The notes under the pieces were generated by a model. The model was given only the letters and a program-made list of their open reading frames with translations, was not told the DNA's origin and made no database searches. Shown here one piece after another: positions 1 through 64,000 of a DNA stretch of 64,000 bases. The stretch is from Roseovarius sp. MMSF_3350 (lineage in GTDB: Bacteria; Pseudomonadota; Alphaproteobacteria; Rhodobacterales; Rhodobacteraceae). The translations under genes and the position numbers were made by a program. Numbering within the stretch: the stretch's first letter is position 1; each line of letters starts with the position of its first letter. Where the stretch lies: assembly GCF_030733425.1 (NCBI RefSeq), contig NZ_JASHIZ010000009.1:1-64000 (forward strand), written 5' to 3'.

Positions 1-748
1 TGGGCGGGACCTCTGGTTCGGGCTGTGGCGGAAGGTCGGGTTCCGGCGCGGGCGGCACTTCGGGCTGCGGGCCGGGAGGGAGGTCCGGGTCGGGCGTGTG
101 TGGCACTTCGGGATCGACGGTGTCGGGCGCGCCCTCGAGGGCGGCTTCGGGCGCGGCGCTTTCAGCGGCGGAGGCCGCAGCGGGCGTCGCGTGCAACGGG
201 GCTGTGCCGATGACCCGGATGGCGGCGGTGTCACGGTCGATGCGCCCGCCTTCGGGCAAAAGGGATGCGGCGCCTTTGGTTTCGCCGAACCAGGGTTCGC
301 CGACGAAATCGCGACCGCCGGGGGCGGCGACGAAACACAGTGGATTGAAGCCATGTTCGGCGGCAAAGGCCTCGGCCTCGGACAGGGTTTCGCGGGCCAC
401 CGCGGCGACATGCACCTGGCCGGCGGAAATCGACCAGTCATAGGCGAGGTCGTCGACCGGGTATGGCGTCGCGCCGTTGAGGGCGCGGTGCACGGCCGAG
501 GCGATCTCGTCCGCTTCGAGGCCCTCGGAATCGAACTGGAGAAAGCGGATCTGGTCGTTGGGAATGACCAGCTTGGACCGGATCGGGTTGCTGTCGAGCT
601 GTTCCGCCCGGTGGCGCAGTTCGGCCAGGGCGCCGGGCAGGTCGCTATTGTCGAGACTTACCTCGCCCACCATGTGCCAGCCGGGGAAGGCACGATGCAG
701 AAGGCTGATGCCTTCGAAGGACAGGGTCAGGGCAAAATTCGGTTTCAT
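1..748 (-). CDS. Conserved alphaproteobacterial protein, partial (3' end beyond the window)
   Basis: The frame is open from an ATG at 748 down to base 2, so the C terminus is missing. The N terminus reads MKPNFALTLSFEGISLLHRA, followed by about 190 residues of soluble alternating beta/alpha sequence. After that comes a low-complexity tail rich in Pro, Glu, Ala and Asp (PPAPEPDLPPQPEP-type repeats) near the window edge. Similar proteins are common in Rhodobacteraceae and are often loosely labelled 'translation initiation factor 2', but I see no GTPase motif and do not support that name. Function is unknown. It lies downstream of, and on the same strand as, the O-acetylhomoserine sulfhydrylase gene, about 130 bases away. 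Confidence 0.7.
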   Translation of the reverse strand, partial: MKPNFALTLSFEGISLLHRAFPGWHMVGEVSLDNSDLPGALAELRHRAEQLDSNPIRSKLVIPNDQIRFLQFDSEGLEADEIASAVHRALNGATPYPVDDLAYDWSISAGQVHVAAVARETLSEAEAFAAEHGFNPLCFVAAPGGRDFVGEPWFGETKGAASLLPEGGRIDRDTAAIRVIGTAPLHATPAAASAAESAAPEAALEGAPDTVDPEVPHTPDPDLPPGPQPEVPPAPEPDLPPQPEPEVPP

Positions 749-878
749 TCACAACGCTCTGGCACCATGGACACGGCAGGGGCGAACCCCTGTCGCGCAT
801 GGATTCTACAGCAGCTTACCGCCGAGGGAAAGGCATACCCCGTTCACGATCCGCGCGATCGGCGGAGACCCCCGGTGG

Positions 879-2180
879 TCAGGCGCCGGCCTTGGCCAGG
901 GCCTGTTCCAGATCGGCGATGATGTCGTCGGCATCCTCGCAGCCGATGGAAATGCGCACCACGTTGGGCGCGGCTCCGGCGGCGGTCTGCTGTTCCGGTG
1001 TCAGCTGGCGGTGGGTGGTGGAGGCCGAGTGGATGATGAGCGACCGCGTGTCGCCGAGGTTGGCGACGTGGCTGAAGAGTTCGAGACTGTCCACCAGCTT
1101 GACGCAGCCTTCGTAGCCCGACTTGAGCGCGACGGTGAAAAGCCCGCCCGCGCCCTTGGGGCAGACGGTCTTGACACGCTTGTGATAGGGAGAGGACTTC
1201 AAGCCAGCATATGTGACGCCCTCGACCGCGTCGTGCTTTTCCAGCCAGGCGGCGACGGTTTCGGCGTTCTCGACATGTTTCTGCATCCGCAGCGACAGCG
1301 TCTCGATCCCCATCAGGGTGTAATGCGCGGCTTGTGGGTTGAGGGTCATGCCCAAATCGCGCAGGCCGATGGCGATGCCGTGGAAGGTGAAAGCCAGCGG
1401 GCCGAAGGTCTCGTGGAACTTCAGGCCGTGATAGGCGGGTTCGGGTTCCGAGAGGGACGGGAACTTGTCGGAGGCGGACCAGTCGAAGGTGCCCGAATCC
1501 ACCACGACGCCGCCGGTGACGGTGCCGTTGCCGGTGAGGAACTTGGTCATGGAATGCACGACGAGCGTGGCGCCGTGTTCGATGGGACGGCAGAGGTAGG
1601 GCGTGGCCGAGGTGTTGTCGACGATGAGCGGCAGGCCGGCGGCATCGGCCACATCGGCCACGGCGCGCAGGTCGGCGATGTGGCCGCCCGGGTTGGCGAT
1701 GGATTCGCAGAAGACGGCGCGGGTGTCATCGTCGATGGCGGACTTGATGGCGTCCATGTCGTCGATGTCGACGAACTTGGCCGACCAGCCGAAGCGTTTG
1801 ATGGTCTGGCTGAACTGGGTTATCGAACCGCCGTAGAGACGGGTGGACACCACGACGTTCTTGCCCGGACCCATCAGCGGGAAAAGCGCCATGATCTGGG
1901 CGGCGTGCCCAGACGAGCAACAGACGGCGCCGGCGCCGCCTTCGAGCGTGGCGACGCGTTCCTGAAGCACGGCGACGGTCGGGTTGGTGAGGCGGGAATA
2001 GATGTAGCCCACTTCCTGGAGGTTGAAGAGGGCGGCGGCATGTTCGGCGTCGCGGAATACATAGGCCGTGGACTGGTAGATCGGCGTCTGGCGCGCGCCG
2101 GTGGCCGGGTCAGGCCGGGCGCCGGCGTGGATTTGCAGCGTGTCGAAGCCGAACTGGTGAATGCGGTCGTCGTCGGACAT
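879..2180 (-). CDS. metY: O-acetylhomoserine sulfhydrylase (PLP-dependent)
   Basis: A 433-residue enzyme of the Cys/Met metabolism PLP family. It would make homocysteine from O-acetylhomoserine and sulfide in the direct-sulfhydrylation route to methionine. Visible marks are the family start 'DTLQIHAGARPDPATGAR', 'PIYQSTAYVF', the cofactor-phosphate region 'CCSSGHAAQ', the aspartate in 'LIVDNTSATP' and the Schiff-base lysine K213 in 'HSMTKFLTGNG'. The length is normal for MetY and longer than MetB/MetC (about 390). A start at 2180 is supported by an upstream purine-rich AGGGAGG. The family also includes O-acetylserine-using members, so substrate is inferred. Confidence 0.92.
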   Translation of the reverse strand: MSDDDRIHQFGFDTLQIHAGARPDPATGARQTPIYQSTAYVFRDAEHAAALFNLQEVGYIYSRLTNPTVAVLQERVATLEGGAGAVCCSSGHAAQIMALFPLMGPGKNVVVSTRLYGGSITQFSQTIKRFGWSAKFVDIDDMDAIKSAIDDDTRAVFCESIANPGGHIADLRAVADVADAAGLPLIVDNTSATPYLCRPIEHGATLVVHSMTKFLTGNGTVTGGVVVDSGTFDWSASDKFPSLSEPEPAYHGLKFHETFGPLAFTFHGIAIGLRDLGMTLNPQAAHYTLMGIETLSLRMQKHVENAETVAAWLEKHDAVEGVTYAGLKSSPYHKRVKTVCPKGAGGLFTVALKSGYEGCVKLVDSLELFSHVANLGDTRSLIIHSASTTHRQLTPEQQTAAGAAPNVVRISIGCEDADDIIADLEQALAKAGA

Positions 2181-2281
2181 GGAAAGCCTCCCTTATGGCG
2201 TTTGTCATTTGGGTAAGCGATGGCGGCACGCAGGACAAGCGGATTGAAGCGTTCTGCTGAGACTGGCGCAGAGATATGGGG

Positions 2282-2683
2282 CTACTTCTTCGGGGTACGC
2301 CCATAGCGGCCCCGGAGCGCGGGAGCGGTTCCGGTGAAGAGGTAGAACGCGCTTTCCACGACCCGGCGTAACAGGGAACGCTGGCGGGGCGGTGGCAGCT
2401 CGTCATCGGGGGCGCTCTCGAAGTCCGAGGGGGAAAGCACCTCGACGGAGGAGGTTTCCAGCGCGTCGAGAAAGGCCGCGGCCTCGGCTGCGCGGGCGGT
2501 CTCGACCATGATAGGCACGCCGCCCAGGGCAACCGAGAGGTATTGCGCGTTCGAGAGCGTGTGAAAGCCGGGAACGAAAACGCGGAAGCCCGCGCCTTCG
2601 AGGGCGGCGACGGCCAGCATCGCGTCCGACGGGCCGAAGACCTGCGCGATGCGGGTCAGGCCGGGCACATGGGCGAGCGCCAT
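2282..2683 (-). CDS. DUF2007-like small soluble protein
   Basis: A 133-residue protein whose first ~75 residues have the compact pattern of DUF2007 ('putative signal-transducing') proteins: 'VFGPSDAMLAVAALEGAGFRV', then a Gly-Val-rich strand region and an Ala-rich helix ending 'AAAFLDALE'. The tail is basic. Its ATG shares one base (TGATG at 2681-2685) with the stop of the upstream glycosyltransferase-like gene, so the two are probably translationally coupled. No catalytic motif is visible. Function unknown. Confidence 0.7.
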   Translation of the reverse strand: MALAHVPGLTRIAQVFGPSDAMLAVAALEGAGFRVFVPGFHTLSNAQYLSVALGGVPIMVETARAAEAAAFLDALETSSVEVLSPSDFESAPDDELPPPRQRSLLRRVVESAFYLFTGTAPALRGRYGRTPKK

Positions 2684-3684
2684 CAGCGCATCCAGAAGCC
2701 GTTGCGGCGGATGGTGTTGCGGATCGCTTGTTCCTTGCGCGGCATGTCCTCGCGGTCGAAGAGGTCGCGCACCTTGTGGCCGCGGCCATGGTAGATCATG
2801 AACTTCATGGCGTCGTAGTTCTTGAGGAGCTTCTTGACCGAATTGGGCGCGCTGATCTCTTCCAGCAGGGCGACGACATCATCGTTCTCGCGGGCATAAA
2901 GCAGCGGCAGCAGGCGGTAATGGCACGACACCTCGCCGTCGAGCAGACCTTCGGGCAGGGTGTCGCGACCGCCGCCAAGGGAATGAATGACGAGCGGCAG
3001 CGCGACCTGATCAAGCCAGGGATCGAGCGACTGGCAGACCAGTTCGGGGGGCGGGTCGTCGCGGATCGCCAACGCGTAGTCGAGGAAGCGCTGGCCGAAG
3101 ACATGCGGGCATTTGTAGAAGAAGTAGCCGGCATTGAAGTAAAGGTAGCGGCGCCAGTATTCATCCGGTTGGGACGTGTCCAGCGAGGATTTGAAATCCA
3201 GCCCGAACTTGTCGTAGAGCGATTTCCAGGTCTGCGTGTAGCCCGGCCCGTAAAGCTGGATCTCTGGCCAGGTGCCTTCGCGACGGAGCGAGGCGGTGGG
3301 ACGGTCGAAATCGAACGGCACGCGGGTGAGGTCGCCCGTGATCAGGGTATCGGTGTCGAAGAACACGAACGGTTCGCCCTTGGGCAGGGCGGTCAGGCAT
3401 TCGATCTTGTTGCCGTAGGGATAGGTCTGACCGAAGTGCCGGGACTCGAACGGCACGATCTCGGCACCGTAGCTTTCCAGCAGGGCGCGGATGTCGCCGC
3501 GCATGGTCGGGTCGTTCTTCCACAGCGGGCCGGGCTGCGGCTCTGCCACGAATAGGCGGCCTTTGAAGTCGGGACTGCGAGCGCGCAGGGAGGCGGCGAA
3601 CAGCACCGCCTCGAACTGAAGCCGGCCGGCCTGGCCGACCACCACGATATTGAACGCTTGGTCTTTTGACTTTTTCGCGGCCAT
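2683..3684 (-). CDS. Glycosyltransferase-like protein with a DxD motif
   Basis: 333 residues from the ATG at 3684 (MAAKKSKDQAFNIVVVG). The frame extends upstream, but that part has no family-like sequence. It reads as a GT-A-type nucleotide-diphospho-sugar transferase: an N-terminal strand 'FNIVVVGQAGRLQFEAVLFA', then 'FVFFDTDTLITGD' with DTD at residues 110-112 as the likely metal/UDP-sugar site, and later 'YLYFNAGYFFYKCP' and 'QSLDPWLDQVALPLVIHSLGG', common in small GT8-like enzymes. Donor and acceptor cannot be told. It overlaps the following DUF2007-like gene by one base. Confidence 0.7.
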   Translation of the reverse strand: MAAKKSKDQAFNIVVVGQAGRLQFEAVLFAASLRARSPDFKGRLFVAEPQPGPLWKNDPTMRGDIRALLESYGAEIVPFESRHFGQTYPYGNKIECLTALPKGEPFVFFDTDTLITGDLTRVPFDFDRPTASLRREGTWPEIQLYGPGYTQTWKSLYDKFGLDFKSSLDTSQPDEYWRRYLYFNAGYFFYKCPHVFGQRFLDYALAIRDDPPPELVCQSLDPWLDQVALPLVIHSLGGGRDTLPEGLLDGEVSCHYRLLPLLYARENDDVVALLEEISAPNSVKKLLKNYDAMKFMIYHGRGHKVRDLFDREDMPRKEQAIRNTIRRNGFWMR

Positions 3685-3791
3685 ACTCGGGTCACGCCTG
3701 CCTGAACTGCCCTTTCGGCGCAGTATAGGCGGTGCGGCGCGGTTGCGCGAGAGGCAGTTGCGCAGATTTTTGAAAGGAAAGGTATTTTCGG

Positions 3792-4283
3792 ATGATCGAC
3801 TGGTTTTTGATCGGGCTTGCCGTGGCGCTGAGCGGCGGCGCGGAGGACACAAGCCGCGATGGCGCGGCACGGGCGGGAGCGGGCGGGGCCCAAGCGCTCG
3901 CCGGGTTCGAAGCCGAGGATCAAACGCCCACAGGCAAGTTCACCACCGCCGCCGAAATCAAGCCAATTATCGAGGCCACGCGCGGCAACTGGGTGGCGGT
4001 GCGCGAATACGATGGCCAGGACCTCCTGTACCTGACCCATCTGCTGAGCTGGCGCTGCGGGATGCACCAGGTTCGGGTCGGCGTGAATGGCGGGGCGATG
4101 GAGGTCTGGCAGATGCCGCCGTGTCAGACGGACACCGCCGCCCCCAACGCATTCCCCGACAACGCGGTGATCTACAAGAGCTTCGGGCCGGGCGAGATCG
4201 AGAGCATAGCGGTCGAAATCCTGTATGACGACCTGGCCACGGCGGAGGGGACTTTTGGACGGGCGGAAGTTTTGATCCCCTGA
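3792..4283 (+). CDS. Exported protein of unknown function
   Basis: 163 residues beginning MIDWFLIGLAVALSGGAE, a short signal-peptide-like hydrophobic stretch. After a low-complexity linker comes a compact domain: 'TTAAEIKPIIEATRGNWVAVREYDGQDLLYLTHLLSWRCG', then 'MEVWQMPPC'. Two cysteines about 40 residues apart may form a disulfide. This is divergent from the glycosyltransferase-like gene (start at 3684), leaving about 107 bases for two promoters. Similar proteins occur in roseobacters, but I cannot name a family. Confidence 0.7.
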   Translation: MIDWFLIGLAVALSGGAEDTSRDGAARAGAGGAQALAGFEAEDQTPTGKFTTAAEIKPIIEATRGNWVAVREYDGQDLLYLTHLLSWRCGMHQVRVGVNGGAMEVWQMPPCQTDTAAPNAFPDNAVIYKSFGPGEIESIAVEILYDDLATAEGTFGRAEVLIP

Positions 4284-4300
4284 GCATGCACGTCTTTCTT

Positions 4301-4343
4301 GCCCCGCGTGCAAGGTTTTGCGAAAACCTTGGGGGAGCGGGGC
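4301..4343. repeat. Nested inverted repeat (strong hairpin)
   Basis: CAAGGTTTT-GCG-AAAACCTTG at 4311-4331 is a perfect 9-bp stem. It is flanked by a second stem, GCCCCGC (4301-4307) with GCGGGGC (4337-4343). It sits 18 bases after an exported-protein gene and 70 bases before the start of the coiled-coil gene. It may end transcription of the upstream gene, but no T-run follows, so it may instead be a dispersed hairpin repeat. Confidence 0.55.
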
Positions 4344-4413
4344 GCCTTCAAATCCGCGGCGGCGTGCCTATATTGATGTTAAGGTTATTAACTTTGCCTG
4401 AAAGGGATCAGTG

Positions 4414-5490
4414 ATGGCGAATTTGGATGCGCAGGTGCGCGAAAGTCAGGAACAGGTCGCGTCGGCGCAGGCGAAGATCGCCGAGCTGACCAGCAAGATC
4501 GAAAGCGCGCGGTCCAAGATCAAGGGCGGCGAGGATGCCAGCCTTGATATCGAGAACGCGACGCTGGACGAGGTCCATGCCCATACCGAGACGATGAACG
4601 CAAACATCGCCGAGCTGATCATGGGACTGGACGACGTGACGGCCGGGTTTTCCAGGGATTTCGACGAGATGCGGACCAAGACGGGCTGGGAAAGCTTCGT
4701 CGGCATCTTCAACCGTCACAAGGCCGACAGCATGCGGCAGGAGCGGATCCGCACCGCCAGCATCGACGACAAGTTGCAGGACCTGATTTCCAAATCCGAC
4801 ATCATCGTGCAATTGCTGGAAGGCCAGTTGCGCACGCTGGAAGAGCACAAGGTGAAGGTGGAGACGAACCTGACCGAAACGCTGGATGAGCGAGAGGCGA
4901 CGGTGGGCGAGCTGGAGACGCTGCGGGCCGATATTCAGGGGATGGACCCCAAGATCATCGAGTTGGAGAACAAGATCGCCAACGAGACCGACGCGGCGGC
5001 GCGCACCAAGCTGGAAAGCGAACTGGCCGAGATGAACGCCAGGTATAACGAGATGGTGCAGCAGGAGCAGGTGAAGCTGGCGAAAAGCCAGACGCTGGAG
5101 CGGTATATCGAGAAGGGCAAGACCTGGGTCGACAGCCTTCAGAACCAGGCGGCGACGCAGATGGTGCTGATCAACAAGTTGCAGACCGACACCAAGCAGC
5201 GGGTCGTGCTGTATGACGCGCTCACCAAGTCGCTGAAGACCGCGCAGCAGCAGGACGTGGCGCACCGGATCAACGAGATCGGGGTCAAGACCGACCAGGA
5301 GGCGCAGAGCGCCATGGCGGGTATCGGCGCGGCCACCAACCAGAAGATGGCCGACATGCTGGAGGCGCATGAGGATCACATGGTCTTTGCCCGCGAGGTG
5401 CTGGAGGCCAAGGCCAAGGCGGACGAGCGGTTCGCGCGGCGGTTCTCCAAGATCATCGAGAAGCACGACGCCAACGCTTATGGCGGCTAG
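4414..5490 (+). CDS. Long coiled-coil protein, TelA-like in layout; first gene of the unknown cluster
   Basis: 358 residues, nearly all charged alpha-helix and coiled coil. There is an N-terminal coiled coil (about 1-70), a hinge with 'KTGWESFVGIFNRHKAD' (about 90-105), then two long coiled-coil stretches ('LEEHKVKVETNLTETLDERE', 'LERYIEKGKTWVDSLQNQAA') and a basic tail. No signal peptide or membrane segment. The overall pattern recalls TelA toxic-anion-resistance proteins, but I see no diagnostic motif, so that is only an analogy. An ATG at 4414 with AAAGGGA at 4401-4407 is preferred over the GTG at 4411. It leads a run of nine same-strand genes ending at 11892. Confidence 0.75.
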   Translation: MANLDAQVRESQEQVASAQAKIAELTSKIESARSKIKGGEDASLDIENATLDEVHAHTETMNANIAELIMGLDDVTAGFSRDFDEMRTKTGWESFVGIFNRHKADSMRQERIRTASIDDKLQDLISKSDIIVQLLEGQLRTLEEHKVKVETNLTETLDEREATVGELETLRADIQGMDPKIIELENKIANETDAAARTKLESELAEMNARYNEMVQQEQVKLAKSQTLERYIEKGKTWVDSLQNQAATQMVLINKLQTDTKQRVVLYDALTKSLKTAQQQDVAHRINEIGVKTDQEAQSAMAGIGAATNQKMADMLEAHEDHMVFAREVLEAKAKADERFARRFSKIIEKHDANAYGG

Positions 5491-5493
5491 GGC

Positions 5494-5652
5494 ATGGGGC
5501 TGGGAACGCTTGCCATTGGTCTGTCCGTCGTCTGCCTCGTGGTGTCGTTCGTGTTTACCGTGCCGGCCTGGGTGAACCTTGTCGGTGTGGGCTTCGGCAT
5601 TGCGGGGTTGATCGTGATCAGCAGAGGGCGCAAGGGCGGCGGAGGTTCTTGA
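5494..5652 (+). CDS. Small membrane protein (52 aa)
   Basis: A 52-residue frame starting MGLGTLAIGLSVVCLVVSFV, four bases after the stop of the coiled-coil gene. It has two hydrophobic helices (about 4-22 and 28-44) separated by 'TVPAWVN', and a basic, Gly-rich tail ending GRKGGGGS. Spacing and coding-like composition support it despite its length. Probably an inner-membrane hairpin. Unknown family. Confidence 0.6.
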   Translation: MGLGTLAIGLSVVCLVVSFVFTVPAWVNLVGVGFGIAGLIVISRGRKGGGGS

Positions 5653-5674
5653 GCGAAGCATTGCAGGGAAAAAG

Positions 5675-5878
5675 ATGAAATATTCCAGCACGCGCAACCT
5701 GGCCCTGTTTGTCCTGTTCGGTTTGTTGCTCGCAAAGCGAGTCGTCATCGAGGTATGGGGGCGCGACGTCTACCGTGAGGGTTTCTTGCTACTATCGACC
5801 GTCGCTCTGGCGCTTGTGCTGACATATGGTGTCTTAAGTGTTTGGGGTGGTTGGAAAAAGTCGAAGCATGACGGATAG
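5675..5878 (+). CDS. Small membrane protein (67 aa)
   Basis: 67 residues with two predicted transmembrane helices, 'LALFVLFGLLLAKRVVIEV' and 'GFLLLSTVALALVLTYGVLS', and a Lys-rich C-terminal tail. It begins 22 bases after the previous small membrane gene and overlaps the next gene by 11 bases (5868-5878), which indicates translational coupling. The AT-richer codon use at its start is slightly unlike its neighbours. Unknown family. Confidence 0.6.
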   Translation: MKYSSTRNLALFVLFGLLLAKRVVIEVWGRDVYREGFLLLSTVALALVLTYGVLSVWGGWKKSKHDG

Positions 5879-6995
5879 TATCCCCCAGCAATCGGACCGT
5901 GCCGCGCTGACCGACCTTTTCGCGTCGCGCCGGTACTTCGCGAAGTTCGAGCGGATCACGGCGCATCTGGGTCGCGTGGCCGCCGTGATGCAGGCAGAAG
6001 GCGCCCTGAGCACGCAGGAGGTCGAGGTTTTGACGACCTATGTTCAGGGCATCGCCTATACCTTCAAGGCGCTGAGCATGAAGTACCTGCTGGTGGGGCG
6101 CGATACCGGGCAGTTTTTTGGCTCGCTGGCGATGGACATTGAGGAAAGCGGCTTTCCGATGTTTTCGGAACTGATGGTGATGGCAAATGACGCGGCGCAG
6201 GCGCGGCGGCATTTGGAAGGCATGCCGGATACCGAAACGCTGAAGCGCGAGATGGTCGAGCAGATCATTTCCGAGAGGACGATCCCGACGCGGCTGCAAT
6301 TTGCGCTGTCGCAGCGGCTTTACTATGAGGAAATGACGAAGGGTCATCTGTTCTGGGCCCAGAACGATCCACAGATCCAATGGGTAAGCGGGCTGGACGA
6401 GCGGCGGCGTTACCTGTTGCACTGGGCGGTCTATGACAGCCAGGTGAACCTGCCGACGATCTATTTGATGGAGGTCGAGGATACGGGCCGCGCGCCCCTG
6501 GGCAAGGACGAGCGGCGCTGGCCGGAGGTGCAGGCGCACCTGATGGCGCAATCCCTGGGCGGGCTGAAGCTGCTGACCATCGCCAAGGGGTTCGACGAAA
6601 GCTTTGACGACCTGCATCCCAAGCGGATGCGGCGGTTTCACGTGGGGCCGATGTACAGCCATGCCTTTACCCGGCAGTCGGGGCCGATGCGGGACGTTCT
6701 GGCCGAAGCGGGATCGCCTGTGGGTCAGGACTGGGCGCTCGCGTGGACCGACGAGGTGCTGGAAAGCGAGCGCGTGATCGAGGAGCGGTCGGGATGGTTC
6801 GGAACGGTGGAGCGCGAGGTCTTCGCGCTGGACCCGTTTTCCGGGCAGGGGGCCGAGACCGGGGCCACGCGGATGGACCGGAGCATCATTCTGCCCGAGC
6901 GGCCGTATCAGGTGCTGGCCGAAAAGACGCCGCCGGGGTTTTCTTCGGTCACCAAGTACGTGGTCAGCCCGGGGGGGCGGGTGCTGAGATATTGA
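5868..6995 (+). CDS. Conserved soluble protein of unknown function (375 aa) in the AAA+ cluster
   Basis: 375 residues from the ATG at 5868 (MTDSIPQQSDRAALTDLFAS). No membrane segment and no recognisable enzyme motif. The first ~150 residues look all-helical ('RYFAKFERITAHLGRVAAVM', 'EVEVLTTYVQGIAYTFKALS'). The middle holds 'YLLHWAVYDSQVNLPTIYLM', and the C-terminal third is beta-rich and mentions no known fold. It overlaps the upstream small membrane gene by 11 bases, and only an inverted-repeat spacer separates it from the ATPase gene. Probably a partner or adaptor of the ATPase; this is inference from context. Confidence 0.7.
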   Translation: MTDSIPQQSDRAALTDLFASRRYFAKFERITAHLGRVAAVMQAEGALSTQEVEVLTTYVQGIAYTFKALSMKYLLVGRDTGQFFGSLAMDIEESGFPMFSELMVMANDAAQARRHLEGMPDTETLKREMVEQIISERTIPTRLQFALSQRLYYEEMTKGHLFWAQNDPQIQWVSGLDERRRYLLHWAVYDSQVNLPTIYLMEVEDTGRAPLGKDERRWPEVQAHLMAQSLGGLKLLTIAKGFDESFDDLHPKRMRRFHVGPMYSHAFTRQSGPMRDVLAEAGSPVGQDWALAWTDEVLESERVIEERSGWFGTVEREVFALDPFSGQGAETGATRMDRSIILPERPYQVLAEKTPPGFSSVTKYVVSPGGRVLRY

Positions 6996-7001
6996 ACGCG
7001 A

Positions 7002-7055
7002 GGTGGGGTGAAACCCCACCCTACGCCAGATTGTAGGGTGGGTTTCAAACCCACC
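7002..7055. repeat. Pair of REP-like palindromic elements, head to head
   Basis: Two copies of a 23-base palindromic unit lie between two genes of the cluster. Copy 1 is at 7002-7024 (core GGTGGGGTGAAACCCCACC then CTAC). Copy 2 is at 7033-7055, inverted (GTAG then GGTGGGTTTCAAACCCACC). Further copies occur at 9523-9545 and 38851-38873, all intergenic. Looks like a dispersed REP-type family; it may act as a transcript-stabilising or attenuating hairpin inside the operon. Confidence 0.75.
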
Positions 7056-7071
7056 ATCGGGGAGAAGATTA

Positions 7072-9015
7072 ATGAGCCTGACGGCAGACACGATGGAATT
7101 GCGCGAAGAGGATATCGCCACGCATTACGCGGCGGCCGCGACGATGTTGGCGGGGTTCGATCACACCCCCCGGATTGCGAAAACGGCAGAGGCGCCGCAG
7201 GAAGAGAAGTCAGCCGGACTGGGCACGCGGCGGCGGTTCCGCACGACGACGCCGGGGCTGGTGACACGCTCGACCGCGCGGCCCGAGGGCGTGCATCTGG
7301 TGGAGCGGATCGAGGCCGCCGATGGCGACGACCCGCTGGTGAGCCCGATGCAGGCTACGGTATTGCACGGCTTGAGGCGGGCGATTGCCATCGCACTGGC
7401 CGTGGGCGAGCAGTTTTCCGACGCCACGGGGCTGGCCGATTTGCGGCGGGCGAACCTGGCCGGGTCGCTGGGCGTGGACCGCAAGACCGAGTTCACCGAG
7501 CTTCTGGGGGCCGAGGCGCTGGCGGTGGGGCATGTATTCGCCAACGCGACGGCCTTCCTTCTGGCGCCGCATGGCTCGGAGGTGAGCGTCGAGGTGGGTG
7601 AGGTGGAGGAGGTTCTGACCGACAATTCTCAACTGGCTTTGCATGGTGCGTTGTGGGAACTGGACCAGGATATCGCGGCCCACGCTGGCGACGATGCGCG
7701 TCTGGTGGCGACGGTCAGCGCCTTTGCCGAGCAGTTGATGGAGAAGATCGCGCTGCGCGCCCAGAATGCCGGGCGGCTGAGCGCATTCACCGGCGCAAGC
7801 TGGCGGGTGGAGGCGGATGATTTCACCATTCGCGGTTTTGACGCCGCATCAAAGGGCAAGTCGTCGACCCTGACCATGACCTTCAAGCAGCCGCATGAGG
7901 TGGTGGGCAACCATATCGCCAAGTATCAGGCGCTGAAGCTCAGCAAGATGCTGATGGCCTATGATTTCGAGCGAAAGCTGAACCCCTTCGCCGAGCTGGG
8001 CGGGTTCATCTTCACCTTCATGGGCGACGGCAAGCCGGGGACGGGCAAGACGACGCTGATCCAGATGATGGCGGGGCTGATCAAGGGCTATTGCGACAAC
8101 GTGGGCTATCCGTTTCGGTATCAGAACCTGAGCACCGAGAGCATCGACAGCTACCAGGGCAAGTCGGCGCAGAATGCCAAGGCGTTCATCAACACCGTGA
8201 TCGATCCGGGCGTGATCGGGTTCGGCACGATCGACGATATCGACCAGCTGGCGGGCAAGCGCGGCGACCGGCAATCGAGCGCGGGGCAGCTGGAGATCAC
8301 CGCCGTGCTGATGGAGAGCTTTGCCGGGGCCAACACGGTGGTGCGGGGGAATTGCACCTTCGGCATGTTCTCGAACTATCCCGAGAACGTGGACGACGCG
8401 CTGCGCCAGCGGGCGGGGGCGCGGTTCCTGGTGGACGGGCCGCAGACGCGGGAGGATTATATCGACATCCTCTACCTGCTGATGGGCAAGAACCACGACA
8501 TCCCTCTGGGCCAGCACGAGGTCTATGCCGCGCAGGAGATCAAGAAGGCCGTGGCGGCGTCGTTCGAGAGCCACGCCAGGCCCCACGAGGAGGGCCTGAT
8601 CCGGGTCTATGAACGAGTGGAGAAGGATATCGGTAAGCTGGACACGATTGCCAAGCTGGGGACCTACCTGAAAGGTATCCAAGAGGCGGACGAGCGGTTT
8701 ACGGGTCGTGCGATCAAGAACATCACCGACGCGGTGAAGGTGCGGGCGATGGATTTCGAGTTGCCGGACGAGTGGATGGAGAAACCCGACCTGTTCCTGT
8801 TCAAGTCCTACGAGGAGAAGAAGGGCATGATCGAGGAGTTGCGCCAACCGATCACGGTGGAGATGGTCATCCAGGAGATCAACCGCTACGCGGATTCAGA
8901 GTTCCGCTATGCCGACAAGTCGGACGAGGTGGCGATCGAGACCATGGTGCGCGATTTCGGGCGTACAGAGGAAGCCAAGCGGCGGTATCTGGCGGCGAAG
9001 GAGGGCAGTGCGTGA
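7072..9015 (+). CDS. AAA+ ATPase, core of the unknown cluster
   Basis: 647 residues. A unique N-terminal part (1-300) is mostly helical, without a known domain. The AAA+ core has Walker A G320-KPGTGKT (catalytic K326), a Walker B-like 'FGTIDDIDQ' with D388/D389, a sensor-1-like Asn in 'GMFSNYPENVD', and an arginine-rich 'LRQRAGARFLVDG' near R445-R447 that fits an arginine finger. The C-terminal helical region includes 'EVAIETMVRDFGRTEEAKRR'. No membrane segment. It would remodel a partner, most likely the adjacent coiled-coil, helical or membrane proteins. It starts at the ATG 7072 after GGAGAAG. Family members outside this group are not recognisable by eye. Confidence 0.8.
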   Translation: MSLTADTMELREEDIATHYAAAATMLAGFDHTPRIAKTAEAPQEEKSAGLGTRRRFRTTTPGLVTRSTARPEGVHLVERIEAADGDDPLVSPMQATVLHGLRRAIAIALAVGEQFSDATGLADLRRANLAGSLGVDRKTEFTELLGAEALAVGHVFANATAFLLAPHGSEVSVEVGEVEEVLTDNSQLALHGALWELDQDIAAHAGDDARLVATVSAFAEQLMEKIALRAQNAGRLSAFTGASWRVEADDFTIRGFDAASKGKSSTLTMTFKQPHEVVGNHIAKYQALKLSKMLMAYDFERKLNPFAELGGFIFTFMGDGKPGTGKTTLIQMMAGLIKGYCDNVGYPFRYQNLSTESIDSYQGKSAQNAKAFINTVIDPGVIGFGTIDDIDQLAGKRGDRQSSAGQLEITAVLMESFAGANTVVRGNCTFGMFSNYPENVDDALRQRAGARFLVDGPQTREDYIDILYLLMGKNHDIPLGQHEVYAAQEIKKAVAASFESHARPHEEGLIRVYERVEKDIGKLDTIAKLGTYLKGIQEADERFTGRAIKNITDAVKVRAMDFELPDEWMEKPDLFLFKSYEEKKGMIEELRQPITVEMVIQEINRYADSEFRYADKSDEVAIETMVRDFGRTEEAKRRYLAAKEGSA

Positions 9016-9033
9016 CATCACGCACTCTACGGG

Positions 9034-9402
9034 ATGAACGACACGAGCGTGACATTGGTGAATACGGGGCTGCCGCTGCTGATCATCGGCGGGTTGGCGG
9101 CGCTGTTGCCGTGGGTGCTGACGCCGCGGGGGACGCGGTCGCATGGCCGGGTTCTGGTGTCGGTCGTGCTGTCGGTCCTTCTGCTGCTGGCGGCGAGCGC
9201 GGGTGTGTTCGCGCTGTTCGACAAGCGCAGCCTGCTGGGCGGGCGGACGCTTGCCGGGCAGGGGATCATCGCCTGGATGTACTTGCGCAGTTCGTTGGGG
9301 GCGGTGGCGGTCTGGGGGCCGGTGCTGGCCTTCGTCTGGCTGGGGCTTGCGCAGCGGGTGGAGCGGTTGAAGGGCGAGGATATGGCGAGGAGGGAGGCGT
9401 GA
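9034..9402 (+). CDS. Integral membrane protein (122 aa)
   Basis: Three hydrophobic segments are visible: 'GLPLLIIGGLAALLPWVL', 'VLVSVVLSVLLLLAASAGVF' and 'AVAVWGPVLAFVWLGLA', with a charged C-terminal tail. It follows the ATPase gene by 18 bases in the same direction. No catalytic residues stand out; it may anchor the ATPase complex. Unknown family. Confidence 0.65.
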   Translation: MNDTSVTLVNTGLPLLIIGGLAALLPWVLTPRGTRSHGRVLVSVVLSVLLLLAASAGVFALFDKRSLLGGRTLAGQGIIAWMYLRSSLGAVAVWGPVLAFVWLGLAQRVERLKGEDMARREA

Positions 9403-9556
9403 TGGGCGTGGAGGCGGTCATTGCGAGCGCCCGTCCCGGGCTTGACCCTGGACCTCGGTGCCGGAAAAAAGAGGCCCCGGATCGGGTCCGGGGCGGGGTG
9501 GCCCTTTCGGCAGGTGGGGGATGGTGGGTTGGAAACCCACCCTACGGAGGTGGTGC
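9403..9556. repeat. Intergenic repeat patch inside the cluster
   Basis: This spacer contains a CCCCGGA/TCCGGGG hairpin (9475-9494), a 'GTCCCGGGCTTGACCC' stretch of the kind dispersed in alphaproteobacterial intergenic regions, and a copy of the 23-base palindrome (9523-9545, core GGTGGGTTGGAAACCCACC). An open frame through it encodes only repeat-like sequence, and I do not call it a gene. Confidence 0.6.
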
Positions 9557-10948
9557 ATGGAGCGTCTGATCAGATCCGGCCTGATGTTTGGCAACCTGGT
9601 GCATGTGGCGAGCCCGGCGCTGGTGGAGCGGTATAATCGGGCGCTGAGGCACCTGACGGGCAAGACCACGACACTGACGGATTTCTACGTCGATATCTCG
9701 GGTTATAGCCCAGAAGTGGGGCATGAGCTGGGGGATGATCTTTACCTCAACCATGCGGGGGTGAACCGGCAGTTCATCCTGCTGACCACGGACCAGAAGC
9801 GCGCACCGCTCTTGAATGCACAGTTCTCGACCTCGCGCGGCATCCTGAAACAGTTCATCGAGGAGAACGAGCCGGCGCTTTTCGCACTGACGGCGCGGGA
9901 TGCGGTGGCGGGCGAGTTGGTCAATTCGGTCTATGACATGTCGAGCCCGGAGCGGCTGTTCGATATCCGGCGGATCAGGATCGAGGCGGACACCACCAAC
10001 GGCGCGCTGCGGCAGGCCGAAAAGCTCGACGAGAGGGTCGAGCGGTTCATGTCGGAGGAGGATGCGTGGTTCGACGACGTGCTGATCGCCGAGATGATCG
10101 ATCTGGCGGGGCAGACGGGCGACGTGCTGCGCAACCCCATCGAGCTGAAGGAAATGAGTTTCGAGCAGCGCAATTACTGGACCAGTCATTTCGGCGGGGT
10201 GTACCTGTTTCAGGACCTTGAGCTACCCGGCGTGATCTGTGTGCAGGACAAGACGCCGTTCGAGGGCGGGCGGATTGGGTACGTCTTCGACCTGGGCGAG
10301 CGCAACCGGATCGCCAGTTTTCTTGACCTGAATGGGCTGGTGGAGCCGATCGTCAAGGCGCGCGGCATCGACGCGGCGGCGATCCTGCGGCAGAAGATGG
10401 ATTTCGTGCTGGTCGATGCGCTGGCCGGGGAAGGCGTGGAATTCGCCGGTCGCAGCCGGGCCGAAATGCGCCGTCTGGCGCGGCGGCATTCTGACCTCCT
10501 GCCCGAGGAGTTTCACACGCTGAATGCCCTGTTGAACTGGGCCGAGAATGGCGGGCCGTGGCCGGTCATCACCTCGGACAACCCGGCCTATTTCTACACG
10601 CTGCGGGCGGCGGCGCACAAGGACGCGGAGCTGGTGAACATGCTGCTGGCGGAACTGGCGCCCAAGGATGTGCGGCAGCTGTTCATCTGCCACAAGAGCC
10701 TGTTCTACCGCCGTTACGAGACCTGGGCGGATACCAAACGCGCCTATGTCGTCGATGTCTTGCTGAACGAATACCAGGTGGACAAGCTGGGCACGCGGGC
10801 GGCACTCTTCGGGCACGAGGCGCCGATGGAAGAGCCCGCGCCGCCGAAAGCGCCAGAGCCGGCGGCGGATCTCGATGCGGTGGTGGCGCGAGTCGGCCCG
10901 TGGGGGCCGGTGGTGCGGCGGTCGGGTGACAAGAAGGGAAGGGGATAG
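9557..10948 (+). CDS. Conserved protein of unknown function (463 aa; DUF6638-like)
   Basis: 463 residues from the ATG at 9557, preceded by GGAGG at 9546-9550; the frame runs further upstream but through repeat sequence. Soluble, with mixed alpha/beta content: 'FGNLVHVASPALVERYNRAL', 'TLTDFYVDISGYSPEVGHEL', 'DVLRNPIELKEMSFEQRNYW'. The C-terminal ~45 residues are Pro/Ala/Glu-rich and probably disordered. From memory it resembles the family labelled DUF6638; I am not certain. It follows the ATPase and membrane genes and has no visible active site. Confidence 0.65.
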   Translation: MERLIRSGLMFGNLVHVASPALVERYNRALRHLTGKTTTLTDFYVDISGYSPEVGHELGDDLYLNHAGVNRQFILLTTDQKRAPLLNAQFSTSRGILKQFIEENEPALFALTARDAVAGELVNSVYDMSSPERLFDIRRIRIEADTTNGALRQAEKLDERVERFMSEEDAWFDDVLIAEMIDLAGQTGDVLRNPIELKEMSFEQRNYWTSHFGGVYLFQDLELPGVICVQDKTPFEGGRIGYVFDLGERNRIASFLDLNGLVEPIVKARGIDAAAILRQKMDFVLVDALAGEGVEFAGRSRAEMRRLARRHSDLLPEEFHTLNALLNWAENGGPWPVITSDNPAYFYTLRAAAHKDAELVNMLLAELAPKDVRQLFICHKSLFYRRYETWADTKRAYVVDVLLNEYQVDKLGTRAALFGHEAPMEEPAPPKAPEPAADLDAVVARVGPWGPVVRRSGDKKGRG

Positions 10949-10951
10949 CAC

Positions 10952-11218
10952 ATGGCGGCATTGGGACGGCTTCTGGTCATCGGGTTCATCGTCTGCACGA
11001 TCCTTTACGTGGTGCTGTCGCTCTATTCGCGCAGCGTGCGGAAAGCCAAGCTGCGCGAATGGTGGGAAGAGGCGGGCCGGCCCGGCGACCGTGACGCCTA
11101 TATCGAGAAGGGGTTGGAAGAGTATGATGGCTCGCTGAGGCGCAAGCTGATCCTTGGTGTCTACGTCGTGCCGTTCAGCATCGTGGCCGCGATCATCTAT
11201 TTCACGAACTTTCACTGA
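10952..11218 (+). CDS. Small bitopic membrane protein (88 aa)
   Basis: 88 residues with transmembrane helices at both ends, 'LLVIGFIVCTILYVVLSLYS' and 'LILGVYVVPFSIVAAIIYF'. Between them is a charged loop 'EEAGRPGDRDAYIEKGLEEY' that probably lies in the cytoplasm. It begins three bases after the previous stop and ends 11 bases before the DUF1523 gene. Typical of a small conserved roseobacter membrane protein; function unknown. Confidence 0.7.
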   Translation: MAALGRLLVIGFIVCTILYVVLSLYSRSVRKAKLREWWEEAGRPGDRDAYIEKGLEEYDGSLRRKLILGVYVVPFSIVAAIIYFTNFH

Positions 11219-11229
11219 GGGGGCGGGCG

Positions 11230-11892
11230 ATGGTGTATCTCAAATGGCTTTTCTGGGCGGTGTTCTGGGTGCTGGTGGCGGCGTTCTTTCATTATACGTT
11301 GCCGCAGACAGATATCGTGCGGGTCACCGACACCTATGAAAAGCGGATCGATTTCGGCGAGAACAGCCTGTTCTGGGCCAGCCCCGACGCCGGCAACGAC
11401 GCCACGGCGATCAACCGCGATGTGTTCTTCATCCAGACGGTGCGGGCGGATGGCAGCACCATGGTCTATCGCAACGAGGACACGAGCTGGGGCTGGCCGC
11501 CCTATTTCAAGTTCGACACGTCGAACCTGCAGGCCGAGGCGGCGGACCTGAAATCGACCTCGGAGGCGCCGCGCTGGGCGGCGCTGAAGCATTACGGGTG
11601 GCGCAACGAGTTCCTGTCGATTTTTCCCAACGGGGTGAGCATCTGGCCGGTGGCGGGGCCGGATGTGGGCAAGCCCTTCCCGTGGCTGAATATCCTGATC
11701 CTGGCGGCGTTCGGTCTGGTGGCCTATGGCGTCTGGCGGCTGTGGCGAAGGTTCCGGGCGCGGCGGATCGACCCGATGTGGAACGGGGTCGAGGCGCGGT
11801 TCGACGCGGCGGGCAATGCCATCGATGACAGACGCGGACGGGTCCGGCGCTGGCTGGATACCTGGCGGCCCAAGGACAAGCGCCGGGGCTGA
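11230..11892 (+). CDS. DUF1523 family membrane protein
   Basis: 220 residues. The N-terminal membrane anchor 'LFWAVFWVLVAAFFHYTLPQ' is followed by the family signature 'DIVRVTDTYEKRIDFGENSLFWA'. A periplasmic domain with 'WPPYFKFDTSNLQAEAADLKS' runs to a second helix 'LNILILAAFGLVAYGVWRLW', and a basic cytoplasmic tail ends the protein. The signature fits DUF1523, a family of unknown role in alphaproteobacteria. It is the last gene of the co-directional block; the next gene is convergent. Confidence 0.8.
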   Translation: MVYLKWLFWAVFWVLVAAFFHYTLPQTDIVRVTDTYEKRIDFGENSLFWASPDAGNDATAINRDVFFIQTVRADGSTMVYRNEDTSWGWPPYFKFDTSNLQAEAADLKSTSEAPRWAALKHYGWRNEFLSIFPNGVSIWPVAGPDVGKPFPWLNILILAAFGLVAYGVWRLWRRFRARRIDPMWNGVEARFDAAGNAIDDRRGRVRRWLDTWRPKDKRRG

Positions 11893-11910
11893 AACCCGGA
11901 AATTGCGGCC

Positions 11911-12813
11911 TCAGGCGACTTGGGTGCGGCTTCCGTCAGAGGCGCGGCCCTCGTCGGTGACGCGCATCGAGTCGGTGACCCATGCCGGCAGCACCAGCGG
12001 CGCAAGCGGGTTTGGCGCACCGCGCAGCACCTTCTCGCGCAGCGAGGCGACCATGTCGGCGCGTCTCGACTGGGTGCCCGACATGATGTGCAACAGCGCC
12101 TCGACCTGCATCGCGTCAAGTTGCGGTCGCGGCGGCGTGGGGCGCAGGGCGAAGGGCGCGGGATCGAGGCCGATGTCGCGCAGAAAGCTGCGCAGGTAAG
12201 TTTCGGGCCCGAGCTTGATCCGCTCGAACTGGCGCGACTTGACCTGCAGGTCGGGGTGCAGAGCGGCAAGCTCCTGTTCCAGAGCGTGAAAATTGATCGA
12301 ATTGAAGTTCACGCTGCGGCAGAACTGCTCCAGCGTCATGGCGACCTGGTTCTGGCGGATCGCATCGGAATAAAGGCTGAGCAGGTAGCTTTCGGCGTTG
12401 CGAGTGTAGAGCAGCAGGCGCGTCTGCTCGAGCGGCAGGCCGGCCTGTACGTGCTGAAGGTTTGTGGCGGCCTGCGGGTAGAAGCCGGGATGCGGCTGGT
12501 TCCAGAGCAGGCTGCGGGTCATCGAGGGACCAAGCCGGTGCTCGTCCGAGATGAGAACCGTCTGCGCCCCGGCCTGCGCCGCGGCGTCGGTGATGGCGGC
12601 GTTTATCTCCGCGAAATTGCCGATGGCGTGCGGTGTCGAGCCAGGCTTGTGCCTGCGGCGGATCATGCGGATTTGGCGCTGCACCAGCTTGGGAATTTCG
12701 GCGTTCACGTAAAAGACGCCCTGTGCGCGCAACTGGTCGAGATTGGATGAAAGGTTTTGCTGCAACAGCAGGGACGCCGTCCTGTGGACGCCCAGATGGA
12801 TTACGTATTTCAT
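11911..12813 (-). CDS. Sulfotransferase-like P-loop protein
   Basis: 300 residues from the ATG at 12813 (MKYVIHLGVHRTASLLLQQN). The N-terminal strand-loop-helix 'IHLGVHRTASLLLQQNL' corresponds to the 5'-phosphosulfate-binding loop region of sulfotransferase-like proteins, though the usual GTT is changed to A-S-L. 'LLLYTRNAESYLLSLYSDAI' resembles the 3'-phosphate-binding R-x7-S-x3 motif. These roseobacter proteins are usually linked to envelope polysaccharides, but activity is unproven. It is convergent with the DUF1523 gene and lies just outside the tRNA-Tyr island. Confidence 0.6.
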   Translation of the reverse strand: MKYVIHLGVHRTASLLLQQNLSSNLDQLRAQGVFYVNAEIPKLVQRQIRMIRRRHKPGSTPHAIGNFAEINAAITDAAAQAGAQTVLISDEHRLGPSMTRSLLWNQPHPGFYPQAATNLQHVQAGLPLEQTRLLLYTRNAESYLLSLYSDAIRQNQVAMTLEQFCRSVNFNSINFHALEQELAALHPDLQVKSRQFERIKLGPETYLRSFLRDIGLDPAPFALRPTPPRPQLDAMQVEALLHIMSGTQSRRADMVASLREKVLRGAPNPLAPLVLPAWVTDSMRVTDEGRASDGSRTQVA

Positions 12814-13030
12814 GGACCTGCCCGGTGCCTGTTTTCTTAATTTTATGGCGAGAGTGTAGCGCATGAAGCGGAATCGCGCAATATTTTGCGGATATGCTCC
12901 TGGCCGCACCATGCTGCGAACAGTTGGACATGAGGCGGCGCGATGCGCGGAGTAGCTTATCCTGCGAATAATTTGCCGCGCCGCATAGGTGCAGGGCTGC
13001 GTTTCTGCCGGCTGGATCCTGGTGGGGAAG
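12814..13030. other. Intergenic region left of the island
   Basis: This 217-base spacer lies between the sulfotransferase-like start and the left attachment repeat. It is AT-richer than its flank around 12830-12900 and should hold the promoter of the minus-strand gene. I see no gene in it. Confidence 0.4.
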
Positions 13031-13049
13031 TGGTGGGCGACCTAGGAAT
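13031..13049. repeat. Left attachment-site repeat (attL-like)
   Basis: Nineteen bases identical to the last 19 bases of the tRNA-Tyr gene at 19869-19887. Only the tRNA 3' end is duplicated; the rest of the tRNA is absent, as expected for an integrase core site. Confidence 0.8.
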
Positions 13050-13109
13050 GCCCACCATTGCTGTAAGTGCTTGAAAACGCCCGGTCCGCGAGTAGCGAGA
13101 GTTGCGTAA

Positions 13110-13131
13110 TGTCTCACCTTAGTGTCGCACC
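13110..13131. promoter_or_regulatory. Left arm motif pair
   Basis: TGTCTCACC (13110-13118) and TGTCGCACC (13123-13131) are separated by four bases. The same two 9-mers, with the same order, orientation and spacing, occur near the right end at 19808-19829. They may be arm-type integrase sites or recombinase half-sites. Confidence 0.55.
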
Positions 13132-13204
13132 TGTGTTCAAAATGCAAGGCCGAGGCGCTCGCTAGTGAACGCGCTGTTTCGTGGCACTCGTGGAGTGAGC
13201 CGGG

Positions 13205-14050
13205 CTAATGGCTGTCGGCTAAGCACTCCAGAACGTACGCGGCCAGAGTATGGGCCGAATGGATGACCAAGCGCGCATGCCGGGGGCGCAAGGCTGTTTC
13301 GCGATACTGATCCTCCGTTCGGCCATGTGCGCCGCTCTTCTTGTTTCGCAGATACATCGTTCCATCCACGATGCTGTTCAGCCCGGAAGCTATCTTTTTG
13401 AGGTCCTTCGCCTCTAAGTTCTTCGGGTTAATACCAAGATCATCCCGGACGAGTTGCCAAAGAGTATTGAGTGTTTCTTTGTCGTCTTTGAACGGTATAT
13501 CTTGAGCCTTTAAGTACGCCTTCAAGGCCGCCTCCAATACATTGCCTGCATAGTGGGCCGCTGCGTTCGGATCATCGTCAACTTGCTTTATGGCACGCTT
13601 CATCTCGACTTCGACTGCGGACATTCCGCCTTCGCGAATTATCTCAGCCAAGGACGCAGTGGGCGTGGCTATACCGCTTCCGATATACCCGCCTTCGGAA
13701 TACGATAGACCGGACTTGGCCAAGGCCGCGCGGACTTTTTCTTGATAGGCGCGAAGGTCTGAGGACCATTCAGGCTCTTCCAACTGCGCCCACGGCGGGG
13801 CGTTCTCCAAAGTCCACGGCTCACGCTCTAGCAGGTCTTCCAACAGAGGGCCAAGAACGCTCAGAGGTTTGCGGGACAACTTGTTCGCCCTGCGCAGCCA
13901 CTCAACAGTCTTGACAGTCTTGTTGCCGTCCGGCGCATCCCCGGGGGCATCTGCATACGTGAACTGTCGGTCAATTTCGCTATGTGAGTAGTATGCTGGG
14001 AATACCTCTCCGAGTACCCCGATGACCCTTGAAGGTATCTTGTCTGACAT
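13205..14050 (-). CDS. Abi_C/HEPN-like abortive-infection candidate protein
   Basis: 281 residues from the ATG at 14050 (MSDKIPSRVIGVLGEV). The C-terminal domain (about 155-275) matches the pattern of abortive-infection C-terminal (Abi_C) domains: 'PNAAAHYAGNVLEAALKAYL', then 'LNSIVDGTMYLRNKKSGAHG', then 'RHARLVIHSAHTLAAYVLE'. R235-N236 to H242 forms an R-N-x5-H motif like the catalytic RNase motif of HEPN domains. The N-terminal half is unknown and may sense or bind the partner. It lies 151 bases downstream of the island's AAA ATPase gene on the same strand. Infection-triggered RNase activity is an inference from motif and location. Confidence 0.65.
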   Translation of the reverse strand: MSDKIPSRVIGVLGEVFPAYYSHSEIDRQFTYADAPGDAPDGNKTVKTVEWLRRANKLSRKPLSVLGPLLEDLLEREPWTLENAPPWAQLEEPEWSSDLRAYQEKVRAALAKSGLSYSEGGYIGSGIATPTASLAEIIREGGMSAVEVEMKRAIKQVDDDPNAAAHYAGNVLEAALKAYLKAQDIPFKDDKETLNTLWQLVRDDLGINPKNLEAKDLKKIASGLNSIVDGTMYLRNKKSGAHGRTEDQYRETALRPRHARLVIHSAHTLAAYVLECLADSH

Positions 14051-14201
14051 CGTTCGCTTTACCCCACTCTGTGATGGACGGTCGTCGCACTGTCTAACCC
14101 TACTGGATCCACAGACGCCGCCCGTACCAATTCGTCCCACTTCGGAACACTCTGGCTTTTGCGGCTTCGAAACTGGTAGATGGCAGTTATTTGCCTGTAT
14201 T

Positions 14202-15488
14202 CTAGGTGCCCCGACTTCGCTGTATGCGCGGGTGGTCAACTTCCAACTCAACGCCAGCGGTCTCTGCACGCAATCGGACGTAACCCCTGACCATCTTCTC
14301 TGTGAACTCATACCAGCCTGCTCGCGAGCCAGTTAAGATGGCGGCGTGGCTTGTTTTCTTGAGGCTGTTGAGGCGCTGGTTGAACTTGGCGCGATCCAGA
14401 GGCTCGTCGCTCAACTGCCGCATCATGGTCTCGTAGCTGGCAAAAATCTCTTTGCTGGGTCGGATCAATTCATGCCCGTCCGCCACCGCCCACAAGACTG
14501 TCTCGTAGTCGTTGTTGTACTTTCGGGTTGCCTTCTCGTAGGGCGCGCGCAGACGCATCTCCATAGACTGTGAAGCCGCCAGCATGGCTTCGCCAAAGTC
14601 GTTAGGTGTCGCTACGCCGTCTGACTTCTTATAGAAGACTTGCCAGAACAGTTTCTCAGATAGGAAGTGGACATAGTGCGGGAACCCGTCCGATATGCGC
14701 GCAATTCGGATGCTGGTGTCCCTGTCGACATCAACCCCTACTGCATCGGCCGCAGTGGTGATGATTTCCTCTCGTGCTTCCCACGGAAGCTGACCGAGAC
14801 CTACTGTATGAAAGTACCGATCCGCACTGCCGTGCGCTGACATGATGGCGTCTACGCTTTCTCCGATACCGCAGAATATGAACTTCGCGTTCACATGCTT
14901 GTCGGAGACCAGTTTGATGAAGGTCGCGAAGCGTTCTTGCTCGTCGCGGTCCTCCACCAAATCGAATTCATCAATGACAATGACGGGGGCACTTGCACAG
15001 ACTTCGCAAAGGTACTGGACCAACCTCACTGCGTCGTTAGTTGAAGCTGGCAACTCAGCAGCGCCTTTGACCTCTTGGACCTTGCCGCCGAAGGTAAGGC
15101 CAAAACGCGAAAATGATCCGCTGACTTCCGACGCTCGTTGACGTAATCTCGGGTCTCGCCGGTCCACCTCGTCAAAAATCTCCCGGACGATGCTCTGGAA
15201 CGTGCTGTGGCGATCACATCCAACCAGTATGGGGTCTTGCTCGCGTGCTAGCGCGTACGCTGCGGTTTGCGCCAAAGACGACTTCCCTACGCCACGCAGG
15301 CCGTGGATGAGGATATGCCGACCGGGCTGGTAAAGTGCCTGCTTGATTTCCGCGAGTTGTTGATGACGACCCCTCAAGAACTCGGCCGACTGCAAGGGCC
15401 GCGCCGGGGAGAGCACTCTACCAAGGAGTGCTCCGAATTCCGCGTCGTCGTAAGTTAGCACCGGTCTGTCGCTGTGCAGCTTCGCCAT
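14202..15488 (-). CDS. AAA ATPase (ORC/STAND-like), island-encoded
   Basis: 428 residues. Walker A G63-LRGVGKSS with K69, and Walker B 'VIVIDEFD' with D173/E174. 'FIFCGIGESVDAI' (about residue 200) fits sensor 1, and 'ISDGFPHYVHFLSEKLFW' begins the lid. The C-terminal ~130 residues have a winged-helix-like pattern ('RAKFNQRLNSLKKTSHAAIL'). The layout fits Orc1-like/AAA_16 ATPases, which often act as switches in defence or mobile elements. GC is lower than the chromosome. It is divergent from the gene at 15540 and upstream of the Abi_C-like gene, so the pair may form one operon. Confidence 0.75.
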   Translation of the reverse strand: MAKLHSDRPVLTYDDAEFGALLGRVLSPARPLQSAEFLRGRHQQLAEIKQALYQPGRHILIHGLRGVGKSSLAQTAAYALAREQDPILVGCDRHSTFQSIVREIFDEVDRRDPRLRQRASEVSGSFSRFGLTFGGKVQEVKGAAELPASTNDAVRLVQYLCEVCASAPVIVIDEFDLVEDRDEQERFATFIKLVSDKHVNAKFIFCGIGESVDAIMSAHGSADRYFHTVGLGQLPWEAREEIITTAADAVGVDVDRDTSIRIARISDGFPHYVHFLSEKLFWQVFYKKSDGVATPNDFGEAMLAASQSMEMRLRAPYEKATRKYNNDYETVLWAVADGHELIRPSKEIFASYETMMRQLSDEPLDRAKFNQRLNSLKKTSHAAILTGSRAGWYEFTEKMVRGYVRLRAETAGVELEVDHPRIQRSRGT

Positions 15489-15539
15489 TCGTTACCCTTA
15501 CCCCAGATTTCGGTTGGAGTAGAACAAAGCGGTAACCTC

Positions 15540-15947
15540 ATGGCAAGGAATTACGACGATTTGTGGAATGGATCGGACGGGCATACTGCACATAGTGGCT
15601 TGCCCCATTCCCTGCGCTCGCTTACCTGGGACAGCATGGAACTGATTTACCCAATTAATTTCGAAGGCCACGAGGAGTGGCTGGACAGTGGATACGCGGT
15701 CAGCCTTGCCTCGGGGGATGTCATCACGCGCGATGGAGAGGTTCTGGGGACTTGGCGTGTTGCGTATAACCCTGAAGCCAAGCCGGGCGTTGACGACGGA
15801 AGCGGGTGCTTTGAGTTCATCGTGGATGGTCAATCTGCCCCGATTTTCTTGGCAGGTTTTGCGTCACTGGATAGCAGGATCAATCAGGGCACGGCTTTGT
15901 CCTACTTCACCCGGACGATCAGAGATTGGCACGAAGCGGGAAGCTGA
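15540..15947 (+). CDS. Hypothetical protein of the island
   Basis: 135 residues from the ATG at 15540 (MARNYDDLWNGSDG). An upstream in-frame start at 15474 would overlap the divergent ATPase start, so the shorter form is preferred. It is soluble and acidic, with beta-rich sequence 'DSGYAVSLASGDVITRDGEV' and a helical end 'SYFTRTIRDWHEAGS'. No known family. It may be cargo or part of the defence locus. Confidence 0.5.
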   Translation: MARNYDDLWNGSDGHTAHSGLPHSLRSLTWDSMELIYPINFEGHEEWLDSGYAVSLASGDVITRDGEVLGTWRVAYNPEAKPGVDDGSGCFEFIVDGQSAPIFLAGFASLDSRINQGTALSYFTRTIRDWHEAGS

Positions 15948-16211
15948 TGGCTCTCGTGTCTCGGAGTGGCCGAGTGTTCCGGAATTTCTGACGAATTTTT
16001 GCGAGGGGGTATCTATATCCCCCGCGAGCGATCTTCCCCCATAGGCCCCTCTGAACCTAGAGCGGCCTCACCAGCGCAACAGGCCCAGTGCTCGCCGTCT
16101 GTGGCTCTGCTGCTGTCCTCGGAGCCCTTTGCTGCCGATGAGTCGCTTGCGGCTCTGCCAGCGTCTCATTAGGCCCTGCTCTAGTGAGGCGTCTCAGAGG
16201 TTCCCGTAAAA
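15948..16211. other. Intergenic region, island interior
   Basis: About 260 bases without a convincing gene. It has an imperfect inverted pair, GCGGCCTCAC near 16061 and GTGAGGCGTC near 16186. A short frame at 15966-16172 has no supporting features. Confidence 0.35.
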
Positions 16212-16280
16212 TGTCTCACAGAATACCTATTGCTATTTTGAGACGACATGTCTATCAATGTCTTAGACATCATTAAGACA
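16212..16280. promoter_or_regulatory. res-like recombination/regulatory site
   Basis: Two spaced inverted half-site pairs lie just upstream of the serine recombinase. Pair one is TGTCTCA (16212-16218) with TGAGAC (16239-16244). Pair two is TGTCTAT (from 16250) with TTAAGACA (16273-16280), with the perfect palindrome ATGTCTTAGACAT (16258-16270) between. This is the usual place for a res site, where the resolvase also represses its own gene. Confidence 0.6.
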
Positions 16281-16294
16281 CTCGGAGTACAGCC

Positions 16295-16918
16295 ATGATC
16301 GTTGGGTATGCCAGAACGTCCACCTTGGACCAGAAGGCCGGGCTTGAAGCCCAGCAGACAGAACTGAAAGCAGCGGGGTGCGAGAAGGTCTTCGTTGAAC
16401 AGGTCTCCTCTGTTGATGTGAAAGCCCGTGAACGGCTTGCGGAGGCCCTCGATTATGTCCGGGAGGGGGATACCCTTGTCGTGACCAAGCTGGACCGTCT
16501 AGCCCGCTCTGTGGCGCACCTGCTGGAGGTGCTGGAGGTCATATCAAGCAAGGGGGCCTCGCTTCGCATCCTGTCCATGGGGATCGACACGGGCACCGCA
16601 ACCGGCAAGCTGATGCTAACGATCCTCGGGGGCGTGGCGGAGTTTGAGCGGGAGATCATGCTGGAGCGGCAACGCGAAGGCATTGCAAAGGCCAAGGCCG
16701 CCGGGAAGTACAAGGGCAGGAAGCCAACTGCCAGAGCCAAGGCAGATGAAGTGATGGCCCTGAAATCTGATGGCGTCGGTCCTGCTGAGATCGCACGGCG
16801 GCTCGGGATGGGCCGGGCTAGCGTGTATCGCATCCTGAACGACCAGAAGGACAGGGCAGGGGCTGAGCAAGCAACTGATCCACTGGCGGAGGCCGCTGTA
16901 CCAACTGCCTCGGGGTGA
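16295..16918 (+). CDS. Serine recombinase (resolvase/invertase family)
   Basis: 207 residues. The catalytic domain opens MIVGYARTSTLDQKAGLEAQ with nucleophile S9. 'LVVTKLDRLARS' carries the conserved Arg residues, 'GKLMLTILGGVAEFEREIML' is the E helix, and a C-terminal helix-turn-helix reads 'GPAEIARRLGMGRASVYRIL'. Length is normal for Tn3-type resolvases or DNA invertases. The res-like palindromes directly upstream favour resolution or inversion rather than tRNA-site integration. It is intact and may recombine the island or an invertible segment not seen here. Confidence 0.9.
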   Translation: MIVGYARTSTLDQKAGLEAQQTELKAAGCEKVFVEQVSSVDVKARERLAEALDYVREGDTLVVTKLDRLARSVAHLLEVLEVISSKGASLRILSMGIDTGTATGKLMLTILGGVAEFEREIMLERQREGIAKAKAAGKYKGRKPTARAKADEVMALKSDGVGPAEIARRLGMGRASVYRILNDQKDRAGAEQATDPLAEAAVPTASG

Positions 16919-16981
16919 CGGAGAAAAGCTAGCGGCGTGCAGGTCGTCCTCTTGCACAGGCGTATCCTTGTCCTAACAGGT

Positions 16982-17236
16982 CTATCCGTTCGCATCCTTG
17001 TCGATTTGTGCGAGATCAGCGACAGCCGCTGAGGGATCAAAATCAAGTACCTCGCTTAGTTTGATGAACTCGATCACATCAACCCGGCGCTCTCCGCTTT
17101 CAACGCGGGCAATGAATGATTGGTATACCTTCATCTGGGCCGCTAGCTGGACTTGGGTAAGACCTGCTTGTTTTCGCCGACGGATCAAGAAAGCCACGAG
17201 AGCGTCATGCCGGTTATCTCCAAGTGTTTTCGGCAT
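16982..17236 (-). CDS. XRE-family HTH regulator
   Basis: 84 residues, essentially one Cro/C1-type helix-turn-helix: 'RRRKQAGLTQVQLAAQMKVY' followed by 'QSFIARVESGERRVDVIEFI'. It is likely a dimeric repressor. It is convergent with the serine recombinase and divergent from the exported-protein remnant at 17385; the AT-rich spacer 17237-17384 probably has its operator. Confidence 0.85.
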   Translation of the reverse strand: MPKTLGDNRHDALVAFLIRRRKQAGLTQVQLAAQMKVYQSFIARVESGERRVDVIEFIKLSEVLDFDPSAAVADLAQIDKDANG

Positions 17237-17384
17237 GTTATCCCACCCATTGTAGATGGGGCCTTCAAGTATATCTGAAAATCGACTATCTAAAATCTGG
17301 ATATTTTGATTGCCGGAGGAGGTTCCCCATTAGGTGAACTGGCAACTCTCGGCCATGTGCCAAATAGATGGGGAGACGATTGGG

Positions 17385-18014
17385 ATGCGGTTCAGGCTTG
17401 TGACGTGGACAGCAGTGATTGCGGCGATGGCACTTGGGGCACCGGCGGAGGCTCAAGTGGAGTGCGTATTTGACCGCCTCAGCACGGTAGAAGGGTTAGA
17501 TCGCCTAGATGACTATGGGTTCCGCGTCGTCGGGAGTGAAACTGGCTTGACGCTAGAACAGCGGTACGCCGATGGCAGTTGGATTGCGCACGGCGATGTT
17601 CAGCGTCGAGACGTTCCAGACTTCACGGTCTACGAGCATCTTCCCCTTGATGGCAGGGGCACTGTCTCTGTGCTCACCGTGCACGGATCAGGTTCAGCAT
17701 CCCCGTGCGTCTCGACCCGGTGCTTCGGGCGGTCACTTATCCCTCCGTCTTTTAGAATACCAGGAAGCAGCTTCGCTTCTCGCGCTGGCTCCAACGCTGA
17801 GCACCTCCTTCTACGCATCCTGCTGCAGAACCTGACCTCTCCTCGGGTTCAGCCCAGCCGGGGCACGTGTTCAACCCGGTGGCGGGATAGGAGGTGCTCT
17901 GCCTTGAAGCGGTTCAGGATCAGACATGCCCTTAACTGGGCGGTTCGCTGCGCAGCTTGCGTCGCGCGGTGGCCGGGACGGCTCGAAACAAAAAGATCAG
18001 CCCGGATCATTTAA
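17385..18014 (+). CDS. Exported protein, probably frameshifted
   Basis: From the ATG at 17385 the protein has a signal peptide (MRFRLVTWTAVIAAMALGAP, cleaved near AEA-Q) and about 80 residues of plausible secreted domain, 'CVFDRLSTVEGLDRLDDYGF' to 'GRGTVSVLTVHGSGSAS'. After about base 17695 this frame becomes Arg/Ser/Cys-rich and looks non-coding. The frame two bases on reads VRLDPVLRAVTYPSVF then a TAG at 17753-17755, a natural-looking end. I suspect an indel near 17695-17705 and a real length of about 123 residues. Function unknown. Confidence 0.4.
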   Translation: MRFRLVTWTAVIAAMALGAPAEAQVECVFDRLSTVEGLDRLDDYGFRVVGSETGLTLEQRYADGSWIAHGDVQRRDVPDFTVYEHLPLDGRGTVSVLTVHGSGSASPCVSTRCFGRSLIPPSFRIPGSSFASRAGSNAEHLLLRILLQNLTSPRVQPSRGTCSTRWRDRRCSALKRFRIRHALNWAVRCAACVARWPGRLETKRSARII

Positions 18015-18474
18015 TCAGTTTTCGGCTACGCGCCCAAGGCCATACAACAACAGCGAAAATCATCGGATGACGTACAGGCAAGAGCCCAAGTGAAATCCGG
18101 GTATATCTAGCTTCTTTTGAACTCCTGTGTCGGGATAGCTCACCAGTTTTCAGACCGGATTGAGTACCTGATAATCCTCGTGGTTCAATGGATCTGATTG
18201 AGATGCTGGACAGCATTCTTAGCGTTGCCCGGAGGGCCGCTCTGTAAATCCAGATTATCCTGAGATCATCCCCGATTAATAATCAGCTTAGAAGCTGCTT
18301 CCGAGTTAGATCCGGGTATCCGGCATTGCAGCCCGATCCGCTCGCCTCGCGCCCTTACTACGTATGCCCACGCCGAGATGTACCTTGGCCGGTTCCGTGA
18401 CAGGGCCACCCTGACCCAACGATCCCAGTGATCGCTCACCAGACAATCAAACCCCACAGACAAGGAGGTGCGGC
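18015..18474. other. Gene-poor island segment
   Basis: About 460 bases with no convincing gene on either strand. Short minus-strand frames (18007-18216, 18266-18481) lack ribosome sites and family features. It is probably eroded island sequence. Confidence 0.4.
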
Positions 18475-19150
18475 ATGCCACGTGCCATGAAAGCCCCTGT
18501 GCGAAAGACGTGCGCGCACTGCAGCGCCACGTTCAGCACAACCGACAGCCGCAAGCTGTTCTGTAGCAGGTTTTGCAAGGACACTGCCCGCAACCGATCC
18601 AACGTACCCGTTGAAGCAGCGACCTCTGCGACCATTGGGAGCCCGCATCAAGCCCGCCGCAATGAGGAACGCCGGGCAGCCCAAGAGTGGATTTACGAGG
18701 CGATCTACGGCACCGCCCCGGCATTCCGGGCAGATGTGGTGATGGCCTTTCTCGTGTTCGCCGCGACTTCGCAGAACTCCGCGAACGCCGGGGCAAAGCG
18801 ATACCGCGACATCCTAACGTACCCAACGGCCCAGCGGAGCAACCGCTTCACCGCGAAGGACAAGGGCACGGCGCATCTACACTATCGCGGCCACCGGCTT
18901 TGTCGAGGCCAGCCACCGCGATGGGTCCATCCTCGCGATGTACGACACCGCAGGCGATGAGCAGGGGCCGGTATCTTCCATGGCGCAGATGATGATCGCA
19001 GAGGGACGTTCCCCGACATCAACTCTTGTGATCGACGCTTTCGGTCGCCCCGGAGTGGGCTCAGGCCAGACGCTTGCGGCCCTCGCCGGTGGTGTGGTTG
19101 GCGAGGAGGTTCCCGGCACATCGGGTAGATTGCAGGGCATCAAGGCCTGA
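18475..19150 (+). pseudogene. Zinc-ribbon protein gene with a likely frameshift
   Basis: The ATG at 18475 has a near-perfect Shine-Dalgarno AAGGAGG. The product begins with a Cys4 cluster, 'CAHCSATFSTTDSRKLFC' then 'SRFC', followed by a helical region 'EWIYEAIYGTAPAFRADVVM'. Around 18870 the reading becomes unlike protein and stops at 18960. The neighbouring frame instead continues naturally from about 18870: 'RIYTIAATGFVEASHRDGSI', then 'LAMYDTAGDEQGPVSSMAQM', to a stop at 19150. One indel near 18870 would join the two into about 225 residues. Either a pseudogene or a frameshifted protein; unknown family. Confidence 0.55.
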
Positions 19151-19160
19151 TATGGCCTCC

Positions 19161-19802
19161 TCAGACATTACACGGAAGACGGACGCGGAACTCGCGCGGT
19201 TCAGCGGCTTGACGGGCTGGGGCAGGGGAGGCTAGCGCCGGGGCAGTATCCCGCAGGTCAATATCCCGCATGCTTACACTGTAAGATAGCGCCTCTTGCG
19301 CATACGCACGGTGCCCGGACTGAAGCGCCTCCAGCAGCCATTCTCGGTGCTCCTTTGTCAAGACGCCTTCATCAATTCCACGCGCCTCGCAGAAGTCCCG
19401 TAGTAGGCCGTCAGACCCGCCAGTGAAGGCCAGCTCAGCCCATGCGTCGGGATCGCCCTTAGCAAGCCCTTCAGCGGCTCTGATGGCATCCAATCGGACA
19501 GAGGGCATCGGTCCACCGCTGGCTATATCCTCCTGCGTCTCTCGCAGAAGCTGTCGGAAGTGATCCCGGACGTGTTCTCGGATTTCGTCGTACCGCATGC
19601 GGCGAATAGATGCGCAAGATATTTGCTGTTGTCCAGCCAGAGTGAGGGCGCGTGCAAGTCGGCGCGCGCTCTCAGGGCATCTGGTATGCAGCGATACCTT
19701 CACGTCCGACTTTTTGCCTTCTGGGTGAAAATGAGCGGGAAGGGGCCAGCGGAAGTAAAAAACACCGTGACGCGAGTAGGTTAGATAAGCTGGAAGGCGC
19801 AT
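19161..19802 (-). pseudogene. Tyrosine integrase N-terminal fragment
   Basis: 213 residues starting MRLPAYLTYSRHGVFYFRWP, the typical N terminus of tRNA-targeting alphaproteobacterial phage/island integrases (DUF6538-like arm-binding region). It is followed by the helical 'SVLHTR...ESARRLARALTLAG' region. The frame ends at 19161, before any catalytic R...H-x-x-R...Y. Full-length relatives are usually 400-500 residues. The position beside the tRNA-Tyr site, reading away from it, is where the island integrase should be. Hence a truncated integrase. Confidence 0.7.
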
Positions 19803-19807
19803 GCCAG

Positions 19808-19829
19808 TGTCTCACCAGTTTGTCGCACC
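19808..19829. promoter_or_regulatory. Right arm motif pair
   Basis: TGTCTCACC (19808-19816) and TGTCGCACC (19821-19829), four bases apart, match the pair at 13110-13131. It lies 39 bases inside the tRNA-end repeat and overlaps the promoter region of the integrase remnant. Confidence 0.55.
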
Positions 19830-19868
19830 GGCGGAGTTAGCGTGTTAAGCACTTGATTTCGCTAGAAA

Positions 19869-19952
19869 TGGTGGGCGACCTAGGAATCGAACCTAGCGTG
19901 CGTCTCCGCGAGGGAGTTACAGTCCCCTGCCACACCTTGCGGCCTGTCGCCC
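19869..19952 (-). tRNA. tRNA-Tyr (GTA), island attachment site
   Basis: An 84-nt class II tRNA with encoded CCA (TGG on the + strand at 19869-19871). The acceptor stem GGGCGAC pairs with GTCGCCC, the anticodon loop CTGTAAC gives GTA, there is a long variable arm, and the T arm reads CTAGGTTCGATTCCTAG. Its last 19 bases are duplicated at 13031-13049. Confidence 0.93.
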
Positions 19953-20059
19953 ACTGAGGCGGGTGTTTAGAAGCGGGCCGTTGCCCCGTCAACCGGAAAA
20001 TCGCTTGCGATTGCGCAGGTCAGGGGCCATTGTCCGCCGCCTGTGAAGGAGGCCCCCGG

Positions 20060-20842
20060 ATGGCAACGAAGAAACCCAAGTGGGTCGTGGAAAAGGAACA
20101 GGCGAAGAAGGCGTCGGCGGCGGAAACCGTGTGGCTGTTCGGGCTGCATGCGGTTCGCGACGCATTGGAAAACCCCCGCCGCGAGAAACTGCGGCTGGTG
20201 GTGACGAAGAACGCCGCCGACAAGCTGGCCGATGCCATCGGGGCCTCTGGAATGGAGCCGGAGATGGCCGACCCGCGCAAGTTCAGCGCACCGCTGGATC
20301 CGCAATCGGTGCACCAGGGTGCGGCGCTGGAAGTGAAGCCGCTGGACTGGGGTGCATTGGAAGAGGTGTGTCTTGGCGACGGGGTGCGACCGCCGCGGGT
20401 AATGATGCTGGACCGGGTGACGGACCCGCATAACGTGGGCGCGATCCTGCGCTCGGCCGAGGTTTTCGGCGCCTCGGCGGTCGTTGCGCCGCGGCACCAT
20501 TCGGCACCCGAGACCGGGGCGCTGGCCAAGACCGCGAGCGGCGCGCTGGAACGCCAGCCCTATTTGCGGGTGCGCAACCTTGCAGATGCGATGAGCACGT
20601 TGCAGGGCATGGGATACCTGGTGCTGGGTCTTGACGGTGAGGCGAGCGAGACCGTCGAGGAGGCAATGGTCGGGATGCAGGACCGTCCGGTGGCGCTTGT
20701 GCTGGGGGCCGAAGGACCGGGGCTACGCCAGAAAACGCGCGAGACCTGCGACAAATTGGTGCGGATCGCCTACGCGGGGGCGTTCGGATCGCTCAACGTC
20801 TCAAATGCGGCGGCAGTGGCCCTATATGCATCCAGAGGATAA
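20060..20842 (+). CDS. rlmB: 23S rRNA (guanosine-2'-O-)-methyltransferase RlmB (SpoU family)
   Basis: 260 residues from the ATG at 20060, after GAAGGAGG (20045-20052). An N-terminal substrate-binding domain 'ETVWLFGLHAVRDALENPRR' is followed by the SPOUT knot motifs: motif 1 'DRVTDPHNVGAILRSAEVFG', motif 2 'VALVLGAEGPGL' and motif 3 'SLNVSNAAAVALY'. By family it methylates G2251 of 23S rRNA using SAM. It starts about 110 bases from the tRNA-Tyr gene, divergently. Confidence 0.93.
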   Translation: MATKKPKWVVEKEQAKKASAAETVWLFGLHAVRDALENPRREKLRLVVTKNAADKLADAIGASGMEPEMADPRKFSAPLDPQSVHQGAALEVKPLDWGALEEVCLGDGVRPPRVMMLDRVTDPHNVGAILRSAEVFGASAVVAPRHHSAPETGALAKTASGALERQPYLRVRNLADAMSTLQGMGYLVLGLDGEASETVEEAMVGMQDRPVALVLGAEGPGLRQKTRETCDKLVRIAYAGAFGSLNVSNAAAVALYASRG

Positions 20843-20869
20843 CCGACAGATATAACCGACGGGGGCGGA

Positions 20870-21220
20870 ATGGGCCGGAAGATCGCGACATGCTGTTACT
20901 GCGGAACGCGGGCTGTGCTGGTGCTGGACGAAGGCCGGCATGAACTGACCTGCGGGGCCTGCGGTGCGCCGCTGCACGACATGAAGATGATGCCGGTGTC
21001 GCGCGACGATGCCGACGAGCGCAAGGGCCAGCGGCGCGGAGTGCATCCCGGCAAGAAAGAGGACAGACGGCGGCAGGGGCGCCCCGTGGCGCCGCGGCCG
21101 GAATGGCATGGCGGCCCAGGGCCAGACCGCCCCAAGCGGCGCTCGAAGCGCAAGCGCAAACCGATCCTTGGCCGGGTTCTGGACGAGGTCTGGGACGTGC
21201 TGGAAGATATCATCGACTGA
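20870..21220 (+). CDS. Small zinc-ribbon protein of unknown function
   Basis: 116 residues. An N-terminal Cys4 ribbon has 'CCYCGTRAVLVLDEGRHEL' then 'TCGACG'. A long basic, disordered middle ([23 protein letters not shown]) ends in an acidic helix 'LGRVLDEVWDVLEDIID'. It sits 28 bases after rlmB on the same strand and may be co-transcribed. RNA binding is plausible from the basic region but unproven. Confidence 0.75.
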   Translation: MGRKIATCCYCGTRAVLVLDEGRHELTCGACGAPLHDMKMMPVSRDDADERKGQRRGVHPGKKEDRRRQGRPVAPRPEWHGGPGPDRPKRRSKRKRKPILGRVLDEVWDVLEDIID

Positions 21221-21244
21221 GAGCGGCGGATTTTTACCGAACAT

Positions 21245-21386
21245 TCACACCTAGGTTACCAGCTCTTTATATCTGAGGATCAGTTCCTATCTGAATACGT
21301 GGAAGTGCCGAACTGGAACTGCGGTGCTTCCCTTCACTGTCCCTCGTTCCGCGACTGGCGCCCGGGTTTTCCCGGGCGCTTTTTTC
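21245..21386 (+). ncRNA. Candidate small RNA with two hairpins
   Basis: The intergenic stretch ends in a strong intrinsic terminator (21357-21386). It is preceded by a 10-bp stem GGAAGTGCCG/CGGTGCTTCC (21301-21310 with 21322-21331, allowing G-U pairs). An AT-rich tract 'CTCTTTATATCTGAGG' upstream could be a promoter. It may only be the 3' UTR of the upstream gene. Confidence 0.3.
21357..21386 (+). terminator. Rho-independent terminator
   Basis: GCGCCCGGG-TTTT-CCCGGGCGC followed by TTTTTT: a 9-bp GC stem with a four-base loop and a T-run. It ends transcription from the rlmB/zinc-ribbon side or of a small RNA. Confidence 0.85.
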
Positions 21387-21414
21387 TTCCGGCGCGCCGG
21401 TCTAGAGTGAGGCA

Positions 21415-21888
21415 ATGAACGAATATTACAAAGATTCCGACCTGCGGGACATCCTGAAGCGGACCAAGCGGATCGCCGTAGTGGGCGTATCCATGAACGA
21501 GGTGCGCCCGAGTTTCTATGTCGCGCGGTACCTGAAGCTGAAAGGGTTCGAAGTGGTGCCAGTGAATCCCGTCCATGCGGGCAAGACGGCGTTCGGGGCA
21601 ACCGTTCTGGGGTCGCTGGCGCAGATCGAGGGGGATGTGGACATGGTGGACATCTTTCGCCGGTCCGAGCATGTGCCGCCGATCGTGGACGAGGCGCTGG
21701 AGCGGTTTCCCGGCCTTCAGACGATCTGGATGCAGATTGGCGTACGACACGAAGAGGCCGCGAAAAAGGCGCGGGCGCGCGGTGTGGACGTGGTGATGAA
21801 CCGCTGTCCCAAGATCGAGTACCAGCGCCTGTTTGGCGAGCTGCGCATGGGCGGGTTCAATACCGGCGTGATCTCGTCGAAGCTGTGA
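21415..21888 (+). CDS. CoA-binding (Rossmann) protein
   Basis: 157 residues of the CoA_binding_2 family (YccU-like): 'RTKRIAVVGVSMNEVRPSFY' holds the nucleotide-binding loop, then 'KLKGFEVVPVNPVHAGKTAF' and 'GLQTIWMQIGVRHEEAAKKA'. 'GVDVVMNRCPKIEYQRLFGE' has the conserved Cys-Pro-Lys-Ile-Glu. It is soluble and binds CoA in characterised relatives; the reaction is unknown. Stand-alone gene after the terminator. Confidence 0.88.
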   Translation: MNEYYKDSDLRDILKRTKRIAVVGVSMNEVRPSFYVARYLKLKGFEVVPVNPVHAGKTAFGATVLGSLAQIEGDVDMVDIFRRSEHVPPIVDEALERFPGLQTIWMQIGVRHEEAAKKARARGVDVVMNRCPKIEYQRLFGELRMGGFNTGVISSKL

Positions 21889-21910
21889 GCGCCGGGGCTA
21901 CCCCGGCCCG

Positions 21911-22201
21911 TCAGCTCGCGACCACGTCGGCCGCGACGCGCATTTCGCGCAAGGGGCGGACACGGCGGATGGCTTCTTCGTAGGTCGGATGCGCCTTGTA
22001 GGCGGCAAGGTCCGCCTCGGTCTCGAACTCGACATACACCACGAAATCGACCTCGGTCCCGGTCAGGGTGTCAGTATGCAGGTTCTCTCCGACCTCGAAA
22101 TGGGTGGAGTGGGGGATGGTTCCGAGCGTTTCGAGACCGGCGCGGATCTCTGGCAGATGCTTGGGATCGCGGGCCGTGAAAAAGACGATGTGGCGTATCA
22201 T
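21911..22201 (-). CDS. Dabb-family (stress-responsive A/B barrel) protein
   Basis: 96 residues, a single dimeric alpha/beta-barrel (Dabb) domain: '[20 protein letters not shown]', central '[20 protein letters not shown]' and '[18 protein letters not shown]'. Its ATG overlaps the hisE stop by four bases (ATGA at 22198-22201), so it is the last gene of a hisF-hisE-Dabb unit. Small molecule or substrate unknown. Confidence 0.85.
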
Positions 22202-22509
22202 TCGGAACGGGAAGCCTTTTCTGCAAGACCGGAGCGCGACTGGCGCGCGGCGAGTTCGGCCATGACATCGGCGACTGACACACCGCGGCTGTGCAGCATG
22301 ACGAGCAGGTGAAAGAGCACGTCGGCGGCCTCGGAGGTCAGGCCTTGCGCATCGCCTTTCACGGCCTCGATCAACGCCTCGATGGCCTCTTCGCCGAACT
22401 TCTCGGCCACCTTCTCGGGGCCTTTCGACAAGAGCTTGGCGGTCCAGCTGTCTTCGGGCGAGGCGCTGGCGCGGGCGGCGACGATCTGTTCCAGCTCTTC
22501 GAGAGTCAT
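22198..22509 (-). CDS. hisE: Phosphoribosyl-ATP pyrophosphatase
   Basis: 103 residues of the all-alpha MazG-like fold, hydrolysing PR-ATP to PR-AMP in histidine synthesis. The family motifs are '[20 protein letters not shown]' and the metal-binding '[14 protein letters not shown]' and '[13 protein letters not shown]'. Start at 22509 overlaps hisF by four bases (ATGA), showing coupling. Confidence 0.93.
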
Positions 22510-23270
22510 GCGCCGATCCTCATGGGGATGCCGGCTGCGGCCATGTGAGCCTTGGCCTCGGCAATGGTGTGATCGCCGAAGTGAAAGATGGAGGCGGCCA
22601 GTACGGCGGAGGCACCGCCCTTGGTCACGCCTTCGACAAGGTGATCGAGCGTGCCGACGCCGCCCGAAGCGATGACGGGGATCGAGACCGCGTCCGCGAT
22701 GGCGCGGGTGAGGGGCAGGTTGAAGCCCGAACGGGTGCCGTCGCGGTCCATCGAGGTCAGCAGAATTTCCCCGGCGCCCTTGTCCTCGACCAGCTTGGCA
22801 AACTCGACGGCATCGATGCCGGTCGGTTTGCGCCCGCCATGGGTGAAGATTTCCCAGTTGCCGGGGCTGACCGTCTTGGCGTCGATGGCCACGACGATGC
22901 ACTGGCTGCCGAACTGGTCGGCGGCAAGGCGTACCACGTCGGGGTCGGCGACGGCGGCGGAATTGAACGAGACCTTGTCGGCCCCTGCCAGCAGCAGCGC
23001 GCGCACATCCGCCACGGTACGGACACCGCCGCCCACGGTGAGCGGGATGTAGCACTGCTCTGCCGTGCGGGTGACCACGTCGAGCATTACGCCGCGGTTT
23101 TCGTGGGTGGCGTGGATGTCGAGAAAACACAGCTCGTCGGCACCGGCGGCGTCATAGGCGCGGGCCGCATCGACGGGGTCGCCAGCGTCGCGCAGGTTGA
23201 CGAAGTTCACGCCCTTGACCACGCGGCCATCGGCCACGTCGAGGCAGGGAATGATGCGGATCTTGAGCAT
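22506..23270 (-). CDS. hisF: Imidazole glycerol phosphate synthase, cyclase subunit
   Basis: 254-residue TIM barrel with '[20 protein letters not shown]' (catalytic Asp11) and '[11 protein letters not shown]' (the second catalytic Asp). The phosphate-binding loops '[12 protein letters not shown]' and '[17 protein letters not shown]' are present. It works with HisH, which here lies 3.5 kb away. First gene of a hisF-hisE-Dabb operon on the minus strand. Confidence 0.96.
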
Positions 23271-23441
23271 GGGCCATCCTTTCGCGCCTGCCTTCTAGCG
23301 TGGCCGGCGGGCGGTGCCAATGGGGCTTGGGACGCGCGCACGGTCTGGCGGTGATTTTTGAACGCTTCCGGGGGGATGGGCGACTGATAGGTGTCGGCGC
23401 GGTTCTGCGCCTCAATCCAAGCATTCCGAAAGGACCAAGCC

Positions 23442-24134
23442 ATGATGTCTTTCAAATCCACCCTTGCCATGCTGTCGCTGGCCATTACAGCCGCCGTCGC
23501 CGCGCCGGCCGTGCCGGCAAAGGCCGAGACCATCACCTGCCCGCACAGCCAGATCCGGCGCGAAGTGACCACGGCCTTGCCCGGGGGCTGGTGGAACACG
23601 CCGATCGTCAACTCGCTGACCGAGGCGCGGGTCGCCAATATCGGCGGACGTGCCGCGTTGCAGTGCATCTATGGCCCGGCGGGATCAATCCAGCGTTATG
23701 CGCCGGACGGCGCGACCTGCCGGGTGAGCGGGCGGCAATTCGAGTGCAACAGTGGCTCGGCCTCGGGCGCTGGCGCGCGGACCTTCTCGACCGGGCCGCT
23801 GGATATCCCACAGACCTGGACCGCGGACCTTGACCGGGGGGCGGTGGGCCGCGGCAGTGGCGTGGACATCTGGTTCCAGGCCGAGACGGCGGAACTGCTG
23901 TACCTAGCGCCGCGCAACGGCGCGAAGCTGGGCGTGGGCGACCGGCGCAACCGGGGTTTCGATGGCTGCCGGGGTGCGCGGTTCAGCGCGAACCGGGTGT
24001 CGTTGCGGGATATTCCGGTGGGGTCCTACATCTGCGCCAAGACCAATGAAGGACGCATCAGCCAGTTTCGCGTGAACGCGGTGTCGGGCGGATCGCCCAA
24101 GACGCTGAAGCTGGGCTACACGACCTGGCGGTAA
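23442..24134 (+). CDS. Exported protein of unknown function
   Basis: 230 residues from the ATG at 23442, preceded by GAAAGGA. The signal peptide MMSFKSTLAMLSLAITAAVA ends near PAKA-E. The mature part is beta-rich with an even number of cysteines ('CPHSQIRREVTTALPGGWWN', 'CIYGPAG', 'CRVSGRQFECNSGSA', 'FDGCRG', 'SYICAKTNEG'), suggesting periplasmic disulfides. 'GAVGRGSGVDIWFQAETAEL' resembles a sugar- or lectin-like strand region but gives no firm family. Confidence 0.7.
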   Translation: MMSFKSTLAMLSLAITAAVAAPAVPAKAETITCPHSQIRREVTTALPGGWWNTPIVNSLTEARVANIGGRAALQCIYGPAGSIQRYAPDGATCRVSGRQFECNSGSASGAGARTFSTGPLDIPQTWTADLDRGAVGRGSGVDIWFQAETAELLYLAPRNGAKLGVGDRRNRGFDGCRGARFSANRVSLRDIPVGSYICAKTNEGRISQFRVNAVSGGSPKTLKLGYTTWR

Positions 24135-24297
24135 GTCTGCCTGTCCGAGAGAGCCTGCATCCGGCGGTTTGCCGGGTGCTTGCGTGCGTGAACGTGGGCT
24201 TCCGGCAAGATCGGGCCCATCACGCGAATGTCTGTTCCCACGCGACGCGGTCGGCTTACGTTATGGGGTCACGGACCCCTTGCAGGAGATATTCGAG

Positions 24298-24750
24298 ATG
24301 AAACGATTTCTGACACTTGCCGCGTTGAGCTTTCTTGCCAGCCCCGCAGTGGCCGATGACGACCTGACGAAGGTGGAGGCCAGCAGCGATGTTGCGAGCA
24401 CGATGGACGCGCTGGAAGCGGCGGTAAAAGAGGCGGGCGCCACGGTCTTTGCCCGTGTGGACCATGCCGGCGGTGCCGATGGCGTGGGCATGGAGCTGGC
24501 CCCGTCACAGGTTCTGATCTTCGGCAATCCGAAGCTGGGCACGCCCGCGATGCAGGACGATCCGCTGGCCGGCCTGTACCTGCCGATGAAGGTCCTCGTG
24601 TACGAGGATGCGGATGGGCAGGTCTGGCTGGCTTACGAGAATCCCGAGGAGATGTTCGATGAACTCGACGGGATCGACGACGACGCGGAGTATATCCAGA
24701 AGATGACTGGTGCGCTCGGCAAGTTGACGGGCAAGGCGGCGGGCGGCTGA
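24298..24750 (+). CDS. DUF302 exported protein
   Basis: 150 residues from the ATG at 24298, after GCAGGAG. Signal peptide MKRFLTLAALSFLASPAVAD, then one DUF302 domain: 'VASTMDALEAAVKEAGATVF', 'VDHAGGADGVGMELAPSQVL', 'IFGNPKLGTPAMQDDPLAGL' and 'VYEDADGQVWLAYENPEEM'. DUF302 proteins are small dimeric periplasmic or cytosolic proteins with no settled function. Confidence 0.88.
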   Translation: MKRFLTLAALSFLASPAVADDDLTKVEASSDVASTMDALEAAVKEAGATVFARVDHAGGADGVGMELAPSQVLIFGNPKLGTPAMQDDPLAGLYLPMKVLVYEDADGQVWLAYENPEEMFDELDGIDDDAEYIQKMTGALGKLTGKAAGG

Positions 24751-24757
24751 CTCGAAC

Positions 24758-24779
24758 GCCCCGCCCTTGCGTGCGGGGC
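24758..24779. terminator. Hairpin between convergent genes
   Basis: GCCCCGC (24758-24764) pairs with GCGGGGC (24773-24779) between the convergent DUF302 and hisA genes. There is no T-run, so it is a weak, possibly bidirectional, terminator. Confidence 0.4.
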
Positions 24780-24784
24780 TCGCG

Positions 24785-25507
24785 TCAGGCGGAGAGAGCG
24801 CGCAGCGCTTCTTTCAGGTCGAGCGCCCCATCATAGAGCGCGCGGCCGGAGATGGCGCCGTTGAGGGTCGCGCCGCAGTTTTTAAGCGCGACGAGGTCGT
24901 CTAGGGAGGACACCCCGCCCGAGGCGATGACCGGGATCGAGACGGCGTTGGCGAGCGCCGCCGTGGCCTCGATATTCGGGCCCTGCATGGCGCCGTCGCG
25001 GTTTATGTCGGTGTAGATTATCGCGGCGACGCCCGCGTCCTCGAAGCTGCGGGCGAGGTCGGTGACCATCACATCGGTTTCTTCGGCCCAGCCCTTGGTC
25101 GCCACGCGGCCGTTGCGGGCGTCGATGCCGACCGCCACCTGGCCGGGAAAGGCCTGTGCGGCTTCGCGCACGAGCGAGGGGTTTTCGACCGCCACGGTGC
25201 CGAGGATGACCCGGGCGAGACCCTTGCTGAGCCAGCGTTCTATCGTCGCCATGTCGCGGATACCGCCGCCAAGCTGGGCGGGGACCTGTGTGCGTTCCAG
25301 TATTGCCTCGACCGGGGCGGCGTTGACCGGCTCGCCCGCGAAGGCGCCGTTGAGGTCGACGAGGTGGAGCCATTCGCAGCCGGCATTCACGAACTCCATC
25401 GCCTGTGCGGCGGGGTCGTCGTTGAACACGGTGGCTTTCTCCATTTCGCCCTTGAAGAGGCGTACGGCCTGGCCGTCCTTTAGGTCGATGGCGGGGTAGA
25501 GGATCAT
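24785..25507 (-). CDS. hisA: ProFAR isomerase
   Basis: 240-residue TIM barrel catalysing the Amadori rearrangement of ProFAR to PRFAR. Marks: '[20 protein letters not shown]' with catalytic Asp8, '[20 protein letters not shown]', '[15 protein letters not shown]' with the second Asp, and '[20 protein letters not shown]'. It stands alone here; two small exported DUF2147 genes on the other strand separate it from hisH. Confidence 0.95.
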
Positions 25508-25645
25508 GGGTGGTTATCCGGGCAAAGGGCTTTGGCGCGATGTGCCATGACGGGACGGCGTTTGCAACGCGACGTGGCGTCAGGCTTGATCGGGGCCGGG
25601 CCGTGGCCGCATGCTGCGTGGCATCATTTGCGGGAGGAGATACGC

Positions 25646-26038
25646 ATGAGAACGATGACACTGGCCTTCGTGGCCACCTTGATGAGTGCCGGCGCCGCGT
25701 TTGCCGCCGATCCGCTGGAAGGTTATTGGCGCACCGCCAAGGACGACAACGGTCATTCCGGGCTGGTCCACGTCCAGCCCTGTGGCGCGCAGCTTTGCGG
25801 TACGCTGGTCAAGGCCTATGACGCGAATGGCAACGAAATCCAGAGTGAGAATGTGGGCCGCAACATCATTTCGGCGACCGTGCCCAAGGGTAACGGCAGC
25901 TATACCGGCAAGGTCTACAGCCCGGACCGGGGCAAGACCTACAATTCCAGGCTTCAGATGAATGGGAATGCGCTGAAGGTGTCGGGCTGCGTTCTGGGCA
26001 TCTGCCGGGATGGCGGGACATGGACGAAGGTGAAATAA
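25646..26038 (+). CDS. DUF2147 exported protein (copy 1)
   Basis: 130 residues from the ATG at 25646 with GGGAGGAG just upstream. The signal peptide MRTMTLAFVATLMSAGAAFA is followed by one DUF2147 domain: 'LEGYWRTAKDDNGHSGLVHV', the conserved 'CGAQLCGTLVKAYD', 'GNGSYTGKVYSPDRGKTY' and the C-terminal 'VSGCVLGICRDGGTWTKV'. Two cysteine pairs are probably disulfides. It is a paralogue of the next gene. Confidence 0.9.
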   Translation: MRTMTLAFVATLMSAGAAFAADPLEGYWRTAKDDNGHSGLVHVQPCGAQLCGTLVKAYDANGNEIQSENVGRNIISATVPKGNGSYTGKVYSPDRGKTYNSRLQMNGNALKVSGCVLGICRDGGTWTKVK

Positions 26039-26137
26039 GCCCTTTCCTGCGCATACGAAACCGTGATTGAACGATTTGGCCGGGCTGGACGTCTTACCTG
26101 TAGAATATCGATTTCAGGCAAGAAGGAGGCCCGGCCA

Positions 26138-26521
26138 ATGCGTTTGGCGACATCCTGTGCACTTTTTCTGGCAATGACTGGGGCGGCGATGGCCGACCCG
26201 GCAATGGGAACCTGGCAAACCGAGCCCGACAAGAAAGGCATTTCCGCGTATGTGAAGGTATACGATTGCGGCGATGCGGTGTGCGGCGAGATCACCCGCA
26301 CCTTCAACTCGCAAGGGCAGGAGATCAAGGCCGCGAGCCTGGGTCACACGGTGATCCGCAACGCTACGCCCACTGGCAACGGCAAGTATGAAGGCCGCGC
26401 CTGGATCCCGGCACATCAGCGGGAATACCCGGCAGGCATGACCCTTCAGGGCGATCGGATGACCGTGCGGGGCTGCATGGGGCCGGTTTGCATGTCGCAG
26501 AAATGGACCCGCATCCGATAG
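26138..26521 (+). CDS. DUF2147 exported protein (copy 2)
   Basis: 127 residues from the ATG at 26138, after AAGGAGG. Signal peptide MRLATSCALFLAMTGAAMAD and a DUF2147 domain with the same landmarks: 'MGTWQTEPDKKGISAYVKVY', 'CGDAVCGEITRTF', 'GNGKYEGRAWIPAHQREYPA' and 'VRGCMGPVCMSQKWTRIR'. It is a tandem divergent copy of the 25646 gene, 100 bases apart. It ends three bases before the convergent hisH stop. Confidence 0.9.
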   Translation: MRLATSCALFLAMTGAAMADPAMGTWQTEPDKKGISAYVKVYDCGDAVCGEITRTFNSQGQEIKAASLGHTVIRNATPTGNGKYEGRAWIPAHQREYPAGMTLQGDRMTVRGCMGPVCMSQKWTRIR

Positions 26522-26524
26522 GTC

Positions 26525-27163
26525 TCAGGGCGCCCAGGTCAGAAAATTCCGGATGATGCGCAGGCCGGTGGCCTGGCTTTTCTCGGGGTGGAACTGGGTG
26601 CCGACGAGATTGTCGCGGCCCACGACCGCGGTGACCTTTCCGCCATACTCGACATGAGCGATACGCTGCGCAAGGTCCGATACCTCGAAGTGGTAGGAAT
26701 GGACAAAGTAAGCGTGGTCGCCGGTGCCGATCCCATCAAGAACGGGGTGGGCCGTGTCGATCACCAAGTCGTTCCAGCCCATGTGCGGCACCTTCATCGA
26801 CGGATCGGCAGGTGCAATCGGCGCGACCGTGCCCGCGATCCAGTCGAACCCGTCGGTTTCGGAATATTCCAGTCCGCGCGTCGCCAGCATCTGCATCCCG
26901 ATACAAATGCCCATGAACGGGCGGCCGCCGGTCAGCACGGCCTCCTCGATCGCCTCGAACAGACCGCGATGGTCGTAAAGTGCGTTCCGGCAGGCCGGGA
27001 AGGCGCCATCGCCGGGAAGGACGATGCGGCTGGCACGGCGTACCGTGTCGGGGTCGGCAGTGACCACGACCGCGTCCGCGCCCACCTCGGCCGCCATGCG
27101 CTGGAACGCCTTTTCGGCCGAGTGCAGGTTGCCGGACTCGTAATCGACGATAACGGTTGTCAT
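26525..27163 (-). CDS. hisH: Imidazole glycerol phosphate synthase, glutamine amidotransferase subunit
   Basis: 212 residues from the ATG at 27163. Class I amidotransferase fold: 'VIVDYESGNLHSAEKAFQRM', oxyanion strand 'RIVLPGDGAFPACRNAL', nucleophile Cys in 'FMGICIGMQMLATRG', and the His-x-Glu pair in 'GTQFHPEKSQATGL'. It supplies ammonia to HisF. It follows hisB by four bases. Confidence 0.95.
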   Translation of the reverse strand: MTTVIVDYESGNLHSAEKAFQRMAAEVGADAVVVTADPDTVRRASRIVLPGDGAFPACRNALYDHRGLFEAIEEAVLTGGRPFMGICIGMQMLATRGLEYSETDGFDWIAGTVAPIAPADPSMKVPHMGWNDLVIDTAHPVLDGIGTGDHAYFVHSYHFEVSDLAQRIAHVEYGGKVTAVVGRDNLVGTQFHPEKSQATGLRIIRNFLTWAP

Positions 27164-27167
27164 GAGA

Positions 27168-27755
27168 TCAGAGCGTGCCCTTGGTCGAGGGGATGGCATC
27201 GGCCTTGCGCGGGTCGATTTCCAGCGCGTCGCGCAGGGCGCGTGCGACGGACTTGAACGCGGCCTCGGCGATATGGTGACTGTTGATGCCGTGCAGCGCG
27301 TCCACGTGCAGCGTGAGCCCGCCATGGGTGCTGAACGCCTGAAAGAACTCGCGGACCAGCTCGGTATCGAATGTCTTGATCTGGGCGGTGGGCATGGCGA
27401 CGTTCCACACGAGGTAGGGCCGGCCGGAAATGTCCAGCGCGGCGCGCACCAGCGCGTCGTCCATAGGCAGCAGGCAGGCACCGTAGCGGCGGATGCCCTT
27501 CTTGTCGCCCACGGCCTGTGCCAGCGCCTGTCCAAGCGCGATGCCCACATCCTCGACCGTGTGGTGGTCGTCGATATGCAGGTCGCCCTTGCAGCGGATT
27601 TCCACGTCGATCAGCGCGTGGCGGGCCAGTTGGTCCAGCATGTGGTCGAAGAAGCCTACGCCGGTCTGATTGTCATAAGTGCCGGTGCCGTCGAGGTCGA
27701 TCTTGACGGAAATGTCGGTTTCCGCGGTCTTGCGGGTGATGCTGGCGCTGCGCAT
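27168..27755 (-). CDS. hisB: Imidazoleglycerol-phosphate dehydratase
   Basis: 195 residues, the stand-alone IGPD type (no phosphatase domain). The two metal-binding motifs '[17 protein letters not shown]' and '[17 protein letters not shown]' are intact, as is '[20 protein letters not shown]'. First gene of a hisB-hisH pair on the minus strand, just upstream of tRNA-Gly. Confidence 0.96.
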
Positions 27756-27901
27756 GGGTGCGTCCCTGAGTGTTTTGCCGCGCCGTTATAGGCGGGGTTG
27801 GCCAGCGCGCCAAGGGGGCGAAAGAGGGTGGGGGGAACGTGGTGCCAATCGGCACTTGGACCGGTGTTCTACCGGTCCAGTCGATCAACTTGGAGAGAAA
27901 T

Positions 27902-27976
27902 TGGAGCGGGCGATGAGATTCGAACTCACGACCCTTACCTTGGCAAGGTAATGCTCTACCCCTGAGCTACGCCCGC
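27902..27976 (-). tRNA. tRNA-Gly (GCC)
   Basis: 75 nt including an encoded CCA. Acceptor stem GCGGGCG/CGCCCGC, D arm GTAGCTCAGGGGTAGAGC, anticodon loop CTTGCCAAG giving GCC, and T arm GTGAGTTCGAATCTCAT. Confidence 0.94.
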
Positions 27977-28064
27977 GTCCTTGGGTGAGGCGGAGATATA
28001 AAGTCTGGCGCGGCCCTGCAAGAGAAAATCGCAGCTTTCCAAGATTTTTTTCCGTGCCCGCCGA

Positions 28065-28199
28065 TCAAGCGCTGTAGCGCAGGATCAACTCGACATAGAC
28101 CAGTGTCGAGGCCAGCAGCAGAAAGGCGAGGAACAGGGCGCGTCGCAGCTTGGTGGGCGGCGTGGGAATATCCTGATCCTGGTCGTGCAGTCCGGTCAC
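28065..28199 (-). CDS. Small single-pass membrane protein (44 aa)
   Basis: A 44-residue frame starting with GTG at 28199, seven bases after GAAGGAG. The upstream ATG is followed at once by a stop, so GTG must be used. The sequence is an acidic N terminus, 'PTKLRRA', one transmembrane helix 'LFLAFLLLASTLVYVELIL' and a short end RYSA. Too short for family assignment, but a good ribosome site and hydrophobic pattern support it. Confidence 0.6.
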   Translation of the reverse strand: MTGLHDQDQDIPTPPTKLRRALFLAFLLLASTLVYVELILRYSA

Positions 28200-28315
28200 G
28201 TCACATCTCCTTCAAGAGAGGGCGCCAAAGGCAGCAAGGTGCAACCGAAAGTAGTGTGTTCGGAACGATGCGGCAAGAAAAACCGCCTGTAGCACGCCTT
28301 TGGGCGGAAAATTGC

Positions 28316-28342
28316 CCCGGGCGAGCGCAAGGCCCGCCCGGG
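28316..28342 (-). terminator. Terminator-like hairpin after the GMC oxidoreductase gene
   Basis: CCCGGGCG (28316-28323) pairs with CGCCCGGG (28335-28342) about 25 bases past the stop. Read on the minus strand it is followed by GCAATTTT. Confidence 0.55.
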
Positions 28343-28366
28343 AACCCCGACCCGGGGAGATGCGGG

Positions 28367-29935
28367 TCAGATATTGCCGGCTGACAACTCGCCGGCAATG
28401 TGATCGGCCTGACGGATGGCCAGGGCGACGATGGTCAGGGTCGGGTTTTCCGCCGCCCCCGTGGTAAACTGCGAGCCGTCGGAGATGAACAGGTTCGCGA
28501 TGTCGTGTGTCTGGCCCCACTTGTTGCAGACGCCGTCCTCGGGGTTCTCCGACATCCGGTTGGTGCCGAGGTTGTGGGTGCTGGGGTAAGGGGGCGTCGG
28601 GAAAGTGCGCGTGGCGCCCACCGCGTCATATACCGCGGCACCGCGTTCATAGGCGTGGTTGCGCATTGCGATGTCGTTTGGGTGATCGTCGAAATGCACG
28701 TTCGCCACGGGCAGGCCGAACTGGTCCTTCACCTCTTCGTTCAGCGTGACGCGGTTGGTGGACTGGGGCATGTCCTCGCCCACGATCCACATGCCGGCCA
28801 TGTTCTCGTACTCGTCGAGCGCAGTGGTGAATTCACGCCCCCACGCGCCGGGGTCGAGGAAGGCGGCCATGAAGGGCAGGCCGAGCGCCAGGGTTTCCAA
28901 CTCGTACCCGCCGACGAAGCCGCGGCTTGGATCATGCTTGGCCTCGTCCTGGATTATGCCCGCCATGGTCGTGCCGCGCCACATCTTCACCGGTTTGTCG
29001 AACACGGCATAGACCGAGCCCGTCATGTGCCGCATGTAGTTGCGGCCCACCTGATCGGAGCTGTTGGCAAGACCGTTCGGAAACATGTTGGAGGCCGAGT
29101 TCAGCAGCATTCGCGGCGACTCGAACGAGTTGCCCGCGACGCAGACGACCCGTGCCTTCTGCATCTGCAGATCGCCGTTTTCGTCGAAATACTCGACTCC
29201 GGTGACCTTGCCTGCCTCGTTGTGCAGGATGCGTGCAACGTGGGCCTTTTCACGCACTTCGAGGTTGCCGGTTGCCTCGCCCTGGGGAATGTCGGTATAG
29301 GCTGCGGACCACTTGGCGCCCCATTTGCACCCCTGGAAGCAGAAGCCGGTCTGCTGGCACTTCGACCTGTCGCCGTCTTCGCTATTGATCGCCATGCGGC
29401 CGGTGTGGACCTCGGTATAGCCCAGCTTTTTCGCGCCGGCCTCGAACACCTTGTAGTTGTTGTTGCCGGGCAGGCCGGGGTTGCCGTTGGTGCGCGTGAC
29501 GTTCAGCTTCTTCTCGGCCTTGTCGTAATAGGCGTCCATCTCGCGCGGGTCGATGGGCCAGTCGAGCAGCGATGCGCCCTCGACCTCGCCGTAGTTCGTG
29601 AGCGCCTTCCATTCGTGATCCTGAAAGCGCAGCGAGGCGCCGGCCCAGTGGGTGGTGGTGCCGCCCACGGCCTTGACTATCCACGCGGGCAGCCCCGAGA
29701 AATCCTTGGCCACGCGCCAGTCGCCGGAGGTCGTGCGCGGGTCGAGCCAGGCCAGTTGGCCGAAGCTTTCCCACTCGTCGTTGACATAGTCCTCTGGCAG
29801 ATAACGGCCGCCTGCTTCGAGAGCCACGACACTGACGCCTTTCTGCGCGAGTTCGTTGGCCAGGACCCCGCCGCCCGCGCCGGTGCCGATGACGACGACG
29901 ACGCTGTCGTCGGTAAGTTCAAATGGTGCAGTCAT
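28367..29935 (-). CDS. GMC-family FAD oxidoreductase (gluconate 2-dehydrogenase-like large subunit)
   Basis: 522 residues. N-terminal ADP-binding loop 'VVVVIGTGAGGGVLANELAQ' and 'VSVVALEAGGRYLPEDY'. GMC features include 'GGTTTHWAGASLRFQDHEWK', 'RSKCQQTGFCFQGCKWGAKW' (a Cys-rich patch as in gluconate/2-keto-gluconate dehydrogenases) and the C-terminal 'YPSTHNLGTNRMSENPEDGV' with catalytic-type His. No signal peptide of its own; it probably travels with the Tat-exported partner encoded 15 bases upstream. Substrate unknown (sugar or alcohol). Confidence 0.88.
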   Translation of the reverse strand: MTAPFELTDDSVVVVIGTGAGGGVLANELAQKGVSVVALEAGGRYLPEDYVNDEWESFGQLAWLDPRTTSGDWRVAKDFSGLPAWIVKAVGGTTTHWAGASLRFQDHEWKALTNYGEVEGASLLDWPIDPREMDAYYDKAEKKLNVTRTNGNPGLPGNNNYKVFEAGAKKLGYTEVHTGRMAINSEDGDRSKCQQTGFCFQGCKWGAKWSAAYTDIPQGEATGNLEVREKAHVARILHNEAGKVTGVEYFDENGDLQMQKARVVCVAGNSFESPRMLLNSASNMFPNGLANSSDQVGRNYMRHMTGSVYAVFDKPVKMWRGTTMAGIIQDEAKHDPSRGFVGGYELETLALGLPFMAAFLDPGAWGREFTTALDEYENMAGMWIVGEDMPQSTNRVTLNEEVKDQFGLPVANVHFDDHPNDIAMRNHAYERGAAVYDAVGATRTFPTPPYPSTHNLGTNRMSENPEDGVCNKWGQTHDIANLFISDGSQFTTGAAENPTLTIVALAIRQADHIAGELSAGNI

Positions 29936-29950
29936 TGATTGAATCCTCCC

Positions 29951-30481
29951 TCAGCCGATCCAGGCGATGTCGTCGAAGCCGCGGTTGATGTAACCGCCCT
30001 TGGAGAAGCTTTCGCCCTCGTAGCCGAAGACCGGCCAGACCGCTTTCTGGTTATAAAGCCCGGTCACCAGACCGCCCCGGATGCGCTGGAAGAACGGGTC
30101 GTCCTCCATCGAGCGCAGCACGTCCACGCGGTCGCGTTCCCAACCGATATCGGCGTATTCGAGCCCGTGCATATTGCGTGCGGCATCGTTCACCGCGTCG
30201 ATTCCGGCGGTGACGGCGTCGACTTCCTCAGGCTTGTCGTAGCCCTTGACGGCGGCCACGTAGAATTCGTCGGCAATGCGGTCGTGCGGGTAGATATCGC
30301 GCGCCATCTGGACGAGCGTGGCGAATGTTTCGGGCTTCAGCGCGTCCATTTCGGTGGCCCAGGCGCCGCCCGCGCCCGCCACGTAGCCGGAGCCGAGCAC
30401 GAAGGCGCCGAAGGCGGTCGTGCCCTTCAGCAGGTCGCGCCGGGTCAGCCGGCGGAGTTGACTTGTCTGGGTACTCAACAT
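29951..30481 (-). CDS. Tat-exported small subunit, gluconate 2-dehydrogenase subunit 3-like
   Basis: 176 residues from the ATG at 30481. A twin-arginine signal 'RRLTRRDLLKGTTAFGAFVL' precedes a helical domain with 'LKPETFATLVQMARDIYPHD', 'YADIGWERDRVDVLRSMEDD' and a C-terminal aromatic stretch 'VFGYEGESFSKGGYINRG'. This matches the small subunit 3 type that escorts GMC oxidoreductases through the Tat system. No cytochrome c subunit gene is adjacent. Confidence 0.82.
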   Translation of the reverse strand: MLSTQTSQLRRLTRRDLLKGTTAFGAFVLGSGYVAGAGGAWATEMDALKPETFATLVQMARDIYPHDRIADEFYVAAVKGYDKPEEVDAVTAGIDAVNDAARNMHGLEYADIGWERDRVDVLRSMEDDPFFQRIRGGLVTGLYNQKAVWPVFGYEGESFSKGGYINRGFDDIAWIG

Positions 30482-30572
30482 CTTGTCCTCCCTAGATGCG
30501 GCGTGAGTTTTGGTGATTGGTGTTTGACCCGGCCCCGGGACACGCCATGCCCGAAGCCGGTTGTCGCGGGCG

Positions 30573-30968
30573 CTACTTGAAGCGCCCGGCGCGTTGCAGC
30601 ACCTCGATCTCGTAGCCGTCGGGGTCTGCGACGAAGAAGAACTTGCCGACAAGTTCGCCGTCGGGTGCGAATTCGACGATCTTGCGCGGTTCCAGCCCGG
30701 CTTGGGTAAAGCGGGCGTGCTCGGCTTCCAGGTCGTCAACGGACACGGCGAAATGGCCGTAGCCATCGCCCAGGTCGTAGGGCTCCTCCCGCCCCTTGTT
30801 GACCGTCAGTTCAAGCTCGAACTCGGATTCGGAATTGCTGAGATAGACCAGCGTGAATTTTTCGAAATCCAGGCGGTCCGCGATCTTGAGCCCGAAGGCT
30901 GTCTTGTAGAACTCAACCGACCGCGCCTCGTCGAGGACGCGGATCATGCTGTGAATGGCTTTTGCCAT
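30573..30968 (-). CDS. gloA: Lactoylglutathione lyase (glyoxalase I)
   Basis: 131 residues, two half-barrel VOC repeats. 'MIRVLDEARSVEFYKTAFGL' starts the first, with 'LELTVNKGREEPYDLGDGYG' and 'HFAVSVDDLEAEHARFTQAG', and it ends 'FFFVADPDGYEIEVLQRA'. Metal ligands His, Glu, His, Glu occur in the usual places. Detoxifies methylglyoxal with glutathione. The gene stands between the oxidoreductase pair and an RHH protein. Confidence 0.9.
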   Translation of the reverse strand: MAKAIHSMIRVLDEARSVEFYKTAFGLKIADRLDFEKFTLVYLSNSESEFELELTVNKGREEPYDLGDGYGHFAVSVDDLEAEHARFTQAGLEPRKIVEFAPDGELVGKFFFVADPDGYEIEVLQRAGRFK

Positions 30969-31056
30969 GGGCTTCTCCGACTTTGTGATTGGTCGAAGAA
31001 GCGTACCAAGCGCCCGGCGAGTAGGGGTAGTAAACCGTTACTACAGGCGCCTATGC

Positions 31057-31350
31057 TTATTCCGCGGCGATGCGGGATTCAGGCTGGGTCGCCTGATTGT
31101 CCTGCCAGACAAGGCAGGTGCAGCGCAAAAGCGAGGTGAAATTCTTGGGCTCGCCATGCAGTTCCAGCACCTCGCCATGCAGTTTCGACACGAAGGCCGG
31201 GGTGGAAATATCCTCGATCGCGGCGATATCGTCGAGAATGCGCCAGAAGGATTTTTCCAGGCGGATGCTGGTGCTTTGGCCATTCAGGCGCATCCGTCGG
31301 GTCTCGAGTTCGTATCGTTCCGGGTCCTGCCCGGCAAACATGCGGCACAT
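31057..31350 (-). CDS. Ribbon-helix-helix domain protein
   Basis: 97 residues. 'RRMRLNGQSTSIRLEKSFWR' followed by 'ILDDIAAIEDISTPAFVSKL' fits the RHH_4-type domain found in proteobacteria. The end 'EVLELHGEPKNFTSLLRCTC' is typical of these short proteins. It may bind DNA or regulate a neighbour. A start at 31350 is used; a second ATG at 31338 is possible. Confidence 0.75.
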   Translation of the reverse strand: MCRMFAGQDPERYELETRRMRLNGQSTSIRLEKSFWRILDDIAAIEDISTPAFVSKLHGEVLELHGEPKNFTSLLRCTCLVWQDNQATQPESRIAAE

Positions 31351-31478
31351 GTCACGTCCTCCCTAATGTCACGATGCCAATCCAAGAGTCCCATGATTGC
31401 CGATTACTCTGGGCACGGGAAGGGGCACTTTGGTCCTGCACGTAACGAAAGGCTTACCGGGACAAGGTGACCGGCGGG

Positions 31479-32297
31479 CTAGTGGTCGTAACATACCCCC
31501 GCTGCGGGCGGCAGGGTGAAATCCTCGGTATGCACGACGATACCCTCGGGTGTGAGCAGCAGAAGGCCATAGGCGCCGGGTTCGTCGATCGACAGGCTGG
31601 GATCCTGGAAGCCGAGTGCCATGGGCATCTGGTGGCAGGGGCTTTTGAAGATCGCGGTGGGGATGCGGTTGCCGGCGCGGGTGGCGAAACCGCCCTGGAT
31701 GGTGCGGTGGATATGACCGGCGACGATCTGGTGAACGGTGTCGTGACCTTCCAGCCGTGCGGCCAGCTGGCGGCGTGATTTCAGCCCGATCCAGTCCATC
31801 CCGCCGAAACCGGTCAGGATGGGCGGGTGGTGCATGAAAAGGATGACCCTGCGGCGTCCGGCCCCTGCGATGGCGGCCTCCATCCAGTCGAGCCGTGCGT
31901 CGCACAGAAGCCCGCTATGGGTGTCGTCGGCGTCTTCGTTGAGGGTGTCGAGCAAGATGAGGCGGGTGTCGTCGAGGTCGATCACGTCCTGCACGAAGCC
32001 GTCGGGCGTTTGCGGCGTGTCGGGAAAGACCGCGCGAAAGGGGCTGCGTCGGTCATGGTTGCCCAGCATCAGCGAGACGGGGATCTGCGCCGTGGCCAGT
32101 GCGGCGTGAAGTCGTTCGTATTCGGGCGCCGTGCCGTGATGCGTCAGGTCGCCGGTGATCACGATGCGGGCGGCGTCGGGGTGATTTTCCTGCGCGTGGG
32201 CAAGCCCTTGGGCGAACCGCGCGGCCGGGTCGAGGCCGATGATCGTCTCGCCCTCGGGGACGAAATGGATGTCGGTGAAGACGATGATTTTGTGCAT
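31479..32297 (-). CDS. Calcineurin-like metallophosphoesterase (cyclic-nucleotide phosphodiesterase type)
   Basis: 272 residues with the full metallophosphoesterase set: 'FTDIHF' (D-x-H), 'IVITGDLTHHGTAPEY' (GD), 'SLMLGNHDRRSPF' (GNHD), 'ILFMHHPPILTGFGG' (GHH-like) and 'QIVAGHIHRTIQGG' (GHIH). This arrangement and length fit CpdA/GpdQ-like class III phosphodiesterases. Substrate (cAMP or a phosphodiester) is not determined by sequence. Confidence 0.85.
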   Translation of the reverse strand: MHKIIVFTDIHFVPEGETIIGLDPAARFAQGLAHAQENHPDAARIVITGDLTHHGTAPEYERLHAALATAQIPVSLMLGNHDRRSPFRAVFPDTPQTPDGFVQDVIDLDDTRLILLDTLNEDADDTHSGLLCDARLDWMEAAIAGAGRRRVILFMHHPPILTGFGGMDWIGLKSRRQLAARLEGHDTVHQIVAGHIHRTIQGGFATRAGNRIPTAIFKSPCHQMPMALGFQDPSLSIDEPGAYGLLLLTPEGIVVHTEDFTLPPAAGVCYDH

Positions 32298-32405
32298 GCC
32301 ACCCCCGGGTTTGGACCGGTGCAGCTTTGTCGGATTCGCGGGGTTTTGAAAGGGTCAGTTGAACGAGACCGGGCAGGGCGCACAGGGTTGCGCGCCCGCA
32401 CCCTG

Positions 32406-35400
32406 TCATTCCAACTCTACCAGCAGGTCCTTTGCGTCGATCTGGGCGCCGGGCTGGACGTGGACGGCCTTCACTGTCGCGTCGCGTTCGGCGTGCAGGC
32501 CGGTTTCCATCTTCATCGCCTCGATGGTCAACAGCAGGTCGCCGGTCTTGACCTGCTGCCCCGCGCTGACCGCCACGGTGGCCACGGCGCCGGGCATGGG
32601 CGCGCCGATGTGGTCGGCATTACCGGCCTCGGCCTTGGGCCGGCCCTGGACGGTTTCCTTGACGCGCCGGTCGGGCACGCGGATCGTGCGGGGCTGGCCG
32701 TTCAGCTCGAAGAACACCCGCGCCTCGCCGTCCTCGTGGGTTTCGCCCACGGCCACGAGCCGGATTTCCAGCGTCTTGCCGGGGTCGATCTCGGCCGAAA
32801 TTTCCTCGGCCGGTTCCATGCCGTAGAAGAAGGTCCTGGTCGGCAGGGTGCGGACGGGGCCATAAACTTGGTGGCGCTCCATGTAGGCGTCAAAAACCTT
32901 GGGATACATCATCGCGCCCATCAGGTCTTCGTTGTCGATCTCCTCGTCCTCGAACTTGTCCTGAAGTTCCTTGCGCCGCGCCTCGAGATCCTCCGGCTCG
33001 AGCAGGGTGCCGGGGCGGACGGTGATGGGTTTCTCGTCCTTGAGCACCTTGCGCACGATATCGTCGGGGAAGCCGCCGGGGGCCTGACCCACGTAGCCTT
33101 TCATCAAGGTGACGACACTTTCGGGAAAGCTGACCTCGGTCTTGGGGTCGAGCACGTCCTCGCAGGTCAGGCCCTGGCTGACCATCATCAGTGCGAGGTC
33201 GCCAACGGTCTTGGCGATGGGGGTCACCTTGATCACGTCGCCGAACATCTGGTTCACGTCGGCATAGGTGCGGGCAATCTCGGGCCACTTGGCCTCGAGC
33301 CCCAGCGAGCGGGCCTGGGCGCGCAGGTTGGTGAACTGGCCGCCGGGCATCTCGTGCAGGTAGACCTCTGACGTGGGCGACTGCATCGCGCTCTCGAACG
33401 CGGCGTAATGCTCGCGTACGTTTTCCCAGTAGATCGAGATTTGCCGGATGGCATTGATATCCAGGCCAGTGTCGCGGTCGGTGTGGCGCAGCGCCTCGAC
33501 GACCGAGCCCATGGTGGCCTGTGACGTATTGCCGGACAAGGCATCCATGGCGCAGTCGACAGCATCGACGCCCGCATCCGCGGCGGCCAGGATGGTGGCC
33601 GAGGCCACGCCGGCGGTGTCGTGGGTGTGGAAGTGGATGGGCAGGCCGATCTCTTCCTTCAGGGCCTTGAACAGCACGGTGGCAGAGGCGGGTTTCAGAA
33701 GGCCGCCCATGTCCTTGATGCACAGGATATGCGTGCCGGCCTCTTTCAATTCCTTCGCCATGTTGAGGTAGTACTTCAGGTCGTACTTTGCCCGGTTCGG
33801 ATCGAGGATGTCGCCGGTATAGCAGATGGCCGCTTCCAGAACCTTGTCGGCGTCGCGCACGGCGTCCATCGAGACGCGCATGTTTTCGGTCCAGTTCAGC
33901 GGATCGAAGACGCGGAAGATATCCACGCCGCTCTCAGCCGCCTGTTTCACGAAAGCCTGCACGACGTTGTCGGGATAGTTGGTGTAGCCGACCCCGTTGG
34001 AGCCGCGCAGCAGCATCTGCGTCAGCAGGTTGGGCATGCGTTCGCGCAGGTCGCGCAGTCGCTGCCATGGGCATTCGTCGAGAAAACGGTAGGCCACGTC
34101 GAAGGTGGCGCCGCCCCAACATTCGACTGAGAAAAGTTGTGGTAGATCATGGGCATAGTTCTCGGCGATCTGGATCATGTCGATCGAGCGCATCCGCGTG
34201 GCCAGCAGGGACTGGTGGCTGTCGCGCATGGTGGTGTCGGTCATCAGGACCTTGGTCTGGGTCGCCATCCAGTCGGCCACCGCCTGCGGGCCGTCGCGGT
34301 CGAGGATCTGCTTGGCGCCATCTGTGATCGTTTCGTTCTTCGGCTTGGGCGCGCGGGGCAGGGCAAGATCCTCGCGCGGTTTTACGCGGCCCTGCACCTC
34401 GGGGTGGCCGTTGACGGTGATGTCGGCGATGTAGGTCAGCACCTTGGTGCCGCGGTCGCGGCGGGCGGCGAAATCGAAGAGTTCGGGCGTCGTGTCGATG
34501 AACTTGGTGGTGTATTCGTTGCTGAGGAACGTGGGGTGCTTCAGCAGGTTCTCGACAAAGGCGATGTTGGTGGAAACCCCGCGGATACGGAACTCGCGCA
34601 GGGCGCGGTCCATGCGGGCGATGGCGCCTTCTGGCGTCTGCGCATGCGCGGTGATCTTGACCAGCAGGCTGTCGTAATACCGTGTGATGACGCCGCCGGA
34701 ATAGGCCGTGCCGCCGTCGAGGCGGATGCCCATGCCGGTGGCCTCGCGGAAGGCGGTGATGCGGCCGTAGTCGGGGATGAAGTTGTTCTGCGGGTCCTCG
34801 GTGGTGATCCGGGTCTGGATCGCGTGGCCGTTGAGGGTGATCTGGTCCTGGCTGGCTTTGCGGGTGGCTTCCTCGAGCGTCTTGCCCTCGGCGATCTTGA
34901 TCTGGGCCTGGACGATGTCGATGCCGGTGACCTCCTCGGTCACGGTGTGTTCGACCTGCACGCGGGGATTGACCTCGATGAAATAGAACTGGTCGGTGTC
35001 CATATCCATCAGGAACTCGACGGTGCCCGCGCATTCGTAGTTGACGTGCTTGCAGATCTTGTAGCCGAGCTCGCAGATCTCGGCGCGCTGCGCGTCGGTT
35101 AGGTAGGGTGCGGGGGCGCGTTCGACGACCTTCTGGTTGCGGCGCTGGACCGAGCAGTCCCGCTCGAAAAGGTGATACATGTTGCCGTGCTTGTCGCCCA
35201 GGATCTGGACCTCGACGTGGCGGGCGCGGGTAATCATCTTTTCCAGGTAGCCCTCGCCGTTGCCGAAGGCGGCCTCGGCCTCGCGCCGACCCTCGCGGAC
35301 TTTTTCGGCCAGTTCCTTTTCGGATTCGATGGGTCGCATCCCGCGGCCGCCGCCGCCCCAGGAGGCCTTGAGCATCATCGGATAGCCGATCTCGGCGGCT

Positions 35401-35849
35401 TCCTTGCGGATCTGGTCCATGTCCTCGCCCAGCACCTCGGTGGCGGGGATGACGGGCACGCCGGCCTCGATCGCCACGCGGCGGGCGCTGGCCTTGTCGC
35501 CCAGGGCGCGCATGGTCTCGGCCTTGGGGCCGATGAAGGTGATGCCGTTGGCCTCGCACGCGTCCACCAGGGCGGGATTCTCGGACAGCAGGCCATAGCC
35601 CGGATGGATCGCGTCGGCGCCGGATTTCCTGGCGACGCGGATGATCTCGTCGATCGAGAGATAGGCCTGTACCGGCCCCAATCCCTCGCCGATGCGATAG
35701 GCCTCGTCCGCCTTGAAACGGTGCAGGCCCAGCTTGTCTTCCTCGGCATAGACGGCGACGGTGCGTTTGCCCAGCTCGTTGGCGGCCCGCATGATGCGGA
35801 TGGCAATCTCGCCCCGGTTGGCGATGAGAATTTTCTTGAATTCGGCCAT
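32406..35849 (-). CDS. pyc: Pyruvate carboxylase
   Basis: 1147 residues from the ATG at 35849. Biotin carboxylase domain first ('KKILIANRGEIAIRIMRAAN', ATP-grasp 'GYPMMLKASWGGGGRGMRPI'). Then the carboxyltransferase TIM barrel ('LMTDTTMRDSHQSLLATRMR') and the C-terminal biotinyl domain 'TIEAMKMETGLHA' with biotinylated K1113. Makes oxaloacetate from pyruvate, the anaplerotic route for lactate and acetate growth. Full length and unbroken. An AT-rich upstream spacer (35850-36100) has the promoter. Confidence 0.96.
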   Translation of the reverse strand: MAEFKKILIANRGEIAIRIMRAANELGKRTVAVYAEEDKLGLHRFKADEAYRIGEGLGPVQAYLSIDEIIRVARKSGADAIHPGYGLLSENPALVDACEANGITFIGPKAETMRALGDKASARRVAIEAGVPVIPATEVLGEDMDQIRKEAAEIGYPMMLKASWGGGGRGMRPIESEKELAEKVREGRREAEAAFGNGEGYLEKMITRARHVEVQILGDKHGNMYHLFERDCSVQRRNQKVVERAPAPYLTDAQRAEICELGYKICKHVNYECAGTVEFLMDMDTDQFYFIEVNPRVQVEHTVTEEVTGIDIVQAQIKIAEGKTLEEATRKASQDQITLNGHAIQTRITTEDPQNNFIPDYGRITAFREATGMGIRLDGGTAYSGGVITRYYDSLLVKITAHAQTPEGAIARMDRALREFRIRGVSTNIAFVENLLKHPTFLSNEYTTKFIDTTPELFDFAARRDRGTKVLTYIADITVNGHPEVQGRVKPREDLALPRAPKPKNETITDGAKQILDRDGPQAVADWMATQTKVLMTDTTMRDSHQSLLATRMRSIDMIQIAENYAHDLPQLFSVECWGGATFDVAYRFLDECPWQRLRDLRERMPNLLTQMLLRGSNGVGYTNYPDNVVQAFVKQAAESGVDIFRVFDPLNWTENMRVSMDAVRDADKVLEAAICYTGDILDPNRAKYDLKYYLNMAKELKEAGTHILCIKDMGGLLKPASATVLFKALKEEIGLPIHFHTHDTAGVASATILAAADAGVDAVDCAMDALSGNTSQATMGSVVEALRHTDRDTGLDINAIRQISIYWENVREHYAAFESAMQSPTSEVYLHEMPGGQFTNLRAQARSLGLEAKWPEIARTYADVNQMFGDVIKVTPIAKTVGDLALMMVSQGLTCEDVLDPKTEVSFPESVVTLMKGYVGQAPGGFPDDIVRKVLKDEKPITVRPGTLLEPEDLEARRKELQDKFEDEEIDNEDLMGAMMYPKVFDAYMERHQVYGPVRTLPTRTFFYGMEPAEEISAEIDPGKTLEIRLVAVGETHEDGEARVFFELNGQPRTIRVPDRRVKETVQGRPKAEAGNADHIGAPMPGAVATVAVSAGQQVKTGDLLLTIEAMKMETGLHAERDATVKAVHVQPGAQIDAKDLLVELE

Positions 35850-36115
35850 AGCCTGTCCTCCCGTCGTGTCGTTCGCTGCGGTCGCGCAGAGCCTATCGTG
35901 CTGCAACGCAGCGTTTCGCAGGTTTGTAAGTTTTGCAACAAGATTGCGCAATCCGACAAAGTGGGTAGAACCACCGCTGGGCGAATTTCTTGGCCGGGCG
36001 GGTAGAAAGACTACCCGTTCGGAGAACGAGCGGGAGAAAAACGCAATTTCGCGTTTTTATGCGGGACAATCCACCATGCCTGTTAACAGCGGATTAATCC
36101 GGAGAGCGAGACCAG

Positions 36116-37258
36116 TCACGCCCCGTCTGGCGGCAGGCGATTGGCGGCATCCTGGGGCCGGGCCAGACCGAGCTGTCCCATGTTCGCCTCGAGATCGGAT
36201 TTGAGGATATGCACGAGATGGTCGGGGCCCCGCGGGCCAAGCGCGGCCAGCGCATAGTGCCAGGCCCGTCCCATCATCACGAAATCCGCGCCCAAAGCCA
36301 ACGCGCGCAGGATGTCGAGTCCGCTTTCGACACCACCGTCGAGAATGATGGGCAGATCTGTGGCGGCGCGGATGCGGGGCAGGGCCTCGATCGTGGCGGG
36401 GGCGGCGTCGAACTGGCGGCCGGCGTGATTGGATATCCAGATCGCGTCGACGCCTTCGGATTGCAGGCGCGGGACGTTGCGGTGGTCCTGCACGCCCTTG
36501 ACGATCAAAGGGCCATCCCAATGCTCGCGCAGCCATGTCAGGTAGGACCAGTCGGGCGAGGTGCGCAGCAGGTAGCCCGCATGCTTGTTTGAGGGCAAGC
36601 CTTTGGTATCCGGGGCATAATCGTCGATGAAGCGCATCCGGGGCATGCCGCGCCCGGCCATGCCCATGGCCCAGGCGGGGCGGATGGCAATCTGCGCAAG
36701 GATGCGCGGCGTGATACGGGGCGGGGTGGTCAGGCCGGAACGGATCTGCCTTTCGCGGCGCGAGGCGATGGGGACGTCGACGGTCAGGACGAGAGTGGAA
36801 AATCCGGCGTTCCTGATACGTTCAAGCATATCGGTCCGGATGTCGGGATCCCTTGGAGGGTAAAGCTGGAACCACGCATGTTCGCCGATGTCGCCGGTCA
36901 AGTCCTCTGGCTTTTGCGTGGCGACGGTCGAGAGCGTGTAGGGGATGCTGGCGCGGGCCGCGGCGCGCGCCAGGTGCTGTTCCGCGCCGGGCCAGATCAT
37001 CCCGGACATGCCCAGGGGTGCGATCCCCACGGGCAGGTTAAAGTCCTGCCCCATAAGGGAAGTTTTCAGGTCTGGCGTGATCTCGCCATGCAGGATCGAC
37101 GGCATGAGCCGCACATCGTCGAAGCACGCCTTGTTGCGCCGCGTCGTGGCTTCGGATCCGGTGCCGCTGTCGAGATACTCCCAGACGAAATGCGGTAGCC
37201 GGCGACGGGCGCGGGTGCGCAAATCGGAGATGGCAGGGAAACGGGCATCGAGCGACAT
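36116..37258 (-). CDS. lldD: FMN-dependent alpha-hydroxy-acid dehydrogenase (LldD-like)
   Basis: 380 residues from the ATG at 37258. TIM barrel FMN enzyme: 'PHFVWEYLDSGTGSEATTRR', 'LPVGIAPLGMSGMIWPGAEQ', 'HAWFQLYPPRDPDIRTDMLE', 'LTVDVPIASRRERQIRSGL', catalytic 'ISNHAGRQFDAAPATIEALP' (His as base) and 'LPIILDGGVESGLDILRALA'. The usual SNHGGR is SNHAGR here. It is expected to oxidise L-lactate or a related 2-hydroxy acid, feeding pyruvate to the neighbouring pyruvate carboxylase. Confidence 0.87.
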   Translation of the reverse strand: MSLDARFPAISDLRTRARRRLPHFVWEYLDSGTGSEATTRRNKACFDDVRLMPSILHGEITPDLKTSLMGQDFNLPVGIAPLGMSGMIWPGAEQHLARAAARASIPYTLSTVATQKPEDLTGDIGEHAWFQLYPPRDPDIRTDMLERIRNAGFSTLVLTVDVPIASRRERQIRSGLTTPPRITPRILAQIAIRPAWAMGMAGRGMPRMRFIDDYAPDTKGLPSNKHAGYLLRTSPDWSYLTWLREHWDGPLIVKGVQDHRNVPRLQSEGVDAIWISNHAGRQFDAAPATIEALPRIRAATDLPIILDGGVESGLDILRALALGADFVMMGRAWHYALAALGPRGPDHLVHILKSDLEANMGQLGLARPQDAANRLPPDGA

Positions 37259-37563
37259 GGCAAAGCGATAGCAAGCCGGGATGCGACCGGAAAGGGAAAT
37301 CATCCGCCGGAAAGCTAACGGCGCAGATCGATTCGAAAACCCACGTCGGTATCGCGTCGGTATTCTGGCGGTATGGCGACAGTGCCGGTGGGCTGACGTG
37401 CGGGGTTAATGCACCGGGCGGTGCGCGGGATGCCGAATTCAGAATACGGCGAGAAAAACGGGGGAGGTCTCGGACCAAGCCCAGAACGGGGGCAGGCACG
37501 GGAACGCCGCCGGTCCGGGCGGATCGGCGGCGCTTCGAGATCATGTCGGGCGTGGGCCCTGGG
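37259..37563. other. Intergenic region between lldD and the acidic exported protein
   Basis: 305 bases. It has a 28-base GC-rich inverted repeat (37505-37532, CGCCGCCGGTCC/GGATCGGCGGCG) just downstream of the next gene, likely a terminator or structured repeat without a T-run. The rest should hold the lldD promoter. I see no gene. Confidence 0.45.
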
Positions 37564-38049
37564 TTAGGAGTTGCGCGCTTCTTCGACGGCTTCCATGCAC
37601 GCCGTCTCGTCACCTGCTTCGAGCGCGGCCTTCGCGGTTGCGATCGCGTCCTTGGCCTCTTGCGACATCTCTTGCGAGCCGCTTGCCGAACTGTCGGCGC
37701 TGTCGGCGCTGTCGCCCTCCTGCTGCGCCGCGGCATCCTGGCCGGAGGTGGCGACTTGCGACGTGTCGGCGTCAAGCGGCTCGTTGTCGCCGTCCTTGAC
37801 GACCTCGCCGTCATCGGTGGCGTCGTCGCCGGTGTCGCCGGACGAGGCTGCGGACGTGTCGGTCGCACCAGCGTCCGCATCGGGATCTTCCAGTGGCGCG
37901 AGGCTGCCATCCTTGGAGATCTCACCTTCGGTTTCCATGCCGGCCTCGCCGGTCAGCTTGGCCAGTTCTTCCTGGCAATCCGCGAATGCGGGGCCGGACA
38001 GGCCGGCGATGGCGCAAAGTGCGATGGCGCTTGTCAGTTTGTGTTTCAT
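37564..38049 (-). CDS. Acidic, low-complexity exported protein
   Basis: 161 residues from the ATG at 38049, preceded by AGGAGAAACC. Signal peptide MKHKLTSAIALCAIAGLSGP ends at AFA-D. The mature protein has 'CQEELAKLTGEAGMETEGE', then about 90 residues of Asp/Ser/Ala/Gly-rich disordered sequence (DADAGATDTSAASSGDTGDD type), then a helical end 'SQEAKDAIATAKAALEAGDE' with a second Cys. Probably a periplasmic solute- or cation-binding protein; no family is recognised. Confidence 0.65.
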   Translation of the reverse strand: MKHKLTSAIALCAIAGLSGPAFADCQEELAKLTGEAGMETEGEISKDGSLAPLEDPDADAGATDTSAASSGDTGDDATDDGEVVKDGDNEPLDADTSQVATSGQDAAAQQEGDSADSADSSASGSQEMSQEAKDAIATAKAALEAGDETACMEAVEEARNS

Positions 38050-38360
38050 GGGTTTCTCCTCCGATTTTTCCATTGCCTCTCCAACGAGACTGTCGCCGTT
38101 TCGTTCCGACAGGACCTCGGCGGGCGGCGGGTTTGTGCCGGTGGTGGAGGTGCAAGCCATTCGCGGTGCGGGCGAAATTTGTCGGGGGGAGATTTCCCTC
38201 GTGAGACGAGCAGGAATGGCCGGGTGCACGCGTTAACCTTTGTTGAGATTTGTTGTTGTCCCAAAGCCCGGCCGGTGCGACCAAAATCGGGGATATGGTT
38301 CATCGCGGCCCCCGTGTTAACCTTTTGTTAACGATTTGCAGGCGTGCGAGGGTGTGTTGG
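38050..38360. promoter_or_regulatory. Divergent promoter region with a CtrA-like box
   Basis: 311 bases between divergent genes. It has two GTTAACCTTT-containing repeats (38232-38252 and 38316-38338). The second gives TTAA-CCTTTTG-TTAAC at 38317-38332, a perfect match to the CtrA consensus TTAA-N7-TTAA(C) of alphaproteobacteria. It lies 29 bases before the 38361 start. No gene is visible in the gap. Confidence 0.5.
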
Positions 38361-38819
38361 ATGGGTGAGGTCGAACTGGCCGCGTTGTTATGCGCGTTTC
38401 TTGCGGGAAGCGCCGAGGAGCAAAGGCATTACTTCGATGTCGCGGGCATGAAGCGATACGTCCGTGTGGACTGCGAAACCGACCGCCATGTGATCGAGCT
38501 TGGGCTCGATGGAAGCCCGAGCGCGCGGGATTCCGTGCATCAGGCGCTGTTTGCGCAGCATCTGACGGGCAAGCAGCCGGTCGTGATCCTGATCGACCGG
38601 GATGGGCATGAAGGCCGGTTCGAGTTCGAGATGCGCCATGTCGCCAAGGCGGCGGGGGTGCTGTATCTGCGCTGTTCGCAAGGCGCGATCCAGCGCTGGG
38701 CGGCGACGTCGGGGCTGCGGCAGGGGATGCCGGGGGCGGATGACCTGCCGGGGCCGGCCGAGGTTGCGGCCAGTTGCGATTTGCAAGCCTTGCGGCGGGC
38801 GCGTGGCGCGGGGTCGTGA
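38361..38819 (+). CDS. Hypothetical soluble protein downstream of a CtrA-like box
   Basis: 152 residues from the ATG at 38361 (MGEVELAALLCAFLAGSAEE). It has alternating strands and helices: 'YVRVDCETDRHVIELGLDGS', 'KQPVVILIDRDGHEGRFEFE', 'AAGVLYLRCSQGAIQRWAAT'. The pattern looks like a small PD-(D/E)XK or Rossmann-like fold with 'DCET' and 'IELGL', but I cannot confirm the nuclease signature. It may be transcribed with the helicase gene downstream, after a repeat-containing spacer. Confidence 0.6.
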   Translation: MGEVELAALLCAFLAGSAEEQRHYFDVAGMKRYVRVDCETDRHVIELGLDGSPSARDSVHQALFAQHLTGKQPVVILIDRDGHEGRFEFEMRHVAKAAGVLYLRCSQGAIQRWAATSGLRQGMPGADDLPGPAEVAASCDLQALRRARGAGS

Positions 38820-38850
38820 GGCGGGTGCGCGTGGTCTTTGGTGGAACACA

Positions 38851-38873
38851 GGTGGGTTTGAAACCCACCCTAC
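38851..38873. repeat. REP-like palindrome copy
   Basis: GGTGGGTTTGAAACCCACC plus CTAC, the same unit as at 7002-7055 and 9523-9545. Intergenic, 93 bases before the UvrD-type helicase gene. Confidence 0.75.
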
Positions 38874-38966
38874 GCGGCGTTGACGGGTGAAAATAAGTGT
38901 TAACGGGTTGGAACACAGTGTGAACATTGGCTTTCCCTCGGGTGGGGCCCGCGCTATTCTTCGGCC

Positions 38967-41477
38967 ATGAGCAGTTTCGACGAATCCGATGCCTTCGAGA
39001 GCGCGTCGCTGGCGACGCGCGCGATGGCGGCCCGCCCGACGCCCTATCTGGATGATCTGAACCCCGCGCAGCGCGAGGCGGTGGAGGCGCTGGAGGGGCC
39101 GGTTCTGATGCTGGCGGGCGCGGGCACGGGCAAGACCAAGGCGCTGACCACGCGCATGGTGCATCTGTTGAACACGAACACGGCGCGGCCGAACGAGATT
39201 CTGGCGGTGACCTTTACCAACAAGGCGGCGCGCGAGATGAAGATGCGCGTGGGCCGGATGATGGGCGAGGCAGTCGAGGGGATGCCGTGGCTGGGCACGT
39301 TCCACTCGATCTGCGTGAAGCTGTTGCGCCGGCACGCGGAGCTGGTGGAGTTGAAGTCGAACTTCACCATTCTGGACACGGACGACCAGCTGCGGCTGCT
39401 GAAGCAACTGGTGGCCGCGGCGAATATCGACGACAAGCGCTGGCCCGCGCGTATGCTGGCCGGGATCATCGACCAGTGGAAGAACCGGGCATGGACGCCC
39501 GACCAGGTGCCCGCCGCAGAGGCCAGCGCATATGACGGCAAGGGCGTGGCGCTGTACAAGCAGTACCAGACCCGATTGCGCGAGCTGAACGCGGTGGATT
39601 TCGGCGATCTGCTGCTGCACATGGTGACGATCTTCCAGACCCATGACGATGTGTTGGAGCAGTACCGGCGCTGGTTCCGCTATATCCTGGTGGACGAGTA
39701 CCAGGATACCAACGTGGCGCAGTACCTGTGGTTGCGGCTGTTGGCGGGGGGGCACCGCAACATCTGCTGCGTCGGCGATGACGACCAGTCGATCTATGGC
39801 TGGCGGGGGGCCGAGGTGGGCAACATCCTGCGGTTCGAAAAGGATTTTCCGGGGGCGACGGTGGTGCGGCTGGAGCAGAACTATCGCTCGACGCCGCATA
39901 TCCTGGCCGCCGCGTCGGGCGTGATTGCGGGCAACAGGGACCGGCTGGGCAAGGAGTTGTGGACGCAAGCAGAGGAGGGCGAGAAGGTGCGCCTGATCGG
40001 CCACTGGGACGGCGACGAGGAGGCGCGCTGGGTCGGGGAAGAGATCGAGGCGTTTCACAGTGGCACTTCCGGAGTGGCCAAGCGTCGAGACAACGTGCGT
40101 TCAACTAGCGCAACTCAAGAGTCCGAGCGCATCGCAAAAGGTGGGAAGCGTTCTCAAAACCGAGAAGGCGATATCCACGAAATAAATCTTCAGCGAACCG
40201 AAGCTTTAAGTGAGCAAGGAAAGAGCAACTTACCGCGTCCACGAACATTTGGACTGGACGAGATTGCGATTTTAGTGCGGGCGTCGCACCAGATGCGGTC
40301 CTTCGAGGACCGGTTCCTGACGATCGGGATGCCGTACCGGGTGATCGGCGGGCCGCGCTTTTACGAGCGGATGGAGATCCGCGATGCCATGGCCTATTTC
40401 CGGCTGGTGGTCAGCCCGGCCGATGATCTGGCCTTCGAGCGGGTGGTGAACACGCCGAAGCGGGGCCTGGGCGACAAGGCGCAGCAGAAGATCCAGGTGA
40501 CGGCGCGGCAGAATGGCGTGTCGTTGGTGGAAGGGGCGGCGATCCTCTTGGAGGAAAAGGGGTTGACCGGGAAGGGCGCCTCGGAGCTGGCAAAGCTGCT
40601 GGAGGGTCTCAGGCGCTGGGGGCGGCTGGTGGGAGACAAGGATGTGTCCCACGTGGAGCTGGCCGAGATGGTGTTGGACGAGAGCGGCTATACCGAGTTC
40701 TGGCAGATGGACAAGACGCCCGAGGCGCCGGGGCGGCTGGAGAACCTCAAGGAACTGGTCAAGGCGCTGGAAGGCTTCGAGAACCTGCAGGGGTTTCTGG
40801 AGCATGTCAGCCTGATCATGGACAACGAGAGCGAGGAAGTGGGCGAGAAGGTCAGCATCATGACGCTGCACGCCGCCAAGGGGCTGGAATTTCCCGCCGT
40901 GTTTCTGCCGGGCTGGGAGGATGGGTTGTTCCCCAGCCAGCGCAGCATGGATGAAAGCGGGCTGAAGGGGCTCGAGGAGGAACGCCGGCTGGCCTATGTG
41001 GGGATCACGCGGGCCGAGGAGGTGTGCACGATTTCCTTTGCGGGGAACCGGCGGGTGTACGGGCAGTGGCAGAGCCAGATGCCGAGCCGGTTCATCGACG
41101 AGCTGCCGGAGGACCATGTCGAGGTGCTGACGCCCCCCGGGCTTTATGGCGGGGGCTACGGGGCCGCTGGCGGTGGTCTTGGCACGATCGAGTCCCGTGT
41201 CGCGGAGGCCAATGTCTACAACTCGCCGGGATGGCGCCGGATGCAGGCGCGCAGCCAGCAGCGGCCCATGAGCCAGCCGCAGGAGGCGCGGGACATGGTG
41301 ATCGACGCGCAGGCGGTGAGTGCGCACGAGATGGGGGAACGGGTGTTTCACCAAAAGTTCGGCTATGGCGCGATCATCGGGATCGAAGGCGACAAGCTGG
41401 AGATCGATTTCGAGAAGGCCGGGGTCAAGAAGGTGGTGGCCCGGTTCGTGACCGGGGCGGATGATATACCGTTCTGA
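38967..41477 (+). CDS. uvrD: UvrD/PcrA-type ATP-dependent DNA helicase with an unusual insert
   Basis: 836 residues, SF1A helicase for repair and replication restart. Q-motif 'LNPAQREAV' (31-39), Walker A 'AGAGTGKT' (K56), motif Ia 'AVTFTNKAAREMKMRVGRMM', motif II 'LVDEYQDTN' (D243/E244), motif III 'GDDDQSIYGWRGA', motif IV 'LEQNYRSTPHIL', motif V 'IMTLHAAKGLEF', motif VI 'RRLAYVGITRAEE', and a C-terminal 'VFHQKFGYGAIIGIEGDKLE' tail. Residues about 365-430 (40060-40256) are an in-frame insert, AT-richer than the flanks, placed between motif IV and 'DEIAILVRASHQMRSFEDRF'. Otherwise intact. Confidence 0.93.
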   Translation: MSSFDESDAFESASLATRAMAARPTPYLDDLNPAQREAVEALEGPVLMLAGAGTGKTKALTTRMVHLLNTNTARPNEILAVTFTNKAAREMKMRVGRMMGEAVEGMPWLGTFHSICVKLLRRHAELVELKSNFTILDTDDQLRLLKQLVAAANIDDKRWPARMLAGIIDQWKNRAWTPDQVPAAEASAYDGKGVALYKQYQTRLRELNAVDFGDLLLHMVTIFQTHDDVLEQYRRWFRYILVDEYQDTNVAQYLWLRLLAGGHRNICCVGDDDQSIYGWRGAEVGNILRFEKDFPGATVVRLEQNYRSTPHILAAASGVIAGNRDRLGKELWTQAEEGEKVRLIGHWDGDEEARWVGEEIEAFHSGTSGVAKRRDNVRSTSATQESERIAKGGKRSQNREGDIHEINLQRTEALSEQGKSNLPRPRTFGLDEIAILVRASHQMRSFEDRFLTIGMPYRVIGGPRFYERMEIRDAMAYFRLVVSPADDLAFERVVNTPKRGLGDKAQQKIQVTARQNGVSLVEGAAILLEEKGLTGKGASELAKLLEGLRRWGRLVGDKDVSHVELAEMVLDESGYTEFWQMDKTPEAPGRLENLKELVKALEGFENLQGFLEHVSLIMDNESEEVGEKVSIMTLHAAKGLEFPAVFLPGWEDGLFPSQRSMDESGLKGLEEERRLAYVGITRAEEVCTISFAGNRRVYGQWQSQMPSRFIDELPEDHVEVLTPPGLYGGGYGAAGGGLGTIESRVAEANVYNSPGWRRMQARSQQRPMSQPQEARDMVIDAQAVSAHEMGERVFHQKFGYGAIIGIEGDKLEIDFEKAGVKKVVARFVTGADDIPF

Positions 41478-41678
41478 CGGGGTGGGGTTTCAGTGGCTCC
41501 GGTTGCTTAAAGGAGCGCGTTTCACACGCGCAGGACGTCTCGACACCGCCATGTGCGGCGTCTCGCGGGCGTTGGGGATGTGCCGCGTCGTGCTGGGCGT
41601 GGCGTGCGAGGCAGGCCGGGGCCTCCGGCGGGGATTTTTCGGCCAGAGGAAGACAAGGCGCGTCGGGTTGCGCAGTCT

Positions 41679-42107
41679 TCAGGTGGAACTCAGCCGGTTG
41701 CGCAGGGCGAGGATTTCGTCGCGCAGGCGGGTGAGGTCGTCCGGTGCCATGCCGGTTTCACGGGCGATGCAGTCGGGGATGTGGGCGGCCTCGGCCTGCA
41801 GCGCGCGGCCCGAGTCGGTGAGGGTGACGCGAACCTGACGGTCGTCGCCCGTGTCGCGGGTGCGTTGCACGAGGCCTTTGCTTTCAAGACGCTTGATCAG
41901 GGGGGTGAGCGTGTTGCTTTCGAGTTGCAATTCGCGCCCCAGGGCGCCGACGGTGCGGGCGTCCTCGGACCAGAGCGCGCTGAGCAGGAGGTATTGCGGA
42001 TAGGTCAGGCCCAGCGGTGCCAGGAGCGGTTTGTAGGTTTGCTGCATCCGATGCGCGGTGGAGTAGAGCGCGAAGCACAGCATGTCGGGCGGGGGGAGGG
42101 GGGTCAT
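41679..42107 (-). CDS. ohrR: OhrR, MarR-family organic peroxide sensor
   Basis: 142 residues from the ATG at 42107. The peroxide-sensing Cys11 lies in 'LCFALYSTAHRMQQTYKPLL', and 'LGLTYPQYLLLSALWSEDAR' has the conserved tyrosine partners. The winged helix is 'VGALGRELQLESNTLTPLIK', 'RLESKGLVQRTRDTGDDRQV'. An ATG at 42152 would run into the operator region, so 42107 is preferred. It represses itself and the divergent ohr until oxidised. Confidence 0.88.
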   Translation of the reverse strand: MTPLPPPDMLCFALYSTAHRMQQTYKPLLAPLGLTYPQYLLLSALWSEDARTVGALGRELQLESNTLTPLIKRLESKGLVQRTRDTGDDRQVRVTLTDSGRALQAEAAHIPDCIARETGMAPDDLTRLRDEILALRNRLSST

Positions 42108-42127
42108 CTCGGTAAGGTATGTCGCGC

Positions 42128-42196
42128 GCGATTTGATCGCAAGCATTGACATGCAGGAAAACCGTAATATTTATCGTGTGCGATTTAATTGCGAGC
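42128..42196. promoter_or_regulatory. Twin OhrR operators between ohrR and ohr
   Basis: Two related 17-base sites, GCGATTTGATCGCAAGC (42128-42144) and GCGATTTAATTGCGAGC (42180-42196), match at 14 of 17 positions. They lie one near each divergent gene. Their position fits MarR/OhrR operators; binding is inferred. Confidence 0.65.
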
Positions 42197-42215
42197 GATG
42201 GAAAAGGAGATCTCC

Positions 42216-42644
42216 ATGTCGACCGATATCAAGTACTGGACCGAAGCCCATGCCACGGGGGGCGGGCGTGAAGGTGTTTCGCGTCTGAAGAACGGAATGC
42301 TGACCCTTACGATGGATACACCCGAGGCGCTGGGCGGCGCCGGCAAGGGGCACAACCCCGAGGAGCTGTTCGCGACGGGCTATGCCGCCTGTTATCTGGG
42401 CGCGATGCGGTTTGCCGCGCAGAGCGAGAAGCTGGGCGTGGTGCCCAAGGATGCATCGGTCGATGCCAGGGTCGGGATCGGGCCTCGTGACGATGGCGGC
42501 TTCGGTCTGAAGGTCGAACTGAAGGTGAAGATGCCGGGTGTCGATGAGGACACCGCCAAGAAGATCATGGAGCGCGGGCATTTCATTTGTCCGTATTCCA
42601 ACGCGACGAAGGGCAATATCGAGGTGAAAACCGAACTGGCCTGA
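42216..42644 (+). CDS. ohr: Organic hydroperoxide resistance protein (Ohr)
   Basis: 142 residues from the ATG at 42216, with AAAAGGAG upstream. The OsmC/Ohr fold carries redox Cys59 in 'FATGYAACYLGAMRF' and Cys125 in 'HFICPYSNATKGNIEV'. It reduces organic hydroperoxides using lipoylated partners, which suits lipB nearby. Divergent from ohrR. Confidence 0.95.
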   Translation: MSTDIKYWTEAHATGGGREGVSRLKNGMLTLTMDTPEALGGAGKGHNPEELFATGYAACYLGAMRFAAQSEKLGVVPKDASVDARVGIGPRDDGGFGLKVELKVKMPGVDEDTAKKIMERGHFICPYSNATKGNIEVKTELA

Positions 42645-42670
42645 CGGCCGGCGATTGTGCCCCCGCGTGA

Positions 42671-42718
42671 AGCCCGGGCGGAGCAAGACCGTGAGTCGCG
42701 CTTCGTCCGGGCTTTTTA
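42671..42718 (+). terminator. Terminator after ohr
   Basis: AGCCCGG (42671-42677) pairs with CCGGGCT (42707-42713), followed by TTTTT. It ends ohr transcription eight bases before the convergent lipB stop. Confidence 0.75.
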
Positions 42719-42725
42719 ATGCCGA

Positions 42726-43373
42726 TCAGCCGAACACCTTGGGAAAGGTCTGTTGCAGGGCTACGTCCACGTCGCCCATCGTCACCGGCAGGCCGAGATC
42801 GACCAGCGAGGTGACGCCGTGCTCGGTAATGCCGCAGGGGACGATGCCGGTGAAGTGACCGAGGTCCGGCTCGACGTTGATCGAAATGCCGTGAAAGCTG
42901 ACCCATTTGCGCAGGCGGATGCCGATGGCGGCGATCTTGTCCTCGGGCTTGTGCCCCGCGGCGGTGAGGGGCTTGTCGTCGCGCACGACCCAGACGCCGA
43001 CGCGGCCGTCGCGAGTCTCGCCCGTGACGTTGAACTGGTCGAGGGTGGCGATGACCCAGTTTTCCAGTTGCTGGACAAAGGCGCGCACATCGCGGCCGCG
43101 CTGGCCCACGTTCAGCATGACATAGACGACGCGCTGGCCGGGACCATGATAGGTGTATTGCCCGCCGCGCCTGGTGGGGTAGACCGGGAAGCGGTCGGGA
43201 TCGGTGAGGTCGGCGGGCCTGGCGGAGGTGCCGGCGGTGTAGAGGGGCGGGTGCTCCAGGAGCCAGATCGCCTCATCTGCCTCGCCCCGCGCGATGGCCT
43301 CGGCGCGGGCCTCCATCTCGGTGCAGGCGGTCTCGTAGTCGACGAGGCAGGGGGAGGTGATCCATTCCGTCAT
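42726..43373 (-). CDS. lipB: Octanoyltransferase (lipoate biosynthesis)
   Basis: 215 residues from the ATG at 43373. It moves octanoyl from ACP to lipoyl-domain lysines. '[20 protein letters not shown]' binds substrate. K146 in '[18 protein letters not shown]' and C180 in '[17 protein letters not shown]' form the catalytic pair. Full length for LipB. Confidence 0.95.
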
Positions 43374-43498
43374 CGGCGTGCTTTGGCAGGTGGCGCGGAT
43401 TTTGTCAAAGCCGTGGAAAATTTGGCCTTCACAAGCCCGGCGCGATTGCCTATACGGCGCTTCACCAAGGCGGTCCATGGGGCGCCTTTCGGTCACGG

Positions 43499-43585
43499 GC
43501 GGTCGTGGCGGAATTGGTAGACGCGCAGCGTTGAGGTCGCTGTGAGCTAACACTCGTGGGGGTTCGAGTCCCCCCGACCGCACCA
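43499..43585 (+). tRNA. tRNA-Leu (GAG)
   Basis: 87 nt class II tRNA with encoded CCA. Acceptor stem GCGGTCG/CGACCGC, anticodon loop TTGAGGT giving GAG, a long variable arm, and T arm GGGGTTCGAGTCCCC. Confidence 0.93.
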
Positions 43586-43878
43586 TTTTTTCGACAGACG
43601 ATTTCGGCGACTTTAGGGTGGCAAGGGTCGCGGGTGATCCCCGCATCCGCACTGTCCCGAAATGGCAATTCTCGAGTTTTCAGAGACCCTTCCGGGCGAG
43701 GCTGTTCTCCGGCCCGGGCGCGTTCACGTCGCCTGCGACACGGTGAATCCGGTCGGGTGAATGCTTGGTACGTGGCCGGACCGGATCGGAAATCGGGCAA
43801 TAAAGTTGGAACATCTTCACGACGGGCCCCGTTTTCCTTCTACGCGAAACCAGTCAAGCAAAGGAGAGAAAAGCCTTA
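43586..43878. other. Intergenic region
   Basis: 293 bases between tRNA-Leu and the repeat-rich exported protein. It ends with a ribosome site AAAGGAGAG at 43859-43867. It should hold the promoter of the following gene. No gene or repeat stands out. Confidence 0.4.
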
Positions 43879-45324
43879 ATGACTTTGAGGAATCCCCAGA
43901 ACAAATTTTCGGTCCGGACCGCCCTGCTCTGCAGCGCGATCGCCGCACCGCTCATGACGCCCGTAGCGGCGTCCGCGCAACAGCAGGGCGACGCAGAACC
44001 TTGCATGCAACTTCAGCAAGCCGGCGACCAGATCAATTTCGAAGAGTCCGGCATTTCGCAGGACGAGTTCAATTCCGTCGTCGATGGCAATGATCCGCAG
44101 CAATGCACGACGTGGCTGGCCCAGGTAAGAGAAGAGGCCGGTATTGAGGGCGAGGTCGCCGAGACCGAACGTGCCCGCGTCGAATTGCAGGATGAAGTCG
44201 TCATCGAAGGCAAAGTGATCGTCGATCAGCAACAGCCGAGTGTCGAGGTTGACGAGCAGGCGCCCGAAGTGGCCGTCGCAAACCCCAGCCCGGATGTGAA
44301 CGTCCAGGAAGGGCCGATCGACGTGCTGATCCGCCAGGATGCGCCGCAGATCTCGATGGAGATGCCGCAGCCCTCGATCACGATCGAGCAGCCGGCGCCG
44401 GAAATCATCGTGACGATGCCCGACCCGTCGGTTGATGTCAGCAACGCACGCCCCGAAGTCGAGGTGCGCCAGGCAGAGCCCGAAGTGCGGGTTTCCATGG
44501 CCGAACCGACGGTGGAACTCGAACTTTACCAGGCCGAAGATCCCGAGAATTCGCCCGGTATCGAGGTGGAGAGTCGCCAGGCCTCGGGTGATGGCGCAAG
44601 CGACACTGCCGAGCCGCAGGTGAACATCAACCGCTCGAAGGCCGAGATCACCTTTGAGGAAAGCCAGTCGCAGGCAAACGTGAACGTGTCGCGCAGCGAG
44701 CCGAGCGTCAGCTTTGAACAGGCCGAGCCTGAAGTGAATGTTGCGTCCTCGGGCGAGCCGACCGTGAACTGGAGCCAATCCGGTGAGCCGAAGGTTACGT
44801 TCCGGCAGAACGCCGACGACGCGTCCAGTGGCCAGTCGTCCAGCGACCAGGCGCGCAACGACGCGCAGCAAGGCAACGATGCCGAGTCGCAAACTGCTGC
44901 CGCGATGCAATCGCAAGAGAGCGATTCGCAGAACGAGCAGGAACAGATGGCGCGCAACGAAGCGTCGCAAGGTGACGCGGCCGCCAACATGCAGGCATCC
45001 GATGCGGAAGACGGCGGACCTGCCGTGCGCCGTGACGGATATACCGAGGTTTCCGCTGACGAAGTGGAAGTCCGGGAGCTTGCCGGCACCACGGTCTACG
45101 CTGTTCAAGGCGACGAGATCAGCGAAGCAGGTGAACTGAACCTCAACGGTGAAGACACCCGCTCTGTCATCGTCGATATCAGCGAATTCGTCGAAGAAGA
45201 GGAGCGTCAAGTGGAGGTCATGCTTTCCGAGCTGACGCTGCTGCAGAACGACGAAGCAGACGACATGCGGGTCTACATCGACCTGAGCGAAGACCGTCTG
45301 AACGATTACTCCGACGCGGGGTAA
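43879..45324 (+). CDS. Acidic repeat-rich exported protein with a PRC-barrel-like C terminus
   Basis: 481 residues. The signal peptide (about 1-34) ends ASA-Q. About residues 105-330 are short repeats of the form P-x-V-x-V with Glu/Asp (EVDEQAPEVAVANPSPDVNV and similar), each likely a beta strand of a solenoid-like stack. A Gln/Ser/Asp-rich disordered part follows. The C-terminal ~90 residues, 'TEVSADEVEVRELAGTTVYA' to 'SVIVDISEFVEEEERQVEVM', have the look of a PRC-barrel. Very acidic. GC is lower than its surroundings. Probably envelope or extracellular. Unknown family. Confidence 0.7.
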   Translation: MTLRNPQNKFSVRTALLCSAIAAPLMTPVAASAQQQGDAEPCMQLQQAGDQINFEESGISQDEFNSVVDGNDPQQCTTWLAQVREEAGIEGEVAETERARVELQDEVVIEGKVIVDQQQPSVEVDEQAPEVAVANPSPDVNVQEGPIDVLIRQDAPQISMEMPQPSITIEQPAPEIIVTMPDPSVDVSNARPEVEVRQAEPEVRVSMAEPTVELELYQAEDPENSPGIEVESRQASGDGASDTAEPQVNINRSKAEITFEESQSQANVNVSRSEPSVSFEQAEPEVNVASSGEPTVNWSQSGEPKVTFRQNADDASSGQSSSDQARNDAQQGNDAESQTAAAMQSQESDSQNEQEQMARNEASQGDAAANMQASDAEDGGPAVRRDGYTEVSADEVEVRELAGTTVYAVQGDEISEAGELNLNGEDTRSVIVDISEFVEEEERQVEVMLSELTLLQNDEADDMRVYIDLSEDRLNDYSDAG

Positions 45325-45494
45325 CGGACACGAGCGATCAGTGCCGCACCGGTTGACCCGGTGCGGCGCACCCTCGCTTCGGATTTCTGTACCGTGCCTT
45401 GAGCCCCTTTGACGCGCCCGAGCCTGGGCATCTGACGATAGCACCGGCGTGGCCGCGACGAAGACAGAAACCACAAAGACAAAGGAACCATATC

Positions 45495-45965
45495 ATGGCG
45501 ACCCCCCCAAGAAACGATCAGCACGACGCCCACATGGGCGCGACCGGCAGCAAGCGCAGCCGCTTGCCGATGTATATCGGTGTCGTCGTTATCGTGCTGT
45601 TGCTCATTTTCCTGCTGTTCGGAAACGTTTTCTCACCCGAGGAAGCGGTCGTCAGCGACGATGATCAAACCATCGAAACAACGGAAACCGGCAACGAGGA
45701 CGGTGCGGTTACCGGAACCGCGACCTCGACGCCCGAGACCGAGACTGAGACCGATGGCGCCGCGAATGACGCGGCCGGAACCGATACCGATGCCGCCACC
45801 GGCACGGCGACCTCGACACCCGAGACCGAGACCAGTGGCGCTGCAAACGACACGGCGGACGCCGGTACCGATGCCTCGGATCCCGACGCTGAAGAGAGCG
45901 CTGAGGAAGTTATCGAGATCGAAGGCGATGCAGACGTCGAGATCGTCGACGACACCCAGAATTGA
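45495..45965 (+). CDS. Single-pass membrane protein with acidic Thr-rich repeats
   Basis: 156 residues from the ATG at 45495. A basic N terminus (TGSKRSRLPM), one membrane helix 'YIGVVVIVLLLIFLLFGNVF', then a periplasmic tail made almost only of Thr, Glu, Asp, Ala and Gly. The tail has a tandem unit (TGTATSTPETET...GAANDTA) of about 32 residues, present nearly twice. It follows the previous acidic protein in the same direction. Structural or cation-binding role is guessed from composition only. Confidence 0.65.
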   Translation: MATPPRNDQHDAHMGATGSKRSRLPMYIGVVVIVLLLIFLLFGNVFSPEEAVVSDDDQTIETTETGNEDGAVTGTATSTPETETETDGAANDAAGTDTDAATGTATSTPETETSGAANDTADAGTDASDPDAEESAEEVIEIEGDADVEIVDDTQN

Positions 45966-46122
45966 TCTGACGTCAAACGCTGGCGCACAGGCAGGGGCGA
46001 TACATTCGCCCTTTTGCCGTGCTCGGGCACCCGAGGGTCATGGGGCGAGGCGGTTTTGACGGCGACGCGCGTGCCATACCAATTTAGCTAAAATTTTATC
46101 GAACCCGGCGCGACGGACGGGG

Positions 46123-46695
46123 TCAGCGCAACCCCTCGCGGGCGATGATGCGCGACAGGTCGAGCACCAGTTTACCTCGGGCGCTGGCGAGGGCGGGGAT
46201 GCCGCCTTCGGGGTCGTAGGGCACGGCGAGTTCGAAGATGCCCGAGCGTTCGCGGCGCCCGTCGGGGACGCCGACGAAATACTGCCCGGATCCGCGGAAA
46301 TTGCCGTCGGCGCCGGCGACGAGGCTCTCGAAGCGTACTTCGAGCCGCGCGTCGGGAAATTCCTCGAACGGCCAGGGTTCGGACGCGACGCGCGCGCCCG
46401 AAAGCCGGGCGAGGTTGCGGGCGATTTCGAGTGCGACGGCGCGTTCGGGCGAGTCGGCCCAACGGACATTGGCGTCGGTGACGAGCTTGCCGTCCTCGTC
46501 CTCGATCGCGATCTCGTCGGCGGCGGCATAGGCGGGCAGCGACACATCGCGCACCTCGACGGTGCTGTAGGAGATACGGATCGTGTCGGTGACCTGTGGC
46601 GCGGCAACCGGGTAGAGATCGGCGGAGGGGCCGCCACAGGCGGCGGTCAGCAAGGTTGCAGCGACAAGGGCGGTGGTGCGAAACGTCATGGTCAT
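46123..46695 (-). CDS. pqiC: PqiC-like ABC-transport auxiliary lipoprotein
   Basis: 190 residues. Lipobox 'LLTAAC' with Cys20, then the PqiC/YmbA domain: 'YPVAAPQVTDTIRISYSTVE', 'ADEIAIEDEDGKLVTDANVR', 'SPERAVALEIARNLARLSGA' and a C-terminal domain 'LEVRFESLVAGADGNFRGSG'. An outer-membrane or envelope lipoprotein working with PqiA/PqiB in lipid transport. Its ATG overlaps the pqiB stop (ATGA at 46692-46695). Confidence 0.85.
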   Translation of the reverse strand: MTMTFRTTALVAATLLTAACGGPSADLYPVAAPQVTDTIRISYSTVEVRDVSLPAYAAADEIAIEDEDGKLVTDANVRWADSPERAVALEIARNLARLSGARVASEPWPFEEFPDARLEVRFESLVAGADGNFRGSGQYFVGVPDGRRERSGIFELAVPYDPEGGIPALASARGKLVLDLSRIIAREGLR

Positions 46696-48776
46696 CTTCC
46701 TCGAATTAGCGCGCTGGGATTGCGTTCCAGCATGCGGGCCAGGGACGTCAGGGCATCCGCGGCCTCGGATATGTCGCGCAGGGCGCTCTGGGCCTCGCGG
46801 CTGAGCGTATCGCCCTTATTGTAGCCCGCGATCGTGACGCTGGCCTGATTGAGCACGTTGCCGAGCCGTTCGACCAGCGCCGGGAGGTCCTCGGTGGAGG
46901 TGGCGACGGCGTCGGCGGCCCGGCGGGCGGAGCCGAGCGTGGCGTTGAGATTGGTGACCGCGCCGCCTTCGCGGAATTCGGTCAGGGTGGCGTTGATCTG
47001 GTTGAGGGCCGCGCCCAGGTCGGCGGGCAGCTGCCGGGCGGACTCGGTGTCGAGGATGGCTTCGGCGGCGGCGGCCAGCTCGGTCAACTGGGTGGCCAGT
47101 TCCTCGACCGGCAGGGATTCGGCCTTGGCGGCGACGGCCTCGATCTGTTCTATCAGGTCGGGGATGCCCTCGACCGAGGTCGAGACGCCCTGCGCGGCAG
47201 CGGCGGCGGCATCGACGGCCTCGCCCAGACGCTCGGCCAGGCGGTTTTCCTCGATGTCCTTCAGCAGCGTCTCGAGCCGGGTGACGGAGGCGTTGAGCGC
47301 GACGGGAATGTTCTGGACGTCCTCGGAAGCCACGATCTGGCGGATTTCGGCGAGGATGGCACGGACATCGCCCGGCGTCTGCTGAAGGTCCTCGTTGGCG
47401 ACGAGCGCCTGGGCGCTGTCGAGAAAGTCGATGGCGCTTCCCAGCAGTTCCTCGATCGGCAGGTTGTTGATGCGGGAAACCACGCCCTCGACCGTTGCGG
47501 CGGCATCGATGATGTCGCTTTCGGTGGTCGGAATGGTCGGCAGGGCGTCCTCGGTGATTTCCAAGGTCTGCGGTTCGGCATCGTCGACCTGCACGAGGTC
47601 GATCTTGAGCCCGCCGGTCAGAATGCTTGCATTGGTCAGGCGGGCGCGCAGCCCGTTCGCGACGCGGTCAGCGAGAAATTCGCGGGCGGTCTCGGGCGTG
47701 GCGTCGTCCTGCAGGCCGAGGCGGGCCGGCTGGATCGCCAGCACGACGCTGAGGCGCACGCGGGTGTCGCCGAATTCCTCTTCGTCGATTACGCCGAGGA
47801 CGCTCTGGACCTCGCCGATCTTGAGGCCGTTGATTTCGACCGGAGCATCGACGGCGAGGCCCGAGACGTTCTCGTCGAAGATCACGCGCACTTCCAGTGG
47901 TTCGACATCGGGTGCCTGGAAGAGGCTGTTGCGGGCCTCTTCCTCGATTGTGTAAACTTCGAACACGGTGCCGTTGCGCACCGGCTCGCCGCCCGAGACG
48001 AAGGTGTCGAATGTCAGCCCGCCGCTAACCAGCGTTGCGATCGAGGAAAAGTCGATTTCAGCCCCCTGCGGTCCGACGGAGAATGTGAAGCCGGAGGTTT
48101 CCCAGAAGCGTGTGGAAGAGGAGATCAGGCGTGAATGCTCTTCGTAGATCAGCGCCTCGGCCACGGCGTAGTTGCCCTGGGGCGAGATGCTGGCCTTGCC
48201 GACGCGGCCCACCTCGATGCCGCGGAAGGTGATCGGGCTGTCGTCGGTCATGGTGCCGCCCGGGGTGGTGCGCAGGACAATCTCGAGACCATTGCCGCCG
48301 GGCCGGAAGAGCGGTGCATCGGCCAGCCCGTCGAAGCTGGTCTGCGGCGCGCCGATCTTGCTGTCCCAGGTGCCCTCGATATAGACGCCCGACAGGACGG
48401 TATCGAGACCGGTCACGCCGCGGGCGGTGACCTCGGGGCGGACGATCCAGAAGCTGGCGGAGACGTCGATATAGGCGGCCACGTCCTTGTCGACGCGCAC
48501 CTCGGCCACGACGGACGCGAGATCCGGGGAAAAGCGGACTTCCTCGACAATGCCCACGGCGACGTCGCGGTAGCGTAGCTCGGTCTCGCGTTCGGCGATG
48601 CCGGCGCCGTTCTCGAAGGCGATGGTGATCACCGGACCGCGGGCGCTGTAGGTCTGCCAGGCCACGGCGAGGGCGATGACCATGGCGAGGACCGGGATGA
48701 TCCAGACGATGGAGACACGGCTGAGGCGCGACTTGCGCTGGCGTTCGACCTGGACGGGGGGCGGCGTGTCGCTCAT
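46692..48776 (-). CDS. pqiB: PqiB-like MCE-domain protein
   Basis: 694 residues from the ATG at 48776. One N-terminal membrane helix 'VSIVWIIPVLAMVIALAVAW' is followed by three MCE repeats ('ITIAFENGAGIAERETELRY', 'LEIVLRTTPGGTMTDDSPIT', 'LEVRVIFDENVSGLAVDAPV'). The remaining ~300 residues form a long periplasmic coiled coil. Such hexameric tunnels carry phospholipids across the periplasm. The operon order is pqiA-like pair, pqiB, pqiC, with four-base overlaps. Confidence 0.9.
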   Translation of the reverse strand: MSDTPPPVQVERQRKSRLSRVSIVWIIPVLAMVIALAVAWQTYSARGPVITIAFENGAGIAERETELRYRDVAVGIVEEVRFSPDLASVVAEVRVDKDVAAYIDVSASFWIVRPEVTARGVTGLDTVLSGVYIEGTWDSKIGAPQTSFDGLADAPLFRPGGNGLEIVLRTTPGGTMTDDSPITFRGIEVGRVGKASISPQGNYAVAEALIYEEHSRLISSSTRFWETSGFTFSVGPQGAEIDFSSIATLVSGGLTFDTFVSGGEPVRNGTVFEVYTIEEEARNSLFQAPDVEPLEVRVIFDENVSGLAVDAPVEINGLKIGEVQSVLGVIDEEEFGDTRVRLSVVLAIQPARLGLQDDATPETAREFLADRVANGLRARLTNASILTGGLKIDLVQVDDAEPQTLEITEDALPTIPTTESDIIDAAATVEGVVSRINNLPIEELLGSAIDFLDSAQALVANEDLQQTPGDVRAILAEIRQIVASEDVQNIPVALNASVTRLETLLKDIEENRLAERLGEAVDAAAAAAQGVSTSVEGIPDLIEQIEAVAAKAESLPVEELATQLTELAAAAEAILDTESARQLPADLGAALNQINATLTEFREGGAVTNLNATLGSARRAADAVATSTEDLPALVERLGNVLNQASVTIAGYNKGDTLSREAQSALRDISEAADALTSLARMLERNPSALIRGR

Positions 48777-49477
48777 GACGCGGTCCGGTTCGGTGTGGCG
48801 GACGTGTCGGAGGTATCCGACGTGTCGTCGGGCGTATCGGAACTGCGGGACTGGAGGTCCCAGATCATGCGGCTGTCGAAGGCTTGGGCAGAGAGCATCG
48901 TAAAGATAACCGATAGGGCAAAGAACAGGCTGGCGCGGCCCGGTGTGACCGCGGCCAGTGTGTTCAACTGCACCAGCGACGACATTATGGCAACCACGAA
49001 TATGTCGATCATGGACCAACGGCCAATGTATTCAACCACTTCGTAGAGAAGCTGGCGCTGGTGCATGGACACGCTGGAGACGCGCACGACGGAGAGGGCG
49101 AGAAAGGCGATGGCCAGGAACTTGCCCACGGGAATGGCGACGCTGGCGATGAGGATGATGAGCGCCACACCGGGCGAGCCGTAGTGAAACAGCTCGATCG
49201 CGCCGCCGACGATGGTGTCTTCCTGCACGGTCAGCAGCGTGCGGGTTTGCAGCATCGGGTACATGTTGGCCGGGATGTAGCACAGAAAGCCCACGAACCA
49301 GTAGGCCCAGACCCGCTGCAAGCTGGTGGAGTCGCGCGATTGCAGGCGCTTGCCGCAGCGGCCGCAGGTCTCGGTTCCGGCGGGCCAGACCTTGGTGCAG
49401 CGGGTGCAGGCGACGAGGCCAAGCTCGCGGGCGCTTTTTATCTTTTGGGATTTTCCAGCGAGTTCCATACCGACCAT
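48773..49477 (-). CDS. pqiA: PqiA-like membrane protein, C-terminal half as a separate gene
   Basis: 234 residues from the ATG at 49477 or 49468. The Cys4 motif 'CTRCTKVWPAGTETCGRCGK' is followed by four membrane helices ('VWAYWFVGFLCYIPANMYPM', 'PGVALIILIASVAIPVGKFL', 'WSMIDIFVVAIMSSLVQLNT') and a disordered Asp/Ser/Thr tail. It corresponds to the second half of classical PqiA. It overlaps the gene upstream by 40 bases and pqiB by four. Confidence 0.8.
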   Translation of the reverse strand: MVGMELAGKSQKIKSARELGLVACTRCTKVWPAGTETCGRCGKRLQSRDSTSLQRVWAYWFVGFLCYIPANMYPMLQTRTLLTVQEDTIVGGAIELFHYGSPGVALIILIASVAIPVGKFLAIAFLALSVVRVSSVSMHQRQLLYEVVEYIGRWSMIDIFVVAIMSSLVQLNTLAAVTPGRASLFFALSVIFTMLSAQAFDSRMIWDLQSRSSDTPDDTSDTSDTSATPNRTAS

Positions 49478-50070
49478 CTGCACAGGAAATTGTCCTGAAC
49501 CACAACCAGAAACACCAGCGCGGCGAACATCCAGAACGCCGGCCCGAACCCGACATCCGCCAGATCGGTGATCTTGACCAGCGCGACCGCGCAGCCGATG
49601 GCGAAGATCTCGGCCATGGACCAGGGCCGCATTGCCTCGGACAGGCGGAACGCCTGCTTTGCCCCGCGTGCCGGCGGGCGGTCCAGCACGATGGGGATGA
49701 GCACGTACATCGCCAGGAGCACCCGGGCGAGCGGGATGAAGACGATGAGCGCCGCCGTTGCGAGCGACAGCGCGATGAGCGGGCCGTCGCTGAAGGCCAG
49801 TGCCGCGTCGAGGATCGAGACAGAGTTCGACGTGCCCGCCGCTGTGATCGTCAGAAAAGGAAACACCGTAGCCGAGATAATGAGGATCGCCACGGTCATG
49901 GAGAGGGCGATGATCTGCATCCCGGCCTTGTGCCGTGGCGTGATCAGTACCGTGCCGCATCGCACGCATCGGGCCCGCTCGCCGATCGCCGGCCGGCGCA
50001 GGCTGTAGGCCGCGTCGCATTGCGGGCAGACGATCATATCGTCGAGGGGAAGCGGGGTGTCGCGCATCAT
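49438..50070 (-). CDS. PqiA-like membrane protein, N-terminal half as a separate gene
   Basis: 210 residues from the ATG at 50070 (a second ATG follows at 50067). The zinc ribbon 'CPQCDAAYSLRRPAIGERARCVRCG' appears as CPQC...CVRC. Four helices follow ('IALSMTVAILIISATVFPFL', 'LIALSLATAALIVFIPLARV', 'WSMAEIFAIGCAVALVKITD', 'FGPAFWMFAALVFLVVVQD'). It is the first half of the PqiA duplicate fold. First gene of the pqi operon. Confidence 0.8.
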   Translation of the reverse strand: MMRDTPLPLDDMIVCPQCDAAYSLRRPAIGERARCVRCGTVLITPRHKAGMQIIALSMTVAILIISATVFPFLTITAAGTSNSVSILDAALAFSDGPLIALSLATAALIVFIPLARVLLAMYVLIPIVLDRPPARGAKQAFRLSEAMRPWSMAEIFAIGCAVALVKITDLADVGFGPAFWMFAALVFLVVVQDNFLCRWSVWNSLENPKR

Positions 50071-50190
50071 CGTGTTAGTTAGCTTAATTGCGTGGTTGGC
50101 AAGCTGCAAATCACGTTGCTTGCCGCCGGAAGGCATCATGGAGCACGGCGCTGGTCTGTTTGGAACGCAGATAGAGGAGAGCCTTGGGGG

Positions 50191-50967
50191 TCACGAGAGG
50201 GCCGTCACGATGGCGTCGAGCCCGTCGGTCAGCGCGGCGGGGCCGGGTTGCAGAATGAGGGGCGACTTGATCTCGAAGATGCGTCCGTCGCGGACCGCCG
50301 GAATGGTGTCCCATCCGGGGCGGGCGGCGATCTTTTCGGGGCGGACCTTCTTGCCGCACCACGAGGCGAGGATGACGTCGGGGGCGGCGGCGATGACCTG
50401 ATCGGAGGTGACGAAACGGTCGCGGGCCTTGTCCCTGGTGGCAAGCTCGGGGAAGGCGTCCTGCCCGCCGGCGATCTCGATGAGATCCGAGACCCAGCCG
50501 ATGCCGGAAATCATCGGCTCGTCCCATTCCTCGAAATAAACTTTCGGGCGCGGTTTGCCGGCGGCGTTCGCGGCCACCTGGGCCAGCCGGTCGCGGTAAT
50601 GGTCGATCAGTTGCGCGGCCTTGGCCTCTTGCCCGACGGTGGCACCGAGGTGGCGGATCATGGCGAGGATGCCGTGCAGGTCGCGCTGGTTGTAGCCCAT
50701 GACGGCGACGCCTTCGCGCAGCAGTTCGGCGGCGATGTCGGCCTGAAGATCGGAGAAGGTCAGCACGAGATCGGGCTGAAGTGCCAGGATCCTGGGGATG
50801 TCGGCGGAGGTGAAGGCCGAGACGCGGGGCTTTTCCTGGCGCACGCCCTTGGGGCGCACGGCGTAGCCCGAGACGCCGACGATGCGGTCCTGTTCGCCCA
50901 GGAGGTAGAGGGTTTCGACGGTCTCCTCTGTCAGGCAGACGATGCGTTCGGGAGGGAAGGTCTTCAT
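50191..50967 (-). CDS. BtuF-like substrate-binding protein without a signal peptide
   Basis: 258 residues. 'RIVCLTEETVETLYLLGEQD' starts a periplasmic-binding-protein type III fold; 'IVGVSGYAVRPKGVRQEKPR', 'DIPRILALQPDLVLTFSDLQ' and 'WCGKKVRPEKIAARPGWDTI' fit cobalamin- or heme-type BtuF/FepB relatives. There is no signal sequence at the ATG at 50967, and the upstream frame adds none, so it may act in the cytoplasm or have been repurposed. No btuC/btuD neighbours. Confidence 0.78.
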   Translation of the reverse strand: MKTFPPERIVCLTEETVETLYLLGEQDRIVGVSGYAVRPKGVRQEKPRVSAFTSADIPRILALQPDLVLTFSDLQADIAAELLREGVAVMGYNQRDLHGILAMIRHLGATVGQEAKAAQLIDHYRDRLAQVAANAAGKPRPKVYFEEWDEPMISGIGWVSDLIEIAGGQDAFPELATRDKARDRFVTSDQVIAAAPDVILASWCGKKVRPEKIAARPGWDTIPAVRDGRIFEIKSPLILQPGPAALTDGLDAIVTALS

Positions 50968-51040
50968 GGCGTTGGGTCCGGATGTGCTGTGCTGGAGGCG
51001 TTGCTAACACAGGAGGCGGGCGTGTCCATCCGGTGCCGAG

Positions 51041-52462
51041 CTAGTGGCGCGGTGTGTTGAGATCCTGGATCAGGCGGCCGTGGCGCCGGGTCTCGGCGAT
51101 GACAGCGCCGAAGGTGGTCAGGCCCTTGCCCTCCAGAAGGGGAATGAGTTTGACCAGCGCCTGAGCCGTGGCCTGCGCGTCGCCGAGGGCGGTGTGGCGC
51201 AGTTCGGGGGGGATTGTGACCCCCAGGCGCTCGCAGAGGGCGTCGAGGGAATGCTGCTCGGTGGTGCCGAAGACCACCGCGGACAGCAGTACGGTGTCGA
51301 GCACGGGGTGGTTCCACGCAACGCCCATCCGGTCGGCGGCGCGGTGGAAGAACCCCAGGTCGAAGGGCGCGTTATGGGCCACAAGCACGGCATCGCGGGC
51401 GAAATGGTGAAAATCGCGGCCCACGGTTTCGAAATCGGGTGCGCCTTGCACCTGTTCATCGGTGATGCGGTGGATTTTGGTCGAGGCGCGTGGGATCGGG
51501 CGCTTGGGGTCGACATAGGTGTCTATGGTCTCGCCCTCGACGATGCGACCGTTGAGGATGCGCACCGCGCCCAGCTGGATCACGCGGTCGTCGGTGGGCG
51601 AAAGGCCGGTGGTTTCGGTATCGAACGCGACGCAACAGAGCGACGTGAGCGGCGTGTCGCGGATATCGCAGGCTTGCGCGGTTTCCATCAGGTCGAAGTC
51701 ATAGACCAGCGGGCGTGGCTTGGTGGGGTCCACCTCGGTTTCCTGGGTGTCGAGGAACAGCATGTAGCCGCCTTCGCCGAGGGGCTTCAGCCGTGCCTTG
51801 TAGCGTCGCGCGCCGGAGTGGTCGTGCAGTTCGGTGGTGATTTCGGCTTCGGTTCCGGCCAGCCTGCCCTGAGCGGTGGCCAGGTCGTCGGCGTCGAAAT
51901 AATCGCCTAGTGGCGCCTTGAGGCGGGGTTGCGCGATCTGGCGGAGGATATCGGCGGCCTGTCCGTCATAGAGCACGATTTCATGGGCCGGATTGACGAG
52001 GATCGTGGCCACGGGGATCTCGGTGAGCAGGGAGGTCAGGCGCCTGGCTTCGCTGCGCAAGCGTTCGGTTTCCCGGGCGACCTGGGCGGCGGTGTCCATG
52101 ACGCCCGCGCTGAGCGTGCGTGTGACAGCATCGGCGGCGGAGCCGAGGTCGCCGAGATACCGGGTGTCCTCGGCGTGGAGTTCGGTGTCGACGCCGGCAT
52201 GGGCGCGCAGGCGCAGGTTGGCGGTGAGCTTGCCGATGGGTTTGGCGAGATTTTCGTCGAAGAGAAGCCAGACGCCAACCAGAAGGGCGGTGTTCAGGAG
52301 CGCGAAGATGATGAAGGCCGTGACAAAGGGCGCCGCGGGCAGCGCGGGGTCTGCCCGCGTCCAGCCGATCCAGAGCGCCACGCCGGCCAGTGCCACCGCG
52401 CCCGCCGCCAGGAGGCAGAAGAAGAGGAAGATGCGCAGGCGCAGGCTGAGGCGGGTGCCCAT
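51041..52462 (-). CDS. Membrane-anchored DnaQ-type 3'-5' exonuclease with HAMP/PAS-like region
   Basis: 473 residues from the ATG at 52462. Two membrane helices (11-32 and 46-68) lead to a HAMP-like linker, a coiled coil, and a PAS-like domain (about 145-240, 'EIPVATILVNPAHEIVLYDG'). The DEDDh exonuclease domain holds 'FDTETTGLSPTDD' (D281, E283), 'LVAHNAPFDLGFF' and the final 'HTALGDAQATAQ'. This sensor-kinase front end joined to a PolIII-epsilon-like nuclease is known near SSS symporters in marine proteobacteria. It is transcribed after the 52464 and DUF294 genes. Confidence 0.88.
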   Translation of the reverse strand: MGTRLSLRLRIFLFFCLLAAGAVALAGVALWIGWTRADPALPAAPFVTAFIIFALLNTALLVGVWLLFDENLAKPIGKLTANLRLRAHAGVDTELHAEDTRYLGDLGSAADAVTRTLSAGVMDTAAQVARETERLRSEARRLTSLLTEIPVATILVNPAHEIVLYDGQAADILRQIAQPRLKAPLGDYFDADDLATAQGRLAGTEAEITTELHDHSGARRYKARLKPLGEGGYMLFLDTQETEVDPTKPRPLVYDFDLMETAQACDIRDTPLTSLCCVAFDTETTGLSPTDDRVIQLGAVRILNGRIVEGETIDTYVDPKRPIPRASTKIHRITDEQVQGAPDFETVGRDFHHFARDAVLVAHNAPFDLGFFHRAADRMGVAWNHPVLDTVLLSAVVFGTTEQHSLDALCERLGVTIPPELRHTALGDAQATAQALVKLIPLLEGKGLTTFGAVIAETRRHGRLIQDLNTPRH

Positions 52463-52463
52463 G

Positions 52464-52982
52464 TCAGGTCTCGCAGACGATGCCGAGAATGGGGTCGCCC
52501 TCGGGCCGCGTCTGCCAACTTGCGTCCGACACGGTGCCGTCCTCGGCAAACTCGGCGCCGTCGACGAGGAGGGCGGAGCGGTTCGCGGTGCAGTCGAAAA
52601 GCATCGGTGCCTTGTTCACGGGCGACCACCGGCCGAAGAAATAGAGGTCGGTCATGACCTGGCCGGGCAGGTTTTCGTTTCGCAGGGCGTTGCCGGTATC
52701 GACCGCGACGAAGCGTTCGGTATAGGGCCAGGCCTGCGTCCAGGGGCGGACCCAGCTTTGTTCGTCGACCGTGACGGCGACTTTCATGCCTTCGGGCAGT
52801 GCGCCGGCGGTGCGGTCGTACCACGTGTATTCGTTCGAGATGGTCGCGGCGATCATGCCCAGGCCCGCCGCGACCGGCGTGAGCCAGCGGGGCAGGCGGC
52901 GGCCCAAGGCGATGTTGACCAGCATCAGAAGGCCGGCGGCGGCGATGCCTGCGAAGACGGTGGCGATGAGTTCTATGAACAT
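52464..52982 (-). CDS. Small membrane-associated protein of unknown function
   Basis: 172 residues. Two N-terminal helices, 'LIATVFAGIAAAGLLMLVNI' and 'WLTPVAAGLGMIAATISN', then a periplasmic domain with 'NEYTWYDRTAGALPEGMKVA' and 'VMTDLYFFGRWSPVNKAPML' and a C-terminal 'DPILGIVCET'. It lies between the DUF294 gene (4 bases) and the exonuclease gene (1 base), so it belongs to the same operon. Family unknown. Confidence 0.7.
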   Translation of the reverse strand: MFIELIATVFAGIAAAGLLMLVNIALGRRLPRWLTPVAAGLGMIAATISNEYTWYDRTAGALPEGMKVAVTVDEQSWVRPWTQAWPYTERFVAVDTGNALRNENLPGQVMTDLYFFGRWSPVNKAPMLFDCTANRSALLVDGAEFAEDGTVSDASWQTRPEGDPILGIVCET

Positions 52983-52986
52983 GAGG

Positions 52987-54807
52987 TTATCCTAACATGC
53001 CTTTGCCCGAGGACACCGAAGATTGCATCGTCTTGACCACGACGAAGGCGTCGCGCAGGTGGCTGCGCTCGAAATCCGAGAGGGTGGAGGGGTCGAGGAA
53101 GTTGTCGGGCAGGTCGCCCGCCTTGACCTGTGCGGCCTGGTGGTCGAGCCGCAGGGTGGCGATGAGGTCGTAGGCATCCAGAAGGTCAGCGCCGCCCGAG
53201 ATGGAGAGCCGACCGGCGGCCTGCGCGGCCTCGAGCCGGGCGCGGGTGTTCACCTGCCGCAGCTGGCCTTGCAGGGCGTAGATGCGGCCCAGATCGGTCA
53301 CCGGCACCACGCCATTATGCTTGAGGTCGAGCCGGTTGCGATGCTCGCCCGAACGGATGGTGGCGAGGCCGCGCAGCAGGCCCAGGGGCGGCTGGTGCTT
53401 GATCGAGTTGGAGATCATGTGGGCGGTGAAGATCGAGTTCTTCGCGGCCTTGGCGAGCGTGTTGGTCTGCAACGTGTCGAAGAGCGTGGTGTCGCCGCCG
53501 ATGGGGCGCAGGTCGAACATGACGCTGGCCAGCATCTGCGCCTCGGGATTGGGGCGCGCGATCCAATCGTCGAAATAGCCGCGCCAGACGCGCAGGGGCT
53601 GGCACCAGCGCGGGTTCGTCGCCATCATGTCGCCGGGGCAGTAGAAATAGCCGCAGGTGTCCAGCCCGTCGCTGACGAATTTGGCGAGGCTGGCGAACCA
53701 GGGCATGTCGGCGTCGGTCGCGTCATCCGACAGGATCAGGCAGTTGTCCTGGTCCGAGACGCCGGTCTGTTCCTGCCGACCTTGAGAGCCGCAGGCGAGC
53801 CACAGATAGGGGACGGGCGGCGGGCCGAGTTCCGCATCGGCCAGTGCAAGCAGGCGGCGGGTGACGGTGTCGGCGATGTCGGTGATGAGGCGGGTGACCA
53901 CGTCATGGCGGTTGCCCGAGCCGACAAGCTGGGCCAAGAGTTGCGGAATCTCGGCGGTGGCGCGGGACATTTCGGCAGCGTCGCCGGCCCTTGCGATACG
54001 GCCCACGAGGGCGCCCGACGACAGCGCCTGAACGCGGGTGAGGTCGGTTTGCGTGACGATGCCGACGAGGCGCGTGCCTTCCGTAATGGGCACATGGCCG
54101 ATGCCGCGTTCCATCATCAGGTGCAGCACGTCGGTGCCAAGCGCGTCCGGGCCGAGCGTCAGGAGGTCTTCGGTCATGATGGTGGAGATGGGGGCGGAGG
54201 GGTCTGCGCCCTGCGCCACCACCTTGCCGTTCATGTCGCGGACGGTGAGAATGCCGCGCAAATCCGCGTCTTCGGTGACGCAGATCGAGGAGATGTGCTT
54301 GGCGTGCATCTGCGCGGCCGCGTCGCGGATCGGGGTGTCCGGCGCACAGGTGAGCGGGTCGCGGGTCATCAGGTCGGCGACGCGCAGGGTGGTGAGGTCC
54401 TTGCGGTCCGCGCGGGCGGGGCGGCGGCGGTCGAAGAACCGGGCGACCTTGGCGGAGGACTTGATGAGCGCGAAAAGCGCGTCCGCCGGCATCACGATCA
54501 GTGTGGAATCGGAGCGGGCGGTGGCGGTGCGGCTGGCGACATCCTCGCGCAAAAGCGCGCGTTCGCCGAAGGAATTGCGGGGGCCGAGCAGGGACAGCTG
54601 AACATTGGTCTCGTCGGTGATCTCGATCTCGCCGGTGACGACGATATAGAGGCTATCGACCGTGTCGCCGAGGTTGAAGACGTGGGTCCCGGCGGCATAG
54701 GCGGCCTCGTCGCAGCGCGTTGCGAGCTGCAGGAGGTCACCATCGTCGAGGCTGTCATAGGGGTGAACGGAACGCAGGAACTGCGTGAGGTCGCTCGAAA
54801 GGGGCAT
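52987..54807 (-). CDS. cNMP-binding/CBS/DUF294 putative nucleotidyltransferase
   Basis: 606 residues from the ATG at 54807. Order: a cyclic-nucleotide-binding domain (about 15-125, 'HVFNLGDTVDSLYIVVTGEI'), a CBS pair (about 145-265, 'VADLMTRDPLTCAPDTPIRD', 'ISTIMTEDLLTLGPDALGTD'), a DUF294 nucleotidyltransferase domain (about 300-430, 'WLACGSQGRQEQTGVSDQDN') and DUF294_C. The GS-x-GR-x-E-x5-DQDN core is intact. Likely regulates or modifies a partner in response to a nucleotide signal. It lies in the symporter neighbourhood, as in other proteobacteria. Confidence 0.87.
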   Translation of the reverse strand: MPLSSDLTQFLRSVHPYDSLDDGDLLQLATRCDEAAYAAGTHVFNLGDTVDSLYIVVTGEIEITDETNVQLSLLGPRNSFGERALLREDVASRTATARSDSTLIVMPADALFALIKSSAKVARFFDRRRPARADRKDLTTLRVADLMTRDPLTCAPDTPIRDAAAQMHAKHISSICVTEDADLRGILTVRDMNGKVVAQGADPSAPISTIMTEDLLTLGPDALGTDVLHLMMERGIGHVPITEGTRLVGIVTQTDLTRVQALSSGALVGRIARAGDAAEMSRATAEIPQLLAQLVGSGNRHDVVTRLITDIADTVTRRLLALADAELGPPPVPYLWLACGSQGRQEQTGVSDQDNCLILSDDATDADMPWFASLAKFVSDGLDTCGYFYCPGDMMATNPRWCQPLRVWRGYFDDWIARPNPEAQMLASVMFDLRPIGGDTTLFDTLQTNTLAKAAKNSIFTAHMISNSIKHQPPLGLLRGLATIRSGEHRNRLDLKHNGVVPVTDLGRIYALQGQLRQVNTRARLEAAQAAGRLSISGGADLLDAYDLIATLRLDHQAAQVKAGDLPDNFLDPSTLSDFERSHLRDAFVVVKTMQSSVSSGKGMLG

Positions 54808-54874
54808 GGTCGAAGCCTCTTGAGGGGGTGGTCGGGCCCACCTTGGCGCGGGCCGGACCGGATTTGAAGCGAAA

Positions 54875-54902
54875 GCCCCGCCGCATGGTGTCGCGGCGGG
54901 GC
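54875..54902 (-). terminator. Terminator after the symporter gene
   Basis: GCCCCGCCGC (54875-54884) pairs with GCGGCGGGGC (54893-54902), a 10-bp stem 12 bases past the symporter stop, followed on the minus strand by TTTC. It separates the acetate operon from the DUF294 operon. Confidence 0.6.
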
Positions 54903-54913
54903 CATCGTTAAGC

Positions 54914-56701
54914 TTAGTGGCCTTCGACGGCGGCACCGGCGCCACGAGGGACGCGGACGCCTTCGACGAGGTCCTTGATCTCCTGCGGGGTGTCTTTCGT
55001 GATGCTGGCCACGAAGAACGCCACCGCGAAGTTGATCGCCGCACCGACCGCCCCGAAGGACGTCGACTTGATCGTACCGAGAAGCGGATCGGCGTCGGTG
55101 AAGGTGTTGGTGTCGGGAATGAAGAACCAACCCTTGTGCAGGAAGATGTAGACCAGCGTCACCACGAGACCGGCCAACATGCCTGCGACCGCCCCGGTGT
55201 TGTTGATGCGGGTCGAGAAGATCCCCATCATCAGCGCCGGGAAGATCGTCGCCGCCGCGAGACCGAACGCCAGCGCCACCGTCTGCGCCGCGAAGCCCGG
55301 TGGATTGAGACCCAGGTACGTCGCGACCGCGATGGACACGGCCATGGCGATCCGGGCCGAGAGAAGCTCTCCCTTCTCGCTGATCTGAGGCGCGAACTGT
55401 CCCTTGATCAGGTCATGGCTGACCGCCGAGGAGATCGCCAGCAGCAGGCCGGCCGCCGTGGACAGCGCCGCGGCGAGACCGCCCGCCGCGACGAGGCCGA
55501 TGACCCAGCCGGGAAGGTTGGCGATTTCGGGGTTGGCCAGCACGAGGATGTCGTTGTTGAAGTTCGTCAGCTCGTTGCCTTCCCAGCCCTCGGCCGCGGC
55601 CCTTTCCTGCATCGCGGTCGAGTTTTCGTTGTAGTACTGGATGCGGCCGTCGCCGTTCTTGTCTTCCCAGCCCAGAAGTCCGGTCTGCTGCCAGGTCGCC
55701 ATCCAGTCATAGGCCGGATCGGACTCGATGGTTTCCACCGAGACGGCCTGGCCTTCCGTTCCGTTGGGCCAGAACTGTTCGGTGATGTTGAGCCGCGCCA
55801 TGGCACCCACGGCCGGAGCGGTGAGGTACAAAAGCGCAATGAAGACCAGCGCCCAGCCGGCGGACCAGCGTGCGTCGGAGACGCGCGGCACGGTGAAGAA
55901 CCGCATGATCACGTGCGGCAGGCCGGCGGTGCCGATCATCAGGCTGAGCGTGAAGAGCACCATGTTGAACGTATCGCCGTTGTGGGCGGTATATTCGTTG
56001 AAGCCCAGTTCGCGCACGATCTGGTCGAGACGCGCCAAGAGCGGCTCTCCGCTTTCCTGGTCGGTGCCGAAGAGGCCGAGGCCCGGGATCGGATTGCCGG
56101 TCAACTGCAGCGAGATGAAGACGGCCGGGATCGTGTAGGCCATGATCAGCACGACGTATTGCGCCACCTGCGTATACGTCACGCCCTTCATGCCGCCGAA
56201 CACCGCGTAGGCGAAGACGACAACCGCACCGATCAGAAGACCGGTGGTGTTATCGACCTCGAGGAAGCGGCCGAAAGCCACACCCACACCGGTCATCTGG
56301 CCGATCACGTAGGTCACCGAGGCGACGATCAGGCAGATCACGGCCACGAGACGTGCCGAGGAGCTGTAGAACCGGTCGCCGATGAACTCCGACACGGTGA
56401 ACTTGCCGAACTTGCGCAGGTAGGGCGCAAGCAGCAGCGCCAGCAGTACGTAGCCGCCGGTCCAGCCCATGAGGTAGGTGGAGTTGTCGTAGCCGGTGAA
56501 GGCAATCAGGCCCGCCATAGAGATGAACGAGGCCGCCGACATCCAGTCGGCTGCCGTGGCCATCCCGTTGGTGACGGGGTGAACGCCGCGGCCGGCAGCG
56601 TAGAATTCCGATGTGGTGCCCGCGCGGGCCCAGATCGCGATGCCGATGTAGAGCGCGAAACTTGCGCCCACGAACAGCAGGTTGATGGTAAACTGATCCA
56701 T
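54914..56701 (-). CDS. actP: Sodium:solute symporter (acetate/ActP-like, SSS family)
   Basis: 595 residues with about 13 membrane helices, from 'INLLFVGASFALYIGIAIWA' onward. Family marks: 'GMATAADWMSAASFISMAGL' , 'MGWTGGYVLLALLLAPYLRK', 'FTVSEFIGDRFYSSSARLVA' and 'AVGAMARLNITEQFWPNG'. This fits the SSS subfamily paired with DUF4212 rather than E. coli ActP with YjcH, so the symbol is by function guess. The acs gene upstream makes acetate the best substrate. Confidence 0.88.
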   Translation of the reverse strand: MDQFTINLLFVGASFALYIGIAIWARAGTTSEFYAAGRGVHPVTNGMATAADWMSAASFISMAGLIAFTGYDNSTYLMGWTGGYVLLALLLAPYLRKFGKFTVSEFIGDRFYSSSARLVAVICLIVASVTYVIGQMTGVGVAFGRFLEVDNTTGLLIGAVVVFAYAVFGGMKGVTYTQVAQYVVLIMAYTIPAVFISLQLTGNPIPGLGLFGTDQESGEPLLARLDQIVRELGFNEYTAHNGDTFNMVLFTLSLMIGTAGLPHVIMRFFTVPRVSDARWSAGWALVFIALLYLTAPAVGAMARLNITEQFWPNGTEGQAVSVETIESDPAYDWMATWQQTGLLGWEDKNGDGRIQYYNENSTAMQERAAAEGWEGNELTNFNNDILVLANPEIANLPGWVIGLVAAGGLAAALSTAAGLLLAISSAVSHDLIKGQFAPQISEKGELLSARIAMAVSIAVATYLGLNPPGFAAQTVALAFGLAAATIFPALMMGIFSTRINNTGAVAGMLAGLVVTLVYIFLHKGWFFIPDTNTFTDADPLLGTIKSTSFGAVGAAINFAVAFFVASITKDTPQEIKDLVEGVRVPRGAGAAVEGH

Positions 56702-56704
56702 GAC

Positions 56705-56965
56705 TTAAACCTCGTCGACGCCGTATTCACGGTCGAGCTTGTTCATCCGCCAGGCGTAGAAGAAGATCAGCGCCAGGAAGACGAGGATCGAGCCTTGCTG
56801 GGCGAACCAGAAGCCGAGATCGGTGCCGCCGACCTTGATGCCCGAAATGAGCGGGCGCAGGACGATCCCGAACCCGAAAGAGACCAGCGCCCAGATGACG
56901 AGGCTGATCAGGATGAGACGCACATTGGCTTTCCAGTATTGCGCGCTTGTTTTGTCCAGAGACAT
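56705..56965 (-). CDS. DUF4212 membrane subunit of the symporter
   Basis: 86 residues from the ATG at 56965. Two helices, 'LILISLVIWALVSFGFGIVL' and 'FWFAQQGSILVFLALIFFYA', with the family end 'WRMNKLDREYGVDEV'. DUF4212 proteins are always next to this SSS type; here the gap is four bases. It is probably a small accessory subunit. Confidence 0.9.
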   Translation of the reverse strand: MSLDKTSAQYWKANVRLILISLVIWALVSFGFGIVLRPLISGIKVGGTDLGFWFAQQGSILVFLALIFFYAWRMNKLDREYGVDEV

Positions 56966-57029
56966 GCGAGGGGTCCCTCCTCCTTCGTGAAAGGGCCGGG
57001 CCGCGTCATGCGGCCCGGCCGATATGTGG

Positions 57030-57718
57030 TCATGCCGCACGGTGCGACACGACATCGTCCAATTGGGACGCGATCTGGCGGATCGGCCCCATGGCGGGCA
57101 CGCGGATCAGCGCACCCGTGGATTGGTAGTGCTCGATGAGCGGCGCGGTCTGGGCGTGATACGCCTCCAGCCGTTGCGCCACCGTTTCGGCGGTGTCGTC
57201 GGCGCGGCGTTGCATGTCGGTGCCGCCGCAATTGTCGCAGACCCCGGGCCTGGCCGTGGGCTTGAAACTGTCATGATAGCCCTCGCCGCAGCTGCCGCAG
57301 GTGAAGCGGCCCGAGACGCGCTCGACCATGGCCGCGTCGTCGACCTCGAGGCTGATGGCGGCGTCGATGCGTCGCCCGGTCTCGGCCAGCAGGGTGTCGA
57401 GCGCCTCGGCCTGTACGGTGGTGCGCGGAAAGCCGTCGAGGATGACGCCGTTCGCGCAATCGGGCGCGGCCAGGCGGTCGCGCAGGATGGCGATGACAAT
57501 GGCGTCGCTGACGAGGTTGCCGGCCTCCATGACCGCCTTGGCCTCGCGGCCGGCAGGGGAGCCGGCGGCCACGGCGGCGCGCAGAAGATCGCCGGTCGAG
57601 AGTTGCACGAGCCCGTGCTTTTCCTCTAGCAGGCGGGCCTGCGTGCCCTTGCCCGCGCCCGGCGGGCCGAGCAGGATCAGGACCGGGGCGGCCTGGGATG
57701 TTTGTACGCCGTCCATGG

Positions 57719-57722
<4 letters not shown>
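57030..57722 (-). CDS. adk: Adenylate kinase (zinc-type LID)
   Basis: 230 residues from the ATG at 57722 (or 57716). P-loop '[20 protein letters not shown]' with K25, '[20 protein letters not shown]', '[20 protein letters not shown]' and a LID with four cysteines '[12 protein letters not shown]...CDNCGG' that should bind zinc. It overlaps the acs stop by four bases, so it is co-transcribed. It recycles the AMP made by Acs, a sensible partner for acetate activation. It may be a second adk of the genome. Confidence 0.92.
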
Positions 57723-59689
<1,967 letters not shown>

Positions 59690-60015
59690 GTCTTTCCTCC
59701 TCCGCACGTGACGCTCCTCAAGTTCGAGGTATAGATCAATTCGCGCATTGGCGGCGTTATAAAACGTTGCGTAAAATTTTACACTTAGCCGTTGGGATCA
59801 TTGACTTTTATTTGTAAATACTTTCCCGATTGGGCATTGGAAATAGTAAATAAATTTGCAGACGAAAAATTTTCGCAGCGATTCCCGCATACTAGTATTT
59901 GGCGATTCCCGGCGGATGTATGCCGATGTGTGCAGCGAATGTGCGCCGATCGTGCGGTGCCGGCCTGCGACATGTTGTCAGCCAGGTCGGGCGCAGTCGA
60001 TCCGAACGGGGTGAT
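59690..60015. promoter_or_regulatory. AT-rich acs control region
   Basis: 326 bases, unusually AT-rich at 59750-59880. It has a perfect 12-bp palindrome GTAAAATTTTAC (59771-59782) and a 13-bp near-palindrome CGAAAAATTTTCG (59863-59875), about 80-190 bases before the acs start. These are plausible binding sites for an acetate/short-chain acyl-CoA regulator. Its right part is GC-rich and has no gene. Confidence 0.45.
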
Positions 60016-60429
60016 TCACGTGGCGCTGGGCGGTGCGGCGGGGCGGAAGACCGCGTGTTTCAGGCCGAGGTAGTTGGCGGCCAGCGCCACGCCGGACCCG
60101 CAGGCCAGCGCCACGACCGCCAGGGTCGGGCCGGTGCCGAGGAGCATGAGGATCAGCGCGTAGACGGCGAAATTGATGGCGACGCCGAGGCCCTGGACCA
60201 GCGCGTAGGCGATGTACTCGCGGTGCAGCGCGGTGCGGTGCGCGCCGCGGAAGGTCCAGCGGCGATTGAGCGCCCAGGTCACGGACATGGCCAGCGCAAA
60301 GCTGATGCAACGGGAGAGGTAGGCGTCGCCCCCCAAGGTCATCAGCGCCCAGAGCACGCCCGCGTCGATGGCGAAGCCGACGCTGCCAACGGCAAGAAAG
60401 CGGGGAAAGGTTTTGCCCGGACGTGTCAT
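60016..60429 (-). CDS. GtrA-family membrane protein
   Basis: 137 residues with four membrane helices: 'FLAVGSVGFAIDAGVLWALM', 'CISFALAMSVTWALNRRWTF', 'YALVQGLGVAINFAVYALIL', 'LAVVALACGSGVALAANYLG'. The 'NRRWTF' motif after helix 2 and the positively charged C terminus are typical of GtrA. GtrA-type proteins flip polyprenyl-phosphate-linked sugars. Overlaps the following (upstream) GT2 gene by four bases. Confidence 0.9.
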   Translation of the reverse strand: MTRPGKTFPRFLAVGSVGFAIDAGVLWALMTLGGDAYLSRCISFALAMSVTWALNRRWTFRGAHRTALHREYIAYALVQGLGVAINFAVYALILMLLGTGPTLAVVALACGSGVALAANYLGLKHAVFRPAAPPSAT

Positions 60430-61445
60430 CGCGCCCGGGACGGGGCGGCGGGCGCCGCGGTGCCTTGTGCCGCCAGCACGCCGGGCACCGAAAGGTAGTG
60501 CATGCGCTTGGCTTCCTGCCGGCCGCGGGTGACGGTGTCGAGGATCAGCCCCACGGCGGCCGACAGGAACGCCAGGATCATCAGGCTGGCCGACAGCACG
60601 GCGGTGGGCAGGCGCGGCACGAGGCCGGTAGCGAAATACTCGGCGAAGACCGGCGCGGCGAGCGCCAGCGCGGTGATGGCGAAGGCGGCGGCCAGCGTGG
60701 AGAAGACCAGCAGCGGGCGCTCCTGTTTCAGAAGCCGGGAGATGGTGCGCAGGATGCGCATCCCGTCGCGGATGCTGTTGAGCTTGCTTTCCGAGCCTTC
60801 GGGGCGGTCCTTGAACCGGCCCGGCACCTCGGCGGTGGGCATGTCGAGTTCAAGCGCGTGCACGGTCAGCTCGGTCTCGATCTCGAAGCCGCGGGACATC
60901 ATCGGGAAGGTCTTGACGAAGCGGCGCGAGAACACGCGGAACCCCGAGAGCATGTCGCTGCTGCCGCGACCGAAGATCGTCTGGACGAGACCCGACAGAA
61001 CCTTGTTGCCTAGTTTGTGGCCCGGGCGATAGGCGGTGTCGCTGCCGGCGACGCGCACGCCGTTGACGAGATCGAGCCCCTCGCTGGCCAGCCTGGCCAC
61101 CATGGCGGGTGCTGCCGCGGCATCGTAGGTGTCGTCGCCGTCAACCATGACGAAGATGTCCGCCTCGACATCCGCGAACATGCGGCGCACCACGTGGCCC
61201 TTGCCCTGGCGCGGCTCGTGGCGAACGATGGCACCGGCGCGAGCGGCGACCTCGGCAGTGCCGTCCGAGGAGTTGTTGTCGTAGACATAGACCTGCGCCT
61301 GCGGCAGGGCGGCGCGGAAGTCGCGCACCACGGTCCCGATGGCCGCGGCCTCGTTGTAGCAGGGGATCAGCACCGCCACGCGCAGGGCCGCATCGCCGGT
61401 CAGGCGGGGCTTGGCGTTGAACTCGCTGGGAAACAGGACGGACAT
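60426..61445 (-). CDS. GT2-family polyprenyl-phosphate glycosyltransferase (GtrB/DPM-like)
   Basis: 339 residues from the ATG at 61445. 'RVAVLIPCYNEAAAIGTVVR' starts the GT-A fold, 'IFVMVDGDDTYDAAAAPAMV' has the DxD-type motif, and 'LSGFRVFSRRFVKTFPMMSR' follows. Two C-terminal helices, 'LLVFSTLAAAFAITALALAA' and 'AVLSASLMILAFLSAAVGLI', anchor it. It loads a sugar on polyprenyl phosphate for the GtrA partner downstream. Confidence 0.88.
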   Translation of the reverse strand: MSVLFPSEFNAKPRLTGDAALRVAVLIPCYNEAAAIGTVVRDFRAALPQAQVYVYDNNSSDGTAEVAARAGAIVRHEPRQGKGHVVRRMFADVEADIFVMVDGDDTYDAAAAPAMVARLASEGLDLVNGVRVAGSDTAYRPGHKLGNKVLSGLVQTIFGRGSSDMLSGFRVFSRRFVKTFPMMSRGFEIETELTVHALELDMPTAEVPGRFKDRPEGSESKLNSIRDGMRILRTISRLLKQERPLLVFSTLAAAFAITALALAAPVFAEYFATGLVPRLPTAVLSASLMILAFLSAAVGLILDTVTRGRQEAKRMHYLSVPGVLAAQGTAAPAAPSRAR

Positions 61446-61661
61446 GGGGCGGTTCTCTTGCTGTCTGGATCTGGGCCAGAAAAGCCGGGGAAACGGGCCA
61501 AAATAGGGCAAATCTGCGGAGTTACGGGGTTATCGGAGCCTATTGGCTGGCGCGGAGGAAACACGGCCGCGCGGTGTTGCGGACCACGTGCCATTAAGGC
61601 TTGCACGGTTGCGGGAATGTCGGGTTAGTGACCCCAACGAAGGAGAAAAGAGGGCCGGGCG

Positions 61662-63470
61662 ATGCAGGACACGGCGAGAGAGAGCAGGCTGTTCACCATC
61701 GTGCTGTTGCTGGCCGTCGTCATGGTCGTGTTCCGGGCGGTGGCGACGGGGCTGGCGCCGGTGGACACGCTGGCGGTGTCGGACAATGACGACATCATGC
61801 GGTTCCTTATGGTGCGCGACTGGCTGGCCGGGCAGGGGTGGTACGACACGGTGCAGTACCGGATGTTGCCACCCGAGGGGCTGGAGATGCACTGGTCGCG
61901 TTACGTGGATCTTGGCATCGCGGCGGTGATCTGGCCGCTGTCGCTGGTGATGGACGAGGGACAGGCGGCGGCGGTGGCGCTGGTGATGTGGCCGACGCTG
62001 CTGTTCATGGCGCTGATCGCGGTCACGGGACTGGCGGCGCGGCGGCTGTTCGGGAGCATGGCGGGGCTGGTCGCGGTCATGGCCGTGCTGCTGTGGCCGC
62101 CGACCGGGCTGACCTATTTCGCACCGGCGCGGATCGACCATCACAACGTGCAGATCCTGCTGATGACGCTGATGATGATCACCGTCCTGTGGCCGGGGCC
62201 GCGTGCGCGGCTGGGCGTGGCCGGAGGGCTGGCCGCGGCGCTGTCGTTGGCGGTGGGGCTGGAGACGATGGTGACGATCGCGCTGGCCGGGCTGGTGCTG
62301 GCGGGGCGCGTGGTGTTGTTGCGCCCGGGCGGAGCGCGCCAGATGACGGGGTTCTGCCTGGCGCTGGCGGGGGGCGCGACGCTGTTCTTCATGGGCCAGA
62401 CCATGCCGGCGGAGTGGCTGGTGTCGCGGTGTGACGAGCTGTCGTTGCCCTACCTTGTGCTGGCCTGGGTGGGGGCGGCGATCTGCATGGCGATGGTCGT
62501 GCTGTCGCCGAGGGTGCCCGGCGTGGCGCTGAGGGTAGGCGTGCTGGTGGCGCTGTCGGTGGCCGGGCTCGCCGCACTGGGGCCGTTGATCGGGCCGTGC
62601 ACAGGTGGCCCCTATGGCAGCCTGCCGAAAGAGGTGCAGGACCTGATCACCGGGCGGATCATCGAGGCGCGTCCCGCCTTGCCGTATCTATGGCAGGCCA
62701 ACGGGCTTGGCTTTCGTTTCGTGGCGCCGGCGGCAATGGCGGTGGCCCTGGGCAGCGCGGTCTGGGCGTGGCAGCTGTGGCGCGGCGGCGGCGGGGGCGC
62801 GGCGCGGGCAAGGCTGGGTGTGCTGTTGCTGTTCGGCTGGCTGGGCGTGATCGGGGCGCTGTTCCAGATCCGGCTGGTGCTGATGGGGGCAGCCGCGGTG
62901 CCGATGCTGACGGGCGTGGGGGTCGCGTCGCTGCTGGCGGCGGGCCGGGAGGGCCGGTTCGGCCGCATGGGCGCGGTGCCGGCGTTGGTGGCGGTGGGCC
63001 TGACGCTGATGCTGCCGACGCTGCACGGGCTGGTCACCGGCGGGGGCGGCGCGGGGGCGGCGGTGCCCACGACGATCACGAACGCTGGCGTGCGCATGAG
63101 AGATGCGGACACGTGCCGTCAGCCGGAGCTTCTGCGCAGCCTGAACACGGTGCCGCGCGGGGTGGTTCTGACTTCGAGCAGTTATGGCCCGCCGCTGTTG
63201 CTGCTGACGCATCACGACGCGCTGGCGGGGCCTTATCATCGCAGTGCGGACGCGATCGCCAACGGGGCGGTGCCGTTCGACGGCGACGAGGCGGCGCTGC
63301 GCCGGGCGTTGGAGCGGACCGGCGCGGATTACCTGCTGTTGTGCCGCGATGCGGGATATGGCGACGGGACATCCTTTGCCACGCGGCTGGCGGCCGGGGT
63401 GCCGGCCGAGGGGCTGGTGCCGGTCGAGGGGCCGGACGCGGCGCTGGTGCTGCTGAGGGTCGGGCGCTGA
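61662..63470 (+). CDS. GT-C-fold integral membrane glycosyltransferase-like protein
   Basis: 602 residues with about 11 membrane helices. The first periplasmic loop has 'AVSDNDDIMRFLMVRDWLAG' (an acidic D-N-D-D motif), then 'EGLEMHWSRYVDLGIAAVIW', and loop 4 has 'FAPARIDHHNVQ'. These are GT-C marks of the STT3/PMT superfamily. The C-terminal ~150 residues form a periplasmic domain with Cys in 'DADTCRQPELLR' and 'YLLLCRDAGYG'. Divergent from the GtrA/GT2 pair, it is the likely acceptor-side transferase using the flipped lipid-sugar. Acceptor unknown. Confidence 0.75.
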   Translation: MQDTARESRLFTIVLLLAVVMVVFRAVATGLAPVDTLAVSDNDDIMRFLMVRDWLAGQGWYDTVQYRMLPPEGLEMHWSRYVDLGIAAVIWPLSLVMDEGQAAAVALVMWPTLLFMALIAVTGLAARRLFGSMAGLVAVMAVLLWPPTGLTYFAPARIDHHNVQILLMTLMMITVLWPGPRARLGVAGGLAAALSLAVGLETMVTIALAGLVLAGRVVLLRPGGARQMTGFCLALAGGATLFFMGQTMPAEWLVSRCDELSLPYLVLAWVGAAICMAMVVLSPRVPGVALRVGVLVALSVAGLAALGPLIGPCTGGPYGSLPKEVQDLITGRIIEARPALPYLWQANGLGFRFVAPAAMAVALGSAVWAWQLWRGGGGGAARARLGVLLLFGWLGVIGALFQIRLVLMGAAAVPMLTGVGVASLLAAGREGRFGRMGAVPALVAVGLTLMLPTLHGLVTGGGGAGAAVPTTITNAGVRMRDADTCRQPELLRSLNTVPRGVVLTSSSYGPPLLLLTHHDALAGPYHRSADAIANGAVPFDGDEAALRRALERTGADYLLLCRDAGYGDGTSFATRLAAGVPAEGLVPVEGPDAALVLLRVGR

Positions 63471-63570
63471 CGCTCCGAGCCTATCCGGCAACGGCGCGTG
63501 GGTTGTCGGCAACGAGGCTTGACGGCCCTCATGGTCCGGGCAATCTGGGCGCGTCAGCAGGAGCGATATC

Positions 63571-64000
63571 ATGACAAGATGGACAGGCGAGGCGGAACCG
63601 GGCCGCCCGTGGTGGTGGGAAGCGGTGGCACCCGAGGCAACGGCGGACGGTTTGCCGGATCATTGCGACGTGCTGGTGATCGGCGCGGGCTACACCGGAT
63701 TGTCGGCGGCGATTGCAGCGCATGACAGCGGCGCGAAGGTCGTGGTGGTCGAGGCGGGCGTTCCGGGGGAAGGTGCGTCGAGCCGCAATGGCGGGATGGT
63801 GGGCGCGCATCCGCGGCTGAGCTGGGACAAGATGGCGGCGGCCTTTGGCGCGGAGGTGGCGGACGCCCTGCTGGCCGAGGCGGCCCCGGCGCTGGAATGG
63901 GCGCGGGATTTCATCGCGCACGAGACCATCGACTGTGATTTCAAGCAGACCGGACGTGTGCAACTGGCCTATACGGCGGCGCATTTCGAGGGGCAGAAGC
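63571..64000 (+). CDS. FAD-dependent oxidoreductase (DAO/PuuB-like), partial
   Basis: Open from the ATG at 63571 to the window end (143 codons). 'WTGEAEPGRPWWWEAVAPEA' is typical of PuuB/OrdL-like amine or glutamyl-putrescine oxidases, followed by the dinucleotide site 'CDVLVIGAGYTGLSAAIAAH' (G38-x-G40-x-x-G43) and 'GEGASSRNGGMVGAHPRLSW'. The C-terminal catalytic part is outside the window. Confidence 0.85.
   Translation, partial: MTRWTGEAEPGRPWWWEAVAPEATADGLPDHCDVLVIGAGYTGLSAAIAAHDSGAKVVVVEAGVPGEGASSRNGGMVGAHPRLSWDKMAAAFGAEVADALLAEAAPALEWARDFIAHETIDCDFKQTGRVQLAYTAAHFEGQK

Follow-up and report, generated by a model that had tools for sequence, protein, structure and literature searches.

A predicted AbiJ-type HEPN protein and an ORC/Cdc6-like ATPase, probably independent cargo of one tRNA-Tyr island

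The island and its ends

Two adjacent genes, here called A and B, lie within an integrated element of 6,857 bp (approx. 6.86 kb) in the window, i.e. the whole stretch of 64,000 nucleotides of DNA that was analysed. The terminal 19 bp of the tRNA-Tyr 3′ end (19869-19887) are found again as an exact direct repeat at 13031-13049; since this repeat marks both ends of the element, A and B are part of one and the same integrated element, and the tRNA-Tyr island that a sequence-only reading of this DNA had postulated is real. The main features of the island are as follows.

13031-13049, no strand: one end of the island, an exact 19-bp duplicate of the tRNA-Tyr 3′ end, in direct repeat with 19869-19887
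13205-14050, minus strand: gene B, Abi_C/AbiJ-type HEPN protein (predicted) of 281 amino acids (PF14355; PADLOC AbiJ; start set from homologues)
14202-15488, minus strand: gene A, predicted ORC/Cdc6-like AAA+ ATPase with a winged-helix-type tail, phrog_6841, 428 amino acids
16295-16918, plus strand: serine recombinase (resolvase) of the island (PF00239, E 3.2e-42)
19161-19802, minus strand: integrase remnant of 213 amino acids, DUF6538 N-terminal part only (PF20172, E 4.6e-9)
19869-19952, minus strand: tRNA-Tyr, the insertion site of the island (ARAGORN and repeat)

At one end of the island, the outermost gene is B; at the other lies the integrase remnant, for which PF20172 is the sole Pfam match. 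The GC content is, as the earlier reading had noticed, lower in the island than in the chromosome around it (57.2% versus 64.7% in the rest of the window), and, at third codon positions, it is 0.66 in A and 0.62 in B versus 0.85 in two chromosomal genes. A further gene of the island, C (15540-15947, plus strand), a candidate third component, is without a Pfam match and is present in 5 of 198 family genomes, its own genome counted, and on five plasmids.

The mechanically defined open reading frame of B reaches 14311, but the alignment of its homologues begins at the ATG at 14050; with this start, the gap between the two genes, both on the minus strand, is 151 bases, which confirms the arrangement that had been described. 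In the gap, no promoter-like site and one terminator-like site, on the opposite strand, are found, both counts being uninformative and below shuffled expectation.

Domain architecture and predicted folds

Gene B belongs to the AbiJ/Abi_C kind of proteins. Its C-terminal part matches the Abi_C family PF14355 with an E of 3.1e-16 and 59.7 bits (cut-off, 24), and all 24 members of the B alignment match the same family at E ≤ 1 (best, 4.2e-22), in agreement with the likeness to Abi_C seen in the sequence-only reading. The AbiJ model of PADLOC also matches (E 6.3e-14), over residues 171-276 only. The following parts of the gene are of relevance here.

13325-13348, minus strand: HEPN motif, R235 (13346-13348) to H242 (13325-13327), from R/H conservation and the predicted HEPN fold
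13691-14050, minus strand: N-terminal part, residues 1-120, without a Pfam match in B itself

Two motifs, Rx4-6H and Ex3[KR], are characteristic of HEPN RNases (PMC3710099). B carries R235-N-x5-H242, which fits the former and had already been pointed out as an R-N-x5-H motif, and E173 and K177, which fit the latter. R235 and H242 are kept in all of the 30 aligned family members (three truncated matches excluded), and E173, K177, R235, A241, H242 and G243 are invariant in a full-length alignment of 16 sequences.

The AlphaFold model of B (mean pLDDT, 87.1; pTM, 0.55) places HEPN structures at the top of the list when compared using VIA-align 2, the comparison with HEPN folds that had been proposed: 2hsb is found with Z 12.9, rmsd 2.8 and 117 aligned residues, followed by 1o3u (Z 12.8) and, at lower scores, by AbiA (Z 9.4), Csm6 (Z 8.4) and AbiV (Z 7.4), although helical bundles may reach such Z values by chance. 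Among the top 26 rows (Z 12.9 to 7.0), 11 carry HEPN in their title, and Csm6, AbiA and AbiV belong to families listed as HEPN (PMC3710099). Foldseek alone returns no match with E <0.001, though its best two rows are HEPN proteins, and the search of PDB sequences gives no useful match. In the light of the HEPN-titled rows, of the families listed as HEPN and of the agreement with the catalytic residues, the HEPN fold is accepted in spite of the caveat on chance scores; thus, a HEPN fold that keeps the catalytic motif is predicted for B.

The N-terminal part of B is where the protein may differ from what is described for AbiJ/Abi_C HEPN proteins (PF14355; ‘abortive infection family protein’ in PGAP), with which it shares the C-terminal HEPN domain, the Rx4-6H and Ex3K motifs, a length of 281 residues and a location on plasmids or in prophages with no constant partner. 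This part has no Pfam match at E<1, in a library that may lack the AbiJ NTD1 and NTD2 models, and is not covered by the PADLOC match; one of 24 relatives of B has an AbiJ_NTD3 match, at E 0.1 only. The structural comparison, with a match list dominated by the HEPN part, barely probes the N-terminal fold.

As for gene A, the nucleotide-binding motifs foreseen in the sequence-only reading (Walker A K69, Walker B DE 173-174) are both present.

15276-15302, minus strand: Walker A, G63 to S71, containing GLRGVGKS, with K69 invariant in 23/23 sequences
14967-14972, minus strand: Walker B acidic pair, D173-E174, invariant in 23/23 sequences

Within the Walker A region, G63, R65, G66, G68, K69 and S71 are invariant in the 23 sequences compared; beyond the Walker residues, K192, H219, S221, R224, G268, H274, Y317 and A320 are invariant as well, besides R65. 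The protein matches AAA_16 (E 5.1e-13) and, marginally, nSTAND1 (28.9 bits, cut-off 27.1), a family that 51 of 52 relatives match at E ≤ 0.01. A full-length match is obtained with phrog_6841, residues 22-419 aligning with positions 20-427 of the 470 of the profile (E 1.4e-76), and all 52 members of the A alignment match phrog_6841. PHROGs assigns no function to this prophage ATPase family; A itself sits in an integrated island instead of a recognisable prophage. The PADLOC models match A weakly, the best being mad8 (E 1.2e-4) and PDC-S59 (E 1.5e-4); at E up to 0.01, mad8 is matched by 50, PDC-S59 by 24 and IetA by 19 of the 52 relatives.

The model of A (pLDDT, 88.1; pTM, 0.85) is predicted to adopt an ORC/Cdc6-like AAA+ fold, in which the AAA+ core and a C-terminal winged-helix-type part fill the whole of the 428 residues. 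The nearest structures are archaeal ATPases, namely, 2qen (Z 20.8) and SSO1545 (2fna; Z 20.6), followed by archaeal Orc/Cdc6 proteins (Z 18.1-19.6, with approximately 330 residues aligned and an rmsd of 8-10 across domains) and, ranked after these, by TnsC (Z 16.8). The predicted fold agrees with the ‘sensor-1-like strand’ and the ‘winged-helix-like tail’ that had been read from the sequence. Although the AAA+ core and the predicted winged-helix-type tail are common to A, ORC/Cdc6, the SSO1545-type ATPases and TnsC, the identity is 10-17%, the rmsd is 7-10 over two domains and the score with the NCBIfam orc1/cdc6 model TIGR02928 is 22.7 bits, far under the cut-off of 181.3; no useful match is found in PDB sequences. 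With STAND NTPases of the Avs/NLR kind, A shares the (marginal) nSTAND NTPase domain, but it lacks the separate effector domain and the C-terminal repeat sensor: among 25 of its 28 Pfam matches that were listed, there is no effector domain or sensor repeat family, and, therefore, A is not filed as an Avs-like STAND protein. The earlier description of the ATPase as ORC/STAND-like is, in any case, supported by the ORC-like model and by the nSTAND matches of the relatives.

Genomic contexts of gene A

Relatives of A are lone cargo genes of a defence hotspot of P2 phages, of a site behind Q-type antiterminators, of plasmids and of chromosomes. When 614 ORFs around 118 A loci were clustered, the recurrent neighbours were phage regulator, lysis, portal and terminase genes; a conserved operon partner was sought and rejected, as, apart from phage genes, only small ORFs of near-identical loci recur.

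In eight loci, a P2 portal gene lies downstream of A on the opposite strand, and, in seven of them, a terminase gene follows the portal gene. A Salmonella P2-like phage-plasmid and two E. coli chromosomes have the ATPase gene between the replication endonuclease and portal genes, one of the two chromosomal copies being identical to locus L158, itself among the eight portal-linked loci. These members are remote from A (23-27% identity in seven of the eight, 36% in L114); nevertheless, an HMM of 20 closer A relatives matches all five remote P2 members to which it was applied, across almost the entire protein, with E of 5e-67 to 5e-66 (for a search size of 1,000), versus 0.019 for the ORC-like ATPase of locus L064 as a control, with no score for two further controls, the ParA-type AAA protein of L070 and the terminase of L158 (frame assumed). 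The site between the P2 replication endonuclease and portal genes is a known defence hotspot (PMC9519451; PMC9122126).

A second position is directly behind a Q-type antiterminator and before lysis genes, in 16 loci (two groups of eight, several loci being near-identical), with a holin gene next after A in four loci of one group. Genes at this position are usually expressed late, so that the position fits a late phage function as well as defence. Further relatives stand alone on plasmids or beside chromosomal genes; one lies 32 bp behind a BsuBI/PstI restriction-modification pair, and another has, two genes downstream, a DUF4238 gene, a type of gene validated as a defence gene of the P2 hotspot (PMC9122126).

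These contexts bear on the possibility that A is a gene of phage life, i.e. a late or replication-associated ATPase left in the island by chance. The 16 loci behind Q-type antiterminators with the four adjoining holin genes, the predicted fold shared with ORC, clamp loaders and TnsC, and the 78 A loci in viral contigs would all be expected of such a gene. However, the family also travels as lone cargo of plasmids and chromosomes, is matched in 3 of 50,697 phage records only, occupies the P2 defence hotspot and has one member next to the restriction-modification pair and one close to the DUF4238 gene, which makes this explanation unlikely. Taken together, the positions of this uncharacterised family suggest, without proving it, defence or exclusion, and the Q-lysis position leaves some probability to a role in phage life.

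Co-occurrence of genes A and B

The sequence-only reading had proposed that A and B form an anti-phage pair, and had named a lack of co-occurrence in other genomes among the findings that would refute the proposal. Among 295 genomes of the family, A is present in 8 (in pieces in G063, and partial at a contig end in G001) and B in 13; among 398 genomes of the phylum, A is present in 4 and B in 9 (E-value cut-offs for A and B, respectively, of 1e-10 and 1e-5 in the family and of 1e-15 and 1e-8 in the phylum). In both samples, the genome of the window is the only one with both genes. Likewise, of 186 loci collected, the A profiles match 118 and the B profiles 68, and both match only in two copies of the window's own locus. 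After removal of this locus and of near-identical copies, 83 A loci and 50 B loci remain. Downstream DNA of at least 1 kb is available for 76 of these A loci, and upstream DNA of at least 1 kb for 39 of the B loci; B is beside A in none of the 76, and A is beside B in none of the 39. The same is true of the closer relatives, six of A (55-78% identity, one partial) having no B in the DNA fetched, which extends less than 1 kb downstream in two cases, and the B relatives at 64-66% identity having no adjoining A. In the family sample, the B fragment with the highest identity (genome G273; 83% over 29 residues) is situated at a contig end, so that its neighbour is not visible.

Both genes are rare and the overlap expected by chance is well under one genome in either sample (7 x 12 / 294 and 3 x 8 / 397, own genome excluded); thus, an obligate pair is what the samples reject, and there is room left for a weak link or a recent association of A and B. 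Two observations point towards such a link. In L064, an ORC-CDC6-like ATPase from a family other than that of A is encoded 115 bp upstream of a B relative (37% identity), this being the one place where an ORC-like ATPase is found among the B loci with a co-directional neighbour at <300 bp. The other neighbours of B with a Walker A motif are a large UvrB-like ORF before the distant relatives L065 and L068, and a P-loop ORF behind the latter. Judging from contig names, one IMG source genome holds both a B (34% identity, L104) and a distant A (27%, L166), which are on separate viral contigs and not linked. Two Burkholderia plasmids, one with A and the other with B, carry these genes behind the same order (by annotation) of SOS-peptidase, H-NS and integrase genes, a shared context suggesting that A and B are interchangeable cargo.

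A true two-gene system of recent origin would have A as a sensor or antitoxin ATPase and B as an RNase released by it, by analogy with PARIS and with ParA-HEPN dyads. An ATPase gene adjoining a nuclease-type gene is indeed what A and B have in common with PARIS and other ATPase-effector pairs, and HEPN-ATPase pairings have been described (PMC3710099); the common strand, the 151-bp gap, the equally low GC content and the location in one island agree with such a system, as does the ATPase, unrelated to A, upstream of the 37%-identical B relative. Yet, the PARIS genes are a two-gene cassette or a fusion present in 5.2% of genomes (PMC9122126), whereas A and B are linked once within the search, both families recur full-length, each without the other, and the ORC-like ATPase near a co-directional B is confined to a single place. 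A joint system is, on these grounds, distinctly improbable: as no second A-B case was found, in the genomes and loci searched, outside the window's own genome, the proposed pair is not supported, although the ORC/STAND-like ATPase, the HEPN/Abi_C protein and the mobile, defence-type locations of the earlier interpretation all stand. Neither phrog_6841 nor the pairing of A and B is named in the open-licence PMC papers searched, the PHROG name having been used in part of the search.

Genomic contexts of gene B

B stands as a solitary Abi gene on plasmids and in prophages. The search of plasmids yields 135 matching records, and 39 of the 40 matches listed are annotated as ‘abortive infection family protein’; the alignment search yields 29 loci in viral contigs, and one homologue adjoins the integrase gene of the P2-like phage ESSI2_ev040. 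With the N-terminal part alone, 116 plasmid records are matched, and the 40 of these that were listed carry one of two annotations, ‘abortive infection family protein’ and ‘hypothetical protein’, which does not show a joining of this part to other effectors.

The clustering of 288 ORFs around 68 B loci brings out P2 tail genes (11 loci), a recombinase (5 loci), a UvrB-like ORF (4 loci, in two places) and further groups of three. A general operon partner was considered for B, too, and rejected, the neighbour groups being small (3 to 5 of 68) apart from the P2 tail genes. That B has no anti-phage role, being an island-stabilising toxin or a HEPN remnant devoid of activity, is the least probable of the alternatives, for, even though HEPN proteins are common as toxins of toxin-antitoxin loci (PMC3710099) and B adjoins the attachment site, B retains the catalytic R and H as well as the upstream E-x3-K, so that it is not an obvious remnant, no conserved antitoxin-like partner is found among the neighbours of the 68 B loci (although a RelE/HTH pair or a PIN_12 gene is close to B in individual loci), and the relatives on plasmids and in the P2-like phage are named ‘abortive infection family protein’.

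Two probably independent cargo genes

The island would, thus, probably have gathered two independent defence-type cargo genes, each acting alone, with B providing an AbiJ-type abortive infection and A an interference of the ORC/Cdc6 type. The separate travel of the two genes, the lack of a recurrent partner for either of them, the predicted folds and the defence-type sites of A support this explanation, and their adjacency is most likely a chance neighbourhood within a cargo site, not a new two-gene system. Acting alone, B may use its N-terminal part of approximately 120-130 residues to sense a phage event or to keep the protein inactive; the HEPN domain at its C terminus, which probably dimerises, would cut RNA via R235 and H242, and RNA cutting would halt the cell before phage release. 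A, for its part, would be an AAA+ protein of the ORC/Cdc6 type, driven by nucleotides and able to bind DNA, on which it may assemble and interfere with the replication of incoming phages or competing elements.

Several observations speak against the explanation by two independent genes, i.e. the position of A relatives behind Q antiterminators, the weakness of the PADLOC matches, the 151-bp gap, which permits co-transcription, the ATPase beside the B relative of L064 and the unseen neighbour of the G273 fragment. To these, it should be added that AbiJ of S. thermophilus has been tested and is listed under ‘No activity’ (PMC12322248).

A bolder and tentative proposal, possible rather than probable, is that phrog_6841 represents unrecognised single-gene anti-phage or prophage-exclusion ATPases, which would reuse the ORC/Cdc6 initiator fold and move among the P2 hotspot, the Q-lysis site of prophages, plasmids and chromosomal islands; one of them would have come to lie here next to an AbiJ RNase, the N-terminal domain of which is undescribed, and the two may have begun to work jointly.

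The ATPase-HEPN pair that was proposed should, on present data, not be regarded as a system. A more promising subject is the A family, which is mobile, has a predicted initiator-like fold and stands alone between the replication endonuclease and portal genes of P2 prophages of E. coli, in a site that also holds several proven defence genes. If A protects, it would be a simple one-gene defence built with a replication-type machine, directly testable in E. coli K-12. Among 5426 complete E. coli genomes, four carry the version of the gene found in L158, with an identity of 96.6-100%.

Other genes of the island and its mobility

Besides gene A, the ORC/Cdc6-like AAA+ ATPase, and gene B, the Abi_C/AbiJ-type HEPN protein, the 6.86-kb island in the tRNA-Tyr gene carries the following features:

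15540-15947, + strand: gene divergent from A, 135 aa
16982-17236, - strand: HTH protein similar to the Y4mF antitoxin model, although scoring below the cut-off of that model
19161-19802, - strand: integrase cut down to its DUF6538 N-terminal part, adjoining the tRNA

The self-mobility of the island has probably been lost. The 135-aa gene, which gave no match against Pfam, has relatives on five plasmids and in five of the 198 family genomes, its own genome being counted among them.

Gene neighbourhoods of the relatives of A and B

An ATPase gene is also found beside a relative of B at L064:6557-9760 (genome G648, contig 71), where an ORC-CDC6-like ATPase of 495 aa, different from A and itself preceded by a 255-aa gene, lies 115 bp 5' of a B homologue (37% identity to B) on the same strand; these genes possibly form a separate ATPase-Abi_C operon.

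Directly 5' of distant B relatives of approximately 300 aa, a large ORF with the motif GATGTGKT, which we take from its appearance to be UvrB-like, is present at four loci (L017, L019, L065 and L068), corresponding to two places, each represented twice.

In the viral contigs, other neighbours are observed. At three loci (L084, L085 and L098), B is adjoined by an ORF of at most 258 aa, related between the three, which is a putative reverse transcriptase judging from its YMDDL motif, and at L098 this ORF overlaps the start of B by 4 bases. At L103 (3086-4816), an AbiV-type HEPN gene (PF18728) adjoins the B homologue, this one viral contig carrying two Abi-type genes, with a resolvase-like gene as the next neighbour.

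As for A, a DUF4238 gene is located two genes downstream of one relative, on the opposite strand, in the Clavibacter nebraskensis plasmid pCM2L (L073, 1517-4251). A DUF4238-type protein from the P2 hotspot, the defence-gene site between the replication endonuclease and portal genes of P2 prophages, has been validated as defence, according to PMC9122126.
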